Source: Crossiella cryophila
GTDB taxonomy: Bacteria > Actinomycetota > Actinomycetes > Mycobacteriales > Pseudonocardiaceae
Assembly: GCF_014204915.1 (NCBI RefSeq)
Contig: NZ_JACHMH010000001.1
Span: forward strand, 1,426,001-1,490,000
Direction: 5' to 3'
Length of the DNA: 64,000 nt
Part shown: positions 1-64,000 of the stretch, in pieces
Layout of the letters: each line of letters begins with the position of its first letter
Numbering within the stretch: the stretch's first letter is position 1
Notes under the pieces: generated by a model
Database searches by the model: none
What the model was told of the DNA's origin: nothing
The model's input: the letters and a program-made list of their open reading frames with translations, nothing else
Translations under genes and position numbers: made by a program

Positions 1-573
1 TTCGACCGGGCCGAGTGCGGCGTCGAGCAGGTCGATGGCGTGCGGACCGATGTCCAGCACCGCGCCGTCGGTCTGCCGCCACGGCGAGGCCGAGTACGGG
101 CCGCCGAGCACCGCGCCGGTCAGCCAGCGCACCGAACCGCCGGTCCAGCCGCCCAGTTTGTGCAGCCCGGCCAGCCAGTCGCGGACCTCGGGGGAGTAGC
201 GCCGGGTGAGCAGCAGCAGCGAGGCCAGTCCGCGTTCGGTCACCTCCTCGACCAGCCGCTGGGCCTGTTCCACATTGGCGGCCAACGGCTTCTCCAGCAC
301 CAGGTGCTTGCCTGCCCTGGCCGCCTGGAGCGCGAGATCGCCCTGGATCGCCGGTGGCACCGCGAACGCGACCGCGTCCACAGTGGACAGGAGTTCGTCG
401 AAGGAGTCCGCGGTCAGCGCGCCGTGCGGCTCGGCGAGGTCCTTGGCCGCGTCCCGCCGCCGGGCCCACACCGCGGCCAGCCGGGTGCCGGGGTGATCCG
501 CGATGCCGGGGGCGTGCACCGCCCTGGCCCATGGACCCGCACCGACCAAGCCGATCTTGAGCTGTTCGTCCAC
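1..573 (-). CDS. Gfo/Idh/MocA-family oxidoreductase, C-terminus outside window
   Basis: The reverse strand reads an NAD(P)-dependent sugar or inositol dehydrogenase-like protein that runs off the left edge, so about the first 190 residues are visible. The N-terminal Rossmann segment is IGLVGAGPWARAVHAPG. It is followed by the family's EKPLA motif (residues about 90-94) and, further on, the DIGPHAIDLLDA segment of the C-terminal domain. I prefer the GTG start at 573: a GGCAGGA ribosome site lies 8 bases before it. An ATG at 582 directly abuts that site and would be poorly placed. It follows the 154-residue membrane protein gene by about 20 bases and is probably co-transcribed. The substrate cannot be told. 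Confidence 0.88.
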   Translation of the reverse strand, partial: MDEQLKIGLVGAGPWARAVHAPGIADHPGTRLAAVWARRRDAAKDLAEPHGALTADSFDELLSTVDAVAFAVPPAIQGDLALQAARAGKHLVLEKPLAANVEQAQRLVEEVTERGLASLLLLTRRYSPEVRDWLAGLHKLGGWTGGSVRWLTGAVLGGPYSASPWRQTDGAVLDIGPHAIDLLDAALGPVE

Positions 574-593
574 GGGGAACATCCTGCCGGGTT

Positions 594-1058
594 TCAACGT
601 GCGTCGCGGAACACCCGCACCGGAACTTCTATCCGGCCACCACCGGCGAAGTCCAGCCGCACGGTCTCCGGGCTCCAGCGCACGGTCAGCCCGTTGTCGG
701 TACGCCAGCCCGTGGGCACCTGGAGCACGTGCCCACGCGAGACCTCGCCGCCGTCGTGGCGGCCCAGCCACACCTCGAAGGAGTTGCCGCTGGACATCAT
801 GGTGCCGACGCGTTTCACCGCCAGCGCGTAGCCCTGGTAGTCCCCTGCGGTGGCCACCGCGGTCGGCGGGGACTGCACCTGCACCGTGCTGCGCACCGGC
901 AGCAGCAGCGCGACGGTGATCGCCACGGTCAGCACGGTGCCCAGCACCGCACCCGCCAGCACCAGGCTCAGCTTCAGCAGACAGCCCGCGAACCGCGGCC
1001 GCGGCAGGCTGACGTCCGGCTGCTGGGATGGGACGTTCGGCACACTCACGCCGCACAT
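594..1058 (-). CDS. Small membrane-anchored protein of unknown function
   Basis: A 154-residue protein with one strong hydrophobic segment (residues about 27-52) after a short proline-rich cytoplasmic head. The soluble exported tail of roughly 100 residues probably has a beta fold (GYALAVKRVGTMM, VWLGRHDGGEV, LTVRWSPETVRLDF). No family is recognised. A GTG start at 1049 with GGGAAG nine bases upstream is an equally good start. The gene is divergent from the Nudix gene, with only about 23-32 bases between the starts, and lies just ahead of the oxidoreductase gene. Confidence 0.7.
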   Translation of the reverse strand: MCGVSVPNVPSQQPDVSLPRPRFAGCLLKLSLVLAGAVLGTVLTVAITVALLLPVRSTVQVQSPPTAVATAGDYQGYALAVKRVGTMMSSGNSFEVWLGRHDGGEVSRGHVLQVPTGWRTDNGLTVRWSPETVRLDFAGGGRIEVPVRVFRDAR

Positions 1059-1068
1059 CTTCCCGCCC

Positions 1069-1074
1069 TAGTCT
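1069..1074 (+). promoter_or_regulatory. -10 element TAGTCT for a leaderless Nudix mRNA
   Basis: TAGTCT fits the actinobacterial TANNNT consensus and ends 7 bases before the ATG at 1082. No Shine-Dalgarno sequence precedes that ATG. Transcription would start at or within a base of the start codon. Confidence 0.5.
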
Positions 1075-1081
1075 GGATCGC

Positions 1082-1912
1082 ATGCCGCAGCTACCCGAGG
1101 AGATGGTCCTGCCCGAGGGATTCGTGCCTGCGCAGGCCCCGCAGCCGCCTGCCGAGCCCCGGGATTCGGCCACCGTGGCCCTGGTCAGGGACACCGCGAC
1201 CGGACCCGAGGTGTTCCTGCTGCGCCGGGTGACCGGCATGGCCTTCGCCGGCGGCATGACCGTCTTCCCCGGCGGCGGGGTGGACCGGCGGGACGCGGAC
1301 ACCTCGGTCGCCTGGGCCGGACCGACCCCGGCCTGGTGGGCCCAGCGGTTCGGCTGCCAACCGGAGCTGGCCAGGGCACTGGTGTGCGCGGCGGTCCGGG
1401 AGACCTTCGAGGAGGCCGGGGTGCTGCTGGCCGGGCCTGACGCGGACAGCATCGTGGCGGACACCGCGCCGTACGCCGACGCCCGGCAGGACCTGGTGGA
1501 CCGGAAGCTGTCGCTGGCGGAGTTCCTCACCGAGACCGGCCTGGTGCTGCGCGCGGACCTGCTGCGCCCGATGGCCAACTGGGTGACCCCGCCGGAGGAG
1601 CCGCGCCGCTACGACACCCGGTTCTTCCTGGCCGCACTGCCGGCCGGTCAGCGCGCCGACGGCACCACCACCGAGGCCGACCACGCCGCCTGGCAGCGTC
1701 CCGCGGACGCCCTCGCGGACTGGGCGGCCGGGCGCAGCGGCCTGATGCCGCCGACCTGGGTGACCCTGTCCCAGCTCGATCAGCACCGCACGGTGCGCGA
1801 ACTGCTGGCCGTGGACCGCCCGATCACCAAGATCACGCCGAGGGTGGTGCGCCGCAACGGCAACCTGCACGTGGCCCTGCCCGGCGACGCCGACTACCCG
1901 GAGGCATCGTGA
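1082..1912 (+). CDS. Nudix hydrolase, NUDT19-like
   Basis: A 276-residue Nudix-fold hydrolase, probably acting on a nucleoside diphosphate derivative such as a CoA ester. The Nudix box is split: the GGG-V-D start lies at residues about 63-67, and the REtfEEAGVLL end lies some 40 residues later. A similar long insertion is known in the eukaryotic NUDT19/RP2p CoA-hydrolase group. The early segment ATVALVRDTATGPEVFLLRR is typical of the family's first strand. I chose ATG 1082 because of the -10 element just before it. Its stop overlaps the GTG of the metallo-hydrolase gene, so the two are translationally coupled. Confidence 0.85.
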   Translation: MPQLPEEMVLPEGFVPAQAPQPPAEPRDSATVALVRDTATGPEVFLLRRVTGMAFAGGMTVFPGGGVDRRDADTSVAWAGPTPAWWAQRFGCQPELARALVCAAVRETFEEAGVLLAGPDADSIVADTAPYADARQDLVDRKLSLAEFLTETGLVLRADLLRPMANWVTPPEEPRRYDTRFFLAALPAGQRADGTTTEADHAAWQRPADALADWAAGRSGLMPPTWVTLSQLDQHRTVRELLAVDRPITKITPRVVRRNGNLHVALPGDADYPEAS

Positions 1913-2688
1913 CCCACCCGGCCTACGGCACGCTCCGCCAGGTCACCGCCAACGCGGCGGTGCTGCTGGCGGACAACCCGAACATGATGACCCTGGACGG
2001 CACCAACACCTGGCTGCTGCGCGCCCCCGGCCACCCGGAGTGCGTGGTGGTCGACCCGGGCCCGGACGATGAGGAACACCTGGCCAGGGTGGCCGCGCAC
2101 GGCCCGGTCGCGGCGGTGCTGATCACCCACCACCACGGCGACCACACCGGCGGCGCGGCCCGCTTCGCCGAGCTGACCGGCGCGCCAACGCACGCCATCG
2201 AGCCCGAGCACCGGCACAACGGCGGCGGCGACCTGCACGAGGGCCAGGTCATCGAGGCCGCGGGGCTGCGGCTGCGGATCTGGGTCACGCCGGGGCACAC
2301 CGCCGACTCGCTCTGCGTGCAGATCGAGGGTGACGGCTCGCTGCTCACCGGCGACACCATCCTGGGCCGGGGCACCACCATCGTGGCGCACCCCGACGGC
2401 AGGCTCGGCCCGTACCTGACCACGTTGCGCCGCCTGATGGAGCTGCCACCGGGCACCACCGTGCTGCCCGGCCACGGCCCCGAGCTGCCCGACGTGGCCG
2501 CGGTGGCCACCGCCTACCTGACCCACCGCGAGCAGCGGCTGGACCAGGTCCGCCAGGCCCTGGAAACCCTGGGCCAGGACGCCACCGCGCGCGCCGTGGT
2601 CGAGCTGGTCTACGCCGATGTGGACCAGACGCTGTGGCCAGCCGCCGAGTGGTCGGTGCAGGCCCAGCTCGCCTACCTGCGCGGCTAG
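1909..2688 (+). CDS. MBL-fold metallo-hydrolase (LACTB2/Rv3677c-like)
   Basis: A 259-residue metallo-beta-lactamase-fold hydrolase. The metal-binding motif THHHGDHTGG is at residues about 75-84, with further ligands in TPGHT, TGDT and LPGHGPE. The C-terminal helical extension (about residues 200-259) matches the LACTB2/Rv3677c type, whose animal member is a ribonuclease. The substrate here is unknown. The GTG start overlaps the Nudix stop (GTGA). Its TAG stop and the TAG of the convergent clamp gene share the palindrome CTAG. In M. tuberculosis the homologue also lies near crp and nth. Confidence 0.9.
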   Translation: MTHPAYGTLRQVTANAAVLLADNPNMMTLDGTNTWLLRAPGHPECVVVDPGPDDEEHLARVAAHGPVAAVLITHHHGDHTGGAARFAELTGAPTHAIEPEHRHNGGGDLHEGQVIEAAGLRLRIWVTPGHTADSLCVQIEGDGSLLTGDTILGRGTTIVAHPDGRLGPYLTTLRRLMELPPGTTVLPGHGPELPDVAAVATAYLTHREQRLDQVRQALETLGQDATARAVVELVYADVDQTLWPAAEWSVQAQLAYLRG

Positions 2689-3788
2689 GGCTGGCGCAGC
2701 GGCACCACCAGGTAGCGCAGCCGCACCGCGCCGGGCGGGGTGACGTGGCTGAACATGGTGCCCCGGATGCCCGGCTGGATGTCCACCCTGACCTCGTGCT
2801 CGCCAAACCAGCGCAACGTCTCCAACAGGTATTTCGCCTGGTAACCGCGGCTCACCCGGTTCCCGTGCACGCCGGCCTTGACCGTCTCCTCGGCCTCCCC
2901 GGCCTGCGGATCGCTGCCGCGCACCCGCAGCTCGCCGTCCCCGGTCTCCAGGGTCACCGTGCCGCGCGGCCCGGCATACGGCGCGACCCGGCGCACCGCC
3001 CCGGCCAGCGCGGCGCCGTCCAGGGTGAGCGAGCAGTCGATGGTGCTCGGGAACAGCTTGTCCTCCTCCGGCAGCCCGCTGACCAGCACCGAGGTGGTGA
3101 CTGTCGAGGAACCCCAAGCCAGCGCGGCCCGGTCCTCGTCGGCATGGATGCTCACCCGGTCCGCGCCCCGCGCCTGCTTGGCCACCTCGGTGAACAGCGT
3201 GGCCGGGATCAGCACGTCCAGCCCGTCGTCGGCGGAAACCCACGGCAGGTCAGCCGCGGCCATCCGGTACCGGTCGGTGGCCACCGCCACCAGCCGCCCG
3301 CCCTTGGCCCGCAACCGCACCCCGGTGAACACCGGCAGCGCGTCGTCCCGGCTGGCCGCCGAGGCCACCGGCAGCACCGCCGCGTGCAGATCAGCGCCCC
3401 GGACACTGCCCGCCACCGCGGGCGGTGCGGGCACCCCAGGGTGGTCCTCCGCGGCCAGCAGCGGCAACGCGAACCGCGCACTGGGCGTCCGGACCGCCAG
3501 CCGCGAGCCCTCCACCACCAGCCGCACATCGGGGGAGTCCAGTGCGGCCAGCGTCTCGGCCAGCGGCCTGGCCGGGACCAGGACCTGGCCGTCGGTGTGC
3601 GTGACGGCCGCGGTGTGCAACCGCACCCCGCGTTCCCGGTCGGTGGCCGCCAGGGTCACCCCGCCCGCGTCCGCGGACAGCAGCAGCCCGGCCAGCACCG
3701 GATCAAGGGTGCGGCCGGGCAGCAGCCGGGACAGGTCGGCGGCGGCGGTGGCCAGCGCGGTGGTGGTCGCGGTCAGGTCCAGGGACAT
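2685..3788 (-). CDS. DNA polymerase III beta-clamp paralogue (second DnaN)
   Basis: A 367-residue protein with the three-domain layout of the bacterial sliding clamp. Characteristic segments are LPVFTGVRLRAKGGRLVAVA and TDRYRMA at the domain 1-2 junction, FPSTI in domain 2, and the C-terminal LRYLVVPLR in place of the usual Y-LMP-R end. The true dnaN normally sits beside dnaA, and no replication-origin genes are present here, so this is probably an additional clamp. It could serve specialised polymerases or repair; this is inference. ATG 3788 is chosen because the TAGCGT -10 element lies 7 bases upstream. Confidence 0.87.
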   Translation of the reverse strand: MSLDLTATTTALATAAADLSRLLPGRTLDPVLAGLLLSADAGGVTLAATDRERGVRLHTAAVTHTDGQVLVPARPLAETLAALDSPDVRLVVEGSRLAVRTPSARFALPLLAAEDHPGVPAPPAVAGSVRGADLHAAVLPVASAASRDDALPVFTGVRLRAKGGRLVAVATDRYRMAAADLPWVSADDGLDVLIPATLFTEVAKQARGADRVSIHADEDRAALAWGSSTVTTSVLVSGLPEEDKLFPSTIDCSLTLDGAALAGAVRRVAPYAGPRGTVTLETGDGELRVRGSDPQAGEAEETVKAGVHGNRVSRGYQAKYLLETLRWFGEHEVRVDIQPGIRGTMFSHVTPPGAVRLRYLVVPLRQP

Positions 3789-3795
3789 GCCGCGC

Positions 3796-3801
3796 ACGCT
3801 A
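3796..3801 (-). promoter_or_regulatory. -10 element TAGCGT for a leaderless clamp mRNA
   Basis: On the reverse strand TAGCGT ends 7 bases before ATG 3788. There is no ribosome binding site, which supports a leaderless transcript and this start. Confidence 0.45.
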
Positions 3802-3868
3802 GCGCCGCCCACCGACAGTTCCGCGCTGGCTACGATGCGCCCGCATCGAAGTACGAGGGAGGCGTTCG

Positions 3869-4543
3869 ATGACGGTGCCGACTGGCCCCGAAAAGCCCAC
3901 GGAACCGACCGCAGAGCCAGGCAAGAAGAAGTGGGAACCCGCGGTTGTCGCGGCGATCATCTCAGCGGTCGGCGCGTTCGTCGTGGGGATCATGACCGCG
4001 GGCAGCGGTCTGCTCAGCGGGATCATCCAGGCGAAGACCACGACTGTGACGAAGGTCGAGACCTCCACACAGACGGTCTATGTCACCGCCAGCTCGCTGT
4101 CCACATCGCCGCCGGCCAATGGCGGGCCCACCAGCCAGAAGGCGGCCGCACCTGGAGACACGCTGAGCCTGCGCGAGGTGCCACCACTGGGCAGCCGGGT
4201 GTTCAAATACGGTCGGTACTCCGTCGCAGGGCAGGCGAAGGAACCAGCGATGGCGGGGAAGGTGGAGCAGTTCGGGATCTCGGTGTCCGACAAGTACCAG
4301 ATGCCGGACGGCTATGGCACGTTCCGGGCGACAGTCGGGCTCGCCGACGGCGCTCCAGTCGACTCGACCTGCACGTTTGAGGTGGAGGTCGACGGCAGCA
4401 CTGTCAGGAGCGTGATCGTGCTCGCGGGCAAGACCGCACTACTAGAGGCGCAAGTCGGCTCAGGGAAGACCTTCAAGCTCATTGCCAGCAGTCAGACAGC
4501 CCAGCCCACCGCGGTGTGGATCGAACCCGTGCTGGTGAAGTAG
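3869..4543 (+). CDS. Membrane-anchored protein with NPCBM-like domain
   Basis: A 224-residue protein with a proline/lysine-rich head and one transmembrane segment (about residues 25-50). A Ser/Thr-rich linker follows, then a C-terminal domain (about 110-224) that resembles the NPCBM carbohydrate-binding module (YGTFRATVGLADGAPVDSTC, TFEVEVDGSTV). A GGGAGG site precedes the ATG by about 8 bases. Base composition is slightly less G+C-rich than its neighbours. It could be a surface sugar-binding or sensing protein; the ligand and the domain call are inference. Confidence 0.65.
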   Translation: MTVPTGPEKPTEPTAEPGKKKWEPAVVAAIISAVGAFVVGIMTAGSGLLSGIIQAKTTTVTKVETSTQTVYVTASSLSTSPPANGGPTSQKAAAPGDTLSLREVPPLGSRVFKYGRYSVAGQAKEPAMAGKVEQFGISVSDKYQMPDGYGTFRATVGLADGAPVDSTCTFEVEVDGSTVRSVIVLAGKTALLEAQVGSGKTFKLIASSQTAQPTAVWIEPVLVK

Positions 4544-4599
4544 CCAAGACGTGCTCTGCCGGCCGGCAACCTGCGCCGGTCGGCAGAGCACGGACCTGG

Positions 4600-5862
4600 T
4601 CAGCCGCGGGCGGGGGCGAGGTCAGCGACCGCGCAGTCCGCGGGCGAGACCGCCGGGAGCGCGTCCCGCACGGTCCGCCTGCGCAGCCACACGCCACCGG
4701 CGATCAGCAGACCGGCCACGGTCGCGGCGGCGAAGGCCAGCGGCGGCCCGGACAGCTCGATCAGCTGACCGCTGACCGACTGGCCCGCGGCCAGGCCAAG
4801 GGTCACCGAGGTGATCACCCAGCCGAAGGCCTCGGTGGAGCTGCCAGCCGGGGCGACCTCGTCCACCGCGATGGAGTGCGCGGTGGCCTGCGGGGTGATC
4901 AGGGTGCCGACCACCAGCAGCGCGATGGCCAGGCCGGCCAGGCTGGTCTGCCAGACCAGCAGCAGGAGCAGCAGCGAGAACGCGGCCAGCAGCACCGGCA
5001 GCCGCAGGTACATCGGGCGCGGCACCGGGCGCAGGCCGTAGAGCAGGCCCGCGACCACCGAGCTGACCGACCACAGGCTCAGCAGCAGACCGCCGACCGA
5101 GCTGGGGTAACCGGCCATGGTGGCCGCCGCCGGGACCGCGATCTCGACGAAGCCGATGGTCACGCCGAAACCGAAGGCGGCCAGCGCGACCGTGCGCATG
5201 GCCGGGGTGAGCACGGCCAGCAGGCCCTGCCCCGCCCTGGGCTCGGTGCGCTCGCGCCAGGCCCGCACGGCCGGGGTCAGCGCGAAACCGACCGCGCCGA
5301 TCACCATCGAGCCCGCGCCGATCACCACGCCGGTGCCCGGCCAGGGCAGCGCCATCAGCAGACCGGCGATGGCCGGGCCCAGGATGAAGAAGACCTCCAT
5401 GCTGATCGCCTCGTAGGAGTAGGCGGCCTGCCGGGCCGGGCCCGGCGGCAGCAGCCTGCTCCACAGGCTCCGGGAGGAGGAGCTGACCGAGGGCTGGCTG
5501 ACGCCGAGCGCGAGCGCGATCACCATCAGCAGCCACACCGGCGCGCCGGACTCCACCGCGGTCACCCCGAGCGTGGTGAACAGGGTGAGCAGCGCGGCGG
5601 CGGTGAGCAGCGGGCGGGTCGGGCCGAACCGGTCGACCAGGCGGCCCTGCAGCACCGAACCGATCGCGGCGCCGGTCAGGGCGCCGGCGGAGACCAGGCC
5701 GGCCGAGGCGAAGGAGCCGGTGGCGTGCCGGACGTAGAGCATGAGCGCCAGCCCGACCATCGCGACCGGGAGGCGCCCGAGCAGCGCGGCCAGCACCGGG
5801 AGGCGCGCTGCCGGGGTGCTCAGGGCCGCGCGGTAGGACGCGAAAGACACAGACTGGGACAT
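4600..5862 (-). CDS. MFS transporter
   Basis: A 420-residue major facilitator with about 12 hydrophobic segments. Its organisation is like sugar-efflux or drug-efflux permeases (LLGRLPVAMVGLALMLYVRH in the first helix, GRLVDRFGPTRPLL in the loop 2-3 signature region). The transported compound is unknown. The ATG has no Shine-Dalgarno and lies against a group of GTACCAG repeats, so the promoter is probably blocked by a repressor. The repressor gene is not adjacent. Confidence 0.88.
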   Translation of the reverse strand: MSQSVSFASYRAALSTPAARLPVLAALLGRLPVAMVGLALMLYVRHATGSFASAGLVSAGALTGAAIGSVLQGRLVDRFGPTRPLLTAAALLTLFTTLGVTAVESGAPVWLLMVIALALGVSQPSVSSSSRSLWSRLLPPGPARQAAYSYEAISMEVFFILGPAIAGLLMALPWPGTGVVIGAGSMVIGAVGFALTPAVRAWRERTEPRAGQGLLAVLTPAMRTVALAAFGFGVTIGFVEIAVPAAATMAGYPSSVGGLLLSLWSVSSVVAGLLYGLRPVPRPMYLRLPVLLAAFSLLLLLLVWQTSLAGLAIALLVVGTLITPQATAHSIAVDEVAPAGSSTEAFGWVITSVTLGLAAGQSVSGQLIELSGPPLAFAAATVAGLLIAGGVWLRRRTVRDALPAVSPADCAVADLAPARG

Positions 5863-5864
5863 GT

Positions 5865-5899
5865 GTACCAGTCTGCCTGATCTGGTACGCGGGTACCAG
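5865..5899. promoter_or_regulatory. Palindromic operator cluster upstream of MFS gene
   Basis: There are three 7-base half-sites: GTACCAG at 5865-5871, CTGGTAC at 5882-5888 and GTACCAG at 5893-5899. The last two form CTGGTAC-GCGG-GTACCAG, and the first two form a second inverted pair with a 10-base gap. The array begins 3 bases upstream of the MFS start codon. This layout is typical of TetR- or MarR-type repressor sites, which is inference. Confidence 0.6.
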
Positions 5900-6190
5900 T
5901 TATTTCCCGGTGCCCTTGGTCACCACACGCAGGGTCACGATGCTGTAACGAAAATGCGGTTTCTGGGTGAATCCACGCAACTTCGGCGCGAAGAACGCCG
6001 TCCTTGAGGGTGACAGCGCTTGTACAAAAGTGCTGGAAGACGCAGTGTTGGCGCTGTGCCCGTCACGACAGGGCTGGTCAGGCGTCTAAGAGACACATGC
6101 TTCACAATCGAACTTGAAAATTTCCCTCGGAGATCCGGGTCGGGGCCGGGCCGGGGGACGCGTGGCTGGTCGGGGGATTGGCCACGCACC
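5900..6190. other. Intergenic spacer with no convincing gene
   Basis: The stretch between the MFS promoter and the crp terminator has markedly lower G+C than its surroundings. I see no ORF with a credible start and composition. An 85-residue reverse ORF here lacks a ribosome site and resembles nothing known to me. Confidence 0.4.
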
Positions 6191-6240
6191 AAAAGGAGGC
6201 TGGCGCGCCGCGTCGGGGGCGGCGTCCAGCCTCCTCTTGT
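6191..6240 (-). terminator. Terminator after crp
   Basis: The 9-base arms GGAGGCTGG (6195-6203) and CCAGCCTCC (6226-6234) form a stem. On the reverse strand it is followed by TTTT, about 20-65 bases after the crp stop. Confidence 0.75.
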
Positions 6241-6259
6241 TTTCCAGTTCTCTGGTGCG

Positions 6260-6934
6260 CTACCGCGCCCGGCGAGCCATCCGCTCCGGGTCCAGGATCA
6301 GCACGCTCTTGCCCTCCAACCGCAGCCAGCCACGGTGGGCGAAGTCGGCCAGCGCCTTGTTCACGGTCTCCCGTGAGGCGCCGACGAACTGCGCGATCTC
6401 CTCCTGTGTCAGGTCGTGGGTGACCCGCAACAGGCCACCCTCCTGGCTGCCGAAACGCTGCGCGAACTGCAACAACGCCTTGGCAACCCGACCGGGCACA
6501 TCGGTGAAGATCAGGTCCGCCAGCATGTTGTTCGTCCGGCGCAGCCTTCTCGCCAGCACCCGGAGCAGTTGCTCCGCGATCTCTGGTCGCTTGTTGATCC
6601 ACTCGCGGAGCGCCGGCCGGTCCATGGTCAGCGCACGCACCTCGGTCACCGTGGTGGCCGTGGAGGTCCTCGGGCCCGGATCGAAGATGGACATCTCGCC
6701 GAACATGTCGGAAGGTCCCATGATGGCCAGCAGGTTCTCCCTGCCGTCCGGCGATTTGCGCCCGAGCTTCACCTTTCCCGACTGCAGGATGTACAGCCGG
6801 TCGCCGGGCTCTCCTTCCGCGAAGATCACATGGCTGCGCGGGAAGTCCACAGCCTCCAAAGAACTGGCCAGCGCCTCAGCGGCAGCCGGATCCACGCCCT
6901 GGAAGATGCCCGCGCGGGCCAGGGTCTCGTCCAC
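6260..6934 (-). CDS. crp: CRP/FNR-family transcription regulator (Crp/GlxR type)
   Basis: A 224-residue cAMP-receptor-type regulator. The N-terminal cyclic-nucleotide-binding domain (about 10-120) contains [19 protein letters not shown] and the phosphate-binding cassette [18 protein letters not shown]. The C-terminal winged helix (about 145-220) contains [20 protein letters not shown] as recognition helix. Sequence and position next to nth match M. tuberculosis Rv3676 (Crp) and corynebacterial GlxR, global regulators of carbon metabolism. It is monocistronic, followed by its own terminator. Confidence 0.93.
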
Positions 6935-7043
6935 CTCGTCCCTCCTGTCGAGACGCGGCAGTCACGTGTTCTCGTCGAAGCCACTGGAGCGGGCCACGAC
7001 GACGTGCCGCCGATCACTCCGAGCAGTCTAGGACTTCACCCGG

Positions 7044-7319
7044 CTAAGGACGGCTTCGGACACGACGAGGTCGTCGCTGGGCCCGTCCACCGAGCCTTCT
7101 GAGCCGGAAAAGTTCGAGTGCGCGACCGATGCCGTGTCCGTAGAGCGCGCGCACCTCGTCGGGGCGGGCCTTCTCCAGGAACTCCTCGACCTCGTCCTCC
7201 TGCACGGCGACGTGCCGAAGCCGGTCTTCCACGCGCTCCATGAACAGCGCGAAGAACATCACGATGAGCGGTACGACGAGTACAAACCAGGCAGCCATGA
7301 TGATTCGATAGTGGCCCAT
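7044..7319 (-). CDS. Small single-pass membrane protein (Rv3675 position)
   Basis: A 91-residue protein with one N-terminal membrane span (AAWFVLVVPLIVMFFALFM) and an acidic helical segment (VQEDEVEEFLEKARPDEVRA). The tail is very basic. A GGAGGG site sits 3 bases before ATG 7319. An unnamed membrane protein occupies the same place between crp and nth in M. tuberculosis (Rv3675). Function is unknown. Confidence 0.65.
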   Translation of the reverse strand: MGHYRIIMAAWFVLVVPLIVMFFALFMERVEDRLRHVAVQEDEVEEFLEKARPDEVRALYGHGIGRALELFRLRRLGGRAQRRPRRVRSRP

Positions 7320-7380
7320 ACACCCTCCGTGAGCGCAACCGGGGTCCCCCACAGACGTAAACACCATCGTGTCCAGTCCG

Positions 7381-7386
7381 TAGGCT
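7381..7386 (+). promoter_or_regulatory. -10 element TAGGCT for leaderless nth mRNA
   Basis: TAGGCT ends 6 bases before GTG 7393. The intervening GAAGGG is too close to serve as a ribosome site. Confidence 0.5.
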
Positions 7387-7392
7387 GAAGGG

Positions 7393-8124
7393 GTGGCAGA
7401 GCAAACCCGGCTGGCGTTGGTGCGACGGGTGCGGCGCATGGTGCGGGCGCTCGCCGAGGGTTACCCCGACGCGCACTGCGAACTCGACTTCACCAACCCC
7501 CTAGAGCTGGCCGTGGCGACCATCCTGTCCGCCCAGTGCACCGACAAGCGGGTCAACGAGGTCACCCCGGCGCTGTTCGCCAGGTACAAGACCGCGGCCG
7601 ACTACGCGGGCGCGGACCGCGCCGAGCTGGAGGAGTACATCCGCTCCACCGGCTTCTTCCGCAACAAGACCACCTCGATCATGGGCCTCGGCGCCGCGCT
7701 GGTGGAGAAACACGCTGGTCAGGTGCCCAAACGCCTGGTCGACCTCGTCGAACTGCCCGGGGTCGGGCGCAAGACGGCCAACGTCATCCTCGGCAATGCC
7801 TTCGGCGTGCCGGGGATCACCGTGGACACCCACTTCGGCCGCCTGGTGCGCCGCTGGGGCTGGACCGCCGAAACCGACCCGGTGAAGGTGGAGAAGATCA
7901 TCGGCGAGCTGGTCCCGCGCAAGGAGTGGACCATGCTCTCGCACTGGATCATCTTCCACGGCCGCCGCGTCTGCCACGCCCGCAAACCCGCCTGCGGGGC
8001 CTGCTTCCTGGCCAGGGAATGCCCGTCCTTCGGCGAGGGCGAACTCGACCCGGTCAAGGCCGCCGAGCTGGTCAAGGGGCCGGAGGCACCGCACCTGCTG
8101 GCACTGGCGGAGACCCGGCGGTGA
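7393..8124 (+). CDS. nth: Endonuclease III (DNA glycosylase/AP lyase)
   Basis: A 243-residue base-excision-repair glycosylase that removes oxidised pyrimidines and cleaves the AP site. The helix-hairpin-helix is [14 protein letters not shown], containing the catalytic lysine. The catalytic aspartate is in TVDTHFGR. Four cysteines near residues 197-213 have the C-x6-C-x2-C-x5-C spacing of the 4Fe-4S cluster. Length is normal with a short N-terminal extension. It heads a run of four genes joined by stop/start overlaps (nth, TlpA-like, Nudix, marP), the same order as in M. tuberculosis. Confidence 0.97.
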
Positions 8125-8750
8125 TCCCCAGGGTGCGATGGTTCGTGCTGATCGTGGTGCTGGCCCTGGCCGCGGTCATCGCGCTGTGGCCGCGCGGCGG
8201 CGAGGTCACCCCCAGCGGATCACCTGGGCCGGCCCCGGCGGCCGAACCCGACCTGGCCCCGCTGCGGGCCAAGGCCCAGCTCGCGCCCTGCCCGCAGCCC
8301 GGCCCCACCGACAGCGTGGTCGGCCAGCTGTCCGGCGTCCGGGTGCCCTGCCTCGGCCAGGAGGGCCTCACCGACCTCGGCTCGGCACTGGCGGCCAAAG
8401 CCACCCTGATCAACGTGTGGGCCACCTGGTGCCAGCCCTGCCGCGCCGAACTGCCCATCCTGGCCGAATACGCCGCGGGCGAGGGCGCGGTGCCGGTGCT
8501 CGGCCTCCAGGTCCGCAACGACAGCCGCTCCGCCGGACTGGAACTGCTGGCCGCGCTCAACGTCAAACTGCCCTCGGTGGCCGATGCCGACGGCGCCGCG
8601 CAGGCCGCGCTCAAGGTGCCGCCCGCCCTGCCCGCCTCCTACCTCGTCCGCCCGGACGGCGAGGTCCGCAGAATCACCCAGCCGCTGCTGTTCACCTCGG
8701 TCGAACAGGTCCGCAGGGCGGTCGCCGACAACCTGGGGGGCGCCCGATGA
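8121..8750 (+). CDS. Membrane-anchored TlpA-like thioredoxin (Rv3673c-like)
   Basis: A 209-residue protein anchored by an N-terminal span (about residues 6-24) with its thioredoxin fold outside the membrane. The active site is [13 protein letters not shown] at about residues 100-112, with the cis-proline region at [10 protein letters not shown]. This family reduces or transfers disulfides on exported proteins. GTG 8121 overlaps the nth stop, and the next gene's ATG overlaps its own stop. Confidence 0.9.
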
Positions 8751-9448
8751 CGCACGGTCCACTGGTCGACCCGGCCGAGCTGCCCGACTGGCTCGCACCC
8801 CTGGTCAAGACCACCGCGGAGATCGACCACTCCGCGTTCACCAAGTACAACCCGAAGGCCACCGCCGGCGTGCGCCAGGCCGCGGTGCTCATCCTGCTCG
8901 GCGAACAACACCCCGGCTCAGGGCCGGACGTGCTGCTGCTGCGCCGCGCCGACGGCCTCAACTCCCACCCCGGCCAGGTCAGCTTCCCCGGCGGCGCGGT
9001 CGACCCGACCGACTCCGGCGTGGTCGAGGCGGCGCTGCGGGAGGCGCACGAGGAGGCCGGGGTGCTGCCGGAGAGCGTGCGCCCGGTCGCCCTGCTGCCC
9101 GAGCTGTACATCACCCCCAGCGAGTTCATGGTCACCTCGGTGCTCGGGCACTGGGAGAAACCCGGCCCGGTCGCCCCGGTCGACTTCGGCGAGACCGCCG
9201 CGGTGGCCAGGGTGCCCATCGCCTACCTGGCCGATCCGGCCAACCGGTTCCGGGTCCGGCACTCCTCCGGCTGGCTCGGCCCTGCCTTCGCCGTGCCGGG
9301 CATGCTGGTCTGGGGTTTCACCGCCGGACTGCTCGCAGGCGTGATCCGGCTGGCCGGCTGGGAGCAACCCTGGGACGAGACGGACGTCCGAGATCTTGAG
9401 GCCTCCTGGCGGGCCGTCGAAGAGCTACCAGGCGAGGAGAGCGCGTGA
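8747..9448 (+). CDS. Nudix hydrolase, CoA pyrophosphatase-like (Rv3672c-like)
   Basis: A 233-residue Nudix protein with a complete box: PGGAVDPTDSG followed by EAALREAHEEAGV at about residues 85-108. The segment LNSHPGQVSFPGG is the extended UPF0035/CoA-pyrophosphatase signature, so cleavage of CoA or acyl-CoA to phosphopantetheine is likely. ATG 8747 overlaps the upstream stop (ATGA), and its stop overlaps the marP GTG. Confidence 0.92.
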   Translation: MTHGPLVDPAELPDWLAPLVKTTAEIDHSAFTKYNPKATAGVRQAAVLILLGEQHPGSGPDVLLLRRADGLNSHPGQVSFPGGAVDPTDSGVVEAALREAHEEAGVLPESVRPVALLPELYITPSEFMVTSVLGHWEKPGPVAPVDFGETAAVARVPIAYLADPANRFRVRHSSGWLGPAFAVPGMLVWGFTAGLLAGVIRLAGWEQPWDETDVRDLEASWRAVEELPGEESA

Positions 9449-10629
9449 ACTGGGTCGACCTCCTGGTGGTGCTGCTGGCGATCGTGGCGGCACTGTCCGG
9501 GGCCAGGCAGGGCGTGGTCATCGCCGCACCCGCGATCCTGGGCGCGCTCGGCGGCGCGCTGCTCGGCCTGGTGCTGGCGCCGATCGTGGTCGCCCAGTTC
9601 ACCAACGTCACCGTGCGGGTGGTGGTGCTGGTCGCGGTGATCGTGCTGCTCGCGGTGCTCGGCGAGACCCTGGGCGTGCTGATCGGCCGCCCGCTGCGGG
9701 AGAAGATCCACCGCTCCCGGATCGTCTGGCTGGACAACACCCTGGGCGCGATCGTGCAGGGCGCGGTGGTCTTCGTGGTGGCCTGGCTGCTCGCGGTGCC
9801 GCTGACCTCGGTGGCAGGCCTGCCAGGGCTGTCCGGGGCGGTCAAGGGCTCTGCCGTGCTGGGCACCGTGGACGAGGTCATGCCGCAGGCAGGCAAGGAC
9901 CTCTCCGGCGAACTGCGCAGGCTGCTCAACGTCTCCGGCTTCCCGACCCTGCTCGACCCGTTCAGCTCCACCCCGCGCACCGACGTCGGCCCGGCCGACG
10001 CCGCCCTGGGCAACAGCCCGATCGCCAAGGAACTCCAGGCCAGCGTGCTCAAGGTGCGGGCCCAGGCCTCCTCCTGCTCCCGCGCGCTGGAGGGCACCGG
10101 GTTCGTCATCTCCCGCGGCCGGGTGATGACCAACGCGCACGTGGTGGCGGGCGCGGACACGGTGGCCGTGGAGGTCGGCCGAGGGCAGTTCGACGCGACC
10201 GTGGTGCTCTACGACCCGCAGACCGACGTGGCCGTGCTCGACGTGCCCGACCTGACCGCCGCCGCACTGCCCTTCGCCCCGGCCGACGCCAAGTCCGGCC
10301 AGGACGGCATCGTGCTCGGCTACCCGCTCGACGGCCCCTACACCGCAACCGCGGCCCGGATCAGGGACCGCATCCAGCTGCGCGGCCCGGACATCTACGA
10401 GTCCCGCACCGTCACCAGGGACGTCTACACCGTGCGCGGCACAGTGCGCAGCGGCAACTCCGGCGGCCCGCTGGTCGACCCGCAGGGCCGGGTCATCGGC
10501 GTGGTCTTCGGCGCCGCGGTGGACGACCAGGAGACCGGGTTCGTGCTCACCGCGGCCGAGGTCGCCGCCGAGGTCAAGGACGCGCCGAAGCTCACCCGGC
10601 GGGTCTCCACCGGGGCCTGCGCGCGCTGA
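9445..10629 (+). CDS. marP: MarP-type membrane serine protease
   Basis: A 394-residue protein with four CvpA-like N-terminal membrane spans (about 1-170) and a periplasmic trypsin/HtrA-fold protease. The triad is visible: His in TNAHVVAG, Asp in QTDVAVLDV and Ser in SGNSGGPL. M. tuberculosis Rv3671c (MarP) has the same architecture and neighbours, and is needed for acid resistance through cleavage of cell-wall hydrolase RipA. The same role here is inference. It is the last gene of the nth run. Its TGA abuts the stop of the convergent holin-like gene. Confidence 0.94.
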   Translation: MNWVDLLVVLLAIVAALSGARQGVVIAAPAILGALGGALLGLVLAPIVVAQFTNVTVRVVVLVAVIVLLAVLGETLGVLIGRPLREKIHRSRIVWLDNTLGAIVQGAVVFVVAWLLAVPLTSVAGLPGLSGAVKGSAVLGTVDEVMPQAGKDLSGELRRLLNVSGFPTLLDPFSSTPRTDVGPADAALGNSPIAKELQASVLKVRAQASSCSRALEGTGFVISRGRVMTNAHVVAGADTVAVEVGRGQFDATVVLYDPQTDVAVLDVPDLTAAALPFAPADAKSGQDGIVLGYPLDGPYTATAARIRDRIQLRGPDIYESRTVTRDVYTVRGTVRSGNSGGPLVDPQGRVIGVVFGAAVDDQETGFVLTAAEVAAEVKDAPKLTRRVSTGACAR

Positions 10630-11136
10630 TCAGGCGGACTGCTGCTGCTCCGCCTCGGCGGTGTGGCGGCGGGGCAGCACCTTGCCGGTGTCCTTGAGCG
10701 TCTCGATGGTCCGCTTCGGGCCGCGGATGGTGCGCACCCTGCGGTAACCGAGGAACCCGAGCAGCCCGGCCGAGACCAGCATCAGCACGAACACGATGCC
10801 GAAACCGCCCCACCGTGGCAGCCACACCGAGAGCAGCTCGCCGAGGGTGAAGAACAGGAAGAACATGCTGAAGGCGAGCACGGCCAGGGCGAGGATGAAG
10901 TAGACACTGCCCTTGACGCCCTTCTTCACCTCCGCACCCAGCTCGGCCTTGGCTAGTTCCAGTTCACTGCGGAGCAGCGTGGACAGGTGGGTGGTCGCCT
11001 CGCGGACCAGGCCGCCGATCGACTGCTCACCTGGCGCGGCCTCGAAGTCCGACAGCGGGATGGACGGGACGGGCGGCAGCCCGGCGCCGTCGGGGCTGCC
11101 GCTGGCGTTGTGCTGGGCGCGGGTCACGCCCGACAT
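10630..11136 (-). CDS. Phage-holin-3_6-like membrane protein
   Basis: A 168-residue protein with two adjacent membrane spans (about 75-100 and 108-130) preceded by an amphipathic helix (LVREATTHLSTLLRSELELA) and followed by a charged tail. This is the pattern of the putative Actinobacteriota holin-X/phage-holin-3_6 family. Despite the name these are chromosomal housekeeping membrane proteins of unclear role. It corresponds in position to Rv3669 of M. tuberculosis. Confidence 0.8.
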   Translation of the reverse strand: MSGVTRAQHNASGSPDGAGLPPVPSIPLSDFEAAPGEQSIGGLVREATTHLSTLLRSELELAKAELGAEVKKGVKGSVYFILALAVLAFSMFFLFFTLGELLSVWLPRWGGFGIVFVLMLVSAGLLGFLGYRRVRTIRGPKRTIETLKDTGKVLPRRHTAEAEQQQSA

Positions 11137-11152
11137 CGTGCCATGCAGCGGA

Positions 11153-12373
11153 TCAGTCCACAGTTTCCGTGCCCCGGTGCGCCCTGCTTCGGCGCAGCAA
11201 CATCAACGCGGCCAGCAGCGCGGCCACCGCCGAGGCCACCAGCACCGCCGCCTTGGCCACCTCGGCCTCACCGGCGGGCAGCGCCAGTTCGGCGATGAGC
11301 AGGCTGACGGTGAACCCGACGCCGCCGAGCATGGCCACCGCGGCCATGTCCCGCCAGCTCAGTTCCGCCGGTTTCTCGGCCAGTCCCAGCTTCACCGCGA
11401 CGAAGGAGAAACCGAAGATGCCCAGCAGCTTCCCGGCCAGCAGCCCGGCGATCACCGCCAGCGCGATCGGGTCCTGGGTGAGCATCCGCAACGCGTCCGC
11501 GCCGATCGGCACCCCGGCGGCGAACAGCGCGAACACCGGCACCGCGAACCCGGCCGAATAGGGCTGCAACCGGTGCTCCAGCCGCAGCGCGGGCGCCTCC
11601 CGCTCGTACGGGTCGGGGCGGACCCTGGTCAGCAGGCCCAGCGCCACCCCGGCGATGGTGGCGTGGATGCCGGAGGCGTGCACCGCGTACCAGGTCAGCA
11701 GCCCGATCGGCACGTACAGCCAGGAGCTGCGGATCCGCTTGTGCTGCAGGTACCAGTACAGCGCGCACAACAGGATGGCCGCACCGAAGGCCAGCAGATC
11801 GAACTTGGCGGTGAAGGCGATCGCGATCACCGCGATGGCGCCCAGGTCGTCCACCACGGCCAGGCTGAGCAGGAAGATCCGCGCACTGCTCGGCATGCCG
11901 GAACCGGTCAGCGCGAGCACACCAAGGGCGAAGGCGATGTCGGTGGCCACCGGGATCGCCCAGGCGCCCTGCGCCCCGGGCGAACCGGCCGAGACCGCCA
12001 GCGCCACCATGGCAGGCACCATCATGCCGCCCATCGCGGCGATCACCGGCAGCAGCGCCGAGCGCACCTCGGCCAGCTCGCCGATGACCAGTTCGCGTTT
12101 CAGCTCAAGGCCGACCACGAAGAAGAACAGCGCGAGCAGCCCGTCCTTGGCCCACTCGCCCACGGTCAGCTTCAGATGCAGGGCATCCAGGCCGATCGGG
12201 AAATCGCGCAGGAGGCGGAAGGACTCGCCCCACGGCGAGTTGGCCCAGAGCAGGGCGATGGCGGTGGCGACCAGCAGCACGACACCACCGACGGTCTCGG
12301 TGCGCAGGTAGCGGGCGAACTCGGCGGCGGCGGCCTTGGGGCGGCGGAGGCGAGCGTGCACGGGCGGCTCCAT
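11153..12373 (-). CDS. nhaA: Na+/H+ antiporter NhaA
   Basis: A 406-residue inner-membrane antiporter with about 12 spans. Diagnostic segments are VATDIAFALGVLAL, which carries the conserved aspartate, and LSLAVVDDLGAI, the ion-binding Asp pair. It exchanges sodium for protons in pH and salt homeostasis. ATG 12373 gives the usual short leader before RYLRTETVGG. An upstream in-frame GTG at 12415 would add 14 residues, and neither start has a clear ribosome site. Confidence 0.93.
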   Translation of the reverse strand: MEPPVHARLRRPKAAAAEFARYLRTETVGGVVLLVATAIALLWANSPWGESFRLLRDFPIGLDALHLKLTVGEWAKDGLLALFFFVVGLELKRELVIGELAEVRSALLPVIAAMGGMMVPAMVALAVSAGSPGAQGAWAIPVATDIAFALGVLALTGSGMPSSARIFLLSLAVVDDLGAIAVIAIAFTAKFDLLAFGAAILLCALYWYLQHKRIRSSWLYVPIGLLTWYAVHASGIHATIAGVALGLLTRVRPDPYEREAPALRLEHRLQPYSAGFAVPVFALFAAGVPIGADALRMLTQDPIALAVIAGLLAGKLLGIFGFSFVAVKLGLAEKPAELSWRDMAAVAMLGGVGFTVSLLIAELALPAGEAEVAKAAVLVASAVAALLAALMLLRRSRAHRGTETVD

Positions 12374-12513
12374 GAAGGGTCGGCTGTAACAGTCGCCGAC
12401 CAGACTTCCCGGCACACCCTGATGCGACCTTAACGCCTCGACTGGGCGAAATATAGGTGCTTAGCACAACCAAGTGACGTAAAGCACCAGGACAGGGCCG
12501 GTACGGGCTGCCT

Positions 12514-12519
12514 AGGTTC
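12514..12519 (+). promoter_or_regulatory. -10 element TAGGTT for leaderless TSUP mRNA
   Basis: TAGGTT ends 5 bases before GTG 12525, and no ribosome site is present. Confidence 0.45.
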
Positions 12520-12524
12520 GAATC

Positions 12525-13328
12525 GTGCCCGCTGACGCGCCGACCGAGTCACCGCGGCCGCACGCGGTGCGGCTGATGCTCATCGGACTGGCCGCGGGTG
12601 TGCTGGCCGGACTGTTCGGGGTGGGCGGCGGCATCGTGATCGTGCCCGCGCTGACCGCGTTGTGCGGCCGGGACCAGCGGCAGGCGGTGGGCACCTCGGT
12701 GATGGCGATCGGCCCGCTGGCCATCTCCGGCACGGTCGGCTACCTCTACGCCGGCGAGGTCGACGTCTACATCGCGGTCCCGCTGGCCCTTGGCACCATG
12801 ATCGGCGCCTGGCTGGGCGCGGCCCTGCTGGACCGGGTGCCGCTGGCCCTGCTGCGCTGGCTGTACGCGGCGCTGGCGCTGGCCACCGCGATCCGCTTCC
12901 TGACCGTGCCCGGCGTGACCAGCGGCCCGGTCGAGCACGACCTGCTCGCGCTCTCCCTGCTGATCCCGGTCGGCGTGCCCATCGGCGTGCTGGCCGGGCT
13001 GACCGGCATCGGCGGCAGCACCGCGATGGTCCCGGTCATGCAGCTGGGCTACGGCGTCGGCGCGGCCATGGCCAAGGGCACCTCGCTGCTGGTGGTGCTG
13101 CCCTCCTCGGTGCTGGGCGCCTGGCGCAACGCGCGCAACGGCAACGGCTCGCTCCGGGACGCGGCCTGGATCGGCGGCGCGGGCGCGTTCACCGCGATCG
13201 GCACCAGCTTCCTGTCGGTGTCGCTGGACCCCCGGCTGTCCGATTTGCTCTTCGGCGGACTGCTGGTGCTGATCTCAATTCGGACAGTTTGGCCGGATCT
13301 CCGGCGAAGAGGCACTCGTTCGGGCTAG
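12525..13328 (+). CDS. TSUP/TauE-SafE family membrane transporter
   Basis: A 267-residue membrane protein with eight hydrophobic segments and the family's two pseudo-repeats: [15 protein letters not shown] at about residue 26 and [14 protein letters not shown] at about residue 157. TSUP proteins move sulfite, sulfoacetate or other organosulfur anions. The substrate here is not evident from neighbours (nhaA is divergent). Confidence 0.88.
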
Positions 13329-13420
13329 CCTGCGCGGCTGGTGGGAGTCGGTGGAACGGATGGGCGGTCCGGTGCGTCAACTCCATCGACCGGGCGAGCG
13401 AGCGACTGGGGAAGACCGAG

Positions 13421-14113
13421 ATGAAGAGCATTGTCCGTTGGGTGGTCGTGACCGGGATCGGTCTGGTGATGCTGATCGTGGGCATCAGCAACATGAACGC
13501 CACCGAGGTCACCTGCGGCAGCCAGGTGATGAAGCCGGGTGACACCTGCACCAGCACGGCCCGGCGCAGCCGCACCACGACCACCAGGACCTACGCCGAG
13601 CAGCGGGACTCCGACCGGACCTTCGGCCTGGTCATGACCATCATCGGGCCGATCCTCATCCTCGGCGGCGGTCTGATGACGGTGCTCACGGTCAACAAGA
13701 ACAAGCGGATCAAGGCCGCCGCGGCCGCCGGTGGCGGTTACCCGCAGCCGGGCCAGGGCGGCTACCCGCAGCCCGACCAGGCCGCGCAGGGCTACCCGCA
13801 GCAGGGCCAGCAGCAGTACCCCGGCCAGCCGCAGCAGGGCTTCCCGCAGACCGGCCCGCAGCCCCAGCAGGGCTTCCCGCCCGGCTACCCGCAGACCGGG
13901 CCGCAGCCGCAGCCGGGCTACCAGCCCACCGGACCGCAGGGCCAGCCCGGTTACCCGCAGCAGCAGCCGCAGTGGGGCCAGCCGCAGCCCGGTCACCAGC
14001 AGCCCGGCCAGTACCCGGCGCCCGGCCCGCAGGCGCCGCCCGCCTACCAGCAGCCGCAGCCCGGCCAGTACCCGCCCGGCTACCAGCCGCCCGCGCCGTA
14101 CCAGTCGTCCTGA
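13421..14113 (+). CDS. Two-span membrane protein with GYPQ-rich repeat tail
   Basis: A 230-residue protein. Span 1 (about 4-24) and span 2 (about 66-92) enclose an exported loop with two cysteines ([16 protein letters not shown]). The remaining 120 residues are a low-complexity tail of Gly-Tyr-Pro-Gln units, predicted cytoplasmic. Such tails are common in actinobacterial membrane proteins and may mediate assembly or condensation; this is inference. A GGGGAAG ribosome site precedes ATG 13421, and a strong terminator follows. Confidence 0.75.
13735..14110 (+). repeat. Degenerate repeats encoding GYPQ/GQP units
   Basis: Imperfect repeats such as TACCCGCAG-CCG-GGC encode Tyr-Pro-Gln-Pro-Gly-type units throughout the tail of the preceding protein. 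They are length-variable candidates among related strains. Confidence 0.75.
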
Positions 14114-14116
14114 ACA

Positions 14117-14163
14117 AACGCGAAGGCGCCGTTCCCCAGCCAGGGGAACGGCGCCTTCGCGTT
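14117..14163. terminator. Long bidirectional terminator hairpin
   Basis: A perfect 21-base-pair stem (14117-14137 with 14143-14163) has a 5-base loop. It lies between two convergent genes and can serve both. The arms share the core GAAGG-GCCGTTCC with the hairpin at 44476. Confidence 0.85.
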
Positions 14164-14169
14164 GGTGGC

Positions 14170-16161
14170 TCAGTCCTCGCTGGCGGAGCCCTTCTGCAGG
14201 CCCGCGCTGATCAGGTTCATCACCGTGGAGTCGGCGAGCGTGGTGACGTCGCCGACCTGCCGGTTCTCCGCGACATCACGCAGCAGGCGGCGCATGATCT
14301 TGCCGGAGCGGGTCTTGGGCAGCTCGGGCACGACCATGATCTGCCGCGGCTTGGCGATCGGGCCGATCTCCTTGGCCACGTGGTTGCGCAGCGCCTGCAC
14401 CGCGGCGTCGCCGCCGTCCACCGCGTCCCCGCGCAGGATCACGAAGGCCACGATGCCCTGGCCGGTGGTCGGGTCGGCCGCGCCCACCACCGCGGCCTCG
14501 GCCACGGTCGGGTGCGAGACCAGCGCCGACTCCACCTCGGTGGTGGAGATCCGGTGGCCGGAGACGTTCATGACGTCGTCCACCCGGCCGAGCAGCCAGA
14601 TCGCGCCGTCAGTGTCGTACTTGGCGCCGTCCCCGGCGAAGTAGAAGCCCTGGGACTCAAAGCGCGACCAGTAGGTCTCCCGGAAACGGGCCTCATCGCC
14701 CCAGATCCCGCGCAGCATGGACGGCCACGGCTGGTCCAGCACCAGGTAGCCGCCGCCACCCTTGCCGACCTCGTTACCGGCCTCGTCCACCACCTTGGCG
14801 CCGATGCCGGGCAGCGGGCCCATCGCCGAACCCGGCTTGGTGCTGGTCACCCCGGGCAGCGGGGAGATCATGATCGCGCCGGTCTCGGTCTGCCACCAGG
14901 TGTCCACGATCGGCGTCCGGTTGGCGCCGACGTGCTCCCGGTACCACATCCAGGCCTCGGGGTTGATCGGCTCGCCCACGCTGCCCAGCACCCGCAGCGA
15001 GGACAGGTCGTACTTGGCCGGGATGTCCGCGCCCCACTTCATGAAGGTGCGGATCAGGGTGGGCGCGGTGTAGTAGATCGACACCCCGTACTTCTGCACG
15101 ATCTCCCAGTGCCTGCCCTCGTGCGGGGTGTTCGGCGTGCCCTCGTAGACCACCTGGGTCGCCCGGTTGGCCAGCGGCCCGTAGACGATGTAGGAGTGCC
15201 CGGTCACCCAGCCGATGTCCGCGGTGCACCAGTAGACGTCGGTCTCCGGCTTGAGGTCGAAGACGTTGCGGTGGGTGTAGGCGGCCTGGGTGAGGTAGCC
15301 GCCGGAGGTGTGCAGGATGCCCTTGGGCTTACCGGTGGTGCCCGAGGTGTAGAGGATGTAGAGCGGGTGCTCGGCGTCGAATGCCTCGGCGGTGTGCTCG
15401 GTGGACTGGGCCTCCACCAGGTCGTGCCACCACAGGTCCCTGCCGTCGGTCCAGTCGACCTCGGACTCGGTCCGGCGCACCACCAGCACGTGCTCCACGC
15501 TGGGGTTGCTGGCCACGGCCTCGTCCACCGCTGGCTTGAGCGCGGCAGGCTTGCCCCGCCGGTACTGGCCGTCGGTGGTGATCACCAGGCGGGCCGAGGC
15601 GTCCTCGATCCGGGAGCGCAGCGCCTCGGCGGAGAAACCGGCGAAGACCACACTGTGCGGCAGCCCGAGCCGCGCGCAGGCGAGCATGGCGAAGATCGCC
15701 TCGGGCACCATCGGCATGTAGATGGCCACCCGGTCGCCCGCGACCAGGCCGAGCGAGGCCAGCGCGTTGGCCGCCTTGCTGACCTCGTCCTTGAGGTTGG
15801 CGTAGGTGATGGTGCGGGTGTCGCCGGGCTCGCCCTCCCAGTGGATGGCGACCTGCTCACCGTGCCCGGAGGCCACGTGCCGGTCGACGCAGTTGTAGGC
15901 GACGTTGATCCGGCCGCCGAGGAACCACTTCGCGAACGGGGCGTCGGTCCAGTCCAGGACCTTGGTGAACGGCGTGTGCCAGTGGAGCTGTTCGGCCTGT
16001 TCGGCCCAGAACGCCTCCCGGTCCGCCGCCGCCTGCTCGTACAGGGCGGGCTTGGCGTTGGCCTCGGCGGCGAACTCCGCGCTGGGCGGGAACGTCCTGC
16101 TCTCGGTGAGCAGGTTGTCCAAGGTGTTGCTCGATCCGGCGTCGCCACTAGGCGGGGTCAT
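14170..16161 (-). CDS. acs: Acetyl-CoA synthetase
   Basis: A 663-residue AMP-forming acetate-CoA ligase. The adenylation P-loop is [11 protein letters not shown] (about residue 265). The acetate pocket tryptophan is in the WWQTETG segment. The C-terminal lysine subject to acetylation is in [14 protein letters not shown] 16161 follows a GGGAGGG site by 9 bases and gives the standard length; the longer frame upstream has no family similarity. It makes acetyl-CoA from acetate. Orthologues are CRP/GlxR-regulated in relatives, but I found only a weak matching site. Confidence 0.97.
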
Positions 16162-16291
16162 CGCGTGCGCCCTCCCTGCATCGTCGGTGGTGGCTGCGGG
16201 GCAACGGTAGTGCGATCCGTCACCCGCGAGTAGACCTCCCCCCACAAAGGTATAGACCACTTCAGCCATGCTCACCCGATAGAGTGGCTTG

Positions 16292-16906
16292 TCAGACGGG
16301 TGCGGGGGAGTTCGCCAGCCGCGTGCGCAACGCCGTGCGGACGGCAGGCCACTCATCGGCGAGCATCGAGTACAGCACCGTGTCGCGCAAGGTCCCGTCC
16401 GGCCGGATCCGGTGGTGCCTAAGGATTCCCTCCCGCTGCGCGCCAAGCCGCTCGATCGCCCGCTGGGAGCGTTCGTTGCGGATGTCGGTGTGCCACACCA
16501 CCCGCAGCGCCGCCAGCTGCTCGAAGGCCCGGCCCAGCAACAGCAGCTTGGACTCGGTGTTGAGCGCGGTGCGCTGCCAGGGCGTGCCGATCCAGGTGTG
16601 CCCGATGGCCAGCGCCCGCTGCGCGGGCACGATCTCGTAGAAGGAGGTCACCCCGGCGACCGCGCCGGTGGCCACCTCGATCTGGGCGTAGACCAGCCGG
16701 TCGCCGTCGGCCTGTGCGGCCAGGTGGTCCTGGACGAAAGTACTGGTGCCCGCCAGGTCGCTGGGCCAGTGCGCGGACAGGTGCGTCCACACCGAGGGGT
16801 CCCGGCCCGCGGCGTGCAGGCCGGCCACATGGCCGGGGGTCAGGGGTTCCAGGCGCACGTGCTCGCCGGTCAGGGTCGGTTGGCGCCACCAGTCGATGTT
16901 GTCCAC
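16292..16906 (-). CDS. GNAT-family N-acetyltransferase (RimJ/RimL-like)
   Basis: A 204-residue acetyltransferase of the GNAT fold. The N-terminal LRLEPL-like segment ([15 protein letters not shown]), the long [17 protein letters not shown] strand-helix and the C-terminal [16 protein letters not shown] are typical of the RimJ/RimL group, which acetylates protein or small-molecule amines. GTG 16906 is favoured because a TACCGT element ends 7 bases upstream. A TTG at 16930 would add 8 residues. Confidence 0.85.
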
Positions 16907-16913
16907 GCAACCG

Positions 16914-16919
16914 ACGGTA
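16914..16919 (-). promoter_or_regulatory. -10 element TACCGT for leaderless GNAT mRNA
   Basis: On the reverse strand TACCGT ends 7 bases before GTG 16906, and no ribosome site exists. Confidence 0.42.
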
Positions 16920-16996
16920 GAAGCCCGCAATGGCCTGTTAAACGGCCACCGGGGAGCGAATCCAGCAGGCCAATCCTGACTGTCGGCTCAGCCGGG

Positions 16997-17002
16997 TACG
17001 CT
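16997..17002 (+). promoter_or_regulatory. -10 element TACGCT for leaderless Fic-like gene
   Basis: TACGCT ends 8 bases before GTG 17011, and there is no Shine-Dalgarno. Confidence 0.42.
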
Positions 17003-17010
17003 CCGCCGTC

Positions 17011-17766
17011 GTGAGTCCGCTCGCCACCGATCCGTTGCGTCCGTTGCTCGAACTGCCCGGTGTGGCCGAGGCGGTGGAGACAGCGCGATTCGCCATCGCC
17101 GAGGTGCACCGGCATCCGACCAACCGGCGCGGCTGGCCGACCACGGCCGCCGAGGCATCCGTGCGCGCGGCCAGGGCCTCTGCCGTGCTCGACGGCGGCA
17201 GCGCCGAGATCCCGGCCGCAGGCGAGGTGAGCGACCCGGTGCTGGCCGGCGCGCTGCGGGTGGCCGAATCCGTCGGCCTGCTGCTGACCACCTGGCAGCG
17301 GGCCCCGTTGCAGGCGCTGGCCCGGATGCACGTGCTGGCCGCGGCCGACCTGGTGCCCGGCGCGGATCCGGAACTACTCGGCCGCCCCACCGCCGATCCG
17401 GCCGTGGCCGCCCGGCTGGACCTGCTGGCCCAGCTGGTGGCAGGGGGCAGCAAGGTGCCCGGCCCGGTGGTCGCCGCCGTTGTGCACGGCGAACTGCTCA
17501 CCCTGGTGCCCTTCGCCCAGGCCAACGGCGTGATCGCACGCGCGGCGGCCCGGCTCACCTGCATCGCCACCGGCCTGGACCTCAAGGGGCTCGGCGTGCC
17601 GGAGGTGTCCTGGATGCGGCACCCCGAGGCATACCTGAGCGCGGCCCGCGGCTTCGCCTCCGGCGAGCCCGACGGCGTGGCGAACTGGATCGTGCACTAC
17701 TGCCAGTCCCTGGAGGCGGGCGCCAAGGAGGCGGTCTCGATCGCCGAGGCGGCCGCGGCGAACTGA
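17011..17766 (+). CDS. Degenerate Fic/Doc-fold protein
   Basis: A 251-residue mainly helical protein. The segment LVPFAQANGVIARAAARL (about residues 168-185) lines up with the Fic active loop HxFx(D/E)GNGRxxR. The catalytic histidine is replaced by Val, the acidic residue by Gln and the first Gly by Ala, and the GNGR glycine-arginine is not intact. Active Fic proteins AMPylate or otherwise modify targets, and this one should lack that chemistry. Part of the helical order before the loop (ALARMHVLAAADLVPG) also resembles Fic. It converges on murQ. Confidence 0.6.
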   Translation: MSPLATDPLRPLLELPGVAEAVETARFAIAEVHRHPTNRRGWPTTAAEASVRAARASAVLDGGSAEIPAAGEVSDPVLAGALRVAESVGLLLTTWQRAPLQALARMHVLAAADLVPGADPELLGRPTADPAVAARLDLLAQLVAGGSKVPGPVVAAVVHGELLTLVPFAQANGVIARAAARLTCIATGLDLKGLGVPEVSWMRHPEAYLSAARGFASGEPDGVANWIVHYCQSLEAGAKEAVSIAEAAAAN

Positions 17767-17791
17767 GGTCCGCCGCAGCCTCCACGGTGGC

Positions 17792-18724
17792 TCAGCCGGT
17801 CGCGGCCCGCAGGCTGTCCATGGCGTGCCGGACATGGCCGCTGCTGGCCTCCAGCGCCCTGGTGGCGGTCTCGGTGTCCACTCCGGAGAGCAGGCACACC
17901 AGCGCGGTCTTCACATCGCCCTCGGCGGCCAGCAGCGCCGCCGAACAGGTCTTCTCATCCAGCCCGGTGGCCTCGCCCAGGATGACCAGCGACCGCCCGC
18001 GCAGCTTGGCGTTGGTGGCCTTCATGCTGACCATCAGGTTGGAGTAGGTGCGGCCCAGCCGGACCATCACCGCGGTGGAGAAGGAGGTCAGCACCAGCTT
18101 CTGCGCGGTGCCCGCCTTCATCCTGGTGGAGCCGGCGATGGCCTCCGGACCGGTGTCCACGGCCAGCCGCACGTCCACGTCCACCCCGGCGATCGCGGCC
18201 GGGTTGGCCGAGACCAGCCCGGTGCGCGCGCCCAGCCGCCGGGCCGCGGCCAGCGCGGAGAGCACGAACGGGGTGCGCCCTGACGCGGCGAGGCCGAGCA
18301 CGAAGTCCTTGGGGGAGGCGTGTTCGGCGATCACCGCGGCCCCGGCCTCCAGGCTGTCCTCGGCGTCCTCGACGGCCTGCCGCAGCGCGGCCGCACCGCC
18401 GGCGTGGTGGGCCAGGAACCAGTCCGTCGGCGCGCTGAAGGTCGGCACCAGCTCGGCCGCGTCCAGCGTGGCCAGCCGACCGGAGGTGCCCGCTCCGACG
18501 TAGTGCACCCGGCCGCCGGAACGCAGCGACTCCACCGCGAAGTCCACCGCCCTGGCCAGCTCCGGCAGCACCAGCGCGACCGCGCCGGGGACCAGCTGGT
18601 CCTCGGCGTTGATCATGCGCAGCATGTCCTCGGTTGGCAGCTGGTCGAGTTCGAGCGTGCGTGGGTTGCGGCGTTCCGTCGGCGAGTCCACCCGGACCGA
18701 GGGACGCGGCGTGGGGAAGCTCAT
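17792..18724 (-). CDS. murQ: N-acetylmuramic acid 6-phosphate etherase
   Basis: A 310-residue cytoplasmic SIS-domain lyase that splits MurNAc-6-phosphate into GlcNAc-6-phosphate and D-lactate. The SIS phosphate loop is VGAGTSGRLATLDAAELVPTF, including the catalytic glutamate. A second signature is STRMKAGTAQKLVL. Length is normal. ATG 18724 overlaps the stop of the upstream regulator (ATGA), so the two form a tight operon. Confidence 0.96.
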   Translation of the reverse strand: MSFPTPRPSVRVDSPTERRNPRTLELDQLPTEDMLRMINAEDQLVPGAVALVLPELARAVDFAVESLRSGGRVHYVGAGTSGRLATLDAAELVPTFSAPTDWFLAHHAGGAAALRQAVEDAEDSLEAGAAVIAEHASPKDFVLGLAASGRTPFVLSALAAARRLGARTGLVSANPAAIAGVDVDVRLAVDTGPEAIAGSTRMKAGTAQKLVLTSFSTAVMVRLGRTYSNLMVSMKATNAKLRGRSLVILGEATGLDEKTCSAALLAAEGDVKTALVCLLSGVDTETATRALEASSGHVRHAMDSLRAATG

Positions 18725-19656
18725 TTGCCGGTCTCCCGCTGGCGGCGCCTGCCGTCCGGGCGCGGCCCGAGCCGGTGCCCGCTGACCGCCTCGAAGGTGG
18801 CCTCCAGGGCCGCCGTCGCGGAGCCGTGGTGGCGCTGGGCCACCCCGACGAACAGGCAGTCGATCACGGTGAGCTGGGCGATCCGGCTCGCGGTCGCACC
18901 GGAGCGGAAGGTGGTCTCCCTGGCCGCGGTGGTCAGCACGTAGTCGGCGACCTCGGCGATGGGGGAGCGCGGGAAGTTGGTGAGGGCGACCGTGGTCGCG
19001 CCCCGGCTGCGGGCCACCCGCAGCGCCTCCACGGTGTCCGCGGTGGCGCCGGTGTGCGAGATGCCCACCGCCACATCGCCCTTGGACAGCACCGCGGCGG
19101 AGGTCAGCGCGATGTGGGTGTCGCTCCAGGCGAAGCTGATCCGCCCGATGCGGTGCAGTTTCTGCTGCAGGTCCATGGCCACGAAGGCGCTGGCGCCCAC
19201 GCCGTAGACGTCCACCCGGCCCGCCGCGGACATGGCCTCGACGACCTTCTCCAGCTCCACCACGTCGAGCTGGTCGGCGGTCTCCTCGACCGCGCGGGCA
19301 TCGGCGAAGGAGACCTTGCTGACCACCTGGCGCAGGTCGTCGCCCTGGCCGATGTCACTGCCGAGATCGCGGTCGGCGCGGGCCGCGGTGCGCGCGGTGT
19401 CCGCGGCCAGCGCGATGCGCAGGTCCGGGTAGCCGCCGACGCCGATGGCCTTGCAGAAGCGGGTCACCGTGGTCTCGCTGGTGCCGGCGGCCTCGGCGAC
19501 CTCGGTGATGGAGCGGTGCGCGACCACGGCCGGATCGCTGAGCACCACCTGGGCCACTCGCTGCTCGGCCCGTGCGAGTCCCGGGAACAGGGAGCGGATC
19601 CGTACCAACGGACTCGTGTCAGCGATGTCCGGGGCCGAGCCAAGGGAAGAGGCCAT
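18721..19656 (-). CDS. murR: RpiR-family regulator, MurR-like
   Basis: A 311-residue regulator with an N-terminal RpiR helix-turn-helix (about 40-75, ITEVAEAAGTSETTVTRFCK) and a C-terminal SIS sugar-phosphate domain (about 145-270, VDVYGVGASAFVAMDL). Coupling to murQ suggests it senses MurNAc-6-phosphate, as Escherichia coli MurR does. ATG 19656 is preceded by a TAAGTT -10 element and an 11-base palindrome, consistent with autorepression. Confidence 0.9.
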   Translation of the reverse strand: MASSLGSAPDIADTSPLVRIRSLFPGLARAEQRVAQVVLSDPAVVAHRSITEVAEAAGTSETTVTRFCKAIGVGGYPDLRIALAADTARTAARADRDLGSDIGQGDDLRQVVSKVSFADARAVEETADQLDVVELEKVVEAMSAAGRVDVYGVGASAFVAMDLQQKLHRIGRISFAWSDTHIALTSAAVLSKGDVAVGISHTGATADTVEALRVARSRGATTVALTNFPRSPIAEVADYVLTTAARETTFRSGATASRIAQLTVIDCLFVGVAQRHHGSATAALEATFEAVSGHRLGPRPDGRRRQRETGK

Positions 19657-19662
19657 GTCGGA

Positions 19663-19679
19663 AACTTACTAACAGTTAG
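19663..19679 (-). promoter_or_regulatory. murR promoter and candidate MurR operator
   Basis: The reverse-strand -10 element TAAGTT (19668-19663) ends 6 bases before the murR ATG. Immediately upstream is the odd-length palindrome CTAAC-A-GTTAG at 19669-19679. This places it in the promoter spacer, where a repressor would block polymerase. Confidence 0.5.
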
Positions 19680-20077
19680 GCAGAGAATCAACAGGTCATC
19701 TGGCGTCTTTGTGCTGCCTCAGCCCACTGTAACCCCGTTACCGCGCGGTGTTGAGGAAGAACTTTCGGCGGCTGATAACGGGCAAATGGTCACCGTTGTC
19801 CTTCAATCGAACGACACCGGGGATTCATGTTCTGCCGCAGGTCAGGGCCGTGAGCGGGGCGTTCGAATGTCACCGCCGTCTTAAGTCTGCCAAGATCATC
19901 GGATCTGTGCACACAGTCCCCCGCCGGACTCCGTTCGGCTTAGTCAGCGGGGTCGATTAGCCCGTTCGTGTCTCCGAATCGTTACGCCCCGGTGTCGCCC
20001 CTGGAACCGGGGGTTGACGTGCTCGAACCCGTACCGACACCGGTACGTGTTGTGCCCGGTAAGCCGGGTTCGCGGCA
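19680..20077. other. Spacer between the two halves of the recycling cluster
   Basis: About 400 bases with lower G+C and no credible gene. Two short hairpins, CGTACC...GGTACG near 20030-20047 and CCCGG...CCGGG at 20055-20068, lie downstream of the serine hydrolase stop and may add to termination. Confidence 0.45.
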
Positions 20078-20096
20078 GTGGTGAGTCCTTCACCAC
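20078..20096 (-). terminator. Hairpin after serine hydrolase gene
   Basis: GTGGTGA (20078-20084) and TCACCAC (20090-20096) form a 7-base-pair stem just after the stop at 20101. It has no clear T-run. Confidence 0.45.
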
Positions 20097-20100
20097 ATCG

Positions 20101-21840
20101 TCATCTGCTGACCGTGGTCCAGCCCTGCGCGGTGAGTGCTTCCGGGTGCTTCTCGGCGTCCAGCAGCACGCCCCGGCGGTCGCTGATCCGGATGCCGTCG
20201 AGGAAGACCCCGCGGCCGGTGTACTGCTTGTCGCTGGCGTAGCGCCAGCGCAGGGTGACCGAGGCGGCCACTGGCAGCTCGGCGGAAACCCGCCACCAGG
20301 CCCGGTGCCCGGCTCCGGTCAGCGCGGTCACCGCGTCCGCGGGCGCGCCCGCTCCGGTGGCGGTCAGGGTCAGCGGCTGCCAGTTCACCCCGCCGTCCAC
20401 GCTGGCCTCCACGGTCACCTTGTCGGTGCTCTCGGTGTCGACGAAGGCGGCGAAGTTCAGCCGGGCCGGTCCGCGCTGGTAGAGCGCGCCGGTGCGCAGC
20501 GTGGCGGCCTGCTCCTCGTTGGCCGCGGAGTGCCAGGCGTCCTTGCCGTGCCGCGGCTGCACCGCGAGGGACTGGGCGAAGCCCTGGGCCAGGGCACGCC
20601 GGGCCGGGTTGTTGGAGCCCCAGGCCCGGGACGGGTGCACCCGGTTGGACAGCAGCACCGCGACCGAGCGGGACACCGGGTCGATGACCAGCGAGGTGCC
20701 GGTGAACCCGGTGTGCCCCGCGGTGCGCGGGCTGGACAGGCCCTCCATGTACCAGCGCTGGTCCAGCTCGAAGCCCAGGCCGTGCGCGTTGTCCGGGAAG
20801 CCGGTGTTGTGGTTGGTCATCATCTGCCGCAGCGTGCGCTCGCGCAGGATCCGGTGGCCGCGGTAGGTGCCGCCGTTGAGGATGGTCTGCCCGAGCACGG
20901 CCAGGTCGTCGGCGGTGCCGAACACCCCGGCGTGCCCGGCCACGCCACCGAGTGACCAGGCGTTCTCGTCGTGCACCTCGCCGCGCACCATGCCGCGGGC
21001 CGGCGTGGTCATGAACTCGGTGGCCGCGGTCCGCGCCTTGTCGGCCGGGTTGTAGCCGGTGTCCCGCATGCCCAGCGGCTCGGTGATCCCCTTGCGCACC
21101 AGCACATCGAGGGGATCGCCGGTGACCTTCTCCACCAGCACGCCGAGTGCGATCAGGTTGAGGTCGGAGTAGATGTAGGCCTTGCCGGGCGGCTGCTGGA
21201 GTTTGGCGGTGAGCGCGCCCAGGATCCGGCTGGGCTTGTCCGGGTGGTCCCGCCACAGCGGCAGGAACGGCGGCAGCCCCGAGGTGTGGGTGAGCAGCTG
21301 TTCGACGGTGATGGCGTCCTTGCCGTTGGCCGCGAACTCCGGCAGGTAACTGGCCACCGTGCGGGCCAGGTCCACCCGGCCCGCCTCGACCTGCTGCATG
21401 ACCGCGATCGAGGTGAACAGCTTGGAGATCGAGGCCAGGTCGAAGATCGTGTCCGTGCGCATCGGCGCCTGCTGCTCCGGCGGCAGCTCGGTGCCGATGC
21501 CGTCGGCGTAGCGCAGGGCCTGGCCGGTCGCGGTCCTGGTGACCACCCTGCCGTCGTGCGCCAGCAGCGTCACCGCGCCCGCGAACAGCGGTTTCGCCGT
21601 GCCCTGCGGCTGCGTCCAGTTCCTGATCTTCTCCAGCGCGGCGTTGATCGGCGCCGGATCCAGCCCCGCGCGCTCCGGGGTCGAAGCGCGCAGGGTGGTC
21701 CAGAAGGGGGCGAAGCCCGGATGCGGGCGGTCGAAGCGGCCGGACACCCCGCCACTGTCACCTGTTTCCGCCGCCGCGGCCGGTAGACCCGCGGTGAGCA
21801 GTGCGAGCAGCAGCACGGGCACGATCATCCGGCGACGCAT
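20101..21840 (-). CDS. Secreted serine hydrolase, AmiE-like (beta-lactamase fold)
   Basis: A 579-residue exported protein with a Sec signal peptide (about 1-24, cleavage after AAA). The penicillin-binding/class C beta-lactamase fold follows: SISK nucleophile motif (about residue 139), YSDLN in the second-motif position and HTGFTG as third motif. A C-terminal beta-rich domain (about 450-579) may bind glycan or wall. In B. subtilis the equivalent member of the MurNAc operon, AmiE (YbbE), is a MurNAc-L-alanine amidase that frees peptides from muropeptides, and the same role is inferred here. It follows namZ by about 10 bases. Confidence 0.87.
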   Translation of the reverse strand: MRRRMIVPVLLLALLTAGLPAAAAETGDSGGVSGRFDRPHPGFAPFWTTLRASTPERAGLDPAPINAALEKIRNWTQPQGTAKPLFAGAVTLLAHDGRVVTRTATGQALRYADGIGTELPPEQQAPMRTDTIFDLASISKLFTSIAVMQQVEAGRVDLARTVASYLPEFAANGKDAITVEQLLTHTSGLPPFLPLWRDHPDKPSRILGALTAKLQQPPGKAYIYSDLNLIALGVLVEKVTGDPLDVLVRKGITEPLGMRDTGYNPADKARTAATEFMTTPARGMVRGEVHDENAWSLGGVAGHAGVFGTADDLAVLGQTILNGGTYRGHRILRERTLRQMMTNHNTGFPDNAHGLGFELDQRWYMEGLSSPRTAGHTGFTGTSLVIDPVSRSVAVLLSNRVHPSRAWGSNNPARRALAQGFAQSLAVQPRHGKDAWHSAANEEQAATLRTGALYQRGPARLNFAAFVDTESTDKVTVEASVDGGVNWQPLTLTATGAGAPADAVTALTGAGHRAWWRVSAELPVAASVTLRWRYASDKQYTGRGVFLDGIRISDRRGVLLDAEKHPEALTAQGWTTVSR

Positions 21841-21849
21841 GGATCCCCC

Positions 21850-23118
21850 TCAGCGGTACAGCAGGTACTGGGCGCGATGACGGCGGAAATCGGTCTGCTC
21901 CTGGCGGTAGGAGCCGACGATCTCCTCGGTGCTCGCACCGCGGTCGACCATGTCCTTGAGGCGCTCGGTGCCCCACAGCTTGTGGATGAAGTTGTCCGGC
22001 CGCCAGCCGAACAGCTCCGGGTACAGCCGTTTCGCCAACACGATCATGGCCACCCCGGCCTGGATCGGGTCGAAGGCGCGCGGATCGGTGAGCACCAGCT
22101 GCACGCCACCGCAGTTGACGTTGACGTGCTTGTTGAAGGTGGGCACGAAGTAGTTCTCCCGGAACAGCACACCCTTGAGCCCCAGCGCGTTGAGCGCCTC
22201 CGCCCAGCGCCAGTCGATCTTGGGCAGGCCGACCGTCTCGAACGGCCGGGTGGTGCCCCTGCCCTCCGACAGCAGGGTGCCCTCGAACAGGCAGGTGCCC
22301 GGGTATACCAGCGCGGTCTCCGGCGTGGGCATGTTCGGGCTCGGCGGCACCCAGTGCAGGCCGGTGCTCGCGAAGAGCATGTCCCGCCGCCAGTTCCGCA
22401 CCGGCACCACGTCGAGCTGCTCGACCCGCTTGCCGGTCTCGGCTGGCAGGAAGGTGTCGTTGTAGAGCCGGGCCAGCTCGCCCATGGTCATGCCGTGCCG
22501 CAGCGCGATCGCCTTGCGGCCGACCCCGGAGGCGTGTTTCGGGTCCAGCTGCGGACCGTGCGCCTGCCCGCCGATCGGGTTGGGCCGGTCCAGCACCAGC
22601 ACGGCCGCGCCGGTGAGCACGGCGGCCTGCATCGCGGTGTAGAGCATCCAGATGTAGGTGTAGAACCGCACGCCCACATCGGCGATGTCGAAGACCACCA
22701 CCTCGACGTTGGCCTTGCGGTACATCTCGGCCAGCTTCACCGCGGTCGCGCCGTAGGCGTCATAGACCCGGACCTTGGTGCGCGGATCGTCGTACTCGCC
22801 CTCGGAACCACCGGCCTGCGCGGTGCCGCGGAAACCGTGCTCCGGACCGAACACCCCGACCAGGTTGACCGCCCCGGAGGCGACCATGGTGTCCACCAGG
22901 TGCCCAAGCCCGTCGGAGAGCACCCCGGTCGGATTCGTCACCACCCCGACCCTGCGGCCCTTGAGCTGGGCGAACCCGTTGTCCGCCAACCGGTCCGCGC
23001 CGGTGCGCACCCTTCGCCGGTCGCCGCCCTCGGGTTCGGCCAGCGCCGTACCCGCGGTCAGCAACGGCACTGACAACGCCGAGGCGGCCAGGAAACCGCG
23101 CCTGCTCACACCATCCAT
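21850..23118 (-). CDS. namZ: NamZ-type exo-beta-N-acetylmuramidase (DUF1343/GH171)
   Basis: A 422-residue secreted hydrolase. The Tat signal is obvious (SRRGFLAAS then a hydrophobic stretch, about residues 5-30). The mature part shows DUF1343 hallmarks: TNPTGVLSDG, VFGPEHGFRG, DVGVRFYTYIWML and LDRPNPIGG. B. subtilis NamZ (YbbC) of this family removes terminal MurNAc from glycan chains. ATG 23118 follows a GGGAGA site by 9 bases; an upstream GTG at 23136 overlaps the nagZ stop but would add residues before the Tat motif. It sits between nagZ and the amidase-like gene. Confidence 0.92.
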   Translation of the reverse strand: MDGVSRRGFLAASALSVPLLTAGTALAEPEGGDRRRVRTGADRLADNGFAQLKGRRVGVVTNPTGVLSDGLGHLVDTMVASGAVNLVGVFGPEHGFRGTAQAGGSEGEYDDPRTKVRVYDAYGATAVKLAEMYRKANVEVVVFDIADVGVRFYTYIWMLYTAMQAAVLTGAAVLVLDRPNPIGGQAHGPQLDPKHASGVGRKAIALRHGMTMGELARLYNDTFLPAETGKRVEQLDVVPVRNWRRDMLFASTGLHWVPPSPNMPTPETALVYPGTCLFEGTLLSEGRGTTRPFETVGLPKIDWRWAEALNALGLKGVLFRENYFVPTFNKHVNVNCGGVQLVLTDPRAFDPIQAGVAMIVLAKRLYPELFGWRPDNFIHKLWGTERLKDMVDRGASTEEIVGSYRQEQTDFRRHRAQYLLYR

Positions 23119-23132
23119 GGCTGGATCTCCCG

Positions 23133-24917
23133 TCACCAGGTGAGGCCGAAGCCGAACGGGTACCGGATCTGCGCCGGGTCGCCCAGCACGGGCACGCCCA
23201 CCGGCAGCTTGCCGCTGGGTTTGGCCTCGCCGAAGAGCACCTTGGTCAGCGATTCCATCGACACCGCGGTGGCCGAATAGGTGGTCAGCCAGGTCTTCGC
23301 ATCCTCGATGGCCACGTCGTACGGATCCCGCACGGCCACCCCGACCACCGGTTTCCCGGTCGCCACCAGCCGTTTGACCAGCTCACGCTGTTGTGCGTCC
23401 GTGGTGGCCCGGTTCGTCAGCACCAACACCAGGTCCTGTCCCTCGGCCGCCGCGACCGCCTTGGCGATCACCGCCTCGGTCGGCTTGTCCCCGGTGACCT
23501 GCACGGTCGGCGTCACCCCGCGTGCGGTGAGCTTCTGCCCCAGCGCGGTGGCACTGCTCGACCCGGCCACCAGCACCTTGCCGGGCTTGGCGCGCAACGG
23601 AAGCAGTCCGGCGTCGTTGCGGACCGCGGTGACCGTGCGGTCGGTGACCTGCTGCGCGGTGGCCAGGTGCGCGGGGATGCCCACGACCTTGTCCACCGCG
23701 GCTTCATCGACCAGCGGATGGGTCAGCGCACCGCGCTTGATCTTGAGCAACAGCACCCGGAGCAGGCTCTCGTCGATCCGCCGCTCACTGATCTCGCCAC
23801 TGCGCACCGCGTCCAGCACGGCCTTGATCGCCACGTCCAGGTTCTTCGGCATCAGCAGCATGTCCGCGCCAGCCTTGAGTGCCAGCACCGGGATCTCCGC
23901 GTCCGGGTGCTTGATCCGCACCGCCTCCATCTGCAGCGAGTCGGTGATGATCACCCCGCGGTAGCCGAGCTGGCCACGCAACAGACCGGTCAGCATCTTC
24001 GGCGAGAGCGTGGCGGGCTCACCCGAGTCGTCCAGCTTGGGCGTCACGATGTGCGCACTCATGATCGAGTCCACGCCCGCCTTGATCGCGGCCTGGAACG
24101 GCGGCGCGTCCAGCTGCCGCCACTGCTCCGGGGTGTGGTTGATCACCGGCAGCGTGTAGTGGCTGTCCTGGTTGGTGTCCCCGTGCCCGGGGAAGTGCTT
24201 GACCGTTGCCGACACGCTCTGCCCGAACCGGCCCTGCTGATAGCCCTTGACCTGCGCGGTCACCTGCTGCGCGACCAGCTTCGGATCGCTGGAGAAGCTG
24301 CGCACGCCGATCACCGGGTTGGCCGGGTTGACGTTGACGTCGGCATCCGGCGCGAAGTTCTGGTTGATGCCCACCGCGCGCAGTTCCCGCCCGGTGATCT
24401 CCGCGGCCTGCCTGGCCAGTCCGGCGTCCCTGGCCGCCCCCAGCGCCATGCTGCCAGGGAACAGCGTCGCCGGCGAGCTGAACCGGGTGACCACGCCCTG
24501 CTCCTGGTCGGTGGAGATCAGCAGCGGCAACCGTGCCCCGCTGCTCATCGCCGCCCGCTGCAACCCGTTGGACAGCGCGGCGACCTGCTTGGGGTTGGCG
24601 AAGCTGTCCGTCCAGTTGAAGTAGATGACCCCGCCCAGGTGGTACTTGCGCACCACCTCCGCCGGGGTGGCCACCCCGTACTCGGCCAGGTTCTTCGGGT
24701 GCGCCGAGTCCGCGGCGGGCCCGTAGGCGTAGGTGACGAAGAGCTGCCCGACCTTCTGCTCCAGGGACATCCCGCGCATCCGCGTCGCCGCGGCCTGCTC
24801 CCCGGTCAGCGCCTCCGCTGCCGTCTCCGGTGTCGCGCTCGCGGGGAAAACCCCCATGACGGTGACCGCGGTCAGCGCCGAGAGCGCCGCCGCGAGTGGC
24901 CGGCCAACCTGGTGCAC
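23133..24917 (-). CDS. nagZ: Secreted beta-N-acetylglucosaminidase (GH3)
   Basis: A 594-residue GH3 enzyme with a Sec signal (about 1-30). The NagZ His-Asp dyad loop is in KHFPGHGDTNQDSH (about 243-256), and the nucleophile Asp is in GVIITDSLQMEAV. It has a second C-terminal domain, as in the two-domain extracellular Bacillus NagZ, unlike the single-domain cytoplasmic Gram-negative form. It removes non-reducing GlcNAc from wall fragments, exposing MurNAc for NamZ. GTG 24917 follows a GGGAGG site. Confidence 0.94.
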   Translation of the reverse strand: MHQVGRPLAAALSALTAVTVMGVFPASATPETAAEALTGEQAAATRMRGMSLEQKVGQLFVTYAYGPAADSAHPKNLAEYGVATPAEVVRKYHLGGVIYFNWTDSFANPKQVAALSNGLQRAAMSSGARLPLLISTDQEQGVVTRFSSPATLFPGSMALGAARDAGLARQAAEITGRELRAVGINQNFAPDADVNVNPANPVIGVRSFSSDPKLVAQQVTAQVKGYQQGRFGQSVSATVKHFPGHGDTNQDSHYTLPVINHTPEQWRQLDAPPFQAAIKAGVDSIMSAHIVTPKLDDSGEPATLSPKMLTGLLRGQLGYRGVIITDSLQMEAVRIKHPDAEIPVLALKAGADMLLMPKNLDVAIKAVLDAVRSGEISERRIDESLLRVLLLKIKRGALTHPLVDEAAVDKVVGIPAHLATAQQVTDRTVTAVRNDAGLLPLRAKPGKVLVAGSSSATALGQKLTARGVTPTVQVTGDKPTEAVIAKAVAAAEGQDLVLVLTNRATTDAQQRELVKRLVATGKPVVGVAVRDPYDVAIEDAKTWLTTYSATAVSMESLTKVLFGEAKPSGKLPVGVPVLGDPAQIRYPFGFGLTW

Positions 24918-25024
24918 CGATGCCTCCCTGCTGGTCAGGACTAGTTCGGGTAACTCTTCACAAAAAGGACTAGGTTGCCTGCAAGTTACTGACGTGATCT
25001 GGACGGGTCAACGGCCGTACGGCG

Positions 25025-25879
25025 TCATTTGAACCCGGTCTGCGCGATCCCCTGCACGATCTGACGCTGCATGAACAGGAACACCACGACCACCGGCGCC
25101 ATCGTCACCACGCTCATCGCCAGGATCAGGTTGAACGGAACCACCTCCTCCGCGGCGAAGCGGGCCAGCGCCACCTGCAGGGTGTAGGTGTGCTCGTCCT
25201 GGGCCACCACCAGCGGCCACAGGAAATCGTTCCACCGCCACACCACCGAGAAGATCGCCACCACCGCCAGTGCGGGCTTGCACAACGGCAGCACCACCCG
25301 CAGGAAGATCCGCGGCTCGCCGGCGCCGTCGATCCGGGCCGCCTCGATCAGCTCATCCGGGATGGTCAACATGTACTGGCGCAACAGGAACACCCCGGTC
25401 GGCGTGGCCGCGGCCGGGATGATGAGGCCCCACAACGAGTTCACCAGTCCCAGATCGGCCACCACCTGGTAGACCGGGATGAAGATGACCTGCAACGGCA
25501 CCATGATCGTGCCGAGGATGATGAGGAACAGCGTGGTCCGGCCGCGGAAGTTGTACTTGGCCAGCGCGTAGGCCGCCATCGTGTTGACCACCAGCGTCAG
25601 CACCGTCGCGGCCACCGTGACCAGCACGCTGTTGCGCAGATACACCGCGAAATTGAAGCGCCCCAGCGCGTCCACGTAGTTGTCCGGCCGGAAACTCTCC
25701 GGCAGCAACCGCGGCGGCCGCAACGACAACTCGGTGCTGGACTTGAACGAGGACAACACCGTCCACAGCACCGGGGCCAGCACCAGCAACGCCAGCGCCA
25801 CCAGTCCCGTGTAGGCCAGCACCTTCCCGGCAGGCGGCATCGGCCTGCCGCCGATCCCGGTCCACCGCGGCGGACTCAC
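25025..25879 (-). CDS. Sugar ABC transporter permease (CUT1, MalG-like)
   Basis: A 284-residue inner-membrane permease with six spans. The EAA cytoplasmic loop is EAARIDGAGEPRIFLRVVLP (about 190-209). GTG 25879 overlaps the stop of the partner permease (GTGA); an ATG at 25840 is an alternative. It probably imports a wall-derived amino sugar, inferred from the adjoining nagZ-namZ genes. No ATPase is encoded nearby. Confidence 0.92.
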   Translation of the reverse strand: MSPPRWTGIGGRPMPPAGKVLAYTGLVALALLVLAPVLWTVLSSFKSSTELSLRPPRLLPESFRPDNYVDALGRFNFAVYLRNSVLVTVAATVLTLVVNTMAAYALAKYNFRGRTTLFLIILGTIMVPLQVIFIPVYQVVADLGLVNSLWGLIIPAAATPTGVFLLRQYMLTIPDELIEAARIDGAGEPRIFLRVVLPLCKPALAVVAIFSVVWRWNDFLWPLVVAQDEHTYTLQVALARFAAEEVVPFNLILAMSVVTMAPVVVVFLFMQRQIVQGIAQTGFK

Positions 25880-26760
25880 ACCGCCTCCCGCCGCCGGGCC
25901 AGCCCGAACTGCACCAGCGTGACCAGCAGGATCACCACGAACAACAGCACCGACCCCGCCGAGGCCAGCCCGTAGCTGATGGGCGATTCGAACCCGCGCT
26001 GGTAGATGTACTGCACCAGCAACGTGGTCGCGCCCAGCGGACCACCGCCGGTGAGGCTGTAGAGGAAGTCGAAGGACTGGAACCCGGCGATGGTGGCCAG
26101 CACCAGCACCACCAGCGTGGTGGGCCGCAACAACGGCACCGTGATCAGCCGGAACCGCTGCCACGGCCCGGCCCCGTCCAGCGCGGCCGCCTCATGCAGG
26201 TGCGGATCGATCGCCTGCAACCCGGCGAGCAGGATCAACGCGTAGAAACCCAGGTGGATCCACACCCCGACCCCCACCGCGGCCACCATCGCCAGCGCCG
26301 GGTCGACCAGCCAGCCCGGCGTCGGCAGCCCCAGCCCGCCGAGCACGGTGTTGATCAACCCGCCGCGGCCCTGCAACAACCAGCCCCACACCAGGCCGAC
26401 CACCACGGGGGAGAGCACCATCGGCAGGAAGAAGGTGGCCCGGAAGAACCCGCGCCCGCGCAGCCGCCGGTTGAGCAGCACCGCCACTCCCAGCGCCACC
26501 AGCACCGAGATCAGCACGTAGGCCAGCACGAACACCAGCGTGTTGGCCGCGGCGGACCAGAACTGCTCGTCGGAGAGGATCCGCCGGTAGTTGTCCAGGC
26601 CGACCGGGCGGAAGGTACGGCCGTTGCTGCTCTCGTAGAAGCTGATGTTGACGCTGTTCAGCGCCGGGTAGATGGTGAAAACCCCGAAGATCAGCAGGTT
26701 CGGCAGGAGGAAGAGGTAGGGCGCGAGCCGCTGACCCCAGCCGATCCGCCGCCCGGTCAC
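25876..26760 (-). CDS. Sugar ABC transporter permease (CUT1, MalF/UgpA-like)
   Basis: A 294-residue six-span permease. The EAA loop is HEAAALDGAGPWQRFRLITV (about 190-209). GTG 26760 overlaps the binding-protein stop, and its own stop overlaps the second permease, so the three proteins are made in a fixed ratio. Confidence 0.92.
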   Translation of the reverse strand: MTGRRIGWGQRLAPYLFLLPNLLIFGVFTIYPALNSVNISFYESSNGRTFRPVGLDNYRRILSDEQFWSAAANTLVFVLAYVLISVLVALGVAVLLNRRLRGRGFFRATFFLPMVLSPVVVGLVWGWLLQGRGGLINTVLGGLGLPTPGWLVDPALAMVAAVGVGVWIHLGFYALILLAGLQAIDPHLHEAAALDGAGPWQRFRLITVPLLRPTTLVVLVLATIAGFQSFDFLYSLTGGGPLGATTLLVQYIYQRGFESPISYGLASAGSVLLFVVILLVTLVQFGLARRREAV

Positions 26761-28055
26761 CGCCCGCTGACCTCCGCATACGCCCGCTCACTCACCTGCC
26801 GCACGGTCCGCGCCGCCTCCTCCGGCGTGCTCTGCCCGCCGAGCACCCTGGCGATCTCATCCCGCAACGCGTTGGCGGTGCGCGCGAACGCGGGGGAGGA
26901 GTTGGAGGTGTATGCCTCCGCGGGCACCAGTTTCGCCTCGGCCAGGAAGATCCGCATGTCCTCCAGACGCTGCGGATAGCTGATCCCCGGATCGACCAGG
27001 TCCTTGCGAGTGGGCAGGAACTGGGCCTTGGCCACCAGCTCCCGCTGCCGCTGCGCGCCGTTCATCCACTCGATGAACGCCGCGGCCGCCGCCGGGTGCT
27101 TGGACTGCTTGAACGAGACCATGTACTTGCCGCCGGGAAAGCCGCCACAGCGCGCCGCACACGGGTTCGGCGCCGCCGCGAACCGGAACTGACTGGCCTT
27201 GGCCAACTGGCTGACCTGCCAGTTCCCCGACAGGTACACCGCGGCGTCCTGGGCAAGGAAGATCTCGTTGGCGCCCTTGTAGCGCGAACCGGACTCCAGC
27301 CAGAAGTCGGTCGGCATCGCCCCGGAAGCGTGCAGCCCGGCGAAGCGCTTGAGCGCCTCGGTGGCCTTGCCGACATCCAGCGCCGGGCGGCCGTCCAGGT
27401 CGAAGAAGGTGGTGCCGTACTGACTGAGCATGGTGGCCAGCCGGTGCCCCGACTTGTCCATCGCGATCGCGTACGGCTTGCCGGTGACCCGCCGGACCTT
27501 CTCCGCGGCCTCGACCAGCTCGTCCCAGCTCCACCGCTCCGGCACCGGCACCCCGGCCTTGGCGAACAGGTCCAGGTTGACGAACGGGCCGTTGAGGGTC
27601 AGATCGCTGGGCACACCCAGGAACTCCCCGGCCGGACCACGCACCGCCCTGGCCGCATCCGGCAGGAAGGCGTCCGGGAAAGTCTGATCGGACAGGTACG
27701 GGCGCAGGTCGAGCAGGTCCGCGCGATAGGGATTGAGGTCCTGGGTCCGCGCGACGTCCGGGGCCTTGCCGGCCGCGATCCGCGCCTGCAACGTCCGCTC
27801 CAGGTCCGAGTAGGCCACCAGCTGCAGGTTCACCCGCGCGCCGGTGGCGACCTCGAACTTCTCAATCGTTTGCCGAGTCGCGATCTCATCCGGGCCATCG
27901 GTGAAGTACAGGTACTCCAGCTCCACCCCGCGCAACTGATCCGGCCCGGCCGGGCGGGCGTCACCGGGCGCGGCAGCCTCCGGCACACCGGGCGCGCACG
28001 CGCCCAGCACAAGCAGCAACGCGAGCAAGCCGCCGACTCCGCGCACCGCCCGCAT
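26757..28055 (-). CDS. Lipoprotein sugar-binding protein of ABC importer
   Basis: A 432-residue extracytoplasmic binding protein of the SBP_bac_1 type. It has a lipoprotein signal with lipobox LGAC (Cys about residue 20). The mature fold shows TQDLNPYRADLLDLRPYL, the WSWDELVEAAEKVR hinge helix and the AAAAFIEWMNGAQRQREL C-lobe segment typical of carbohydrate binders. Two cysteines in NPCAARCGG may form a disulfide. ATG 28055 follows AGGCGGG. It is first in the import operon, whose direction leads into nagZ. The ligand (MurNAc or a GlcNAc-MurNAc fragment) is inferred from context only. Confidence 0.9.
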   Translation of the reverse strand: MRAVRGVGGLLALLLVLGACAPGVPEAAAPGDARPAGPDQLRGVELEYLYFTDGPDEIATRQTIEKFEVATGARVNLQLVAYSDLERTLQARIAAGKAPDVARTQDLNPYRADLLDLRPYLSDQTFPDAFLPDAARAVRGPAGEFLGVPSDLTLNGPFVNLDLFAKAGVPVPERWSWDELVEAAEKVRRVTGKPYAIAMDKSGHRLATMLSQYGTTFFDLDGRPALDVGKATEALKRFAGLHASGAMPTDFWLESGSRYKGANEIFLAQDAAVYLSGNWQVSQLAKASQFRFAAAPNPCAARCGGFPGGKYMVSFKQSKHPAAAAAFIEWMNGAQRQRELVAKAQFLPTRKDLVDPGISYPQRLEDMRIFLAEAKLVPAEAYTSNSSPAFARTANALRDEIARVLGGQSTPEEAARTVRQVSERAYAEVSGR

Positions 28056-28081
28056 CCCGCCTCCCCCCACGTCCCGCCTGT

Positions 28082-28145
28082 CGTGGCGGACGCTAGAGAA
28101 GCCGCGGTGGTCGTGGCTACGCCCATCCGAGCGGTGTCCGCCACG
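28082..28145. promoter_or_regulatory. 10-base inverted repeat upstream of ABC operon
   Basis: CGTGGCGGAC (28082-28091) and GTCCGCCACG (28136-28145) are perfect inverted copies 44 bases apart, between 27 and 90 bases ahead of the binding-protein start. They bracket a possible -10 (TAGCGT on the reverse strand). They may be a two-site operator or a leader hairpin. Confidence 0.45.
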
Positions 28146-28164
28146 TTTTGCCTTCGAACGCGAT

Positions 28165-28462
28165 GGTGGCGCCCACCGGCTTTCACCGAGGGCGCCACCA
28201 ACAGCGTGAACAGTCAGGTTACCAAGCGTGCATCTCGTGTCGTACAAATCTGAGCTCGACGTCCAGCGTCCCGGTACGTAGCCCCTAGACGACATGCCTC
28301 CCGCGGCGTGCTGCGCGTGGGTGCCCGCTGTTCACGCACGGAGCCCAGTGGGGTGGATGGTGCTTCTCTTCGCATCATCCCTGGCCAGTTGAGGTCCGCA
28401 CCTCCATGTGTAGTCCGTGAGGGCGGTCACAGCAAGGGCTCAGACGGGTGCACCGTTTCAGA
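28165..28462 (-). ncRNA. Candidate Ms1/6S-like small RNA
   Basis: This is a gene-free interval downstream of, and on the same strand as, the HAD phosphatase. In M. tuberculosis the abundant RNA MTS2823 (Ms1 of M. smegmatis, a 6S-like RNA that binds core RNA polymerase) lies at the equivalent place after Rv3661. The 3' end has a strong hairpin with 10-base arms (28165-28174, 28190-28199). Ends can pair in two nested helices: 28449-28453 with 28228-28232, and 28438-28444 with 28249-28255. Local hairpins lie at 28391-28404 and about 28356-28381. The -10 candidates are TTTATC near 28474 or TACACA at 28412 with a TTGCTG -35. The exact 5' end is uncertain. Confidence 0.45.
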
Positions 28463-28536
28463 GGCAGGGATAAACGGAAGGTGTCGGACACGCCGTGGTT
28501 GCGGCACAACCACTCCCGGTCAATCCCCGAGGCGGA

Positions 28537-29388
28537 TCAGTCGCCGGACTCACTATTACCGGTGCGTCCACGCCGATGCCGCCGCAGTCCGTACCAGGCA
28601 GCGCCCGCCGCCGCGACCACCCCGAGCCCCACCGCGGCCGCCGCCACGGTCGCCCCCGACGGGGTGGGGATCCGGGCCCGCAACGACACCGGATCGGAGA
28701 AGGTCAGCACCGGCCAGCCCCGCTGCGCGGCGAGTTTCCGCAGCGCACGGTCCGGGTTCACCACGGTCGGATGGCCGACGGCCTCCAGCAGCGGAAGATC
28801 GGTGATGGAGTCGGAGTAGGCGTGCGAGGCACTCAGGTCGTACCCGTGCTCCTCGGCCAGCCCGCGCACCGCGACGGCCTTGTTCTCGCCGTAGCAGTAG
28901 AAATCGACATCTCCAGAGTAGCGACCCTCGGTAACCACCATCCGGGTGCCGACCGAGTGCGTCGCCCCCACCATTTTCGCGATCGGAGCCACTATTTCCG
29001 CCCCCGAAGCGGACACCACGACCACGTCGTGCCCCTCCTGCTTGTGCTCCCCGATCAGCTGGGTCGCCTCGGCGTAGACCAGCGGATCAACGATGTCATG
29101 CAGGGTCTCATCCACGATCGAGCGAACCTGCTCGACATCCCACCCGGTACACAGCGCGGTGATGTGCGACCGCATCCGATCCATCTGATCCGCGTCCGCC
29201 CCCGCGAGCATGAACACGAACTGGGCATAGGCACTCTTGAGTACCGCCCGCCGATTGATCAACCCCTCCTGGAAGAACGGCCGGCTGAACGCGAGCGTGC
29301 TGGACTTCGCGATCACCGTCTTGTCCAGGTCGAAGAACGCGGCAACCCGCTTGCCAGCACTGATGCCATCGCCACGAGGTTCGGTCAC
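28537..29388 (-). CDS. HAD-family phosphatase, SerB/Rv3661-like
   Basis: A 283-residue HAD-IB hydrolase. Motif I is FDLDKT (catalytic Asp pair), motif II is the serine in VVVSASGAE, and motif III is DSITDLPLLEAVG. A hydrophobic C-terminal segment with a basic end (about 255-283) probably tethers it to the membrane. Relatives are called SerB2-like or morphological-differentiation proteins and sit beside ssd in mycobacteria and Streptomyces. The phosphate substrate is unknown. GTG 29388 is chosen because of the TATGCT element just before it; the reading frame upstream is only repeat sequence. Confidence 0.9.
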   Translation of the reverse strand: MTEPRGDGISAGKRVAAFFDLDKTVIAKSSTLAFSRPFFQEGLINRRAVLKSAYAQFVFMLAGADADQMDRMRSHITALCTGWDVEQVRSIVDETLHDIVDPLVYAEATQLIGEHKQEGHDVVVVSASGAEIVAPIAKMVGATHSVGTRMVVTEGRYSGDVDFYCYGENKAVAVRGLAEEHGYDLSASHAYSDSITDLPLLEAVGHPTVVNPDRALRKLAAQRGWPVLTFSDPVSLRARIPTPSGATVAAAAVGLGVVAAAGAAWYGLRRHRRGRTGNSESGD

Positions 29389-29394
29389 CCGACC

Positions 29395-29400
29395 AGCATA
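29395..29400 (-). promoter_or_regulatory. -10 element TATGCT for leaderless HAD mRNA
   Basis: On the reverse strand TATGCT ends 6 bases before GTG 29388. Confidence 0.45.
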
Positions 29401-29490
29401 GGTGTCGGCCAGATAGCGATGAGGTTGCGAGCCGTGTCGCTCGAACGGACGAGAAGCGTCACCCACCCGCGGGGGGATACAGTAGAAGCG

Positions 29491-29575
29491 TCCGGCTGAG
29501 CCGGATGAGTTCAGTCCGACCCCCCGGGGCTGAACTCCTGACGACCCCCGTCCCTCCCCCCTGGCGGGGGTCGTC
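29491..29575. other. Three consecutive hairpins
   Basis: Perfect inverted repeats follow one another: TCCGGC/GCCGGA (29491-29505), GAGTTCAG/CTGAACTC (29507-29537) and an 11-base-pair stem 29540-29550 with 29565-29575. They lie between the HAD gene and the repeat tract. They could be a structured leader, a small RNA or a terminator array. Confidence 0.5.
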
Positions 29576-29655
29576 CCATATCCGGACCCCGGTTCCGCAC
29601 AGTGACAACCCGTCACTTCCCAAGTTGCCAGAACCCGGCCCCAACCGCACACTCC

Positions 29656-29758
29656 TCCCGGCTCCCGGCTCCCGGCTCCCGGCTCCCGGCTCCCGGCTCC
29701 CGGCTCCCGGCTCCCGGCTCCCGGCTCCCGGCTCCCGGCTCCCGGCTCCCGGCTCCCG
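29656..29758. repeat. Heptamer tandem repeat (GCTCCCG)n
   Basis: Fourteen exact copies of GCTCCCG (29661-29758) are preceded by a partial unit. They are perfectly conserved, so recent expansion by slippage is likely. In either strand the frame gives only low-complexity peptide (Gly-Ser-Arg-Glu-Pro type on the reverse strand) with no credible gene. Confidence 0.95.
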
Positions 29759-29759
29759 C

Positions 29760-30610
29760 GCGCGGCCGCACCCCGCCGTGCCCCACGCCGCCACCCACTC
29801 CCGGCCAACGCCCCACCCCAGCCAACCTCCGCCGCGCCTCCAACCGAGGCCCCGGCCCGTCCACTCCGCACACCCTCGCCTCAGCAACCAACCACCCCAT
29901 CACCTGCCCAGACCCTGCCCGCCCAGCCCGGCCGCACCCGCCTCAGCCCCATCCCGCTCACCCAAGCCCGCCTCACCCCCGGCCCCCTCAGGTCCGCCGG
30001 CCTCAGGTCCGGCCCAGAGCCGCCTGTCCCAGCCCCGGCCCCGGCCCGCCCGCCCGACCTCGCCCGGCCGAGCCACCGCACCGCCTCTCTCCTCCCAGCC
30101 CACCCAGCCACCGCACCGCAGCCCCCGCCTCCCACCGCAGCCAACCACCAAACCAATGCGCCTCGCGCTCCCACCCGCGCCCGCGCACCCACTCCGCAAC
30201 CTCGCCCTACCCCCGGCCCCACCTCCGCCTCAACTCAGCCCCGCCCAACCCTCACCTCAACTCCGTCTCCCCTCACCTCAACTCCGCCTCCCGCCCACCC
30301 CGCCCCTTTCCCTTCCGCTCATCCCTCTTCCTCCTGTTCCCCATACCTCCCAACGCCCGCCATCCCCCAACCTCCGCCCGAATCCCGCCGCCCATCCACC
30401 CCTCTTACTGCCCGCCCGCGCGCGAGGGGATCCCCCATTTCCAGCCTGCCCCACCCACCCCGCACCCCACCCCAAAACCCCCTCCAAGATCCCGACTTAT
30501 CCACATCACCCCCACTTATCCACAGAACCAATCCACCCCCTGGCCCCACGCCCCCAACCCCGCCACGGTGGACACACACCCGCAACCACCGCACCACCAC
30601 AGGGGGACGC
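29760..30610. other. C-rich, G-poor spacer ahead of the Tad locus
   Basis: About 850 bases in which the + strand is overwhelmingly C with A and T and little G. I see no gene: the long open frames are proline-rich artefacts of composition. It contains short repeats (CCTCAACTC three times near 30230-30290) and a pair of DnaA-box sequences. As RNA it would be C-rich and unstructured, the profile of Rho-loading sites. Confidence 0.7.
30497..30524 (+). promoter_or_regulatory. Pair of exact DnaA boxes TTATCCACA
   Basis: TTATCCACA occurs at 30497-30505 and again at 30516-30524, same orientation, 19 bases start to start. This is 87 bases upstream of ssd. The 9-mer is the classical DnaA-box consensus. 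Whether DnaA or another factor binds is untested. Confidence 0.55.
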
Positions 30611-31675
30611 ATGCCCGAGACCCGCCCACTAGTCATGGTCAACGAGGACACCCTGCTCGACGAGGTCCTCCGCGTGGCCGCGGCCACCGGCCGCGACGTC
30701 GAGTGCGTCCCCGACCTCACCGCCGCCCGCCAGCGCTGGGCCCGTGCCCCGCTGGTCGTGCTCGATGACGACGGCCTCGCCCAGTGCGCGAACGCGGGCA
30801 TGCCCCGCCGCAACGGCATCTACGTCCTCTGCCGCACCGACCCACCGCCGGAGATCTGGGCCAGCGCCCTGGCCGTCGGCGCCGAACAGGTGAGTTGCCT
30901 CGCCGAGGCCGAGCCCTGGCTCTCCGCGGCGCTGGCCAAGGCCGAGGAGGTCGAGGACGAACCAGACGGCCGGGTCATCGCGGTGCTCGGCGGGCGCGGC
31001 GGCGCGGGCGCGTCAGTGTTCGCCACCGCCCTGGCCCTCACCGCAGCCGACCGCGGCTCCCCGGCCATGCTGCTCGACTGCGACCCGCTGGGTGGCGGGC
31101 TCGAACTCGTCCTCGGCGGCGAGAAACGCGAAGGCGTCCGCTGGTCCGGCATCACGGTGAACCGCGGCAACCTCGGCAGCGCCACCCTGCGCAACGCCCT
31201 GCCCAGCTTCGGCCGCAACCAGCTCACCGTGCTCTCCTGCGACGACGACACCACCGAACTCGAACCCCAGGCGGTGGACCAGGTCCTCGACGCCGGGCGC
31301 CGCGGCGGCGGCACCGTCGTCTGCGATCTGCCCCGCCACTTCGACCAGCCGTCCCGCACCGTGCTGGACGCCGCCGACCTGGCCGTGCTGGTCGTCCCGG
31401 CCGAGGTCCGCGCCTGCACCGCGGCCGCCCGCATCGCCGAGCGCACCAAGCAACGCGGCACCCCGCTGGCCATGGTCGTCCGCGGCCCAGCCCCCACCGG
31501 CCTGTCCGTCCGCGATGTCGAAGCCGCCGTCCGGATCCCGGCCCTGGTCACCATGCGCCCGTTCAGCGGCCTGGAAGCCGCGCTGGACACCGGCGGCCTG
31601 CCCAACCGGCCCCGCGGCCCACTGGCCCGCGCCGCCCGCCGGGTGCTCGACCGTGCCGATGACGGCCGCGGCTGA
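30611..31675 (+). CDS. ssd: Septum site-determining protein Ssd (CpaE/TadZ-like)
   Basis: A 354-residue protein with an N-terminal receiver-like region (about 1-115) and a C-terminal MinD/CpaE-type ATPase-like domain (about 120-340). The Walker A position reads GGRGGAGAS, lacking the signature lysine of KGGxGK(S/T). LLDCDPLGGGLELVLGG and TVVCDLPRH match the switch/Walker B segments. M. tuberculosis Rv3660c (Ssd) is the orthologue by position and affects septation. In Tad systems TadZ/CpaE localises the apparatus. It starts the Tad-like operon, and its 3' end overlaps tadA by 17 bases. Confidence 0.9.
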   Translation: MPETRPLVMVNEDTLLDEVLRVAAATGRDVECVPDLTAARQRWARAPLVVLDDDGLAQCANAGMPRRNGIYVLCRTDPPPEIWASALAVGAEQVSCLAEAEPWLSAALAKAEEVEDEPDGRVIAVLGGRGGAGASVFATALALTAADRGSPAMLLDCDPLGGGLELVLGGEKREGVRWSGITVNRGNLGSATLRNALPSFGRNQLTVLSCDDDTTELEPQAVDQVLDAGRRGGGTVVCDLPRHFDQPSRTVLDAADLAVLVVPAEVRACTAAARIAERTKQRGTPLAMVVRGPAPTGLSVRDVEAAVRIPALVTMRPFSGLEAALDTGGLPNRPRGPLARAARRVLDRADDGRG

Positions 31676-32828
31676 CGTGGACAAGGGACTGATCGACCGT
31701 GTGCGCGGCAGACTCGCCCAGCTCGGCAGCAGACCCACCCCGGCCAACCTGGCCGATGCCATCCGCGCCGAAACCGGCGGCCTGCTCACCAACGCGGACC
31801 TGCTGGACACCCTGCGCCTGCTCGATCGCGAATTCATCGGCGCCGGCCCGCTGGAACCGTTGCTGCGCATGGACGGTGTCACCGATGTCCTGGTGACCGG
31901 CCCCGGCCGGGTGTGGGTCGACCGCGGCCACGGCCTGACCCGCACCGCGGTCACCCTCCCCGACGAGGAGGCCGTCCGCCGCCTGGCCCAGCGCCTGGCG
32001 CTGGCCGCGGGCCGGCGACTCGACGACGCCCAGCCCTTCGTCGACGGCTGGCTCCCCGGTGGCGTCCGCCTGCACGCCGTGCTGGCCCCGATCGCGGCGG
32101 GTGGAACGTGCATCTCACTGCGCGCACTGAAACCCGCCACCCACGACCTAGCCACCCTGCGCGACCTGGGCACCTTCACCGAGTCCACCGAGAACCTGTT
32201 GCGTCGCATGATGAAAGCCCGGCTGAGCTTCCTGGTCGTCGGCGGCACCGGCTCCGGCAAGAGCACCCTGCTCAACGCCCTGCTCGGCTGCGCGGACCCC
32301 GCGGAACGAATAGTCACCATCGAGGAGGCCGAAGAACTCCACCCCGCCCACCCGCACGTGGTCCGCCTGGTCGCCCGCCCACCGAACATCGAGGGCGCCG
32401 GCGAGATCACCCTGCGCGAGCTGGTCCGCCAGGCCCTGCGCATGCGCCCGGATCGCCTGGTGCTCGGCGAGGCCCGCGGAGCCGAGATCGCCGACCTGCT
32501 CGCGGCCATGAACACCGGCCACGAAGGCTGCGCGGGCACTCTGCACGCCAATTCCCCAACCGAGGTCCCCGCCCGCCTGGAAGCCCTGGCGGCCCTCGGC
32601 GGCCTGTCCCGTCCTGCCCTGCACAGCCAGCTCAGCGCGGCACTCCAGGTGGTCCTGCACCTACGCCGGGACGAGCACGGCAACCGCGCCCTCAGCGCCG
32701 TCGGCGTCCTGGACCGCACCGACGACTACATCCGCGTAGTGCCCGTCTGGCAACAAAACCACGGCTGGACCACCGCCAAAACCCGCCTCACCACCCTGCT
32801 CCGCACCCGGGAACCCGCACCCACATGA
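31659..32828 (+). CDS. tadA: Tad secretion ATPase (TadA/CpaF, Rv3659c-like)
   Basis: A 389-residue type II/IV secretion hexameric ATPase. An N-terminal helical domain precedes the conserved GVTDVLVTGPGRVWVDR. The Walker A is GGTGSGKST (about residue 189), the Asp-box TIEEAEEL and the Walker B-like RMRPDRLVLGEARGAE follow, and the His-box is GCAGTLHANS. It would drive assembly of Flp-type pili or a pseudopilus. ATG 31659 overlaps the ssd end; GTG 31677 is an alternative start. Confidence 0.93.
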   Translation: MTAAADVDKGLIDRVRGRLAQLGSRPTPANLADAIRAETGGLLTNADLLDTLRLLDREFIGAGPLEPLLRMDGVTDVLVTGPGRVWVDRGHGLTRTAVTLPDEEAVRRLAQRLALAAGRRLDDAQPFVDGWLPGGVRLHAVLAPIAAGGTCISLRALKPATHDLATLRDLGTFTESTENLLRRMMKARLSFLVVGGTGSGKSTLLNALLGCADPAERIVTIEEAEELHPAHPHVVRLVARPPNIEGAGEITLRELVRQALRMRPDRLVLGEARGAEIADLLAAMNTGHEGCAGTLHANSPTEVPARLEALAALGGLSRPALHSQLSAALQVVLHLRRDEHGNRALSAVGVLDRTDDYIRVVPVWQQNHGWTTAKTRLTTLLRTREPAPT

Positions 32829-33670
32829 CCCCAGCAGCCGCCTTCGCACTGGCCCTGGCCCTACTGCTCTGGCCACCCAGAACCGGCCACCACCGCCTGT
32901 CCCAACTCCGTCCACCTCCGCCCCGCCCACGCCGAACCCACCCCACCCGAGTCCTGCTGCTGATCCCACCGATCGCCGCCGCCCTGCTCGCCGGTCTCGG
33001 CGGGCTGCTCGCCGCAACCGCCCTGACCTGGACCCTGTACCGACAGCGCACCCGCACCAACGCCATCCGCAGGTCCCGGCACGCCGACATCGCCCGCGCC
33101 GACGCCCTCAACCTGCTGGTCACCCAACTCCGCACCGGAACCCACCCGGCACTGGCCGCCGAAGCCGTGGCCAAGGAAGTCGACCCCGCCGTCGCTCCCA
33201 CCGTGACCGCCCTGGCCACCGCCATCCGCCTCGGCAGCCACGCGGACGACACCGGCAACCGCCTGCTCCGCGCCTGGCACACCGCCCACAACCACGGCAT
33301 CCCACTCGCCGACCTGCTGGACGCCGAACGCCGAGACCTGGCCGAACGAACCCGCTTCGCAACTCAGGTCGAGGCCCGCCTGGCCGGCGCCCGCGCCACC
33401 GCCACCATCCTGGCCGCCCTGCCAGTCCTGCCAATCCTGTTGGGCGAAGCCATGAACGCCCACCCCCTGCACGTCCTCACCACAACCACAGCAGGCCAAT
33501 TCCTGCTCCCCCTGGGCGCCCTGCTCATCTGCCTAGGCCTCGAGTGGAGCGCCCACCTGACCACCAACACAACAAACCCCAAAGCCCAAGCAAGACAACA
33601 AGTCTCCCCGCCCCAACCCCCACCCCGGACCCCACCATGCCCACCCAGGCCACAGCCGCCCTCCTCCTAG
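32825..33670 (+). CDS. TadB-like membrane platform protein (Rv3658c-like)
   Basis: A 281-residue GspF/TadB-type inner-membrane protein. It has hydrophobic segments near 4-18, 44-65, 201-220 and 228-250, with a cytoplasmic helical domain between (NLLVTQLRTGTHPALAAEAV). The proline-rich end beyond residue 255 overlaps the next gene. ATG 32825 overlaps the tadA stop. Codons strongly prefer C and A over G at third positions, unlike most of the window. Confidence 0.85.
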   Translation: MTPAAAFALALALLLWPPRTGHHRLSQLRPPPPRPRRTHPTRVLLLIPPIAAALLAGLGGLLAATALTWTLYRQRTRTNAIRRSRHADIARADALNLLVTQLRTGTHPALAAEAVAKEVDPAVAPTVTALATAIRLGSHADDTGNRLLRAWHTAHNHGIPLADLLDAERRDLAERTRFATQVEARLAGARATATILAALPVLPILLGEAMNAHPLHVLTTTTAGQFLLPLGALLICLGLEWSAHLTTNTTNPKAQARQQVSPPQPPPRTPPCPPRPQPPSS

Positions 33671-34341
33671 CCCTGGCCCTCCTCGCCTACCCCACCCGCC
33701 CCAACCACCGCACCCGCCTGAACCTCCCACCCAACCCTCGCCCCACCCGCACAATCCCAGTCCTGCCAACCCTCCTGGGCATATCCATCGCCGCCGCAAC
33801 CCTCCTCAACGGCCTACACCCCGCCATCAGCCTCCCCCTGGCAGTAGCAGCCACCGCAACAAGCCACGCCCTCCTGTCCCGCACGCCCCAACCCCCACCC
33901 CCTGACCCCCTGGCCCTGGCCACCGCCTGCGACCTCCTCGCCGCCTGCCTACGCGCCGGCCTCCCCATCCCCCAAGCCCTACGCCTGTCCGCAGCCGAAC
34001 TGACCGGCCCCCCAGCCACCGCCCTGCACGACGTAGCCGCCCTCCTCACCCTGGGCGCCACCCCAACCGAAGCCTGGACCCCCGCCACCCAACTCCCAGC
34101 CCTGACTCGCCTGGCCCGCGCCGCCCGCCACACCGCCCGCTCCGGCGCCGCCCTGGCCGACACCGCAACCGACCTGGCCACCCAACTCCGCACCGAAACC
34201 GAACAACAAGCCGAAGCCCGAGCCCAACGCGCCACAGTCCTCATCACCGCCCCACTGGGCCTGTGCTTCCTCCCAGCCTTCATCTGCCTCGGCGTAGCCC
34301 CCACCATCATCGGCCTAGCCCAAACCCTGTTCTCCCACTAA
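33637..34341 (+). CDS. TadC-like membrane platform protein (Rv3657c-like)
   Basis: A 234-residue partner of TadB. Its membrane segments lie at about 5-17, 38-75 and at the C-terminus (LITAPLGLCFLPAFICLGVA). The conserved cytoplasmic helix-pair domain reads CDLLAACLRAGLPIPQAL. ATG 33637 lies inside the tadB-like 3' end, a 34-base overlap. The same G-avoiding codon bias is present. With TadB it forms the platform on which TadA acts. Confidence 0.85.
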   Translation: MPTQATAALLLALALLAYPTRPNHRTRLNLPPNPRPTRTIPVLPTLLGISIAAATLLNGLHPAISLPLAVAATATSHALLSRTPQPPPPDPLALATACDLLAACLRAGLPIPQALRLSAAELTGPPATALHDVAALLTLGATPTEAWTPATQLPALTRLARAARHTARSGAALADTATDLATQLRTETEQQAEARAQRATVLITAPLGLCFLPAFICLGVAPTIIGLAQTLFSH

Positions 34342-34812
34342 AAGCCCAACCTCAAGGCCTTCCGCCCGTTGCTCACCGGATTCACTGATCGCTTAGTGCG
34401 GCATCCACTCAACGGAGCGCTTACTCAACGCGCCCAAACCCAGACACACCCCAAAAAATCCACCCGCCCACCCGCCGCGGCCACCCGCGGCACCGACACC
34501 ACCACCGCGCGGGCACCCAGCCCACACTCACCTGCCAGCCCATGCCCAGCTCAGCGCCTACCTGCACCCCGCCCCGCTCCCACCGACTCCCCACCCTGCA
34601 CCCACCCCACCCCCGTGCTGCCCTTGCCTGCTCGACCCGCTCCCCACCGCACGCCCATCCCGCACATCCGCCCCGCCAGTTCCCCGCCGCGCCTTGCCGA
34701 CCCCATGCCACCCCCTCCCCCACTCCCGCGCGCGCGACTGGGGGTCCCCCCGAATTCCATTCTTCCAGGCAACACAGTCATTTCCGCCGCTCAGCCGCCC
34801 AGTGATCGCGAG

Positions 34813-34840
34813 TTATCCACATAGCCCCCAGCTATCCACA
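34813..34840 (+). promoter_or_regulatory. Second DnaA-box pair
   Basis: TTATCCACA (34813-34821) and CTATCCACA (34832-34840, one mismatch) are again in the same orientation and exactly 19 bases apart, as in the pair at 30497. They are 109 bases upstream of the pilin gene. Confidence 0.5.
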
Positions 34841-34913
34841 GATCCGCTGAGCTGGCCGGCAAAGCGTCCGAGAGCGAGCAAAGTGGGACCTGCCGCACCC
34901 GTGGCAACACCCG

Positions 34914-34926
34914 GTCCACAGTGGAC
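34914..34926. promoter_or_regulatory. 13-base palindrome GTCCAC-A-GTGGAC near pilin start
   Basis: The palindrome ends 22 bases before the pilin ATG. The reverse strand of its right half reads TTGTCCACT, one mismatch from the actinobacterial DnaA box. An identical 13-mer occurs inside the oxidoreductase gene (376-388), so it may be coincidental. Confidence 0.35.
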
Positions 34927-34948
34927 AAAATCCGTCTGAAGGAGAGTC

Positions 34949-35149
34949 ATGCGATCCGAGTTCCTGCTGCCACCCAACGCGTTCGCGCGGTTCCGGCACT
35001 CCGACGACGGAACCATCACGGTCGAGTACGCGATCTTGATCAGCACCTGTGCCGCGATCGCCGGAGTCCTGCTCGCCTTTGTCACTGGTGGGTGGCTCTC
35101 CGAATGGATCGCCGACATGTTCCGGGATTCGTTGGAGGTGAAGAGGTGA
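34949..35149 (+). CDS. Flp-pilin-like small protein (DUF4244, Rv3656c-like)
   Basis: A 66-residue protein with a short head, then DDGTITVEYAILI followed by a hydrophobic helix (about 22-48). The Thr-Val-Glu-Tyr pattern with a conserved Glu in a hydrophobic stretch is that of Flp/TadE prepilins and DUF4244. A good AAGGAGAG site precedes ATG 34949. Its stop overlaps the start of the TadE-like gene. Probably the major subunit of the apparatus. Confidence 0.85.
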   Translation: MRSEFLLPPNAFARFRHSDDGTITVEYAILISTCAAIAGVLLAFVTGGWLSEWIADMFRDSLEVKR

Positions 35150-36447
35150 TGCGAAGACCTCTGGCGGGCGATCGTGGGTCGGTCACCGTTGAGGCGGCGA
35201 TCGGCATCGCGTCCATCGCCGTGGTGCTGGCGCTAGCCCTTGCCGGATTCCGGCTGGCGGTGACTCAGTTGCGGTGTGTGGACGCGGCGCGGGAGGCGGC
35301 TCGGCTGATCGCTCGTGGTGAACCGGATCGCGCCGCGGTTGTGGTGCGGGAGATGGTGCCGGGGCCGGTGCAGCTGTCCAGTCGGGTTGAGGCGGATGCG
35401 GTTCGGGTGGAGGTTGTGGCGCGGCCGCTCGGCGGGGTTTTTCCGTTGCGGGAGAAGGCGTTCGCTTTGCTGGAGCAGCAGGCGGAACCAATTGTGGGCG
35501 AGGCACCGCAGGGGCGATTACCCGTCGCCGCGGGCGGGTCGGGGCGGGACACTCCGATGCCGTCGCCGCGGTCGCATCAGGCTGAACCCGCTGGCGCGCA
35601 AGGAACTGGGCGGTTCAGTGCGCAGGGCCGCGCTCGTCGACAGGCTGGTCCGCGTCGGCAGGCCGGACTCCGGACTCGTCGCGCCGGCACCAGTACGCGA
35701 GACATCACCGGTGATTCGCACGTGGAGTGCACGTCCGAGCCAGCGGCTGAGCACGAACCGACGCCAGAGCTGGTGTCGACGCCCGCTCACTCACCTGTGC
35801 CCCCGCACGCACCCGCGCGAGGGCGCGTGTCTGCCCGCTCGCGCGCCCACGCCCGCGCGCACCCGCAGGGATGCCTGCCCACTCACACGCAGAGAACTCC
35901 GCCCGCCACTACTTCCGAATCCGCCACCACTGGTGCGCTCCCCGCCACCGCGCTCCCCAACTCCGCTGCGCGCCACTTCACCTCCGCTACGCCTACCCCC
36001 ACCTCCGCGCCCACCTCCAACACCACGCTCATCGCCGCCGCCAAGCCCAAGTCAAACCCCGAACGGCAGGCGGCGACCACCGACCCACGCCCACGACCCA
36101 CCCTCGCCGACGACCGCGGATTCGCGACCGGGCTCGCGGTGCTGGTGATCGCGGGAATGCTCGCCGCCACGATGGCCGTCGCCCACCTCGGCGCGGTCGT
36201 GGCCGCTGGCCGGCGGGCGGCGGCGGCCGCTGATCTGGCCGCACTGGCCGCCGCTGGGCGGCTGGTGGATGCGGGGCAGGGGTGTGCGGCGGCGGGGCGG
36301 GTGGCGGGGGAGATGGGTGGGCGGTTGGAGGAGTGCCTGGTGGATGGGTGGGTGGTGACGGTGCGGGTGGGGGTGGGGTTGCCGGGGGTGTTGGCGGTGT
36401 TCGGCGCGACGAGCGCGCGGGCGCGGGCCGGTCCGGCAGAACTTTGA
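35149..36447 (+). CDS. TadE-like/Rv3654c-like fusion pseudopilin
   Basis: One 432-residue frame joins two proteins that are separate neighbours in mycobacteria. Residues about 1-110 are TadE-like (DRGSVTVEAAIGIASIAVVL, then DAAREAARLIARGE). Residues about 110-315 are a disordered Ala/Pro/Thr/Arg-rich linker. Residues about 318-432 match the Rv3654c type (DDRGFATGLAVLVIAGML, then AAAADLAALAAAGRL). No ATG in this frame lies between the linker and the second domain, so a separate second gene would need a GTG or TTG start. Base skew flips from G-rich to C-rich (linker) and back to G-rich. Confidence 0.75.
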   Translation: MRRPLAGDRGSVTVEAAIGIASIAVVLALALAGFRLAVTQLRCVDAAREAARLIARGEPDRAAVVVREMVPGPVQLSSRVEADAVRVEVVARPLGGVFPLREKAFALLEQQAEPIVGEAPQGRLPVAAGGSGRDTPMPSPRSHQAEPAGAQGTGRFSAQGRARRQAGPRRQAGLRTRRAGTSTRDITGDSHVECTSEPAAEHEPTPELVSTPAHSPVPPHAPARGRVSARSRAHARAHPQGCLPTHTQRTPPATTSESATTGALPATALPNSAARHFTSATPTPTSAPTSNTTLIAAAKPKSNPERQAATTDPRPRPTLADDRGFATGLAVLVIAGMLAATMAVAHLGAVVAAGRRAAAAADLAALAAAGRLVDAGQGCAAAGRVAGEMGGRLEECLVDGWVVTVRVGVGLPGVLAVFGATSARARAGPAEL

Positions 36448-36671
36448 GCGGCGCCGGGTGCGATGAGCGGTCATCGAGCGGCGGTGAGCGGGCAAATGGC
36501 GTCATTACACGGGTTTGAGGGTTGCGGTCAACGGTGAAACCTGTGTTCCGCCCTGCTTGTGGTCTGCGTTACTCGCCGTGCCGTTCCGACCGGTGGTCGA
36601 CTTACCGGTTACGTCCGTTGGGGGCTGTGCCGTTTCTTGTAGGTGAAGGCTTTGGTTGCGTAGGAGGCGAC

Positions 36672-37298
36672 ATGGACTGGTCGGATAGTTGGCGCGGGGC
36701 ATTCCGGATCGAGTTGCGGGCGGAGGCCATCGGTCTCGCGTTCCGTGGCTGGCCGGTGCTGCCCGGCACCTATCCGGCGGGCTCGCAGTGGGCGGGCCGG
36801 GACGGTGTGCAGGCCGAGGGCCCGGTGCCGGTGCACCGTGACTGGCAGGAGCGGATCGGCACCCAGGCCGAGCAGGTCGCCTCCTGGTGGACCGGGCGTC
36901 CCTACTCGCTGCTGCTGGCCACCGGCGTTGTGCTGGACGCCATCGAGATCGACGCCGAACTGGGCCGCCGGGTGGCCACCGCACTGCGGGTCGCCGGTGG
37001 GCCGGTGCCGATCGCGGCGACGCCGACCGGCAAGTGGCTGTTCCTGACCACCGCGGGTGAGCCGCTGCGGGACGCGCTGGCCGAGCGGTCCGACATCGCG
37101 CTGCTCGGCAAGGGCAGCTGGATCCCGCTGCCGCCCTCGCCGTTCCAGCACGGCGTGGTGCACTGGCGGGTCAAGCCGCAGATCTGCAACTGGAACCTGC
37201 CCGAGTCCCACGTGGTGCAGGACGCCATCACCGAAGCCCTTCGGGACGACATGCTTGCCGGGGTCGTCGAGCTGGTCAGCTCGGAACGATCCCACTGA
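36672..37298 (+). CDS. PrimPol-like (bifunctional primase/polymerase N-domain) protein
   Basis: A 208-residue protein. The segment YSLLLATGVVLDAIEIDAELG resembles the strand carrying the metal-binding acidic pair of Prim-Pol domains (usual form vvlDvD). GKWLFLTTAGEPLRDAL and the HWRV strand fit the later part. The full set of catalytic residues is not certain (IEID rather than DVD). ATG 36672 follows an AGGAGG site. It converges on the helicase gene, overlapping its 3' end by 23 bases. A DNA-repair or replication role is inference. Confidence 0.55.
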   Translation: MDWSDSWRGAFRIELRAEAIGLAFRGWPVLPGTYPAGSQWAGRDGVQAEGPVPVHRDWQERIGTQAEQVASWWTGRPYSLLLATGVVLDAIEIDAELGRRVATALRVAGGPVPIAATPTGKWLFLTTAGEPLRDALAERSDIALLGKGSWIPLPPSPFQHGVVHWRVKPQICNWNLPESHVVQDAITEALRDDMLAGVVELVSSERSH

Positions 37299-39837
37299 TT
37301 GGGGTGGCCGGAGCGGGGACGTCGTGGGGCAGCACTCCCAGTACGGCGTCCAGCACGGCCACCGCGCCCGCCTTGTCCAGCGGTTCGTTACCGTTGCCGC
37401 ACTTCGGCGACTGGACACAGGATGGGCAACCAGCCGGGCACTCGCAGGCGGCGATCGCCTCCCGCGTAGCGGCCAACCAAGGGACGACCGCGGCATAGCC
37501 GCGATCGGCGAAACCGGCTCCGCCGGGATGCCCATCGTGCACGAACACCGTCGCCTCCCCGGTGTCAGCGTGCAGTGCGGTGGACACACCGCCGATGTCC
37601 CAACGGTCACAGGTCGCGAACAGCGGTAGCAGGCCGATCGCAGCGTGCTCGGCTGCATGCAGCGCACCGGGGATGCGCGCCGGATCGAGACCGGCGCCAC
37701 CCGGTGCGCTGCTCCGTAGCAACTCGGCGGAGATCGTGTACCAGACCGCCCTGGTGGGCAGGGACTGCGCGGGCAGGTCGAGGGGCACCCGGTCGATCAC
37801 CTCGCCGGAGGGTCGGCGACGCAGGTAGCCGACGACCTGGGCGGTGACCTCCACCTCGCCGAGACAGACGGTCACGCCCGCCGCGGCGGTCACGCTGGCC
37901 GCGCCGGAGGCGGCGCCACCGGCGCCGGGGGCAGTAGTACTCGTGGCGGCGTCGGGCTGGGCAGCGCTGGGCTGGGCGGTGGCGGGCTCGGTGGTGCCGG
38001 GTTTGCTTGCCGCTGCTGGGAAACGGCGTTCGGCCAGAGTGCGGAGCACGCTGATCTCGACCGTGGTGCTGGCCATCGTGGACCAGTCCGGGGTCTCGGC
38101 GTGCACCAGGGCCAGGTGGTTGTCCAGGTCCAGCTCGTCCACCACGTAGGACTGGCCCTGGTGCAGGTACAGGGCGCCGGGGTGGACCACGGCGCAGGCC
38201 GAGTCGGGGTCGACGGTGCCGAGCAGGCGGCCGGAATCGGCTTCCACCACCGAGATCTTGTCGCCGCCGCTGCCGCGGATGTCCACTCCGCCGTGCGGTG
38301 GGCGGACATCCGACCAGTACCAGCCGGCCGGGCGGCGGCGCAGATGTCCCTCGGCGACGAGCTGGTCGATCACCTGGCGGGCCGCCTCGCCGCCGAAGGC
38401 GGGCAGGCAGTCCTCGGTGAGCGGTTGTTCGGCGGCGGCGCAGGCCAGTTGTGGGGCCAGCACGTACGGGTTGGCCGGGTCCAGCACGGTGGCCTCGACC
38501 GGGCGGGACAGCATGGCCTCGGGGTGGTGCACCAGGTAGGTGTCCAGCGGGTCGTCGTTGGCGACGAAGACGACCAGGGCGCCCTGACCGTCACGGCCCG
38601 CGCGGCCCGCCTGTTGCCAGAAGGAGGCCAGGGTGCCGGGATAGCCGGCGATCAGGACCGCGTCCAGGCCGGTGATGTCCACGCCGAGTTCCAGGGCGTT
38701 GGTGGTGGCCACCGCGAGCAGGTCGCCGGTGCTCAGCGCGGTTTCCAGGGCCCGGCGTTCCTCCGGGAGGTAGCCGCCGCGGTAGGCGGCGACGCGGGCC
38801 GCGGAGTCCGGGTCCACGTCGGCCAGGTGGCGGCGGGCGGCCATCGCGGTCAGTTCGGCGCCGCGGCGGGAGCGGACGAAGGCCAGTGTCCTGGCGCCTG
38901 CCAGGACCAGGTCGGCCATGATGCGGGCCGATTCGGCGCCGGCCGAGCGGCGGACCGGGGCGCCGTTCTCCCCGGCGAGGGAATCCAGCAGCGGCGGCTC
39001 CCACAACGCGATGGTGCGCGGGCCCGCCGGGGAGGCGTCCTCGGTGACGCCGGTGCAGGGCAGGCCGGTGAGGCGGGTGGCCGAGGCGGCCGGGTCGGCC
39101 ACCGTGGCCGAGGCCAGCACGAAGGTCGGGTTCGCGCCGTAGCGGGCCGCGATCCGGCGCAACCTGCGCAGCAGCAGGGCCACGTGCGAGCCGAACAGGC
39201 CGCGATAACTGTGGCATTCGTCGATCACCACATAACTCAGCCTGCGGAAGAACGCGCCCCAGCGCTGGTGCCCCGGCAGGATGCCGCGGTGGATCATGTC
39301 CGGGTTGGTGAAGATCCACCTGGCGTGCGCGCGGACCCAGTCCCGCTCCACCAGCGGGGTGTCGCCGTCGAAGGCGGCCGGGCGCACCCCCGGCAGGTCC
39401 AACTCCTTCACCGCACGTAACTGATCCGCGCCCAGCGCCTTGGTCGGGGACAGGTACAGCGCGGTCGCCTTCGGGTCTTCGAGCAGTCGGGACAGCACCG
39501 GCAACTGGTAGGCGAGGGACTTGCCGGAGGCGGTGCCGGTGGCGATCACCACATGCGCACCCGACCACGCCAACCCGGCCGCCTCCGCCTGGTGCGCCCA
39601 CGGCCGCGGCACCCCGGAGTCGGTCAACTTCTCGATCAAGGGCGGGGCCGCCCAGGCGGGCCAGTCCGTATGCGCGGCAACGCGTTCGGGTAGTTCGGCC
39701 ACATGGGTCAACGGGGAGGACTCCAACGGGATGCCGGCGACCACCCGGTCCAGCAGCCCACCGCCCCGGCCCGGCCGCCGACCGGTCCGCTCCGTCCGCT
39801 CCGCTCGTGCGCCCACCACGGCAGCCTGACACAGCAC
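37276..39837 (-). CDS. DEAD/DEAH helicase with DUF1998 domain (MrfA/Rv3649-like)
   Basis: An 853-residue superfamily 2 helicase. Motif I is ATGTASGKSLAYQLP, motif II is VIDECHSYRG, motif III is LASATV, and motif VI is QQAGRAGRDGQGALVVF. The C-terminal DUF1998 region carries the four-cysteine set CECPAGCPSCVQSPKCGNG. B. subtilis MrfA of this family acts with exonuclease MrfB in repair of mitomycin lesions. GTG 39837 is the longest start and is uncertain. A disordered Ala/Thr/Pro insertion (about 610-645) interrupts the C-terminal part. Confidence 0.92.
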   Translation of the reverse strand: MLCQAAVVGARAERTERTGRRPGRGGGLLDRVVAGIPLESSPLTHVAELPERVAAHTDWPAWAAPPLIEKLTDSGVPRPWAHQAEAAGLAWSGAHVVIATGTASGKSLAYQLPVLSRLLEDPKATALYLSPTKALGADQLRAVKELDLPGVRPAAFDGDTPLVERDWVRAHARWIFTNPDMIHRGILPGHQRWGAFFRRLSYVVIDECHSYRGLFGSHVALLLRRLRRIAARYGANPTFVLASATVADPAASATRLTGLPCTGVTEDASPAGPRTIALWEPPLLDSLAGENGAPVRRSAGAESARIMADLVLAGARTLAFVRSRRGAELTAMAARRHLADVDPDSAARVAAYRGGYLPEERRALETALSTGDLLAVATTNALELGVDITGLDAVLIAGYPGTLASFWQQAGRAGRDGQGALVVFVANDDPLDTYLVHHPEAMLSRPVEATVLDPANPYVLAPQLACAAAEQPLTEDCLPAFGGEAARQVIDQLVAEGHLRRRPAGWYWSDVRPPHGGVDIRGSGGDKISVVEADSGRLLGTVDPDSACAVVHPGALYLHQGQSYVVDELDLDNHLALVHAETPDWSTMASTTVEISVLRTLAERRFPAAASKPGTTEPATAQPSAAQPDAATSTTAPGAGGAASGAASVTAAAGVTVCLGEVEVTAQVVGYLRRRPSGEVIDRVPLDLPAQSLPTRAVWYTISAELLRSSAPGGAGLDPARIPGALHAAEHAAIGLLPLFATCDRWDIGGVSTALHADTGEATVFVHDGHPGGAGFADRGYAAVVPWLAATREAIAACECPAGCPSCVQSPKCGNGNEPLDKAGAVAVLDAVLGVLPHDVPAPATPISGIVPS

Positions 39838-40087
39838 ACCGTCGGTTCGCGCCCACGCCCGAACGGACCAAGATCCACAGCTCAGACCACTTGAACGGTC
39901 TAGCGCACCTGCCCCGAAGTCACTCTAGGTATTTGACAAGGGACGCCCCGCAAGGCCCTGTGACCTTGCCAATAGACTCCGCCTCCGTCGCGCCGCCGAG
40001 ATGGCGGCGCGCGTGACTCACCACGCGTCAGAGCGGACGCAAGAGCCCGGCTCCTGGCGCACGGACCACGGAGAAGCAGGAGGACGG

Positions 40088-42412
<2,325 letters not shown>

Positions 42413-42445
42413 TGGCAGCACCTGATGGCGGATAGCTAGACAGAT

Positions 42446-42477
42446 GCGGCCCGTCCCCGGCTCAGGGGACGGGCCGC
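42446..42477 (+). terminator. Terminator after hppA
   Basis: A 13-base-pair G+C stem (42446-42458 with 42465-42477) with a 6-base loop, without a T-run, as is usual in actinobacteria. Confidence 0.75.
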
Positions 42478-42540
42478 ACCTCGTTCTCACGGGGCGTCGC
42501 CTAGCGTCGGCGAGCGCCCCCAGCGAAGAGGAGAGCTTTC

Positions 42541-43248
42541 ATGGCCCGCCGTACCCCCGCCGGCGTCCTGGCCGCGGCCGCCGGTCTCACCCTGGTCCTG
42601 GCCGCCTGTGGCTCCGGTGGCGACACGCCCGCCCCCCAGGGTGCCGACACGCCGTCCAGTGGCTCCAGCGCCACCTCAGCCCCGGAAACCAGCGCCAGCG
42701 GCAGCGTGGACCGCGGTCCCGGCGGGCAGCCGCCCGCGCCCAGTGGCGGCCAGCCGGCCCCCGGCGGGACCAACGCCGACCCGGTGCGCTGGAACGACGC
42801 GGTCTGCAAGGGCCTCGGCGGCTCCATGCGGGCCATGCTCACCGCGCTCAAGGCCAACTCCCCCGACCACAAGCCGGAGGACCGCAAGGCCGCCACCGTC
42901 GCCTACCTCGGCGCGACCGAAGGCGCCCTCGGCACCGCCAGGACCGAGCTGACCAGCCTTGGCCGCCCGGCCGCACTGCGCCAGGACACCCACAACGAGC
43001 TGATCGGCTACCTCGGCACCGCGGTCGAGACGATCAAGCGCAAGCAGCCCGAGGTGGCCGGACTGGACGTCAAGGACCCCCGCTTCGAGGAGAAGCTGCA
43101 GCCCTTCGCCGCCGAGGAACTCGACCCGGCCCGGCTTCTGGCCAAGTTCGAGGAGGTCCGCACCGCGCCCGGGATGGAGGAGGCCTACCGCAAGGCCCCC
43201 GAGTGCCAGCGGATGGTCAAGGACACCGAGGGCGCCTTCGGCGGCTGA
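42541..43248 (+). CDS. Putative lipoprotein of unknown function
   Basis: A 235-residue exported protein with a lipoprotein signal (LVLAAC lipobox, Cys about residue 22). A Pro/Ser/Gly-rich linker runs to about residue 75, then comes an all-helical domain with a cysteine near each end (VCKGLGG at 84 and ECQRM at 220). These could form a disulfide. A GAGGAGAG ribosome site precedes the ATG. No family is recognised. Confidence 0.8.
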   Translation: MARRTPAGVLAAAAGLTLVLAACGSGGDTPAPQGADTPSSGSSATSAPETSASGSVDRGPGGQPPAPSGGQPAPGGTNADPVRWNDAVCKGLGGSMRAMLTALKANSPDHKPEDRKAATVAYLGATEGALGTARTELTSLGRPAALRQDTHNELIGYLGTAVETIKRKQPEVAGLDVKDPRFEEKLQPFAAEELDPARLLAKFEEVRTAPGMEEAYRKAPECQRMVKDTEGAFGG

Positions 43249-43298
43249 CCCGCCCGGATCGCGTGGAACTGCCTGGACAGCCTCCGGGTTCGTTCGCG

Positions 43299-43314
43299 AT
43301 GATCGCGCGATCAT
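43299..43314. promoter_or_regulatory. 16-base perfect palindrome over a start codon
   Basis: ATGATCGCGCGATCAT is fully self-complementary, and its last two bases are the first two of the ATG at 43313. It could be an operator or an RNA hairpin limiting initiation. Confidence 0.5.
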
Positions 43315-43801
43315 GGAACGTTTCGAGACGGAGAGTCTGGTTTTCCTGCCCGGTCAACGAGTCCGGGCCATCGTGCTGAGCCACGCCCCCTGGGGTGTGG
43401 GCGTGCAGATCGTCGGCCACGAGCAGGTCGGCGCGTCGGTGGACATGCTCGCGCAGTTCGGCCAGGAGACCCCCGGCGATGCGGTGTACGCGCTGTTCCC
43501 GCCGGTCGGCGCCGAGATCGACGCGGTCGTCGACGCCGTCCGGCGATGGTCCGACCCCGCGTGGGTGCGACTCAGCCTCCGGCCGGCCGACCTGGAGACC
43601 TTCCGCAGGTCCTGTGACTTCTGCGGCCAGGACACCGTGCTCAGCGCCGGCGGCGACGGCCTGGTCCTCGACGTGCGCAGCCACGACGGCCCTGGCAGCC
43701 ACACGGTCCTCGCGCACCGCACCTGCCTGGCCGATCGCCTCCATCCGGACAGTGGGGGCGAGCAGGCGAGAGCACTGAGCGTCGGGCGGAAGAACCACTG
43801 A
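43313..43801 (+). CDS. Hypothetical protein with S1/OB-like fold and CxxC
   Basis: A 162-residue protein. The first half looks like an S1/OB beta-barrel (GQRVRAIVLSHAPWGVGVQI ... AVVDAVRRWSDPAWVRLSLR). The second half contains SCDFCGQDTV and a later His-Arg-Thr-Cys, a possible metal site. There is no ribosome site, and the palindrome above overlaps the ATG. Function is unknown; RNA binding is a guess from the fold. Confidence 0.65.
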   Translation: MERFETESLVFLPGQRVRAIVLSHAPWGVGVQIVGHEQVGASVDMLAQFGQETPGDAVYALFPPVGAEIDAVVDAVRRWSDPAWVRLSLRPADLETFRRSCDFCGQDTVLSAGGDGLVLDVRSHDGPGSHTVLAHRTCLADRLHPDSGGEQARALSVGRKNH

Positions 43802-43863
43802 AGCACCCCAGAAATTCACTCCATCGGGTGGATCTGGCCGTCGCCTGAGTCGAACATGTGTTC

Positions 43864-43869
43864 TACGCT
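43864..43869 (+). promoter_or_regulatory. -10 element TACGCT for a leaderless mRNA
   Basis: TACGCT ends 6 bases before GTG 43876 and decides the start of the following gene over an upstream ATG at 43858. Confidence 0.45.
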
Positions 43870-43875
43870 GCACCC

Positions 43876-44457
43876 GTGGGACAACTGTCCTTCTACTCCG
43901 CGGAGGCCAGGCAACCGAGGGTTGCCGACCTGGCCGGGCTGTTGTGCGGCCCTGGTCAGGCGGTCGGCTTCGGCCGGGGCACCGCGGCCAAGGTCTCGGT
44001 CGAACTGGCCGAACCGTGGCGGGCGCACGCCGTGGCGCTGGCCTGCGCCGAGCGCGGGGTGCAGGCCGAGGTCAGCCCCACCGAGGACGGCCGCAGGCTG
44101 CTGCGCACCGCCTTCCGCTGCGACCTCGCGCCACTGGCCACCGCCTGGCTGCGCGGCACCGAGAAGGCCGTCCCGGAGGACCTGGAACTGGACGGCCCTG
44201 CCCTGCGGATCTGGGCGCTGACCGCGGGCGCGCTGGAGACCAGCGGCTACCTGCTCGGCCTCGACCCGCTCGCGCCGGAAACCCACCCGCTGCTGGCCGC
44301 GGCCCTGCTCCGGCTGGGCCTGGCCGGGCACCTGCTCGGCGTCAAGGCGGGTGGTCCCGCACTGCGTTTCACCGGGCGACGGCGGCTGGCCCGCCTCGCC
44401 GAACTCGTCGGCCCCACCCCGGTGGCGGCCGCGCAGAGCTTCTGGCCGGCCGCCTGA
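43876..44457 (+). CDS. Conserved hypothetical protein (Rv3647c position)
   Basis: A 193-residue protein beginning MGQLSFYSAEARQPRVADLAG. It is a mix of short strands and helices with many Leu/Ala (LAPLATAWLRGTEKAVPEDL, GALETSGYLLGLDPLAPE). It has no signal, membrane span or catalytic motif that I recognise. An uncharacterised gene of similar size lies near topA in M. tuberculosis (Rv3647c), so it is probably a conserved actinobacterial core protein. Confidence 0.7.
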   Translation: MGQLSFYSAEARQPRVADLAGLLCGPGQAVGFGRGTAAKVSVELAEPWRAHAVALACAERGVQAEVSPTEDGRRLLRTAFRCDLAPLATAWLRGTEKAVPEDLELDGPALRIWALTAGALETSGYLLGLDPLAPETHPLLAAALLRLGLAGHLLGVKAGGPALRFTGRRRLARLAELVGPTPVAAAQSFWPAA

Positions 44458-44475
44458 GTGCCGGTCAGCGCGAAG

Positions 44476-44524
44476 CCGAAGGGGCCGTTCCGGGCACTCC
44501 CACCGTGCGGAACGGCCCCTTCGG
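44476..44524. terminator. Bidirectional terminator hairpin
   Basis: A perfect 17-base-pair stem (44476-44492 with 44508-44524) lies between convergent genes. The core CGAAGG-GCCGTTCC resembles the hairpin at 14117. Confidence 0.85.
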
Positions 44525-44538
44525 GCACTTTTCCTGGC

Positions 44539-45366
44539 TCAGACCCTCGGCTTGGGCAGCGTGCAGCCCGCCTTGTTCGGATCCACGTTGTTGCCGGTGC
44601 TCATGCAGGCGTTGACCTGGAAGGTCTGCTGCCCGTAGTTGATGCCGCGGCGCACCGTCACGTTCCCGGCCGGGTCCACCTCACACGGGTTGTTCTGGGT
44701 GCACCGGCCGCCGTTCTCGTTACCGGTGTTGTTCACCCCGACCACGGTGTTGTCCGCGGTGTCGATGATCGGCGAGCCCGAGGTGCCGCCGATGGTGTTG
44801 CAGCTGGAGGTGTAGCGAAGCGAGTCCTTCCAGGTCCAGTTCGCCTCCTTGAGCTGGTGCACGAAGGCGTCGACCTTGCAGGAGTAGATCCGCTTCCAGT
44901 AACCGGAGACCACCCGGATGTCCGCGCCCTGCTTCGGGTGCACGGAGTTGAGGGTCAGCGCCTTGGTCCGGTACCGGCTCTCGATGTCGGCGTAGCTCTC
45001 CCGCAGCTGGTAGAGCGCCAGGTCGGTGTCGGTCATGGTCGCGTAGGCCAGCTTGGTCGCGGTCAGCGTGCCCAGGGTCTGCGCGGTGGAGTTCAGCAGG
45101 GTGAAGGTGCGCGCGCTGGGCTGGTTCAGGATCACCTCGCCCGCGGCCATGAACTTCACGCAGTGACCGTTGGTGAGCACCAGCGCCTTGTCCGTGTTCG
45201 CCGCGCCGGAGGGCCGGACCACCGAACCGGAACAATTGTTCAGCGCCACGATCGCGGTGTAGTCCACCGCGTTCGGCGCGGCCGTCGCCGGGGCAGCCGC
45301 GAGCGTGCCCGTGATCGTCATCGCGGCAGCCGCAGCCGCCACAAAACCGACAAAACGCCTGGTCAT
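44539..45366 (-). CDS. Secreted trypsin-like serine protease (Rv3668c-like)
   Basis: A 275-residue exported protease with a Sec signal (about 1-34, cleavage near ATA-AP). The triad is visible: His in LTNGHCVKF, Asp in TDTDLALYQL and Ser in GGTSGSPII. Eight cysteines in the mature part suggest disulfides. ATG 45366 follows a GAAGGAGATC site; the longer open frame upstream is arginine/proline-rich and not a signal peptide. It is likely extracellular with unknown target. Confidence 0.9.
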   Translation of the reverse strand: MTRRFVGFVAAAAAAMTITGTLAAAPATAAPNAVDYTAIVALNNCSGSVVRPSGAANTDKALVLTNGHCVKFMAAGEVILNQPSARTFTLLNSTAQTLGTLTATKLAYATMTDTDLALYQLRESYADIESRYRTKALTLNSVHPKQGADIRVVSGYWKRIYSCKVDAFVHQLKEANWTWKDSLRYTSSCNTIGGTSGSPIIDTADNTVVGVNNTGNENGGRCTQNNPCEVDPAGNVTVRRGINYGQQTFQVNACMSTGNNVDPNKAGCTLPKPRV

Positions 45367-45644
45367 CCGGGATCTCCTTCGAGCAGGGCGAAGAGGACTG
45401 GGGTGGTTCAGCACATCCTGTCGGCCGAATGGCCGCCACCCCCGGAAGTCGGCGGCGAAACACTGGAAGTCAACGGTCTTACCGGCTGTTGAAACGGGTG
45501 CCCCCGGGGGCCTGTGACCACATCGGCGTGGGTGACCGCGCACAGCGGCTGTCATGATGGGTCATTGCACGGGGGTCATCACGGCAAGCTGGGGGGCCCG
45601 GCCGGGTGGACGGGCAGATCGGTCAGACAAGGAAGCAGGCGCGC

Positions 45645-48518
<2,874 letters not shown>

Positions 48519-48529
48519 TTCACCCGGCT

Positions 48530-48566
48530 ACCTCCCGGAACCGGCGTTAACCTGGTTCCGGGAGGT
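48530..48566 (+). terminator. topA terminator that buries the next ribosome site
   Basis: A 13-base-pair stem (48530-48542 with 48554-48566) starts 11 bases after the topA stop. Its right arm contains GGGAGG, the ribosome site of the gene at 48574, so it may act as terminator, translational switch or both. Confidence 0.65.
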
Positions 48567-48573
48567 GGCTTCC

Positions 48574-49014
48574 GTGGCCAAGGACGCGCTCTCCGGTGGG
48601 GACGGCACCCAGTCGCCGTCACCCCCGGCCCCGATGCCCGACGCGCTGCTCCCGCCCCGCAACCCGGCGGGCGAGGAAACACCGCGACGGATCGACACCC
48701 CGGACGCCACCGGCGACCCGGACCGGCTACGTGCCGCCATCGAGGCCGCGCTCAGCGCAGAGGCCGACCAGCCACTGCCCGGCTACGCCCAGGCCACCCC
48801 GTTCCACCAGCAGGTCGAACCCCTGCCCCGGCGCCGGTTCGTGCCCAAGGCCCGCATCCCGCGACCCCGGCTGCCCGAACTGCGCCGCGCGCTGCCGGCG
48901 GGTGGGATCAGCGGGGCCACCCTCGGCTTCCTGGCGCTGATCATCCTCACCGTGGTGCTCGTGCTCGCCTTCCTCTCCAGCTTCATCAGCTGGTTCTCCG
49001 GCCTGCTCGGCTAG
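48574..49014 (+). CDS. Single-span membrane protein of unknown function
   Basis: A 146-residue protein. A polar Pro-rich region (about 10-105) is followed by a basic stretch (RRRFVPKARIPRPRLPELRR) and one C-terminal membrane span (about 115-140). The arrangement suggests a tail-anchored cytoplasmic protein. GTG 48574 lies 8 bases after the GGGAGG site that is inside the hairpin. It is followed closely by the MFS-kinase fusion gene. Confidence 0.65.
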   Translation: MAKDALSGGDGTQSPSPPAPMPDALLPPRNPAGEETPRRIDTPDATGDPDRLRAAIEAALSAEADQPLPGYAQATPFHQQVEPLPRRRFVPKARIPRPRLPELRRALPAGGISGATLGFLALIILTVVLVLAFLSSFISWFSGLLG

Positions 49015-49045
49015 CGCCCGGCTACCCTGGGGCGCGTTCGGGGAC

Positions 49046-51067
49046 GTGCACGTCAGCGCGAGCGAGGTGAGCAGGATCCGGCAGGAACCAGCCGAGTCGT
49101 CGGCCTCCACCGTGCACCGGGTGCGCAGTGTGCTGGCCATCGGCCCGTTCCGCAGGCTCTGGGCGGTCAACTCGCTGTGCAGCGTCGGCGACTGGCTCGC
49201 CCTGCTGGCCACCACCGCGCTGGCCACCAACCTCACCACCGGCTACCAGGCGCAGAGCTTCGCCTTCGGCGGCGTGGTCGCGATCAAACTGCTGCCCGCG
49301 CTGCTGCTGGCCCCGCTGGCCGGGGCGCTGGCCGACAAGTTCGACCGGCGCAGGCTGATGGTGGTCTGCGACGTGCTGCGCTGCCTGGTGCTGCTGAGCA
49401 TCCCGCTGGCCGGCTCGCTGTGGTGGCTGTTCGTGGCCACCTTCCTGCTGGAGCTGTGCACCCTGTTCTGGGTGCCTGCCAAGGACGCCTCCATCCCCAA
49501 CCTGCTGCGCAGACCGGCCCAGGTGGAGACGGCCAACCAGCTGTCCATGGTGATGACCTACGGGGTCTCCGTGGTGACCGCCTCCGGGCTGTTCACCGCG
49601 CTCACCGTGCTCGGCCCCACCCTGTTCCTGCCGCTGACCCCGACCCAGATCGTCTACTTCGCGCTGGTGCTCAACGGGCTGATCTACCTGACCAGCTCGA
49701 TCACCCTGGCCACCCGCATCCCGGAGATCTCCGGCCGGGCCGGGGAAAGGGCCGAGCAGGTACGCAGTGCCAGCCTGCTCGCGCTGATCAGGGACGGGCT
49801 GCGGTTCGTCGGCACCACTCCGCTGATCCGCGGCCTGGTGATCGGCATCGCCGGCGCGTTCACCGCCGGTGGCGCGGTGATCGCCTGCGCCAAGCTGTAC
49901 GCGGTCAGCCTCAAGGGCGGCGACGCCAGCTACGGCCTGCTGTTCGTCTCGATCTTCCTCGGCCTGGGCAGCGGCATGGTCGTCGCGCCCAAGCTGTCCC
50001 AGCGCATCCCGCACAACCGGCTCTTCGGCGCGGCCATCGTCGGCGCGGGGGCGGTGCTGCTGCTGGTCGCGATGGCCCCGCACCTGTGGCTGGCGCTGCT
50101 CGCCGTGATCGGCGTCGGCGCCTCGGCGGGCGTGGCCTTCCTGACCGGTATGACCATCATCGGCGCCAGGGTCGAGGACGAGATCCGCGGCCGCACCGTG
50201 GCCTTCATGCAGTCCCTGGTCCGGCTGGTGCTGATGGGCTCGATGGCCCTGGTCCCGGTGCTCGTCGGCCTGCTGCCGCCGCGGACCTGGAACATCTTCG
50301 GCGCCGAGCTGACCGTGGACGGCACCCGGCCCATCCTCTTCGGCGCCGGCATCATCGCCGCCGTGCTCGGCGTGATCGCCTACCGGCAGATGGACGACCG
50401 GCGCAGCGGCCCCATCCTGTCCGACCTGATGTCCGCGCTGCGCCGCCCGCGCCGCAGCAGCGGCCTGCTGATCGCGGTGGAGGGCGACACCGTCGCGGAC
50501 ACCTCCGCCCAGTCCCAGCGGCTGGCCGACTGGCTGCGCGCGGAGGGTCAGGCGGTGGTGCTGGCCGCCGATCCCGCAGGCGAGGAACGCAAACTGCTCG
50601 CCGAGGCCGGACTGCACAGCCCGCGGGCGCAGGTGCTGATGTCCGCCGCGGTCCGCGCCGACCTGGTCGAACAGATCGTCAAACCAGCCCTGGAAGCCGG
50701 TTCGGTGGTGGTCATGGAGCGCTCGGTGCACGGCGGACTGGCCGAACTGGGTGCGGGCGCCGGGATGGACGCGGCCGAACTGGAGGGCCTCGCCGAGTTC
50801 TCCACCGGCAGGCTGGCCGCCGACGTCACCGTGCTGCTGGACAAGGACCCGGCCACCCCCTCGGCCAACCTGGCCGAACAGCCCTGGCGGATGCACCGGC
50901 TGCTCACCGAGATGGCCGCGGCCGAACCTGACCGCTACGTGGTGGTGGAGGCTGGCGGCGGGGTCGAGGAGGTCGCCGAACGGGTGCGCGAGGCGGTCCG
51001 CCCGGTGCTCGCCGCGCGGCAGACCAGCACGCCGGAACAAGGATTGTCAGCCGCCGAGGCAGGATAG
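49046..51067 (+). CDS. MFS transporter fused to inactive dTMP-kinase-like domain
   Basis: A 673-residue fusion. Residues about 25-450 form an MFS-3-type transporter (FRRLWAVNSLCSVGDWLALL, GALADKFDRRRLM). Residues about 470-673 look like thymidylate kinase, but the P-loop reads AVEGDTVADTS instead of FEGGDGAGKST. The DR(Y/F) catalytic arginine segment reads MERSVHG. Streptomyces has the same fusion beside topA with an intact kinase motif, so here the kinase is probably dead and regulatory. It lies 5 bases ahead of holB. Confidence 0.88.
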   Translation: MHVSASEVSRIRQEPAESSASTVHRVRSVLAIGPFRRLWAVNSLCSVGDWLALLATTALATNLTTGYQAQSFAFGGVVAIKLLPALLLAPLAGALADKFDRRRLMVVCDVLRCLVLLSIPLAGSLWWLFVATFLLELCTLFWVPAKDASIPNLLRRPAQVETANQLSMVMTYGVSVVTASGLFTALTVLGPTLFLPLTPTQIVYFALVLNGLIYLTSSITLATRIPEISGRAGERAEQVRSASLLALIRDGLRFVGTTPLIRGLVIGIAGAFTAGGAVIACAKLYAVSLKGGDASYGLLFVSIFLGLGSGMVVAPKLSQRIPHNRLFGAAIVGAGAVLLLVAMAPHLWLALLAVIGVGASAGVAFLTGMTIIGARVEDEIRGRTVAFMQSLVRLVLMGSMALVPVLVGLLPPRTWNIFGAELTVDGTRPILFGAGIIAAVLGVIAYRQMDDRRSGPILSDLMSALRRPRRSSGLLIAVEGDTVADTSAQSQRLADWLRAEGQAVVLAADPAGEERKLLAEAGLHSPRAQVLMSAAVRADLVEQIVKPALEAGSVVVMERSVHGGLAELGAGAGMDAAELEGLAEFSTGRLAADVTVLLDKDPATPSANLAEQPWRMHRLLTEMAAAEPDRYVVVEAGGGVEEVAERVREAVRPVLAARQTSTPEQGLSAAEAG

Positions 51068-51072
51068 AACCC

Positions 51073-52314
51073 GTGACGCTCACCGAAGAGGCCATCCAGC
51101 AGGCGCCCACCAGCGGCGTGTGGGGCGGCGTTGTCGGTCAGCCCGACGCGGTGCGCACCCTGTCCACCGCCGCGCGGGCAGCCGCCGACCTGGTCGAAGG
51201 CCGCCCGATCACCCCCGGCGCGATGACCCACGCCTGGCTGTTCACCGGTCCGCCCGGCTCCGGCCGCTCGGTGGCCGCGCGCGCCTTCGCCGCGGCACTG
51301 CAGTGCGTCCAGCCCGGCGCCGACGGGGTGCGCGGCTGCGGTGAGTGCCGCCCCTGCCACACCGCGCTCGGCGGCACCAACGCCGACGTGCGCCTGGTGG
51401 TGCCGGAAGGGCTGTCCATCGCGGTCGCCGAGATGCGCGCGCTGGTGCAGATCGCCGCCCGCCGCCCCACCGGCGGACGCTGGCAGGTGGTGATCATCGA
51501 GGACGCCGACCGGCTCACCGAGGGCGCGGCCAACGCACTGCTCAAGGCGGTCGAGGAACCCCCGTCGCGAACCGTGTTCCTGCTCTGCGCGCCTTCGGAT
51601 CACCCCGAGGACGTCTCGGTCACCATCCGTTCCCGCTGCCGGGTGCTCGCCCTTGGCACGCCCACCGTGGCCGCCATCGAGGACGTGCTGCGCCGCCGCG
51701 ACGGCATTCCAGCCGACGTGGCCACCTGGGCCGCCTCGGTCTGCGGCGGGCACGTCGGCCGGGCCCGCAGGCTGGCCACCGACCCGGAGGCCCGCGCCCG
51801 CCGGGAGGCCGTGCTGCGCATCCCCACCGGCCTTCGCCGCCCCAACGACGTGTTCACCAGCGCGGACGAGCTGGTCAAGACGGCCGAGGCGGAGGCGGCC
51901 GCGGTCAGCGAGGCCAAGGACGGGGTCGAGCGCGACGCGCTGGAGACCGCGCTCGGCGGTGGCGGCACCGGCAAGGGCGTGGCCGCCGCGGCCCGCGGCG
52001 CCAAATCCGCGCTCAAGGACCTGGAGAAGCGGCAGAAGTCCCGCGCCACCCGCACCCAGCGCGACGCCCTTGACCTGGCCCTGGTCGACCTGGCCGGGTT
52101 CTACCGGGACGTGCTCACCGCGCGGCTGGGCGCGGATGTGGCGCTCAACCACCCCGACCGCTCCGTCGACATCCGCACCGCGGCCGCCGCCTGGACCCCG
52201 GAGGCGACCCTGCGGCGGCTGGAGGCGGTGCTGGCCTGCCGGGACGCCCTGGGCATGAACGTCAAGCCCAGGATCGCCATCGAGGCCATGGTCACCACCC
52301 TGCATCACGGCTGA
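51073..52314 (+). CDS. holB: DNA polymerase III subunit delta'
   Basis: A 413-residue clamp-loader subunit. The P-loop-like segment FTGPPGSGRSVAARAFA has Arg for Lys, as tolerated in delta'. The zinc site is CVQPG...GCGECRPCH (about 77-97). EDADRLTEGAANALLKAVEE and RTVFLLCAPS are RFC-box segments. C-terminal residues 270-413 form the collar. It corresponds to Rv3644c. Its stop overlaps the convergent alpha/beta hydrolase by 10 bases. Confidence 0.94.
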   Translation: MTLTEEAIQQAPTSGVWGGVVGQPDAVRTLSTAARAAADLVEGRPITPGAMTHAWLFTGPPGSGRSVAARAFAAALQCVQPGADGVRGCGECRPCHTALGGTNADVRLVVPEGLSIAVAEMRALVQIAARRPTGGRWQVVIIEDADRLTEGAANALLKAVEEPPSRTVFLLCAPSDHPEDVSVTIRSRCRVLALGTPTVAAIEDVLRRRDGIPADVATWAASVCGGHVGRARRLATDPEARARREAVLRIPTGLRRPNDVFTSADELVKTAEAEAAAVSEAKDGVERDALETALGGGGTGKGVAAAARGAKSALKDLEKRQKSRATRTQRDALDLALVDLAGFYRDVLTARLGADVALNHPDRSVDIRTAAAAWTPEATLRRLEAVLACRDALGMNVKPRIAIEAMVTTLHHG

Positions 52315-53114
52315 AGCACTCGCTGGTTGGCATCGGCCCAGGCCAGCAGGGTGTCCGCGACCTGCTCCCAGCCCGGCTCGGCCGCGGTCAGGTGCCCGCG
52401 GTCGGGGTAGGCGAGGAACTCGGTGGTGTTCGGGTTGCGCTTCTGCAGCCGGTAGTTGGCCTTGGAGAAGCCCGCGGTGACCACGTGGTCCTTGCCGCCG
52501 GCCACGATCAGCAGCGGGGCCCGGTCCGGGTTGCGGAAGTCGACCTTGGTCACCGCCTTCGGGTTCAGGTTGGCCAGCGCGGCCTGGAAGAACGGGCGGC
52601 CGGGGCCGGGGATGGCCTCCCGCAGCCAGGCCGCCTTGGACTGCTCGGCGGTGAGCACGTTGCCGAAGGAGTAGCGGAACTGGCGCTCGTTCAGCGGGAC
52701 CGAGCGGTTCAGGTTGGCCGGGTTCTTCAGCACCGGCCAGGCCGTGCGCAGGGTGGCCAGCGGCAGCCGCAGCACGCCCTTGGGCGCCCCGGCGTGGATG
52801 GCGACCCCGGCGGCGCCGAGTCCGCGGTCCAGCAGCAGCTGCACCACCAGGCCGCCGAAGGAGTGGCCCATCAGGATCGGCGGTGTGTCCAGGTCCTCGA
52901 TGATCTTGGCGTAGTGGTCGACGATCTCGGTGATGCCCAGGCCGTTGAGCGCGCTCGGGTCGGCGTTGGTCTCCTCCGGGGTGGTCACGCCGGGCCAGCC
53001 GGGGGTCAGCACCCGGTAGCCCTGCTCGGTGAAGCGCTGCACCCAGCCGTCCCAGCTCTTCGGGGTCATCCACAGCCCGTGGATCAGGACAACGGTGTCG
53101 GCCTTGGCGCTCAT
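52305..53114 (-). CDS. Alpha/beta hydrolase
   Basis: A 269-residue soluble hydrolase. The oxyanion segment is LIHGLWMTPKSWDG, the nucleophile elbow GHSFGG (about residue 102), acid candidate in VAGGKDHVV and catalytic His in DRGHLT. The substrate is unknown; it is probably a small ester, epoxide or lipid. Paired palindromes of identical consensus upstream imply control by a TetR-type repressor, possibly induced by a xenobiotic. Confidence 0.88.
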   Translation of the reverse strand: MSAKADTVVLIHGLWMTPKSWDGWVQRFTEQGYRVLTPGWPGVTTPEETNADPSALNGLGITEIVDHYAKIIEDLDTPPILMGHSFGGLVVQLLLDRGLGAAGVAIHAGAPKGVLRLPLATLRTAWPVLKNPANLNRSVPLNERQFRYSFGNVLTAEQSKAAWLREAIPGPGRPFFQAALANLNPKAVTKVDFRNPDRAPLLIVAGGKDHVVTAGFSKANYRLQKRNPNTTEFLAYPDRGHLTAAEPGWEQVADTLLAWADANQRVLQP

Positions 53115-53138
53115 CTCGGCTCTCCCTCAGCTTCGGAA

Positions 53139-53152
53139 AGAACGTTCGTTCT
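53139..53152. promoter_or_regulatory. Operator AGAACG-TT-CGTTCT (proximal)
   Basis: A 14-base palindrome 24 bases upstream of the alpha/beta hydrolase start. Same arms as the site at 53205. Confidence 0.6.
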
Positions 53153-53204
53153 CTCTGTTGAGGAGAAAGTTACCGGGCGTGCCGGGGTGAACACAAGGGT
53201 GGGG

Positions 53205-53218
53205 AGAACGGTCGTTCT
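53205..53218. promoter_or_regulatory. Operator AGAACG-GT-CGTTCT (distal)
   Basis: A second copy of the palindrome, 66 bases from the first and just after the IclR gene stop. The paired arrangement would suit cooperative repressor binding. Confidence 0.6.
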
Positions 53219-53228
53219 GCGACCTGCG

Positions 53229-53987
53229 TCACAGTGCGGTGGACCAGTCGAACGCGGTGGAGACCTCCCGCGCCGCCCTGACCACCAGTGGGCCGTGCCC
53301 GGTCAGCTCGGCCAGCCGGTGTTCCAGCACCAGCGCGGACACGCTCACCCCGCCGATCACCGCGCCGGTGTGGTCGCGCACCGCGGCGGCCACGCAGCGC
53401 ACCCCGGGCTCGTTCTCCTCGTCGTCCACCGCGAACCCGGCCGAGCGCGCCCCGGTCAGCCGCTCCCGCAACGCGGCCGGGGTGCTCGCGGTGCGCGGTG
53501 TGCGGGCCTCCAGCCGTAGCTTGCCGAGCAGTGCGGACAGCTCGATCTCGGGCAGCGCGGCCAGCACCGCCTTGCCGATCGCACTGCAGTGCAGCGGCAG
53601 GCCCATGCCGATCCGGGAGGCCATCCGGTACGGCTTGTCCGCCTCGACCTTGTCCACGTAGACCAGTTCCGCGCCGAAGAGCATGGCGAAGTGCACCGCG
53701 CAGCCGGTGCCCGCCTGCAGGCCGGTCAGCGCGGGCCGGGCCCGGCGGGCCGGGTCCAGGCGTTGCAGCACCCGCCCGGCCAGCGCCAGCACCTTGGGTC
53801 CGGCCAGGTAGTTGCCGTGCGCGTCCGGCAGCGCGAAACCCTGCTCCGCCAAGGTCTGCAGCACCCGGTGCACGGTGGACTTGGGCAGGCCGGTGGCGCG
53901 GGCGAGGTCGGTGACCCGGCTGTGCTCGGCGAGCGCGTCCAGTACCGCCAGCGCCTTCTCCACCGCCCCGCCGGGGCCCTCCGTCAC
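53229..53987 (-). CDS. IclR-family regulator (KdgR-like)
   Basis: A 252-residue regulator with an N-terminal winged helix (about 8-65, VTDLARATGLPKSTVHRVLQ) and an IclR effector domain (about 75-250, LHCSAIGKAVLAAL and GVRCVAAAVRDHTGAVIGGV). It is co-transcribed with kduI and kduD; GTG 53987 overlaps the kduD stop. In enterobacteria the IclR protein KdgR represses uronate genes in response to 2-keto-3-deoxygluconate, and a similar role is likely here. Confidence 0.9.
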   Translation of the reverse strand: MTEGPGGAVEKALAVLDALAEHSRVTDLARATGLPKSTVHRVLQTLAEQGFALPDAHGNYLAGPKVLALAGRVLQRLDPARRARPALTGLQAGTGCAVHFAMLFGAELVYVDKVEADKPYRMASRIGMGLPLHCSAIGKAVLAALPEIELSALLGKLRLEARTPRTASTPAALRERLTGARSAGFAVDDEENEPGVRCVAAAVRDHTGAVIGGVSVSALVLEHRLAELTGHGPLVVRAAREVSTAFDWSTAL

Positions 53988-54751
53988 CTGCCCATCCAAC
54001 CGCCGTCGACCACCAGCACGTGCCCGTTGACGTAGTCGGAGGCAGGCGAGGCGAGGAACACCGCCGCGCCGGCCAGGTCCGCCGGGTCGCCCCAGCGCCC
54101 GGCCGGGATGCGGGCCCGGATGGCCGGTTCGCGCACCGGGTCCGCCCGCAGTGCCGCGGTGTTGCTGGTGCTGATGTAGCCCGGCGCGATCGCGTTGACC
54201 TGCACCCCGCGCCCGGCCCACTCATTGGCCAGCGCCGAGGTCAGCCCGGCAACCGCGTGCTTGCTCGCGGTGTAGGCGGGCACCAGGATGCCGCCCTGGA
54301 AGCTGAGCAGCGAGGCGATGTTGATGATCTTGCCGGAGCCGCGTTCGGTCATCTGCCGCCCGGCCAGCTGGCAGAGCGCGAACACCGAGTCCAGGTTGAC
54401 GCTGAGCACCCGCCGCCAGTCCGCGAGGGGCACCTCGGTGGCGGCCTGCCGGTGGATGGTGCCGGCGTTGTTGACCAGGATGTCGATCTCCTGATCGTCA
54501 AGCAGCGCACCGACTTCGGCCTGCACACGCTCCACATCGGACAGATCGACGACCAGACTGCGGGCGCGCACCCCGTGCCCGCGGATCTCCGCCTCGACCT
54601 CGGCCAGATCGCCGCCGCGGCCCAGCAGCACCAGGTCCGCGCCCGCCCCGGCCAGGCCGTTGGCGATGGCCCGGCCGATCCCGGTGCGCGCGCCGGTCAC
54701 CAGCGCGGTCCGTCCGTGCAGCGAGAACATCCGCTGGACTGCCCCGTTCAC
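53984..54751 (-). CDS. kduD: 2-deoxy-D-gluconate/2-keto-3-deoxygluconate oxidoreductase
   Basis: A 255-residue short-chain dehydrogenase. The cofactor loop is VTGARTGIGRAIA, the NNAG motif ILVNNAGTIH, and the catalytic YxxxK is in YTASKHAV with Ser in NIASLLSF. In the uronate pathway KduD reduces 2,5-diketo-3-deoxygluconate formed by KduI to 2-keto-3-deoxygluconate. It lies 11 bases after kduI. Confidence 0.92.
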   Translation of the reverse strand: MNGAVQRMFSLHGRTALVTGARTGIGRAIANGLAGAGADLVLLGRGGDLAEVEAEIRGHGVRARSLVVDLSDVERVQAEVGALLDDQEIDILVNNAGTIHRQAATEVPLADWRRVLSVNLDSVFALCQLAGRQMTERGSGKIINIASLLSFQGGILVPAYTASKHAVAGLTSALANEWAGRGVQVNAIAPGYISTSNTAALRADPVREPAIRARIPAGRWGDPADLAGAAVFLASPASDYVNGHVLVVDGGWMGR

Positions 54752-54762
54752 CCTGTTCTCCC

Positions 54763-55593
54763 TCAGCGCAGTTCGGTGAGCGCGACCGGGTCCATGTCGT
54801 CGTAGGCCTGGTTCTCCCCGCCCATGGCCCAGACGAAGGAGTAGGCGTGCGTGCCCGCGCCGGAGTGCACGGACCAGCTCGGCGAGATCACCGCCTGCTC
54901 GTTGGACACCACCAGGTTCCTGGTCGCCGCCGGCTCACCGAGCAGGTGGATCACTCGCTGGTCCGCAGGCAGGTCGAAGTAGAGATAGCACTCGGTGCGC
55001 CGGTCGTGCGTGTGCGGCGGCATCGTGTTCCACACGCTGCCCTGCGCGAGGGTGGTGATACCGAGTACCAACTGGCATGACTTGATTCCATTCACATGGA
55101 TGAACTTTCTGATCGATCGGACGTTTGCGGTCCGCTGCTCGCCCAATTCCAGAATGTCCACATCCGTGAACCGCGCCAATTCCGTCGGATGGCTGGTATG
55201 GGCGGGCGTGGAGAACAGGTAGAAATGCGGGGAGTCCGTCCCGTCCGATTCGAACACGACGTCGACCGCGCCGCGGCCGACGTAGAGGCAGTCCCGATGG
55301 GTCAACCGATACGCCGTGCCGTCGACGGTCACCGTGCCGCCGCCGTGCACCGCTACCACCGCCAACTCGCGTCGTGCCAGGAAGTTCTCGGCGCGCAGCG
55401 GGTCGGCGGAGGCCAGCCGGAGCGGCTGTCCCGGCAGCGGGACGGCGCCGCCGAGCACGGTCCGGTCCTCATGCGAGTACACCGTGTGCACCTGTCCCGG
55501 TTCGAAAAGATCCGCTACCAGGTAGTGCGCGCGGAGCTGCTCGGTGTCGAAACCGGCAACCTGCGCGGGATTTGTCGCATGCCTAACCTGCAT
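54763..55593 (-). CDS. kduI: 5-keto-4-deoxyuronate isomerase
   Basis: A 276-residue cupin isomerase converting 5-keto-4-deoxyuronate to 2,5-diketo-3-deoxygluconate. The metal-binding segment is NTMPPHTHDRRTECYLYFDL, with the later His in SWSVHSGAGTHAY. Length matches the family. A GGAGGC site precedes ATG 55593. First gene of kduI-kduD-iclR, divergent from the permease operon. Confidence 0.95.
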   Translation of the reverse strand: MQVRHATNPAQVAGFDTEQLRAHYLVADLFEPGQVHTVYSHEDRTVLGGAVPLPGQPLRLASADPLRAENFLARRELAVVAVHGGGTVTVDGTAYRLTHRDCLYVGRGAVDVVFESDGTDSPHFYLFSTPAHTSHPTELARFTDVDILELGEQRTANVRSIRKFIHVNGIKSCQLVLGITTLAQGSVWNTMPPHTHDRRTECYLYFDLPADQRVIHLLGEPAATRNLVVSNEQAVISPSWSVHSGAGTHAYSFVWAMGGENQAYDDMDPVALTELR

Positions 55594-55682
55594 GAATTGC
55601 CTCCGGCGGGAGCGTATGCGCTGGATGGCCCTTTACGTTTCGGACCGGGCGGTGTCACGATGTGCCCGCGCCCTATGGAACA

Positions 55683-55698
55683 CCGTTCTGCGGAACGG
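55683..55698. promoter_or_regulatory. Candidate IclR operator CCGTTC-TGCG-GAACGG
   Basis: A palindrome with 6-base perfect arms, extended on both sides by GGAACA-like copies, lies in the 139-base region between the divergent kduI and permease genes. It is suitably placed to control both. Confidence 0.5.
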
Positions 55699-55732
55699 AA
55701 CAAGTCGGCGAACAGGCGAGGAGGTCGGCCCC

Positions 55733-57343
55733 GTGTACCAGCAGGACCCGAACCCCACGGGGTCGTTGTTCCTCTCCGCGCTGCTCGCCCTGCTGCCACT
55801 GGTCGTGCTGCTGGTGCTGCTCGGCGTGTTCCGCTGGAAGGCGCACTGGGCCGGGCTGACCACGCTGGCGCTGTCCCTGGCGATCGCGGTGCTCGGCTAC
55901 TCGATGCCGCTCGGGCTGGCGCTCAACTCGGCCGCCTACGGCGCCGGGCAGAGCGTGCTGGTGGTCCTGTGGATCACCTTCAACGCGATCTGGATCTACA
56001 ACCTGACCGTGCGCAGCGGGCACTTCGCGGTGCTGCGGCGGGCCTTCAGCTCGATCAGTGACGATCCGCGCACCCAGGCGATCGTGATCGCCTTCTGTTT
56101 CGGCGCCCTGTTGGAAGCGCTTGCCGGCGGTGGCGGACCGGTCGCGATCTGCTCGGTGATGCTGATCGCGCTGGGCGTGAACCCGCTCAAGGCGGCCACG
56201 TTGTCCCTGGTCGCGGACACCGCGCCGGTGGCATTCGGCGGCATGGGCAACCCGATCACCGTGCTCAGCTCGGTCACCGGCCTCTCCGCCGACGCCTACG
56301 GCGCGATGGCGGGCAGGCAGGTCTCCATCCTGGCCGTGCTGGTGCCGTTCCTGCTGGTCTTCATCGTCGACGGCAAGCGCGGGCTGCGTGAGGCCTGGCC
56401 GGTGGCGCTGGCCGCGGGCCTGTCCTTCGGCATCACCCAGTTCGTGGTCTCCAACTACATCTCCTACCGGCTCTGCGACATCATCGCCGCGATCGTCTCG
56501 GTGGGCGCGGTGCTGGTGGTGACCAAGACGCGCCGGTCCGCGCCGGTCCCGGTGACCGTGGGCGGTGGTGGTGACGGCGGCACGGACGAGCCGGAACAGC
56601 CGGACTCGCGCCGGGACGTGGCCACCGCCTTCGCCCCGTACGCGATCATCGTGGCGATCTTCTCGCTGGCCCAGTTCGACGCGGTGAAGGCGTTGCTGGC
56701 CAAGGCGACCTGGGTGTTCCAGTGGCCGGGCCTGCAGGTGGCCAACGCCAGTGGGAAAGCGGTCTCCACCACGTACACCCTCAACATCGGCGGCGCCACC
56801 GGCACCCTGCTGCTGATCTCCGGGCTGTTGTCGCTGCTGGTGCTGCGGGTCTCCCCGCTGAGCGCGCTGCGCATCTACGGCCGCACCATCCGCCAGTTCG
56901 GCTGGGCGATCCTGGCCATCCTCAGCGTGTTCGCCCTCTCCTACGTGATGAACCTGTCCGGCCAGATCATCACCCTGGGCGTGTGGCTGGCCGGCACCGG
57001 CGCGTTCTTCGCCTTCCTGTCCCCGATCGTCGGCTGGTTCGGCGTCACCATCACCGGCACCGACGCCGGCGCGAACGCCCTCTTCGGCGGGTTGCAGACC
57101 ACCGCGGCCAACCAGGTCGGCGCCTCGCCGATCCTGTTCGGCGCGAGCAACTCCTCCGGTGGCGTGATGGCCAAGATGATCTCGCCGCAGAACCTGGCCA
57201 TCGGCACCGCCGCGGTCGGCCTGGTCGGCAAGGAGGGCGACCTGTTCCGCCGGGTGTTCGGCTGGAGCCTGTTGCTGCTGCTGGCCATGTGCGTGCTGAG
57301 CTACCTGCAGTCAACCCCTGTGCTGGGCTGGATGGTTCCGTAA
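55733..57343 (+). CDS. LctP-family permease
   Basis: A 536-residue membrane carrier with about 14 spans. GALLEALAGGGGPVAICSVM and TGTDAGANALFGGLQTTAANQ are conserved segments of the L-lactate permease family, whose known substrates are lactate and glycolate. Its position with GH88 and Kdu enzymes suggests it carries a uronate or related acid instead; that is inference. GTG 55733 has AGGAGG about 10 bases upstream. Confidence 0.88.
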   Translation: MYQQDPNPTGSLFLSALLALLPLVVLLVLLGVFRWKAHWAGLTTLALSLAIAVLGYSMPLGLALNSAAYGAGQSVLVVLWITFNAIWIYNLTVRSGHFAVLRRAFSSISDDPRTQAIVIAFCFGALLEALAGGGGPVAICSVMLIALGVNPLKAATLSLVADTAPVAFGGMGNPITVLSSVTGLSADAYGAMAGRQVSILAVLVPFLLVFIVDGKRGLREAWPVALAAGLSFGITQFVVSNYISYRLCDIIAAIVSVGAVLVVTKTRRSAPVPVTVGGGGDGGTDEPEQPDSRRDVATAFAPYAIIVAIFSLAQFDAVKALLAKATWVFQWPGLQVANASGKAVSTTYTLNIGGATGTLLLISGLLSLLVLRVSPLSALRIYGRTIRQFGWAILAILSVFALSYVMNLSGQIITLGVWLAGTGAFFAFLSPIVGWFGVTITGTDAGANALFGGLQTTAANQVGASPILFGASNSSGGVMAKMISPQNLAIGTAAVGLVGKEGDLFRRVFGWSLLLLLAMCVLSYLQSTPVLGWMVP

Positions 57344-57407
57344 CCAGCCCCCTCGAACCTGGGCGCCACCCTTTCCCCCTGTGCGGCAATTCCCCGAGAG
57401 GACAACG

Positions 57408-58640
57408 ATGACAGCGCTATCCCGACGTGTGCTGCTCACCGGAGCGGCGGCGACCGCCGGAGCACTGGCCCTGCAGCCAGGTGCCGCGCTGGCCGCCGCC
57501 GGCGCCCCGGCCGAGGAAGCCTTCGCGCCGAACCCGGCCCGGCTGCGCCAGACCCTGGACTACGCGGTCGCCAAACTGCGCCAGACCGCGCCGACCGTGG
57601 CCACCTTCCCCGAGGAGACCAGGTTCGAGAAGTGGATCCCGGTCAACGACGGCGGCTGGGTCGGCGGTTTCTGGCCCGGCCTGCTGTGGCTGGGCTTCGT
57701 GGACAGCCGCGACCCGCAGTTCGAGAAGTGGGCGAGGGAGGCCGCGCTGCGGCTGACCCCGCGCATCCCGGACACCGGCACCCATGACATGGGCTTCCTG
57801 TTCTACCCGTCCTGGGTGACCGCCTACCGGCTCACCGGCGAGGCGTCCTGGCGGGACGGCGCGGTGCGCGCGGCCGAGTCGCTGAGCAAGCGGTACAACA
57901 CCGCCGGCAAGTTCATCAGGGCCTGGGGTTCGCTGGGCTCCACCGGCAACGCCGGCCGCACCATCATCGACACGATGATGAACCTGGACCTGATGTTCTG
58001 GGCCACCGAGGTCACCGGGGACGGCAAGTACGCCGACATCGCGGCCAACCACGCCCGCACCACCATCAAGCACTTCATCCGCCCGGACGGCTCCACCCCG
58101 CACGTGTTCGACTTCGACCCGGTCAGCGGCACCGCGGTTGGCCCGAACACGGTGCAGGGCTACAGCGCCACCTCGACCTGGGCCCGCGGTCAGGCCTGGG
58201 GCATCTACGGTTTCGCCACCACCTACCGCCGCACCGGCGACCGCCAGTTCCTCAACGCGGCGACCAGGATGGCCGACCACATCCTGCCCTACCTGGCGGA
58301 GAGCCCGGTCCCGATCTGGGACTACCGCTCCCCGTTGGCGCCCAACGACATCCGCGACTCCTCGGCCGGCGCGATCACCGCGTGCGGGCTGCTGGACCTG
58401 GCCAAGATCACCGGCAACGCCCGGTACCAGACCACCGCGCTGACCGTGCTGGACGCGTTGTCCCGCACCTGCCTGACCACCAGGTCCGACCGGCATGACG
58501 CGGTGCTGGCCCGCGGCACCAAGAACCGCAGGGCGGAGAACGGCATCGAGGTGTCGCTGCCCTACGGCGACTACTACCTGATGGAGGCCATCCTCCGGGT
58601 GCTCAAGCCCAGGGAGATCGCCAAGGCCATCGGCCTCTGA
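57408..58640 (+). CDS. Secreted unsaturated glucuronyl hydrolase (GH88)
   Basis: A 410-residue exported enzyme with a Tat signal (LSRRVLLTG plus hydrophobic stretch, about 4-30). The (alpha/alpha)6 barrel shows the two catalytic-type aspartates of the family in THDMGFLFYPSW and TIIDTMMNLDLMFW. It releases 4,5-unsaturated uronic acid from lyase-generated oligosaccharides, whose product spontaneously gives the KduI substrate. It follows the permease and has a GAGAGGAC site. No polysaccharide lyase is present in the window. Confidence 0.93.
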   Translation: MTALSRRVLLTGAAATAGALALQPGAALAAAGAPAEEAFAPNPARLRQTLDYAVAKLRQTAPTVATFPEETRFEKWIPVNDGGWVGGFWPGLLWLGFVDSRDPQFEKWAREAALRLTPRIPDTGTHDMGFLFYPSWVTAYRLTGEASWRDGAVRAAESLSKRYNTAGKFIRAWGSLGSTGNAGRTIIDTMMNLDLMFWATEVTGDGKYADIAANHARTTIKHFIRPDGSTPHVFDFDPVSGTAVGPNTVQGYSATSTWARGQAWGIYGFATTYRRTGDRQFLNAATRMADHILPYLAESPVPIWDYRSPLAPNDIRDSSAGAITACGLLDLAKITGNARYQTTALTVLDALSRTCLTTRSDRHDAVLARGTKNRRAENGIEVSLPYGDYYLMEAILRVLKPREIAKAIGL

Positions 58641-58662
58641 GCCAGCTGATCGCGTTGCCCCG

Positions 58663-60054
58663 TCAGCCGCGCTGGCGGCGGCGGGGCAGCGCGGCCACCA
58701 CGATCACCCCGCACAGCAACAGGATCATCCCGGTCCACAGCAACGGCACGGTCTGGTACGCGGCATTGGTGTAGGCCAGCGGCGGCGGCTTCTCCTTGCC
58801 CTGCGGCGCGGGTGCGGGCGCGGGCGCCGGTGAACTCGGCGCGGGCGTGATCGCCTTGCACACATACCCACCCGCGGGTGCCGCGGCCCGAACGACCTGT
58901 TCCCCCAACGAGATCTGCACCAGCGAGGTCGGCAAACCGGGCAGCTTCAACGCATCCGTGGGCAGCAGCTGCAGATCCAGCAGCCGGGCCACCGCCCCCA
59001 CCGCCGCCCCGTCCCGCTTCTCGTTCACCTGCGCGATGGACAACCGCAACACCCCGATGTCCAGCAGCTTCAACGCATCCGCCCCCGGCAACGGCCCGCT
59101 CACCGGCACGTCCAGCTTCGGCGCGGCCGCGTCCAACTTGCCGAGTTCCTTGCCACCACGGGAAACCCGCAGCACCGGCGCCTCGTACTTCACCGTCGAG
59201 GTCTTCGCGTCCCCGGTCGAGGTCGCCACCAGCTTCGGCGCGCTGACCACGTCGATCCGCACCTCGCCAGGCGTCCCGGCCAGCAACTGGATGCTCGCCA
59301 CCTGCACCGTGGAGGTGGCCTGCACCGCTTTCCCTTGCCGCCCAGGCACATCCACCAGCCGCACGGTGGAACGCGCGCTCAGCGTGTCCGGCAACCGCAA
59401 CAGCGACCCACCGTTCAACAGCCCGGGGATGGCGGGCAGCACGTTCACCGCCGACAAACTCGCCAGCGAGGTCCGCGAGTCCGCGATCGGCTCCACACAG
59501 GGCCCCAGCTTCTCATCCCACCGGGCATGCACACTGCCCTGCAACAACCCCAGCTTCACCAGCGCGTCCAACGGCGACGCGGGCGGCGTCAACCCACCGG
59601 AGAGCGGCTCCGGATTGTCCGGAATCGCCATCTGCGCCAACGACCCCGGCAACCTGGGCGCCCGCCCGTTCACCGCGAACCCGAACGGCGAGGACTCCGC
59701 GATGGCCCGCTCGAAGGACTGCACCGCCTGCGAGTTCACCTGCGCCGAAGCCAGCCCCAGCCCCAGTTCGCCAGCGGCCTGCTTGGGCAGCTTCTTCTCA
59801 TCCTCATCGGTCAGCCCAGGCGAGTTCGTCTGCACCGCCCCCGGCAACACCCGGATGATCCCCAGCCCGGTCCCCGCATCAGCCACCAGCGGCGGGAACC
59901 TCGGCGCGTTCGGATCACTGATCCCAGGCCCGTTCGGATCCACCGGCGAGGGCACCGGCGTGGTCGGCGGCGGCGCCGCCCCGGCCACCGGCCCCAGCGC
60001 GAGCAACACAACAGCAGGCACAGCACAAACAACGGCTAGGCGGCGTGCACGCAT
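58663..60054 (-). CDS. Secreted, C-terminally anchored surface protein
   Basis: A 463-residue protein with a Sec signal (about 1-27), a Pro-rich start, a long beta-rich region (about 140-390) and a Pro/Ala stalk. A C-terminal hydrophobic span (about 434-456) ends in RRRQRG. Two conserved-looking cysteines occur (GPCVEPI and YVCKAI). The last part resembles surface proteins held by a terminal helix, but no sortase motif is seen. Function unknown. AGGAGGG precedes ATG 60054. Confidence 0.8.
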   Translation of the reverse strand: MRARRLAVVCAVPAVVLLALGPVAGAAPPPTTPVPSPVDPNGPGISDPNAPRFPPLVADAGTGLGIIRVLPGAVQTNSPGLTDEDEKKLPKQAAGELGLGLASAQVNSQAVQSFERAIAESSPFGFAVNGRAPRLPGSLAQMAIPDNPEPLSGGLTPPASPLDALVKLGLLQGSVHARWDEKLGPCVEPIADSRTSLASLSAVNVLPAIPGLLNGGSLLRLPDTLSARSTVRLVDVPGRQGKAVQATSTVQVASIQLLAGTPGEVRIDVVSAPKLVATSTGDAKTSTVKYEAPVLRVSRGGKELGKLDAAAPKLDVPVSGPLPGADALKLLDIGVLRLSIAQVNEKRDGAAVGAVARLLDLQLLPTDALKLPGLPTSLVQISLGEQVVRAAAPAGGYVCKAITPAPSSPAPAPAPAPQGKEKPPPLAYTNAAYQTVPLLWTGMILLLCGVIVVAALPRRRQRG

Positions 60055-60232
60055 CAGGCCGGGCCCTCCTCGCGGTGTCACGGGCGACCCGGTCGGTGAG
60101 ACCGGCGTCACGCATGGCCTAACGAGACGGGTACCAACGGGTAACGCGGCGTACCGCTTTCGATCCATGGCCAGTCCATGGTTCGAGCGCGCAGAGACCC
60201 GTTGACCTGCGGAAATTGTCGTTCTTGCCAGG

Positions 60233-61126
60233 TCAGAACGCCGACCACGACCACGGTCGTGCAACCTCGCCACGCAAGCAGGACAGCCGATGCCGAGCCT
60301 CGCGGGCGGCTGCGGGGCTGAGGTCCCCCTTGCTCAGGACGAAGGTGGTCCACCGCAGCTCGTGCACGGTCGCCAGGGTGCGATAGCCCGGCCAGTCGCG
60401 AGGGTCGTAGCCGCCATAGGCAAGCACGAACGCCTGGTACTCCTCGGCGCTGACCCGGTTGAAGTCGGTGTGGTCCACGGCCAGCGACACCAGATCCCAT
60501 TCCGGCCGGCCCAGCCCGACGTGGTCGAGATCCAGCAACACCGGCCGGCCTTGCCGCGGCACCACCACGTTTCCCTGCCAGGCATCCCCGTGGACAACGC
60601 AGTCCGGCCGCCCTGGTGGCAGGTTCTCGTACTCGTGCCGCCACTCAGCCAGGAACTCGCCGAGCCAGTCCCGGTCCTTCGAGCCCAGCCACCTCGCCGC
60701 GCTGACCCGTGCCACCATCCTGCCGAACGGGTCAGGATTCGCCGGCCCGAGATCGGTGGGAATCGGCACCGCGTGCAGGTCCCGCAGCACCGCCCCCAGT
60801 TCGGCCGGAGTCGCCGGCCGATGTTCCGGCAGCTTCGCCCACCAGGTCACCACGTGCTCGCCAACCAGAATCGGCTGTTCGAGATCCGCGACCCGCACCA
60901 CCGGGATGCCCTGCGCGGCAAGCCACCGAGCTGTCCGCAACTCCCGCTCGGCCCCGCGTAGACCACCCGCCCTGCTGATCCGGGCCACCACGTCATCGGC
61001 GAGTGCGAACAGGACATTGGCGCCATCGCGGATCAGGTGCGCCCCCGCGGTGCGCACCCCGGCGGCCGTTCCCGCTGTCACCAGCACGTCCCACAAGGGT
61101 GGTGTGGCGTTCACATCGTCCAGCAT
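60233..61126 (-). CDS. Aminoglycoside phosphotransferase-family kinase
   Basis: A 297-residue APH/choline-kinase-fold protein. Catalytic loop VVHGDAWQGNVVV (about 187-199) and metal-binding LLDLDHVGLG (about 207-216) are intact, so it should be active. Substrates in this family range from aminoglycosides to sugars (AmgK phosphorylates MurNAc) and cofactors. The target here is not evident, and drug resistance should not be assumed. Confidence 0.87.
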   Translation of the reverse strand: MLDDVNATPPLWDVLVTAGTAAGVRTAGAHLIRDGANVLFALADDVVARISRAGGLRGAERELRTARWLAAQGIPVVRVADLEQPILVGEHVVTWWAKLPEHRPATPAELGAVLRDLHAVPIPTDLGPANPDPFGRMVARVSAARWLGSKDRDWLGEFLAEWRHEYENLPPGRPDCVVHGDAWQGNVVVPRQGRPVLLDLDHVGLGRPEWDLVSLAVDHTDFNRVSAEEYQAFVLAYGGYDPRDWPGYRTLATVHELRWTTFVLSKGDLSPAAAREARHRLSCLRGEVARPWSWSAF

Positions 61127-61233
61127 CGTCGCCGCGCCCTACTCACGCGAGGGCCCACGCTGCCTGTCCTGACCAGCGAGATCAGACCAGGTTTGGGTGG
61201 CCGATGAGCTACCGCTAGACTCTGTAGCGTCTC

Positions 61234-61306
61234 GCCGCCTTAGCTCAGACGGTAGAGCAACGCACTCGTAATGCGTAGGTCAGGGGTTCGATTCCCCTAG
61301 GCGGCT
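61234..61306 (+). tRNA. tRNA-Thr (anticodon CGT)
   Basis: A complete 73-base cloverleaf: 7-base-pair acceptor stem (61234-61240 with 61299-61305), D-arm, anticodon stem ACGCA/TGCGT with loop CTCGTAA, and T-arm AGGGG-TTCGATT-CCCCT. Anticodon CGT reads ACG. CCA is not encoded. Confidence 0.97.
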
Positions 61307-61316
61307 CAGCGAGCAG

Positions 61317-61349
61317 AAACCCCAGGTCATCACGCATGACCTGGGGTTT
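61317..61349 (+). terminator. Terminator after tRNA-Thr
   Basis: A 14-base-pair stem (61317-61330 with 61336-61349) ends in TTT, 10 bases after the tRNA. Confidence 0.88.
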
Positions 61350-61396
61350 CTCGCGTTCCGGGCGGGTTCTGTCGGTGCTGTCGGGATGATGGCGGG

Positions 61397-61702
61397 GTGA
61401 CTTCAACGATCACCCGCTGCGAGCGATGTGACCTGCCGACCGGCCAGTGCCCGCACACCCGCCGCCGGGTCGTGGTCCGGGCCGAACCGGATCTCATCCT
61501 GGTCAGCCGGACCAACACCGCGCACCTGCCTGGGGCGTGTCACCACGACGCCCCGCCGGACTACCGGGGCTGGGGTGAGATCCGTGGGGTGCCGCGGGCC
61601 TGGGAGCGGTTGGGCAACGCCGAGCCGATCGCCGCGACGGGTGGGGACAACCCGTCGCGGGTGGCGGACAAGCGGTGCCGGCACTGTGCCAGTTCGTACT
61701 GA
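61397..61702 (+). CDS. Small cysteine/histidine-rich protein
   Basis: A 101-residue protein starting at GTG. CERCDLPTGQCPH near the N-terminus and CRHC near the C-terminus (with CHHD between) suggest a zinc-binding module. No family recognised. It follows the tRNA terminator and converges on the DinB-like genes. Confidence 0.55.
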   Translation: MTSTITRCERCDLPTGQCPHTRRRVVVRAEPDLILVSRTNTAHLPGACHHDAPPDYRGWGEIRGVPRAWERLGNAEPIAATGGDNPSRVADKRCRHCASSY

Positions 61703-61731
61703 AGCGGGCCAGTTCGTACTGAACCGGCTGC

Positions 61732-62241
61732 TCAGCCCATCGACTTCTGGCCGTCCAGGGACTCGCGGATGATGTCGGCGTGACCCGCGTGCTGGGCGGT
61801 TTCGGCGATCAGGTTGGTCAGGACGCGGCGGGCGGTCCAGGAACCCTTCTCGAACCATGGCTCGTCGGGGAGTGGGTGCGCCACGTCCAGGCTAGGCAGG
61901 GTGGCGATCAGGTGGTCGGTGCGGGCGGCCACCTCGGTGTAGCGGTCCAGCAGGGTGGCCAGGGTTTCGCCTGGTTTGGGGGTGAAGGTGTCGGACCAGT
62001 CGCCGTCGGCCTCCTCCTCCCAGTACATCCGGTAGCCGTTGCTCTCGATGAAGCTGGTCCAGCTCACCTCCGCGCCGGTGACGTGCTTGATCAGGCCGGC
62101 CAGGGTCAGTTCGCTGACCGTGGTGCGCTGGTTGGCCTGCTCGTCGGTGAGGTTCTGGGTGGTGTGGCGGAGGAAGAAGCGGGCATTGGCGAGCGCGGCC
62201 AGCAGGTCGGCGCGCTCGCCCGTCAGCTTGGTGTCGGTCAT
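61732..62241 (-). CDS. DinB/DUF664-like protein, copy 2
   Basis: A 169-residue four-helix-bundle protein. LTLAGLIKHVTGAEVSWTSF supplies the first metal-binding His, and AETAQHAGHADIIRESLDGQ supplies the HxxxH pair. Members include metal-dependent thiol transferases (mycothiol- or bacillithiol-dependent), but many are uncharacterised. ATG 62241 lies 5 bases after the stop of its paralogue. Confidence 0.85.
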   Translation of the reverse strand: MTDTKLTGERADLLAALANARFFLRHTTQNLTDEQANQRTTVSELTLAGLIKHVTGAEVSWTSFIESNGYRMYWEEEADGDWSDTFTPKPGETLATLLDRYTEVAARTDHLIATLPSLDVAHPLPDEPWFEKGSWTARRVLTNLIAETAQHAGHADIIRESLDGQKSMG

Positions 62242-62246
62242 CGGGG

Positions 62247-62765
62247 TCAGCCCATCGACTTCTGGCCGTCGATGGCCTCGCGGATGATGTCCGCGTGGCC
62301 GGCGTGCTGGGCGGTCTCGGTGGCGATGTGCGCGAACACCCGGCGGGCCGACCAGGACTTGCCGGGCTCGAACCAGGGGGCCTCGGGGAGCTTGTGTGCC
62401 ACGTCCAGGCTGGGCAGGGTGCTCAGCAGCTCGTCGGTGCGGGCGGCCACCTCGGCGTAGCGGTCCAGCAGGGTGGCCAGCGGCTCGGTGACGGTCCACA
62501 GCGCGTGCCAGTCCGCCTCGTCGAAGTCCATCGCGGACGGGCCCTCGACGATGAACTTCGCCCAGGAGGACTCGGTCTCGGCCACGTGCTTGATCAGCTT
62601 GGCGATGGTCAGCTCGCTGACCGTGGAGGTCTGGTTGGCCTGCTCCTCGGTGAGGTTCTGCGCGGTGTGGCGGAGGAAGAAGCGGGCGTTGCCCAGTGCC
62701 TCCAGCAGGTCGGCGCGCTCGCCGGTCAGGGTGGCGTCGGTGCTGGTCAGTTCGGTGCTGGTCAT
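62247..62765 (-). CDS. DinB/DUF664-like protein, copy 1
   Basis: A 172-residue paralogue of the next gene, with nearly the same start (LTGERADLL-AL-NARFFLRHT) and an almost identical end (TAQHAGHADIIREAIDGQKS). The middle differs. The pair is a tandem duplication, co-transcribed, with GAGGAAGG before ATG 62765. In actinobacteria a mycothiol-dependent detoxification role is plausible but unproven. Confidence 0.85.
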   Translation of the reverse strand: MTSTELTSTDATLTGERADLLEALGNARFFLRHTAQNLTEEQANQTSTVSELTIAKLIKHVAETESSWAKFIVEGPSAMDFDEADWHALWTVTEPLATLLDRYAEVAARTDELLSTLPSLDVAHKLPEAPWFEPGKSWSARRVFAHIATETAQHAGHADIIREAIDGQKSMG

Positions 62766-62880
62766 CGTTCTGCCTTCCTCGGTGGGCTGCTGGGGACTAC
62801 GTTAAGAGCCGTATAGGTCAGCTACGGTCCTATTTCCGAACCAGGTTTTGGGAAATTCTCGGGAGGGGGTAGCCGAGGGT

Positions 62881-63330
62881 ATGAGCACCGTGGCGGGAAC
62901 TGAAGCGATTGGCCGCAGACTGCTGGTCTCTGCGGCGGCCGGACTGGCGCCCGGACTGGTGTTGTTGCTGGTGGACGTGCTGCTCAGCCGGCAGATCGTG
63001 TGCACCAACCAGGGCTTCGGCTGCCTCGGCGCCTGGTTGCTGGCCTTCCCGCTGGGGGTGGCCCTCGGGGTGGGGCTGGCCTGGCTGGTGCTGCATCGCG
63101 CCGGGGTCGAGCAGGGCTGGCGGATCGCGTTGCTCGGGCCGGTGGCGGCCTGGGCCATCCTCCGGTTCCTGTCCGGGCTGCCGCTGCCGATGTCGGCGTT
63201 GCTGCTGCTCTACTGCGTGCTCGGCTACCTGGCCGCGGGATTCGTCACCGCGCCGAGGGTGGCCTGGCCGTGGCGGGCCGGGGTCGGATTGCTGCTGCTC
63301 GCGGCGGTGCTGCTGCCCAGTCTCGGCTGA
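62881..63330 (+). CDS. Four-span membrane protein of unknown function
   Basis: A 149-residue hydrophobic protein with spans at about 14-37, 45-68, 78-100 and 105-147. Two cysteines flank an exported loop (VCTNQGFGCLG). No family recognised. ATG 62881 has a GAGGG stretch upstream. It is divergent from the DinB-like pair. Confidence 0.7.
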   Translation: MSTVAGTEAIGRRLLVSAAAGLAPGLVLLLVDVLLSRQIVCTNQGFGCLGAWLLAFPLGVALGVGLAWLVLHRAGVEQGWRIALLGPVAAWAILRFLSGLPLPMSALLLLYCVLGYLAAGFVTAPRVAWPWRAGVGLLLLAAVLLPSLG

Positions 63331-63334
63331 GGGC

Positions 63335-63733
63335 TCAGGGCAGCAGGCGGAAGTGCATGCAGACCACCTGGGTGTCCTCCGCGACGGTCGCGCCGCTGTC
63401 GGTGAAGTACTTCAGGTGCACCTCCCGCCAGTGCTCGACCGAGCGGAAGTCCTCGCCCTCGGCCTTGGCGAAGGCCCAGTCCACCGCGATGAAGGGCCGC
63501 ACCTCGACCTTGGTCACCTCGACCGTGCCGATCCGCCGCTCCTGGCTGTCCACCAGCGCGAGTAGCTCACCGACGTGTTCCAGCGGCTCGCCCTCGGCCT
63601 GGTAATCGGCGTCCAGCAGCCCCGCGGTGGCCTGCTTGTGCCCGCCCAGCACGCGTTCGTTGAGCCAGTCCCGCATCTCGCCCGGGGTGCCAAGGCCCAG
63701 CACCCGCTGCCCGTCGAGGCGATCCCAGGCCAT
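63335..63733 (-). CDS. ASCH-domain protein
   Basis: A 132-residue protein consisting of one ASCH (PUA-related) domain: AGLLDADYQAEGEPLEHVGE, VEVRPFIAVDWAFAKAEGED and SVEHWREVHLKYF are the family's segments. ASCH domains bind RNA or act as nucleoside amidohydrolases. Which applies is unknown. It lies 1 base after the CorC-like gene stop and is likely co-transcribed. Confidence 0.85.
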   Translation of the reverse strand: MAWDRLDGQRVLGLGTPGEMRDWLNERVLGGHKQATAGLLDADYQAEGEPLEHVGELLALVDSQERRIGTVEVTKVEVRPFIAVDWAFAKAEGEDFRSVEHWREVHLKYFTDSGATVAEDTQVVCMHFRLLP

Positions 63734-63734
63734 C

Positions 63735-64000
63735 TCAGTCCTCCGCCCGCTTCGCCTTGGGGCGCAAGCGGATCTCGGTGATCGCGTGCCGGTCCACCGC
63801 GGTGATCTCCAGCGTCCACTCGGCCAGTTCCACCCGGTCGCCCGGCTGGTCGGGGATGCGCCGCAACGCGATCAGGGCCAGGCCGGCGATCGTGGTGTAG
63901 TCGCCATCGGGTGCGTCGCCCATCTCCACACCCAGGTCGATCAGGTCGTGCACCGGGAAGGTGCCGGGCAGCAGCAGCGCGCCGTCCGGTTCGGCCTGCA
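63735..64000 (-). CDS. CorC/HlyC-type membrane transporter, C-terminal part only
   Basis: The last 88 residues of a gene running off the right edge. LPGTFPVHDLIDLGVEM, YTTIAGLALIALRRIPDQPGD and the following strand pair match the CorC_HlyC transporter-associated domain found after the CNNM and CBS domains of magnesium/cobalt efflux proteins. Confidence 0.82.
   Translation of the reverse strand, partial: QAEPDGALLLPGTFPVHDLIDLGVEMGDAPDGDYTTIAGLALIALRRIPDQPGDRVELAEWTLEITAVDRHAITEIRLRPKAKRAED

Follow-up and report, generated by a model that had tools for sequence, protein, structure and literature searches.

The murein-salvage cluster of Crossiella cryophila combines a family-wide five-gene block, nagZ-namZ-amiE-murR-murQ, with a three-gene CUT1 importer, an insertion that was probably added by the Crossiella ancestor. 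We favour, with moderate confidence, the explanation that the importer is an accessory system derived from a lineage of uronide clusters, and that muramyl sugars enter by default through a sodium:solute symporter.

The eight genes occupy positions 17792..28055 of the window (the whole 64-kb stretch of DNA analysed), numbered as in the earlier note (Table 1), and its description of them as co-directional was confirmed, all being on the - strand. In the order of transcription they encode the solute-binding lipoprotein (SBP), permease 1 (P1), permease 2 (P2), NagZ, NamZ, the AmiE-like hydrolase, the MurR-like regulator and MurQ. The intergenic gaps, of 90-107 bp before nagZ and 400-445 bp before murR in the five Crossiella genomes, suggest three units, SBP-P1-P2, nagZ-namZ-amiE and murR-murQ, rather than one operon, and this three-unit spacing is alike in 5/5 genomes. 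The P2 start in Table 1 was chosen from a 4-bp overlap with P1, the mechanical ORF starting further upstream; the five-genome spacing comparison used a later P2 start, which leaves 26-29 bp between P1 and P2.

Table 1. Features of the cluster and its surroundings in the window.
Feature	Position	Strand	Basis and remarks
CUT1 solute-binding lipoprotein (SBP), 432 aa	26757..28055	-	Pfam SBP_bac_8/SBP_bac_1; lipobox LGAC by inspection; at this site Crossiella-specific
ABC permease 1 (P1)	25876..26760	-	PF00528 (BPD_transp_1); permease tree
ABC permease 2 (P2)	25025..25879	-	PF00528 (BPD_transp_1)
nagZ upstream element TCACGTCAGTAACTTGCAGG	24978..24997	-	score 15.5; related to murR element
nagZ, GH3 beta-N-acetylglucosaminidase, export predicted	23133..24917	-	PF00933/PF01915; YbbD/NagZ structures
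namZ, exo-beta-N-acetylmuramidase, twin-arginine signal	21850..23136	-	PF07075 + PF20732
AmiE-like class-C beta-lactamase-fold hydrolase, C-terminal MAM-like domain	20101..21840	-	PF00144, PF20773
murR upstream element AACTGTTAGTAAGTTTCCGA, candidate MurR operator	19658..19677	-	score 36.5
RpiR/MurR-type regulator	18721..19656	-	PF01418 + PF01380
murQ, MurNAc-6-phosphate etherase	17792..18724	-	TIGR00274
HAD hydrolase marking the ancestral site	28537..29388	-	PF12710; start from simple gene caller

Domain and profile matches support the claim that the enzyme set corresponds in kind to that of the B. subtilis MurNAc operon. MurQ lies above the TIGR00274 cut-off (302.1 vs 302 bits) and also passes PRK05441; a genome search at E<=1e-8 gave no second match. 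NamZ shows both domains of its family, and NagZ is a GH3 protein for which the B. subtilis YbbD structure ranks second among the PDB matches (E 1.3e-91), with 179 bits against the PRK05337 cut-off of 207. For the AmiE-like protein the top NCBIfam model is PBP4B (193 bits vs a cut-off of 385); it stays below cut-off in the best 25 of 44 NCBIfam models and has no PDB match at 1e-20. The MurR-like protein is formed by RpiR and SIS domains and reaches 140 vs 408 bits with the MurR model. Of the gene names given in the earlier note, MurQ, NamZ and NagZ could be assigned, the last below its NCBIfam cut-off; the names AmiE and MurR are less secure than the note suggests, both proteins falling below the cut-offs of the NCBIfam models. 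The three hydrolases look exported, as had been claimed, with Sec-like signals in NagZ and the AmiE-like protein and a twin-arginine motif (SRRGFLAAS) in NamZ, all recognised by inspection.

The block itself is shared across the family. All five genes, with the HAD gene as neighbour, are present in 39/39 Pseudonocardiaceae loci read (32 genera). The HAD gene was found at 40/40 loci (35 non-Crossiella and 5 Crossiella), at 485-1913 bp from nagZ in the 35 non-Crossiella loci vs 3575-3623 bp in the 5 of Crossiella; the three importer genes form an insertion of ~2.9 kb that occurs in 5/5 Crossiella genomes and in 0/35 other family loci. Among 249 Pseudonocardiaceae genomes, NamZ was found in 192 and SBP orthologues (E<=1e-60) in 14. 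The importer of Crossiella was probably added to the block, rather than being the missing importer of cell-wall sugar in this family. Neither a replacement of MurP by the CUT1 system nor a distinct actinobacterial route is supported, since the block occurs importer-free in all 35 non-Crossiella loci and sister importers are found in uronide clusters; furthermore, the ABC genes lie apart from nagZ-namZ in 8/8 non-Crossiella genomes of the 249 with both NamZ and the importer family, an outcome that the earlier note had itself named as refuting its proposal.

In the permease tree, the Crossiella permeases nest within the importer family of loci with uronide genes or an unnamed ~900-aa protein, and not in the clade of the MurNAc-cluster importers of L267/L272/L273 or L037/L039/L055/L053; in the SBP tree, the Crossiella protein falls in the same clade as the SBPs of uronide-cluster importers. 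In 13 non-Crossiella Actinomycetes loci of this family the importer is apart from nagZ-namZ; the ~900-aa protein adjoins it in 10/13, and unsaturated-uronide genes accompany it in 4/13, 3 of these overlapping the ~900-aa set (L182 ends where the ~900-aa gene would lie). The distant loci L179-L182, of the same SBP-P1-P2 lineage as Crossiella, all (4/4) hold GH88 together with KduI/KduD or KDG-kinase/KDPG-aldolase homologues. The uronide label of family loci L164-L168, L170 and L171 comes from the ~900-aa protein alone, no GH88, KduI or KduD homologue being found beside the importer, and at L162 and L169 neither this protein nor GH88/KduI/KduD was found there. Three members of the ~900-aa group had nothing in Pfam up to E 10, and a PDB search likewise gave no match. 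Unlike L179-L182, the Crossiella cluster shows neither GH88/KduI/KduD nor the ~900-aa protein among its scanned neighbours. Crossiella SBPs retain 13/13 aromatic, charged or amide residues that are invariant in twelve sister SBPs. As far as sequence comparison can tell, the nearest relatives of the importer appear to take up another acidic sugar.

Alternatively, the importer may have gone on importing unsaturated uronides as a supply for the GH88 enzymes of Crossiella, and would then stand beside nagZ by chance insertion. Its family of origin, the retained polar and aromatic SBP residues and five strong GH88 matches in the C. cryophila genome are consistent with such a role, which we nevertheless consider doubtful: the ~900-aa partner was not found genome-wide (in a search run without a positive-control genome), the four loci read around its five GH88 genes showed no importer of this family, two of the GH88 proteins look exported on inspection, and the importer neighbourhood is kept in all five Crossiella genomes. 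The GH88 locus L232 has, at its edge, an SBP of a different type.

The conserved position of the importer beside nagZ would fit a ligand related to murein, as would an SBP of the same clade located 3 bp upstream of nagZ in a genome of another genus (G006, locus L163; its branch in the SBP tree is long). MurQ, NamZ and AnmK were not found by genome searches in G006, where the SBP is linked to nagZ all the same, as would be expected if the importer took a NagZ-released sugar such as GlcNAc independently of MurQ. We find this improbable, given a NagE-like PTS for GlcNAc in the C. cryophila genome and the PDB matches of the SBP, the best of which by sequence are 4qrz (an ABC sugar binder), Lin1841 and GacH (an acarbose/maltose binder), with chitin-oligosaccharide binders much weaker and all of them distant. 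A ligand assignment from these matches was rejected as they are too distant, and an AlphaFold2 model of the SBP (7 sequences; mean pLDDT 44.5, pTM 0.42) was too poor for a fold search.

The absence of MurP was supported: no MurP-like PTS was found in the C. cryophila genome, and its one PTS_EIIC match, beside a GntR regulator and EIIB-like and HPr-like frames, looks from these neighbours like a NagE-like (GlcNAc type) transporter. The importer has its lipoprotein SBP and two BPD_transp_1 permeases (Pfam; lipobox by inspection), and no ABC ATPase was found among the eight genes or ten neighbouring frames scanned; a shared MsiK-type ATPase encoded elsewhere is usual in Actinobacteria. The eight-gene cluster contains no kinase, and two BadF-type kinases and AnmK are encoded outside it. 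MurQ converts MurNAc-6-phosphate to GlcNAc-6P; AnmK makes MurNAc-6P from anhydro-MurNAc, and for free MurNAc a kinase of the BadF type would be required. The requirement of MurQ for MurNAc-6-phosphate in a cluster lacking a kinase weakens the importer as a replacement for MurP.

Elsewhere, clusters with MurQ, AnmK and NagZ do include CUT1 systems, both in other Actinomycetes (L267, L272, L273) and in Chloroflexota, Firmicutes and Treponema, so that the general idea of an ABC importer in MurNAc clusters stands there, with importers of other CUT1 lineages. Loci L267, L272, L273, L037-L039, L055, L053 and L061 resemble Crossiella in pairing MurNAc genes with an ABC sugar importer, but differ in permease lineage (L038 is not in the tree) and in each carrying an AnmK or BadF kinase. 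These other-lineage systems, the adjacency and strand kept in 5/5 Crossiella genomes, the SBP-nagZ pair of G006 and the BadF-type kinases and AnmK of the genome all speak for the original proposal, in which the CUT1 system imports MurNAc (or GlcNAc/GlcNAc-MurNAc) instead of MurP with a kinase encoded elsewhere. We hold it to be unlikely, however, because the importer is missing at 35/35 other family loci, its sisters belong to uronide clusters, it lacks the upstream element common to nagZ and murR, and its cluster has no kinase, vs AnmK or a BadF-type kinase in 10/12 other NamZ/MurQ/AnmK loci with CUT1 permeases (L044 and L079 being the exceptions); in addition NagZ of L267 and L273 has no signal on inspection, unlike that of Crossiella.

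The shared element was first seen by eye and turned into a pattern, which matched 47 sites among the 70 regions upstream of murR and nagZ in the 35 non-Crossiella loci (32/35 for murR, 15/35 for nagZ). With a matrix trained on these sites, the Crossiella regions left out, the nagZ and murR elements are the only two sites scoring >8 in the window, and none of the five Crossiella genomes has the element upstream of the SBP. The element, which overlaps a stretch resembling a -10 box, may serve as promoter, as operator or as both; the nagZ block would retain a promoter-like region of its own downstream of the importer genes. A palindrome, CTAAC-N-GTTAG, considered as MurR operator, was replaced by this longer element: an exact copy stands at murR in all five Crossiella and in one further locus (L144), and neither nagZ nor the SBP of Crossiella has a match within 2 mismatches. 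A generic promoter scan found nothing, and terminator matches were at chance level.

A better candidate emerges at the AnmK locus, where a sodium:solute symporter lies <=300 bp after AnmK in 39/39 family loci read, Crossiella included; in L197 and L223 the pair is contiguous with MurQ. Outside the Pseudonocardiaceae the symporter is rarer (7/40 AnmK loci). Across the 249 genomes NamZ and AnmK occur together in 180, singly in 12 and 11, and neither in 46. From these associations the symporter is more likely than the CUT1 system to be the family-wide muramyl-sugar importer. Symporter upstream regions also lack the murR/nagZ element (1/39 above score 10), so the symporter is not tied to MurR either.

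The B. subtilis operon, given as murQ-murR-murP-amiE-nagZ-ybbC(namZ) in PMC5061867, encodes proteins of the same types as Crossiella, namely NagZ, NamZ, an AmiE-like hydrolase, an RpiR-type regulator and MurQ; no MurP was found in Crossiella, which has AnmK and the symporter elsewhere in the genome and an added CUT1 importer. The S. coelicolor murQ region SCO4305-4308, as outlined in the same source, resembles Crossiella in its MurQ/MurR-like pair and its lack of a MurP orthologue, and differs in that the cluster described contains, beside this pair, only two genes of unknown function. MurNAc uptake in T. forsythia (MurT-MurK-MurQ) is PTS-independent and coupled to a kinase and MurQ, the kinase being MurK, a difference from Crossiella, and MurT is presented in PMC5790795 as a sodium-symporter superfamily member. 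PMC9007349 relates MurT distantly to NagX, so that its homology to the Pseudonocardiaceae symporter is uncertain, and MurT was rejected as proof for the latter as the two sources describe it differently. Agrobacterium YejBEF-YepA, likened here by description only, is an ABC importer serving peptidoglycan recycling, as the Crossiella importer may be, but takes muropeptides according to PMC9790009.

Thus, we propose that NagZ, NamZ and the AmiE-like amidase would act outside the cell, and MurR and MurQ inside. To this exolytic MurNAc-salvage block the Crossiella ancestor would have added the three-gene CUT1 importer, whose lineage elsewhere in Actinomycetes would serve unsaturated-uronide clusters. 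The importer would most likely be an accessory acidic-sugar importer with its ATPase encoded elsewhere, and it may still take uronides or, after re-tuning, murein sugars, MurNAc also being acidic. In family cells, Crossiella included, muramyl sugars would more likely enter via the symporter directly after AnmK, which would form MurNAc-6P from anhydro-MurNAc for conversion by MurQ to GlcNAc-6P. What the comparisons establish is the insertion, the lineage, the conservation and the gene content, while substrates, direction of transport, regulation and the ATPase are inferred. Tentatively, and with some reserve, the captured uronide importer might have been re-tuned at the murein block for a muramyl sugar through the shared carboxylate, as a second entry beside the AnmK-coupled sodium symporter, which in that case would be the long-sought (anhydro)MurNAc importer of the family.

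The route by which muramyl sugars enter actinobacteria that lack MurP is an open question in the papers considered, PMC5061867, on S. coelicolor, and PMC13041923, a mycobacterial preprint (2026) that speculates on an 'unknown transporter'. Among the matches listed in a search of titles and abstract starts of the open-licence literature, none reported a CUT1 or SSS MurNAc importer in Actinobacteria. Our comparisons suggest that the Crossiella CUT1 importer probably does not solve this question for actinobacteria in general. Sharper candidates would be the AnmK-symporter pair kept across the Pseudonocardiaceae loci read, the other-lineage CUT1 systems found elsewhere in Actinomycetes and, for a third group, Dpp-like systems, and each of them is open to a gene-deletion test.

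The eight genes reported in the earlier note, with their order and common strand, were borne out by reading the frames in the window, which represents bases 1,426,001-1,490,000 of one 10.06-Mb contig. MurQ, NamZ, the GH3 enzyme, the two permeases and the binding protein are backed by Pfam and NCBIfam, and the names AmiE and MurR come from fold and context because both proteins score under the curated cut-offs. Gene spacing suggests three units, namely the importer, nagZ-namZ-amiE and murR-murQ. The absence of MurP also held: no PTS importer of this kind was found, the single EIIC match genome-wide having as neighbours, by inspection, a GntR regulator, an EIIB-like frame and an HPr-like frame. 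MurP is likewise described as missing from S. coelicolor in PMC5061867.

Coordinates of the features discussed (window positions unless a locus is named)
Feature	Position	Strand	Remark
Binding-protein gene	28055-26757	-	Frame open upstream as far as 28295; stretch RG-VPGR-T there, seemingly also upstream of nagZ in locus L139
Hairpin	28165-28199		Strong, GGTGGCGCCC/GGGCGCCACC, between the HAD and binding-protein genes (by eye)
HAD gene	28537-29388	-	
6C RNA	29505-29579	+	Rfam RF01066, 74.1 bits; beside the cluster
Weak GH88 match	57819-58463		E 4e-6
Binding protein and NagZ, genome G006	L163:772-3816		Genes 3 bp apart
AnmK and symporter, window genome	L178:8575-11328		Genome 9,570,571 onward
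Kinase-like/MurQ-like frame	L273:3841-5670		Single 610-aa frame; BadF-kinase-like front part (81-aa match), MurQ-like rear part

NamZ is present in 192 of the 249 Pseudonocardiaceae genomes, covering 38 of 46 genera. Four more family genomes are assigned to the genus of the window genome, and the NamZ of the window shares 98% identity with its counterpart in Crossiella sp. S99.2. After one filler region was dropped, 39 NamZ loci from 32 genera (four of them Crossiella) were read, and in every one nagZ, namZ, the amiE-like gene, murR and murQ lie on a single strand, in some with extra genes between amiE and murR. With the window included, the HAD gene adjoins the block in 40/40 loci and acs lies on the opposite flank in 31/40. 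The end of the HAD gene is separated from nagZ by 485-1,913 bp in the 35 non-Crossiella loci versus 3,575-3,623 bp in the five Crossiella; therefore, the importer genes represent a ~2.9-kb insertion in the Crossiella lineage. The reading of the importer as a MurP replacement defining a distinct actinobacterial route is not supported by this comparison of 39 NamZ loci, in which the block is family-wide and the importer is not. The observation in the earlier note is confirmed and its interpretation only in part supported: an ordinary family-wide MurNAc-salvage block carries an added, Crossiella-specific accessory importer.

An upstream element around GTnAGTAAsTTnCC is common to murR (score 36.5) and nagZ (15.5), the only two sites in the window scoring above 8, and could serve as the MurR operator or be no more than a promoter. 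Upstream of the binding-protein gene the best score is -4.8 in the window, near the background median of -6.8, and -4.8 to -6.9 in the other four Crossiella.

Orthologues of the binding protein (E<=1e-60) occur in 14/249 family genomes, of which five are Crossiella. The expected coupling to nagZ-namZ in relatives was not found, as eight of the nine non-Crossiella genomes carry NamZ and in none of the eight is the importer beside it. Four further relatives (E<=1e-50) in a 394-genome sample of the class all have genes for unsaturated uronides around them. L179, L180 and L181 carry homologues of GH88, KduI and KduD; in L182, GH88 is accompanied by a PfkB kinase and an aldolase of the KDPG type (calls by Pfam for L179 and L182, by homology for L180 and L181; KduD is our reading of a short-chain dehydrogenase). 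A conserved protein of ~790-930 aa, for which neither Pfam nor PDB gave a match, lies close downstream of the permeases in seven of the eight NamZ-bearing importer loci (L164-L168, L170 and L171; the exception is L169) and, at ~900 aa, in L179-L181, L182 ending where it would be. Its conserved NH, Y and H motifs may recall polysaccharide lyases.

In the midpoint-rooted permease tree Crossiella is nested in this uronide-cluster family (branch 100/100), grouped together with L162 with the L165-L179 group (99.8/99) and away from the CUT1 systems of MurNAc clusters. The five Crossiella binding proteins keep 13/13 polar or aromatic residues strictly invariant in twelve sister proteins and 28/28 of those invariant in at least eleven. 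In a leave-one-out control of the twelve, six retain every residue of this kind, five have lost one or two of them, and 10/23 are missing from L182. This retention is compatible with an unchanged ligand type, short of proof. A hint against an unchanged uronide-type role comes from G006, a genome outside Crossiella, whose two binding proteins (one a long branch) fall in the Crossiella clade of the binding-protein tree (97/99) and each keep 11/13 strictly invariant residues. One is a lipoprotein immediately upstream of a lipoprotein-like NagZ, which is followed by the usual neighbours (252-aa gene, 205-aa gene, acs) with no intervening namZ-amiE-murR-murQ; the contig breaks off 0.8 kb before the binding-protein gene, placing the HAD side and possible permeases beyond view. 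No MurQ, NamZ or AnmK was found in this genome (97% complete), and therefore the clade is linked to NagZ outside Crossiella without MurNAc enzymes. The substrate of the Crossiella importer is probably, though uncertainly, acidic.

MurQ requires MurNAc-6P. The window genome encodes AnmK, and two BadF-type kinases lie ~116-125 kb from the window's end, one within a GH4/CUT1 cluster. A sodium:solute symporter gene (PF00474) comes immediately after AnmK. Across the 249 family genomes AnmK occurs in 191: both AnmK and NamZ in 180, NamZ only in 12, AnmK only in 11 and neither in 46. After two fillers were dropped, 39 family AnmK loci (five Crossiella) were read, and all have the symporter on the same strand within 300 bp after AnmK, that of L213 being cut by the contig end. 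In L197 and L223 MurQ and AnmK stand in one unbroken row with the symporter and a weakly matching BadF-type frame. In other phyla, the MurQ/NamZ clusters L045 and L046 carry symporter homologues. Two results weigh against the symporter as a muramyl-sugar importer: its upstream region lacks the murR element (score above 10 in 1/39), and outside the family just 7 of the 40 AnmK loci read in the class have it, AnmK passing the cut-off in 82 of the 394 class genomes.

Among these 40 loci, AnmK/MurQ genes and a CUT1 importer form one uninterrupted run in L267, L272 and L273, and L267 has the symporter in addition. In L267 and L273 the run also includes a NagZ without signal (by inspection), which suggests that these importers take up a disaccharide. 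The 610-aa frame of L273 is possibly a MurNAc kinase-etherase fusion. Dpp-like peptide-type ABC genes between MurR and MurQ-AnmK in L255 and L261 (inspection) would be a third importer type; thus, importers in MurNAc clusters are varied. The separate permease lineages in the tree suggest that CUT1 systems were recruited more than once.

A 2026 preprint on mycobacteria (PMC13041923) speculates on an 'unknown transporter', and T. forsythia MurT is termed a sodium-symporter member in PMC5790795 and a distant relative of NagX in PMC9007349. We propose the AnmK-adjacent symporter as a candidate (anhydro)MurNAc importer, and this pair, as a testable importer candidate, is the more useful outcome of the analysis.
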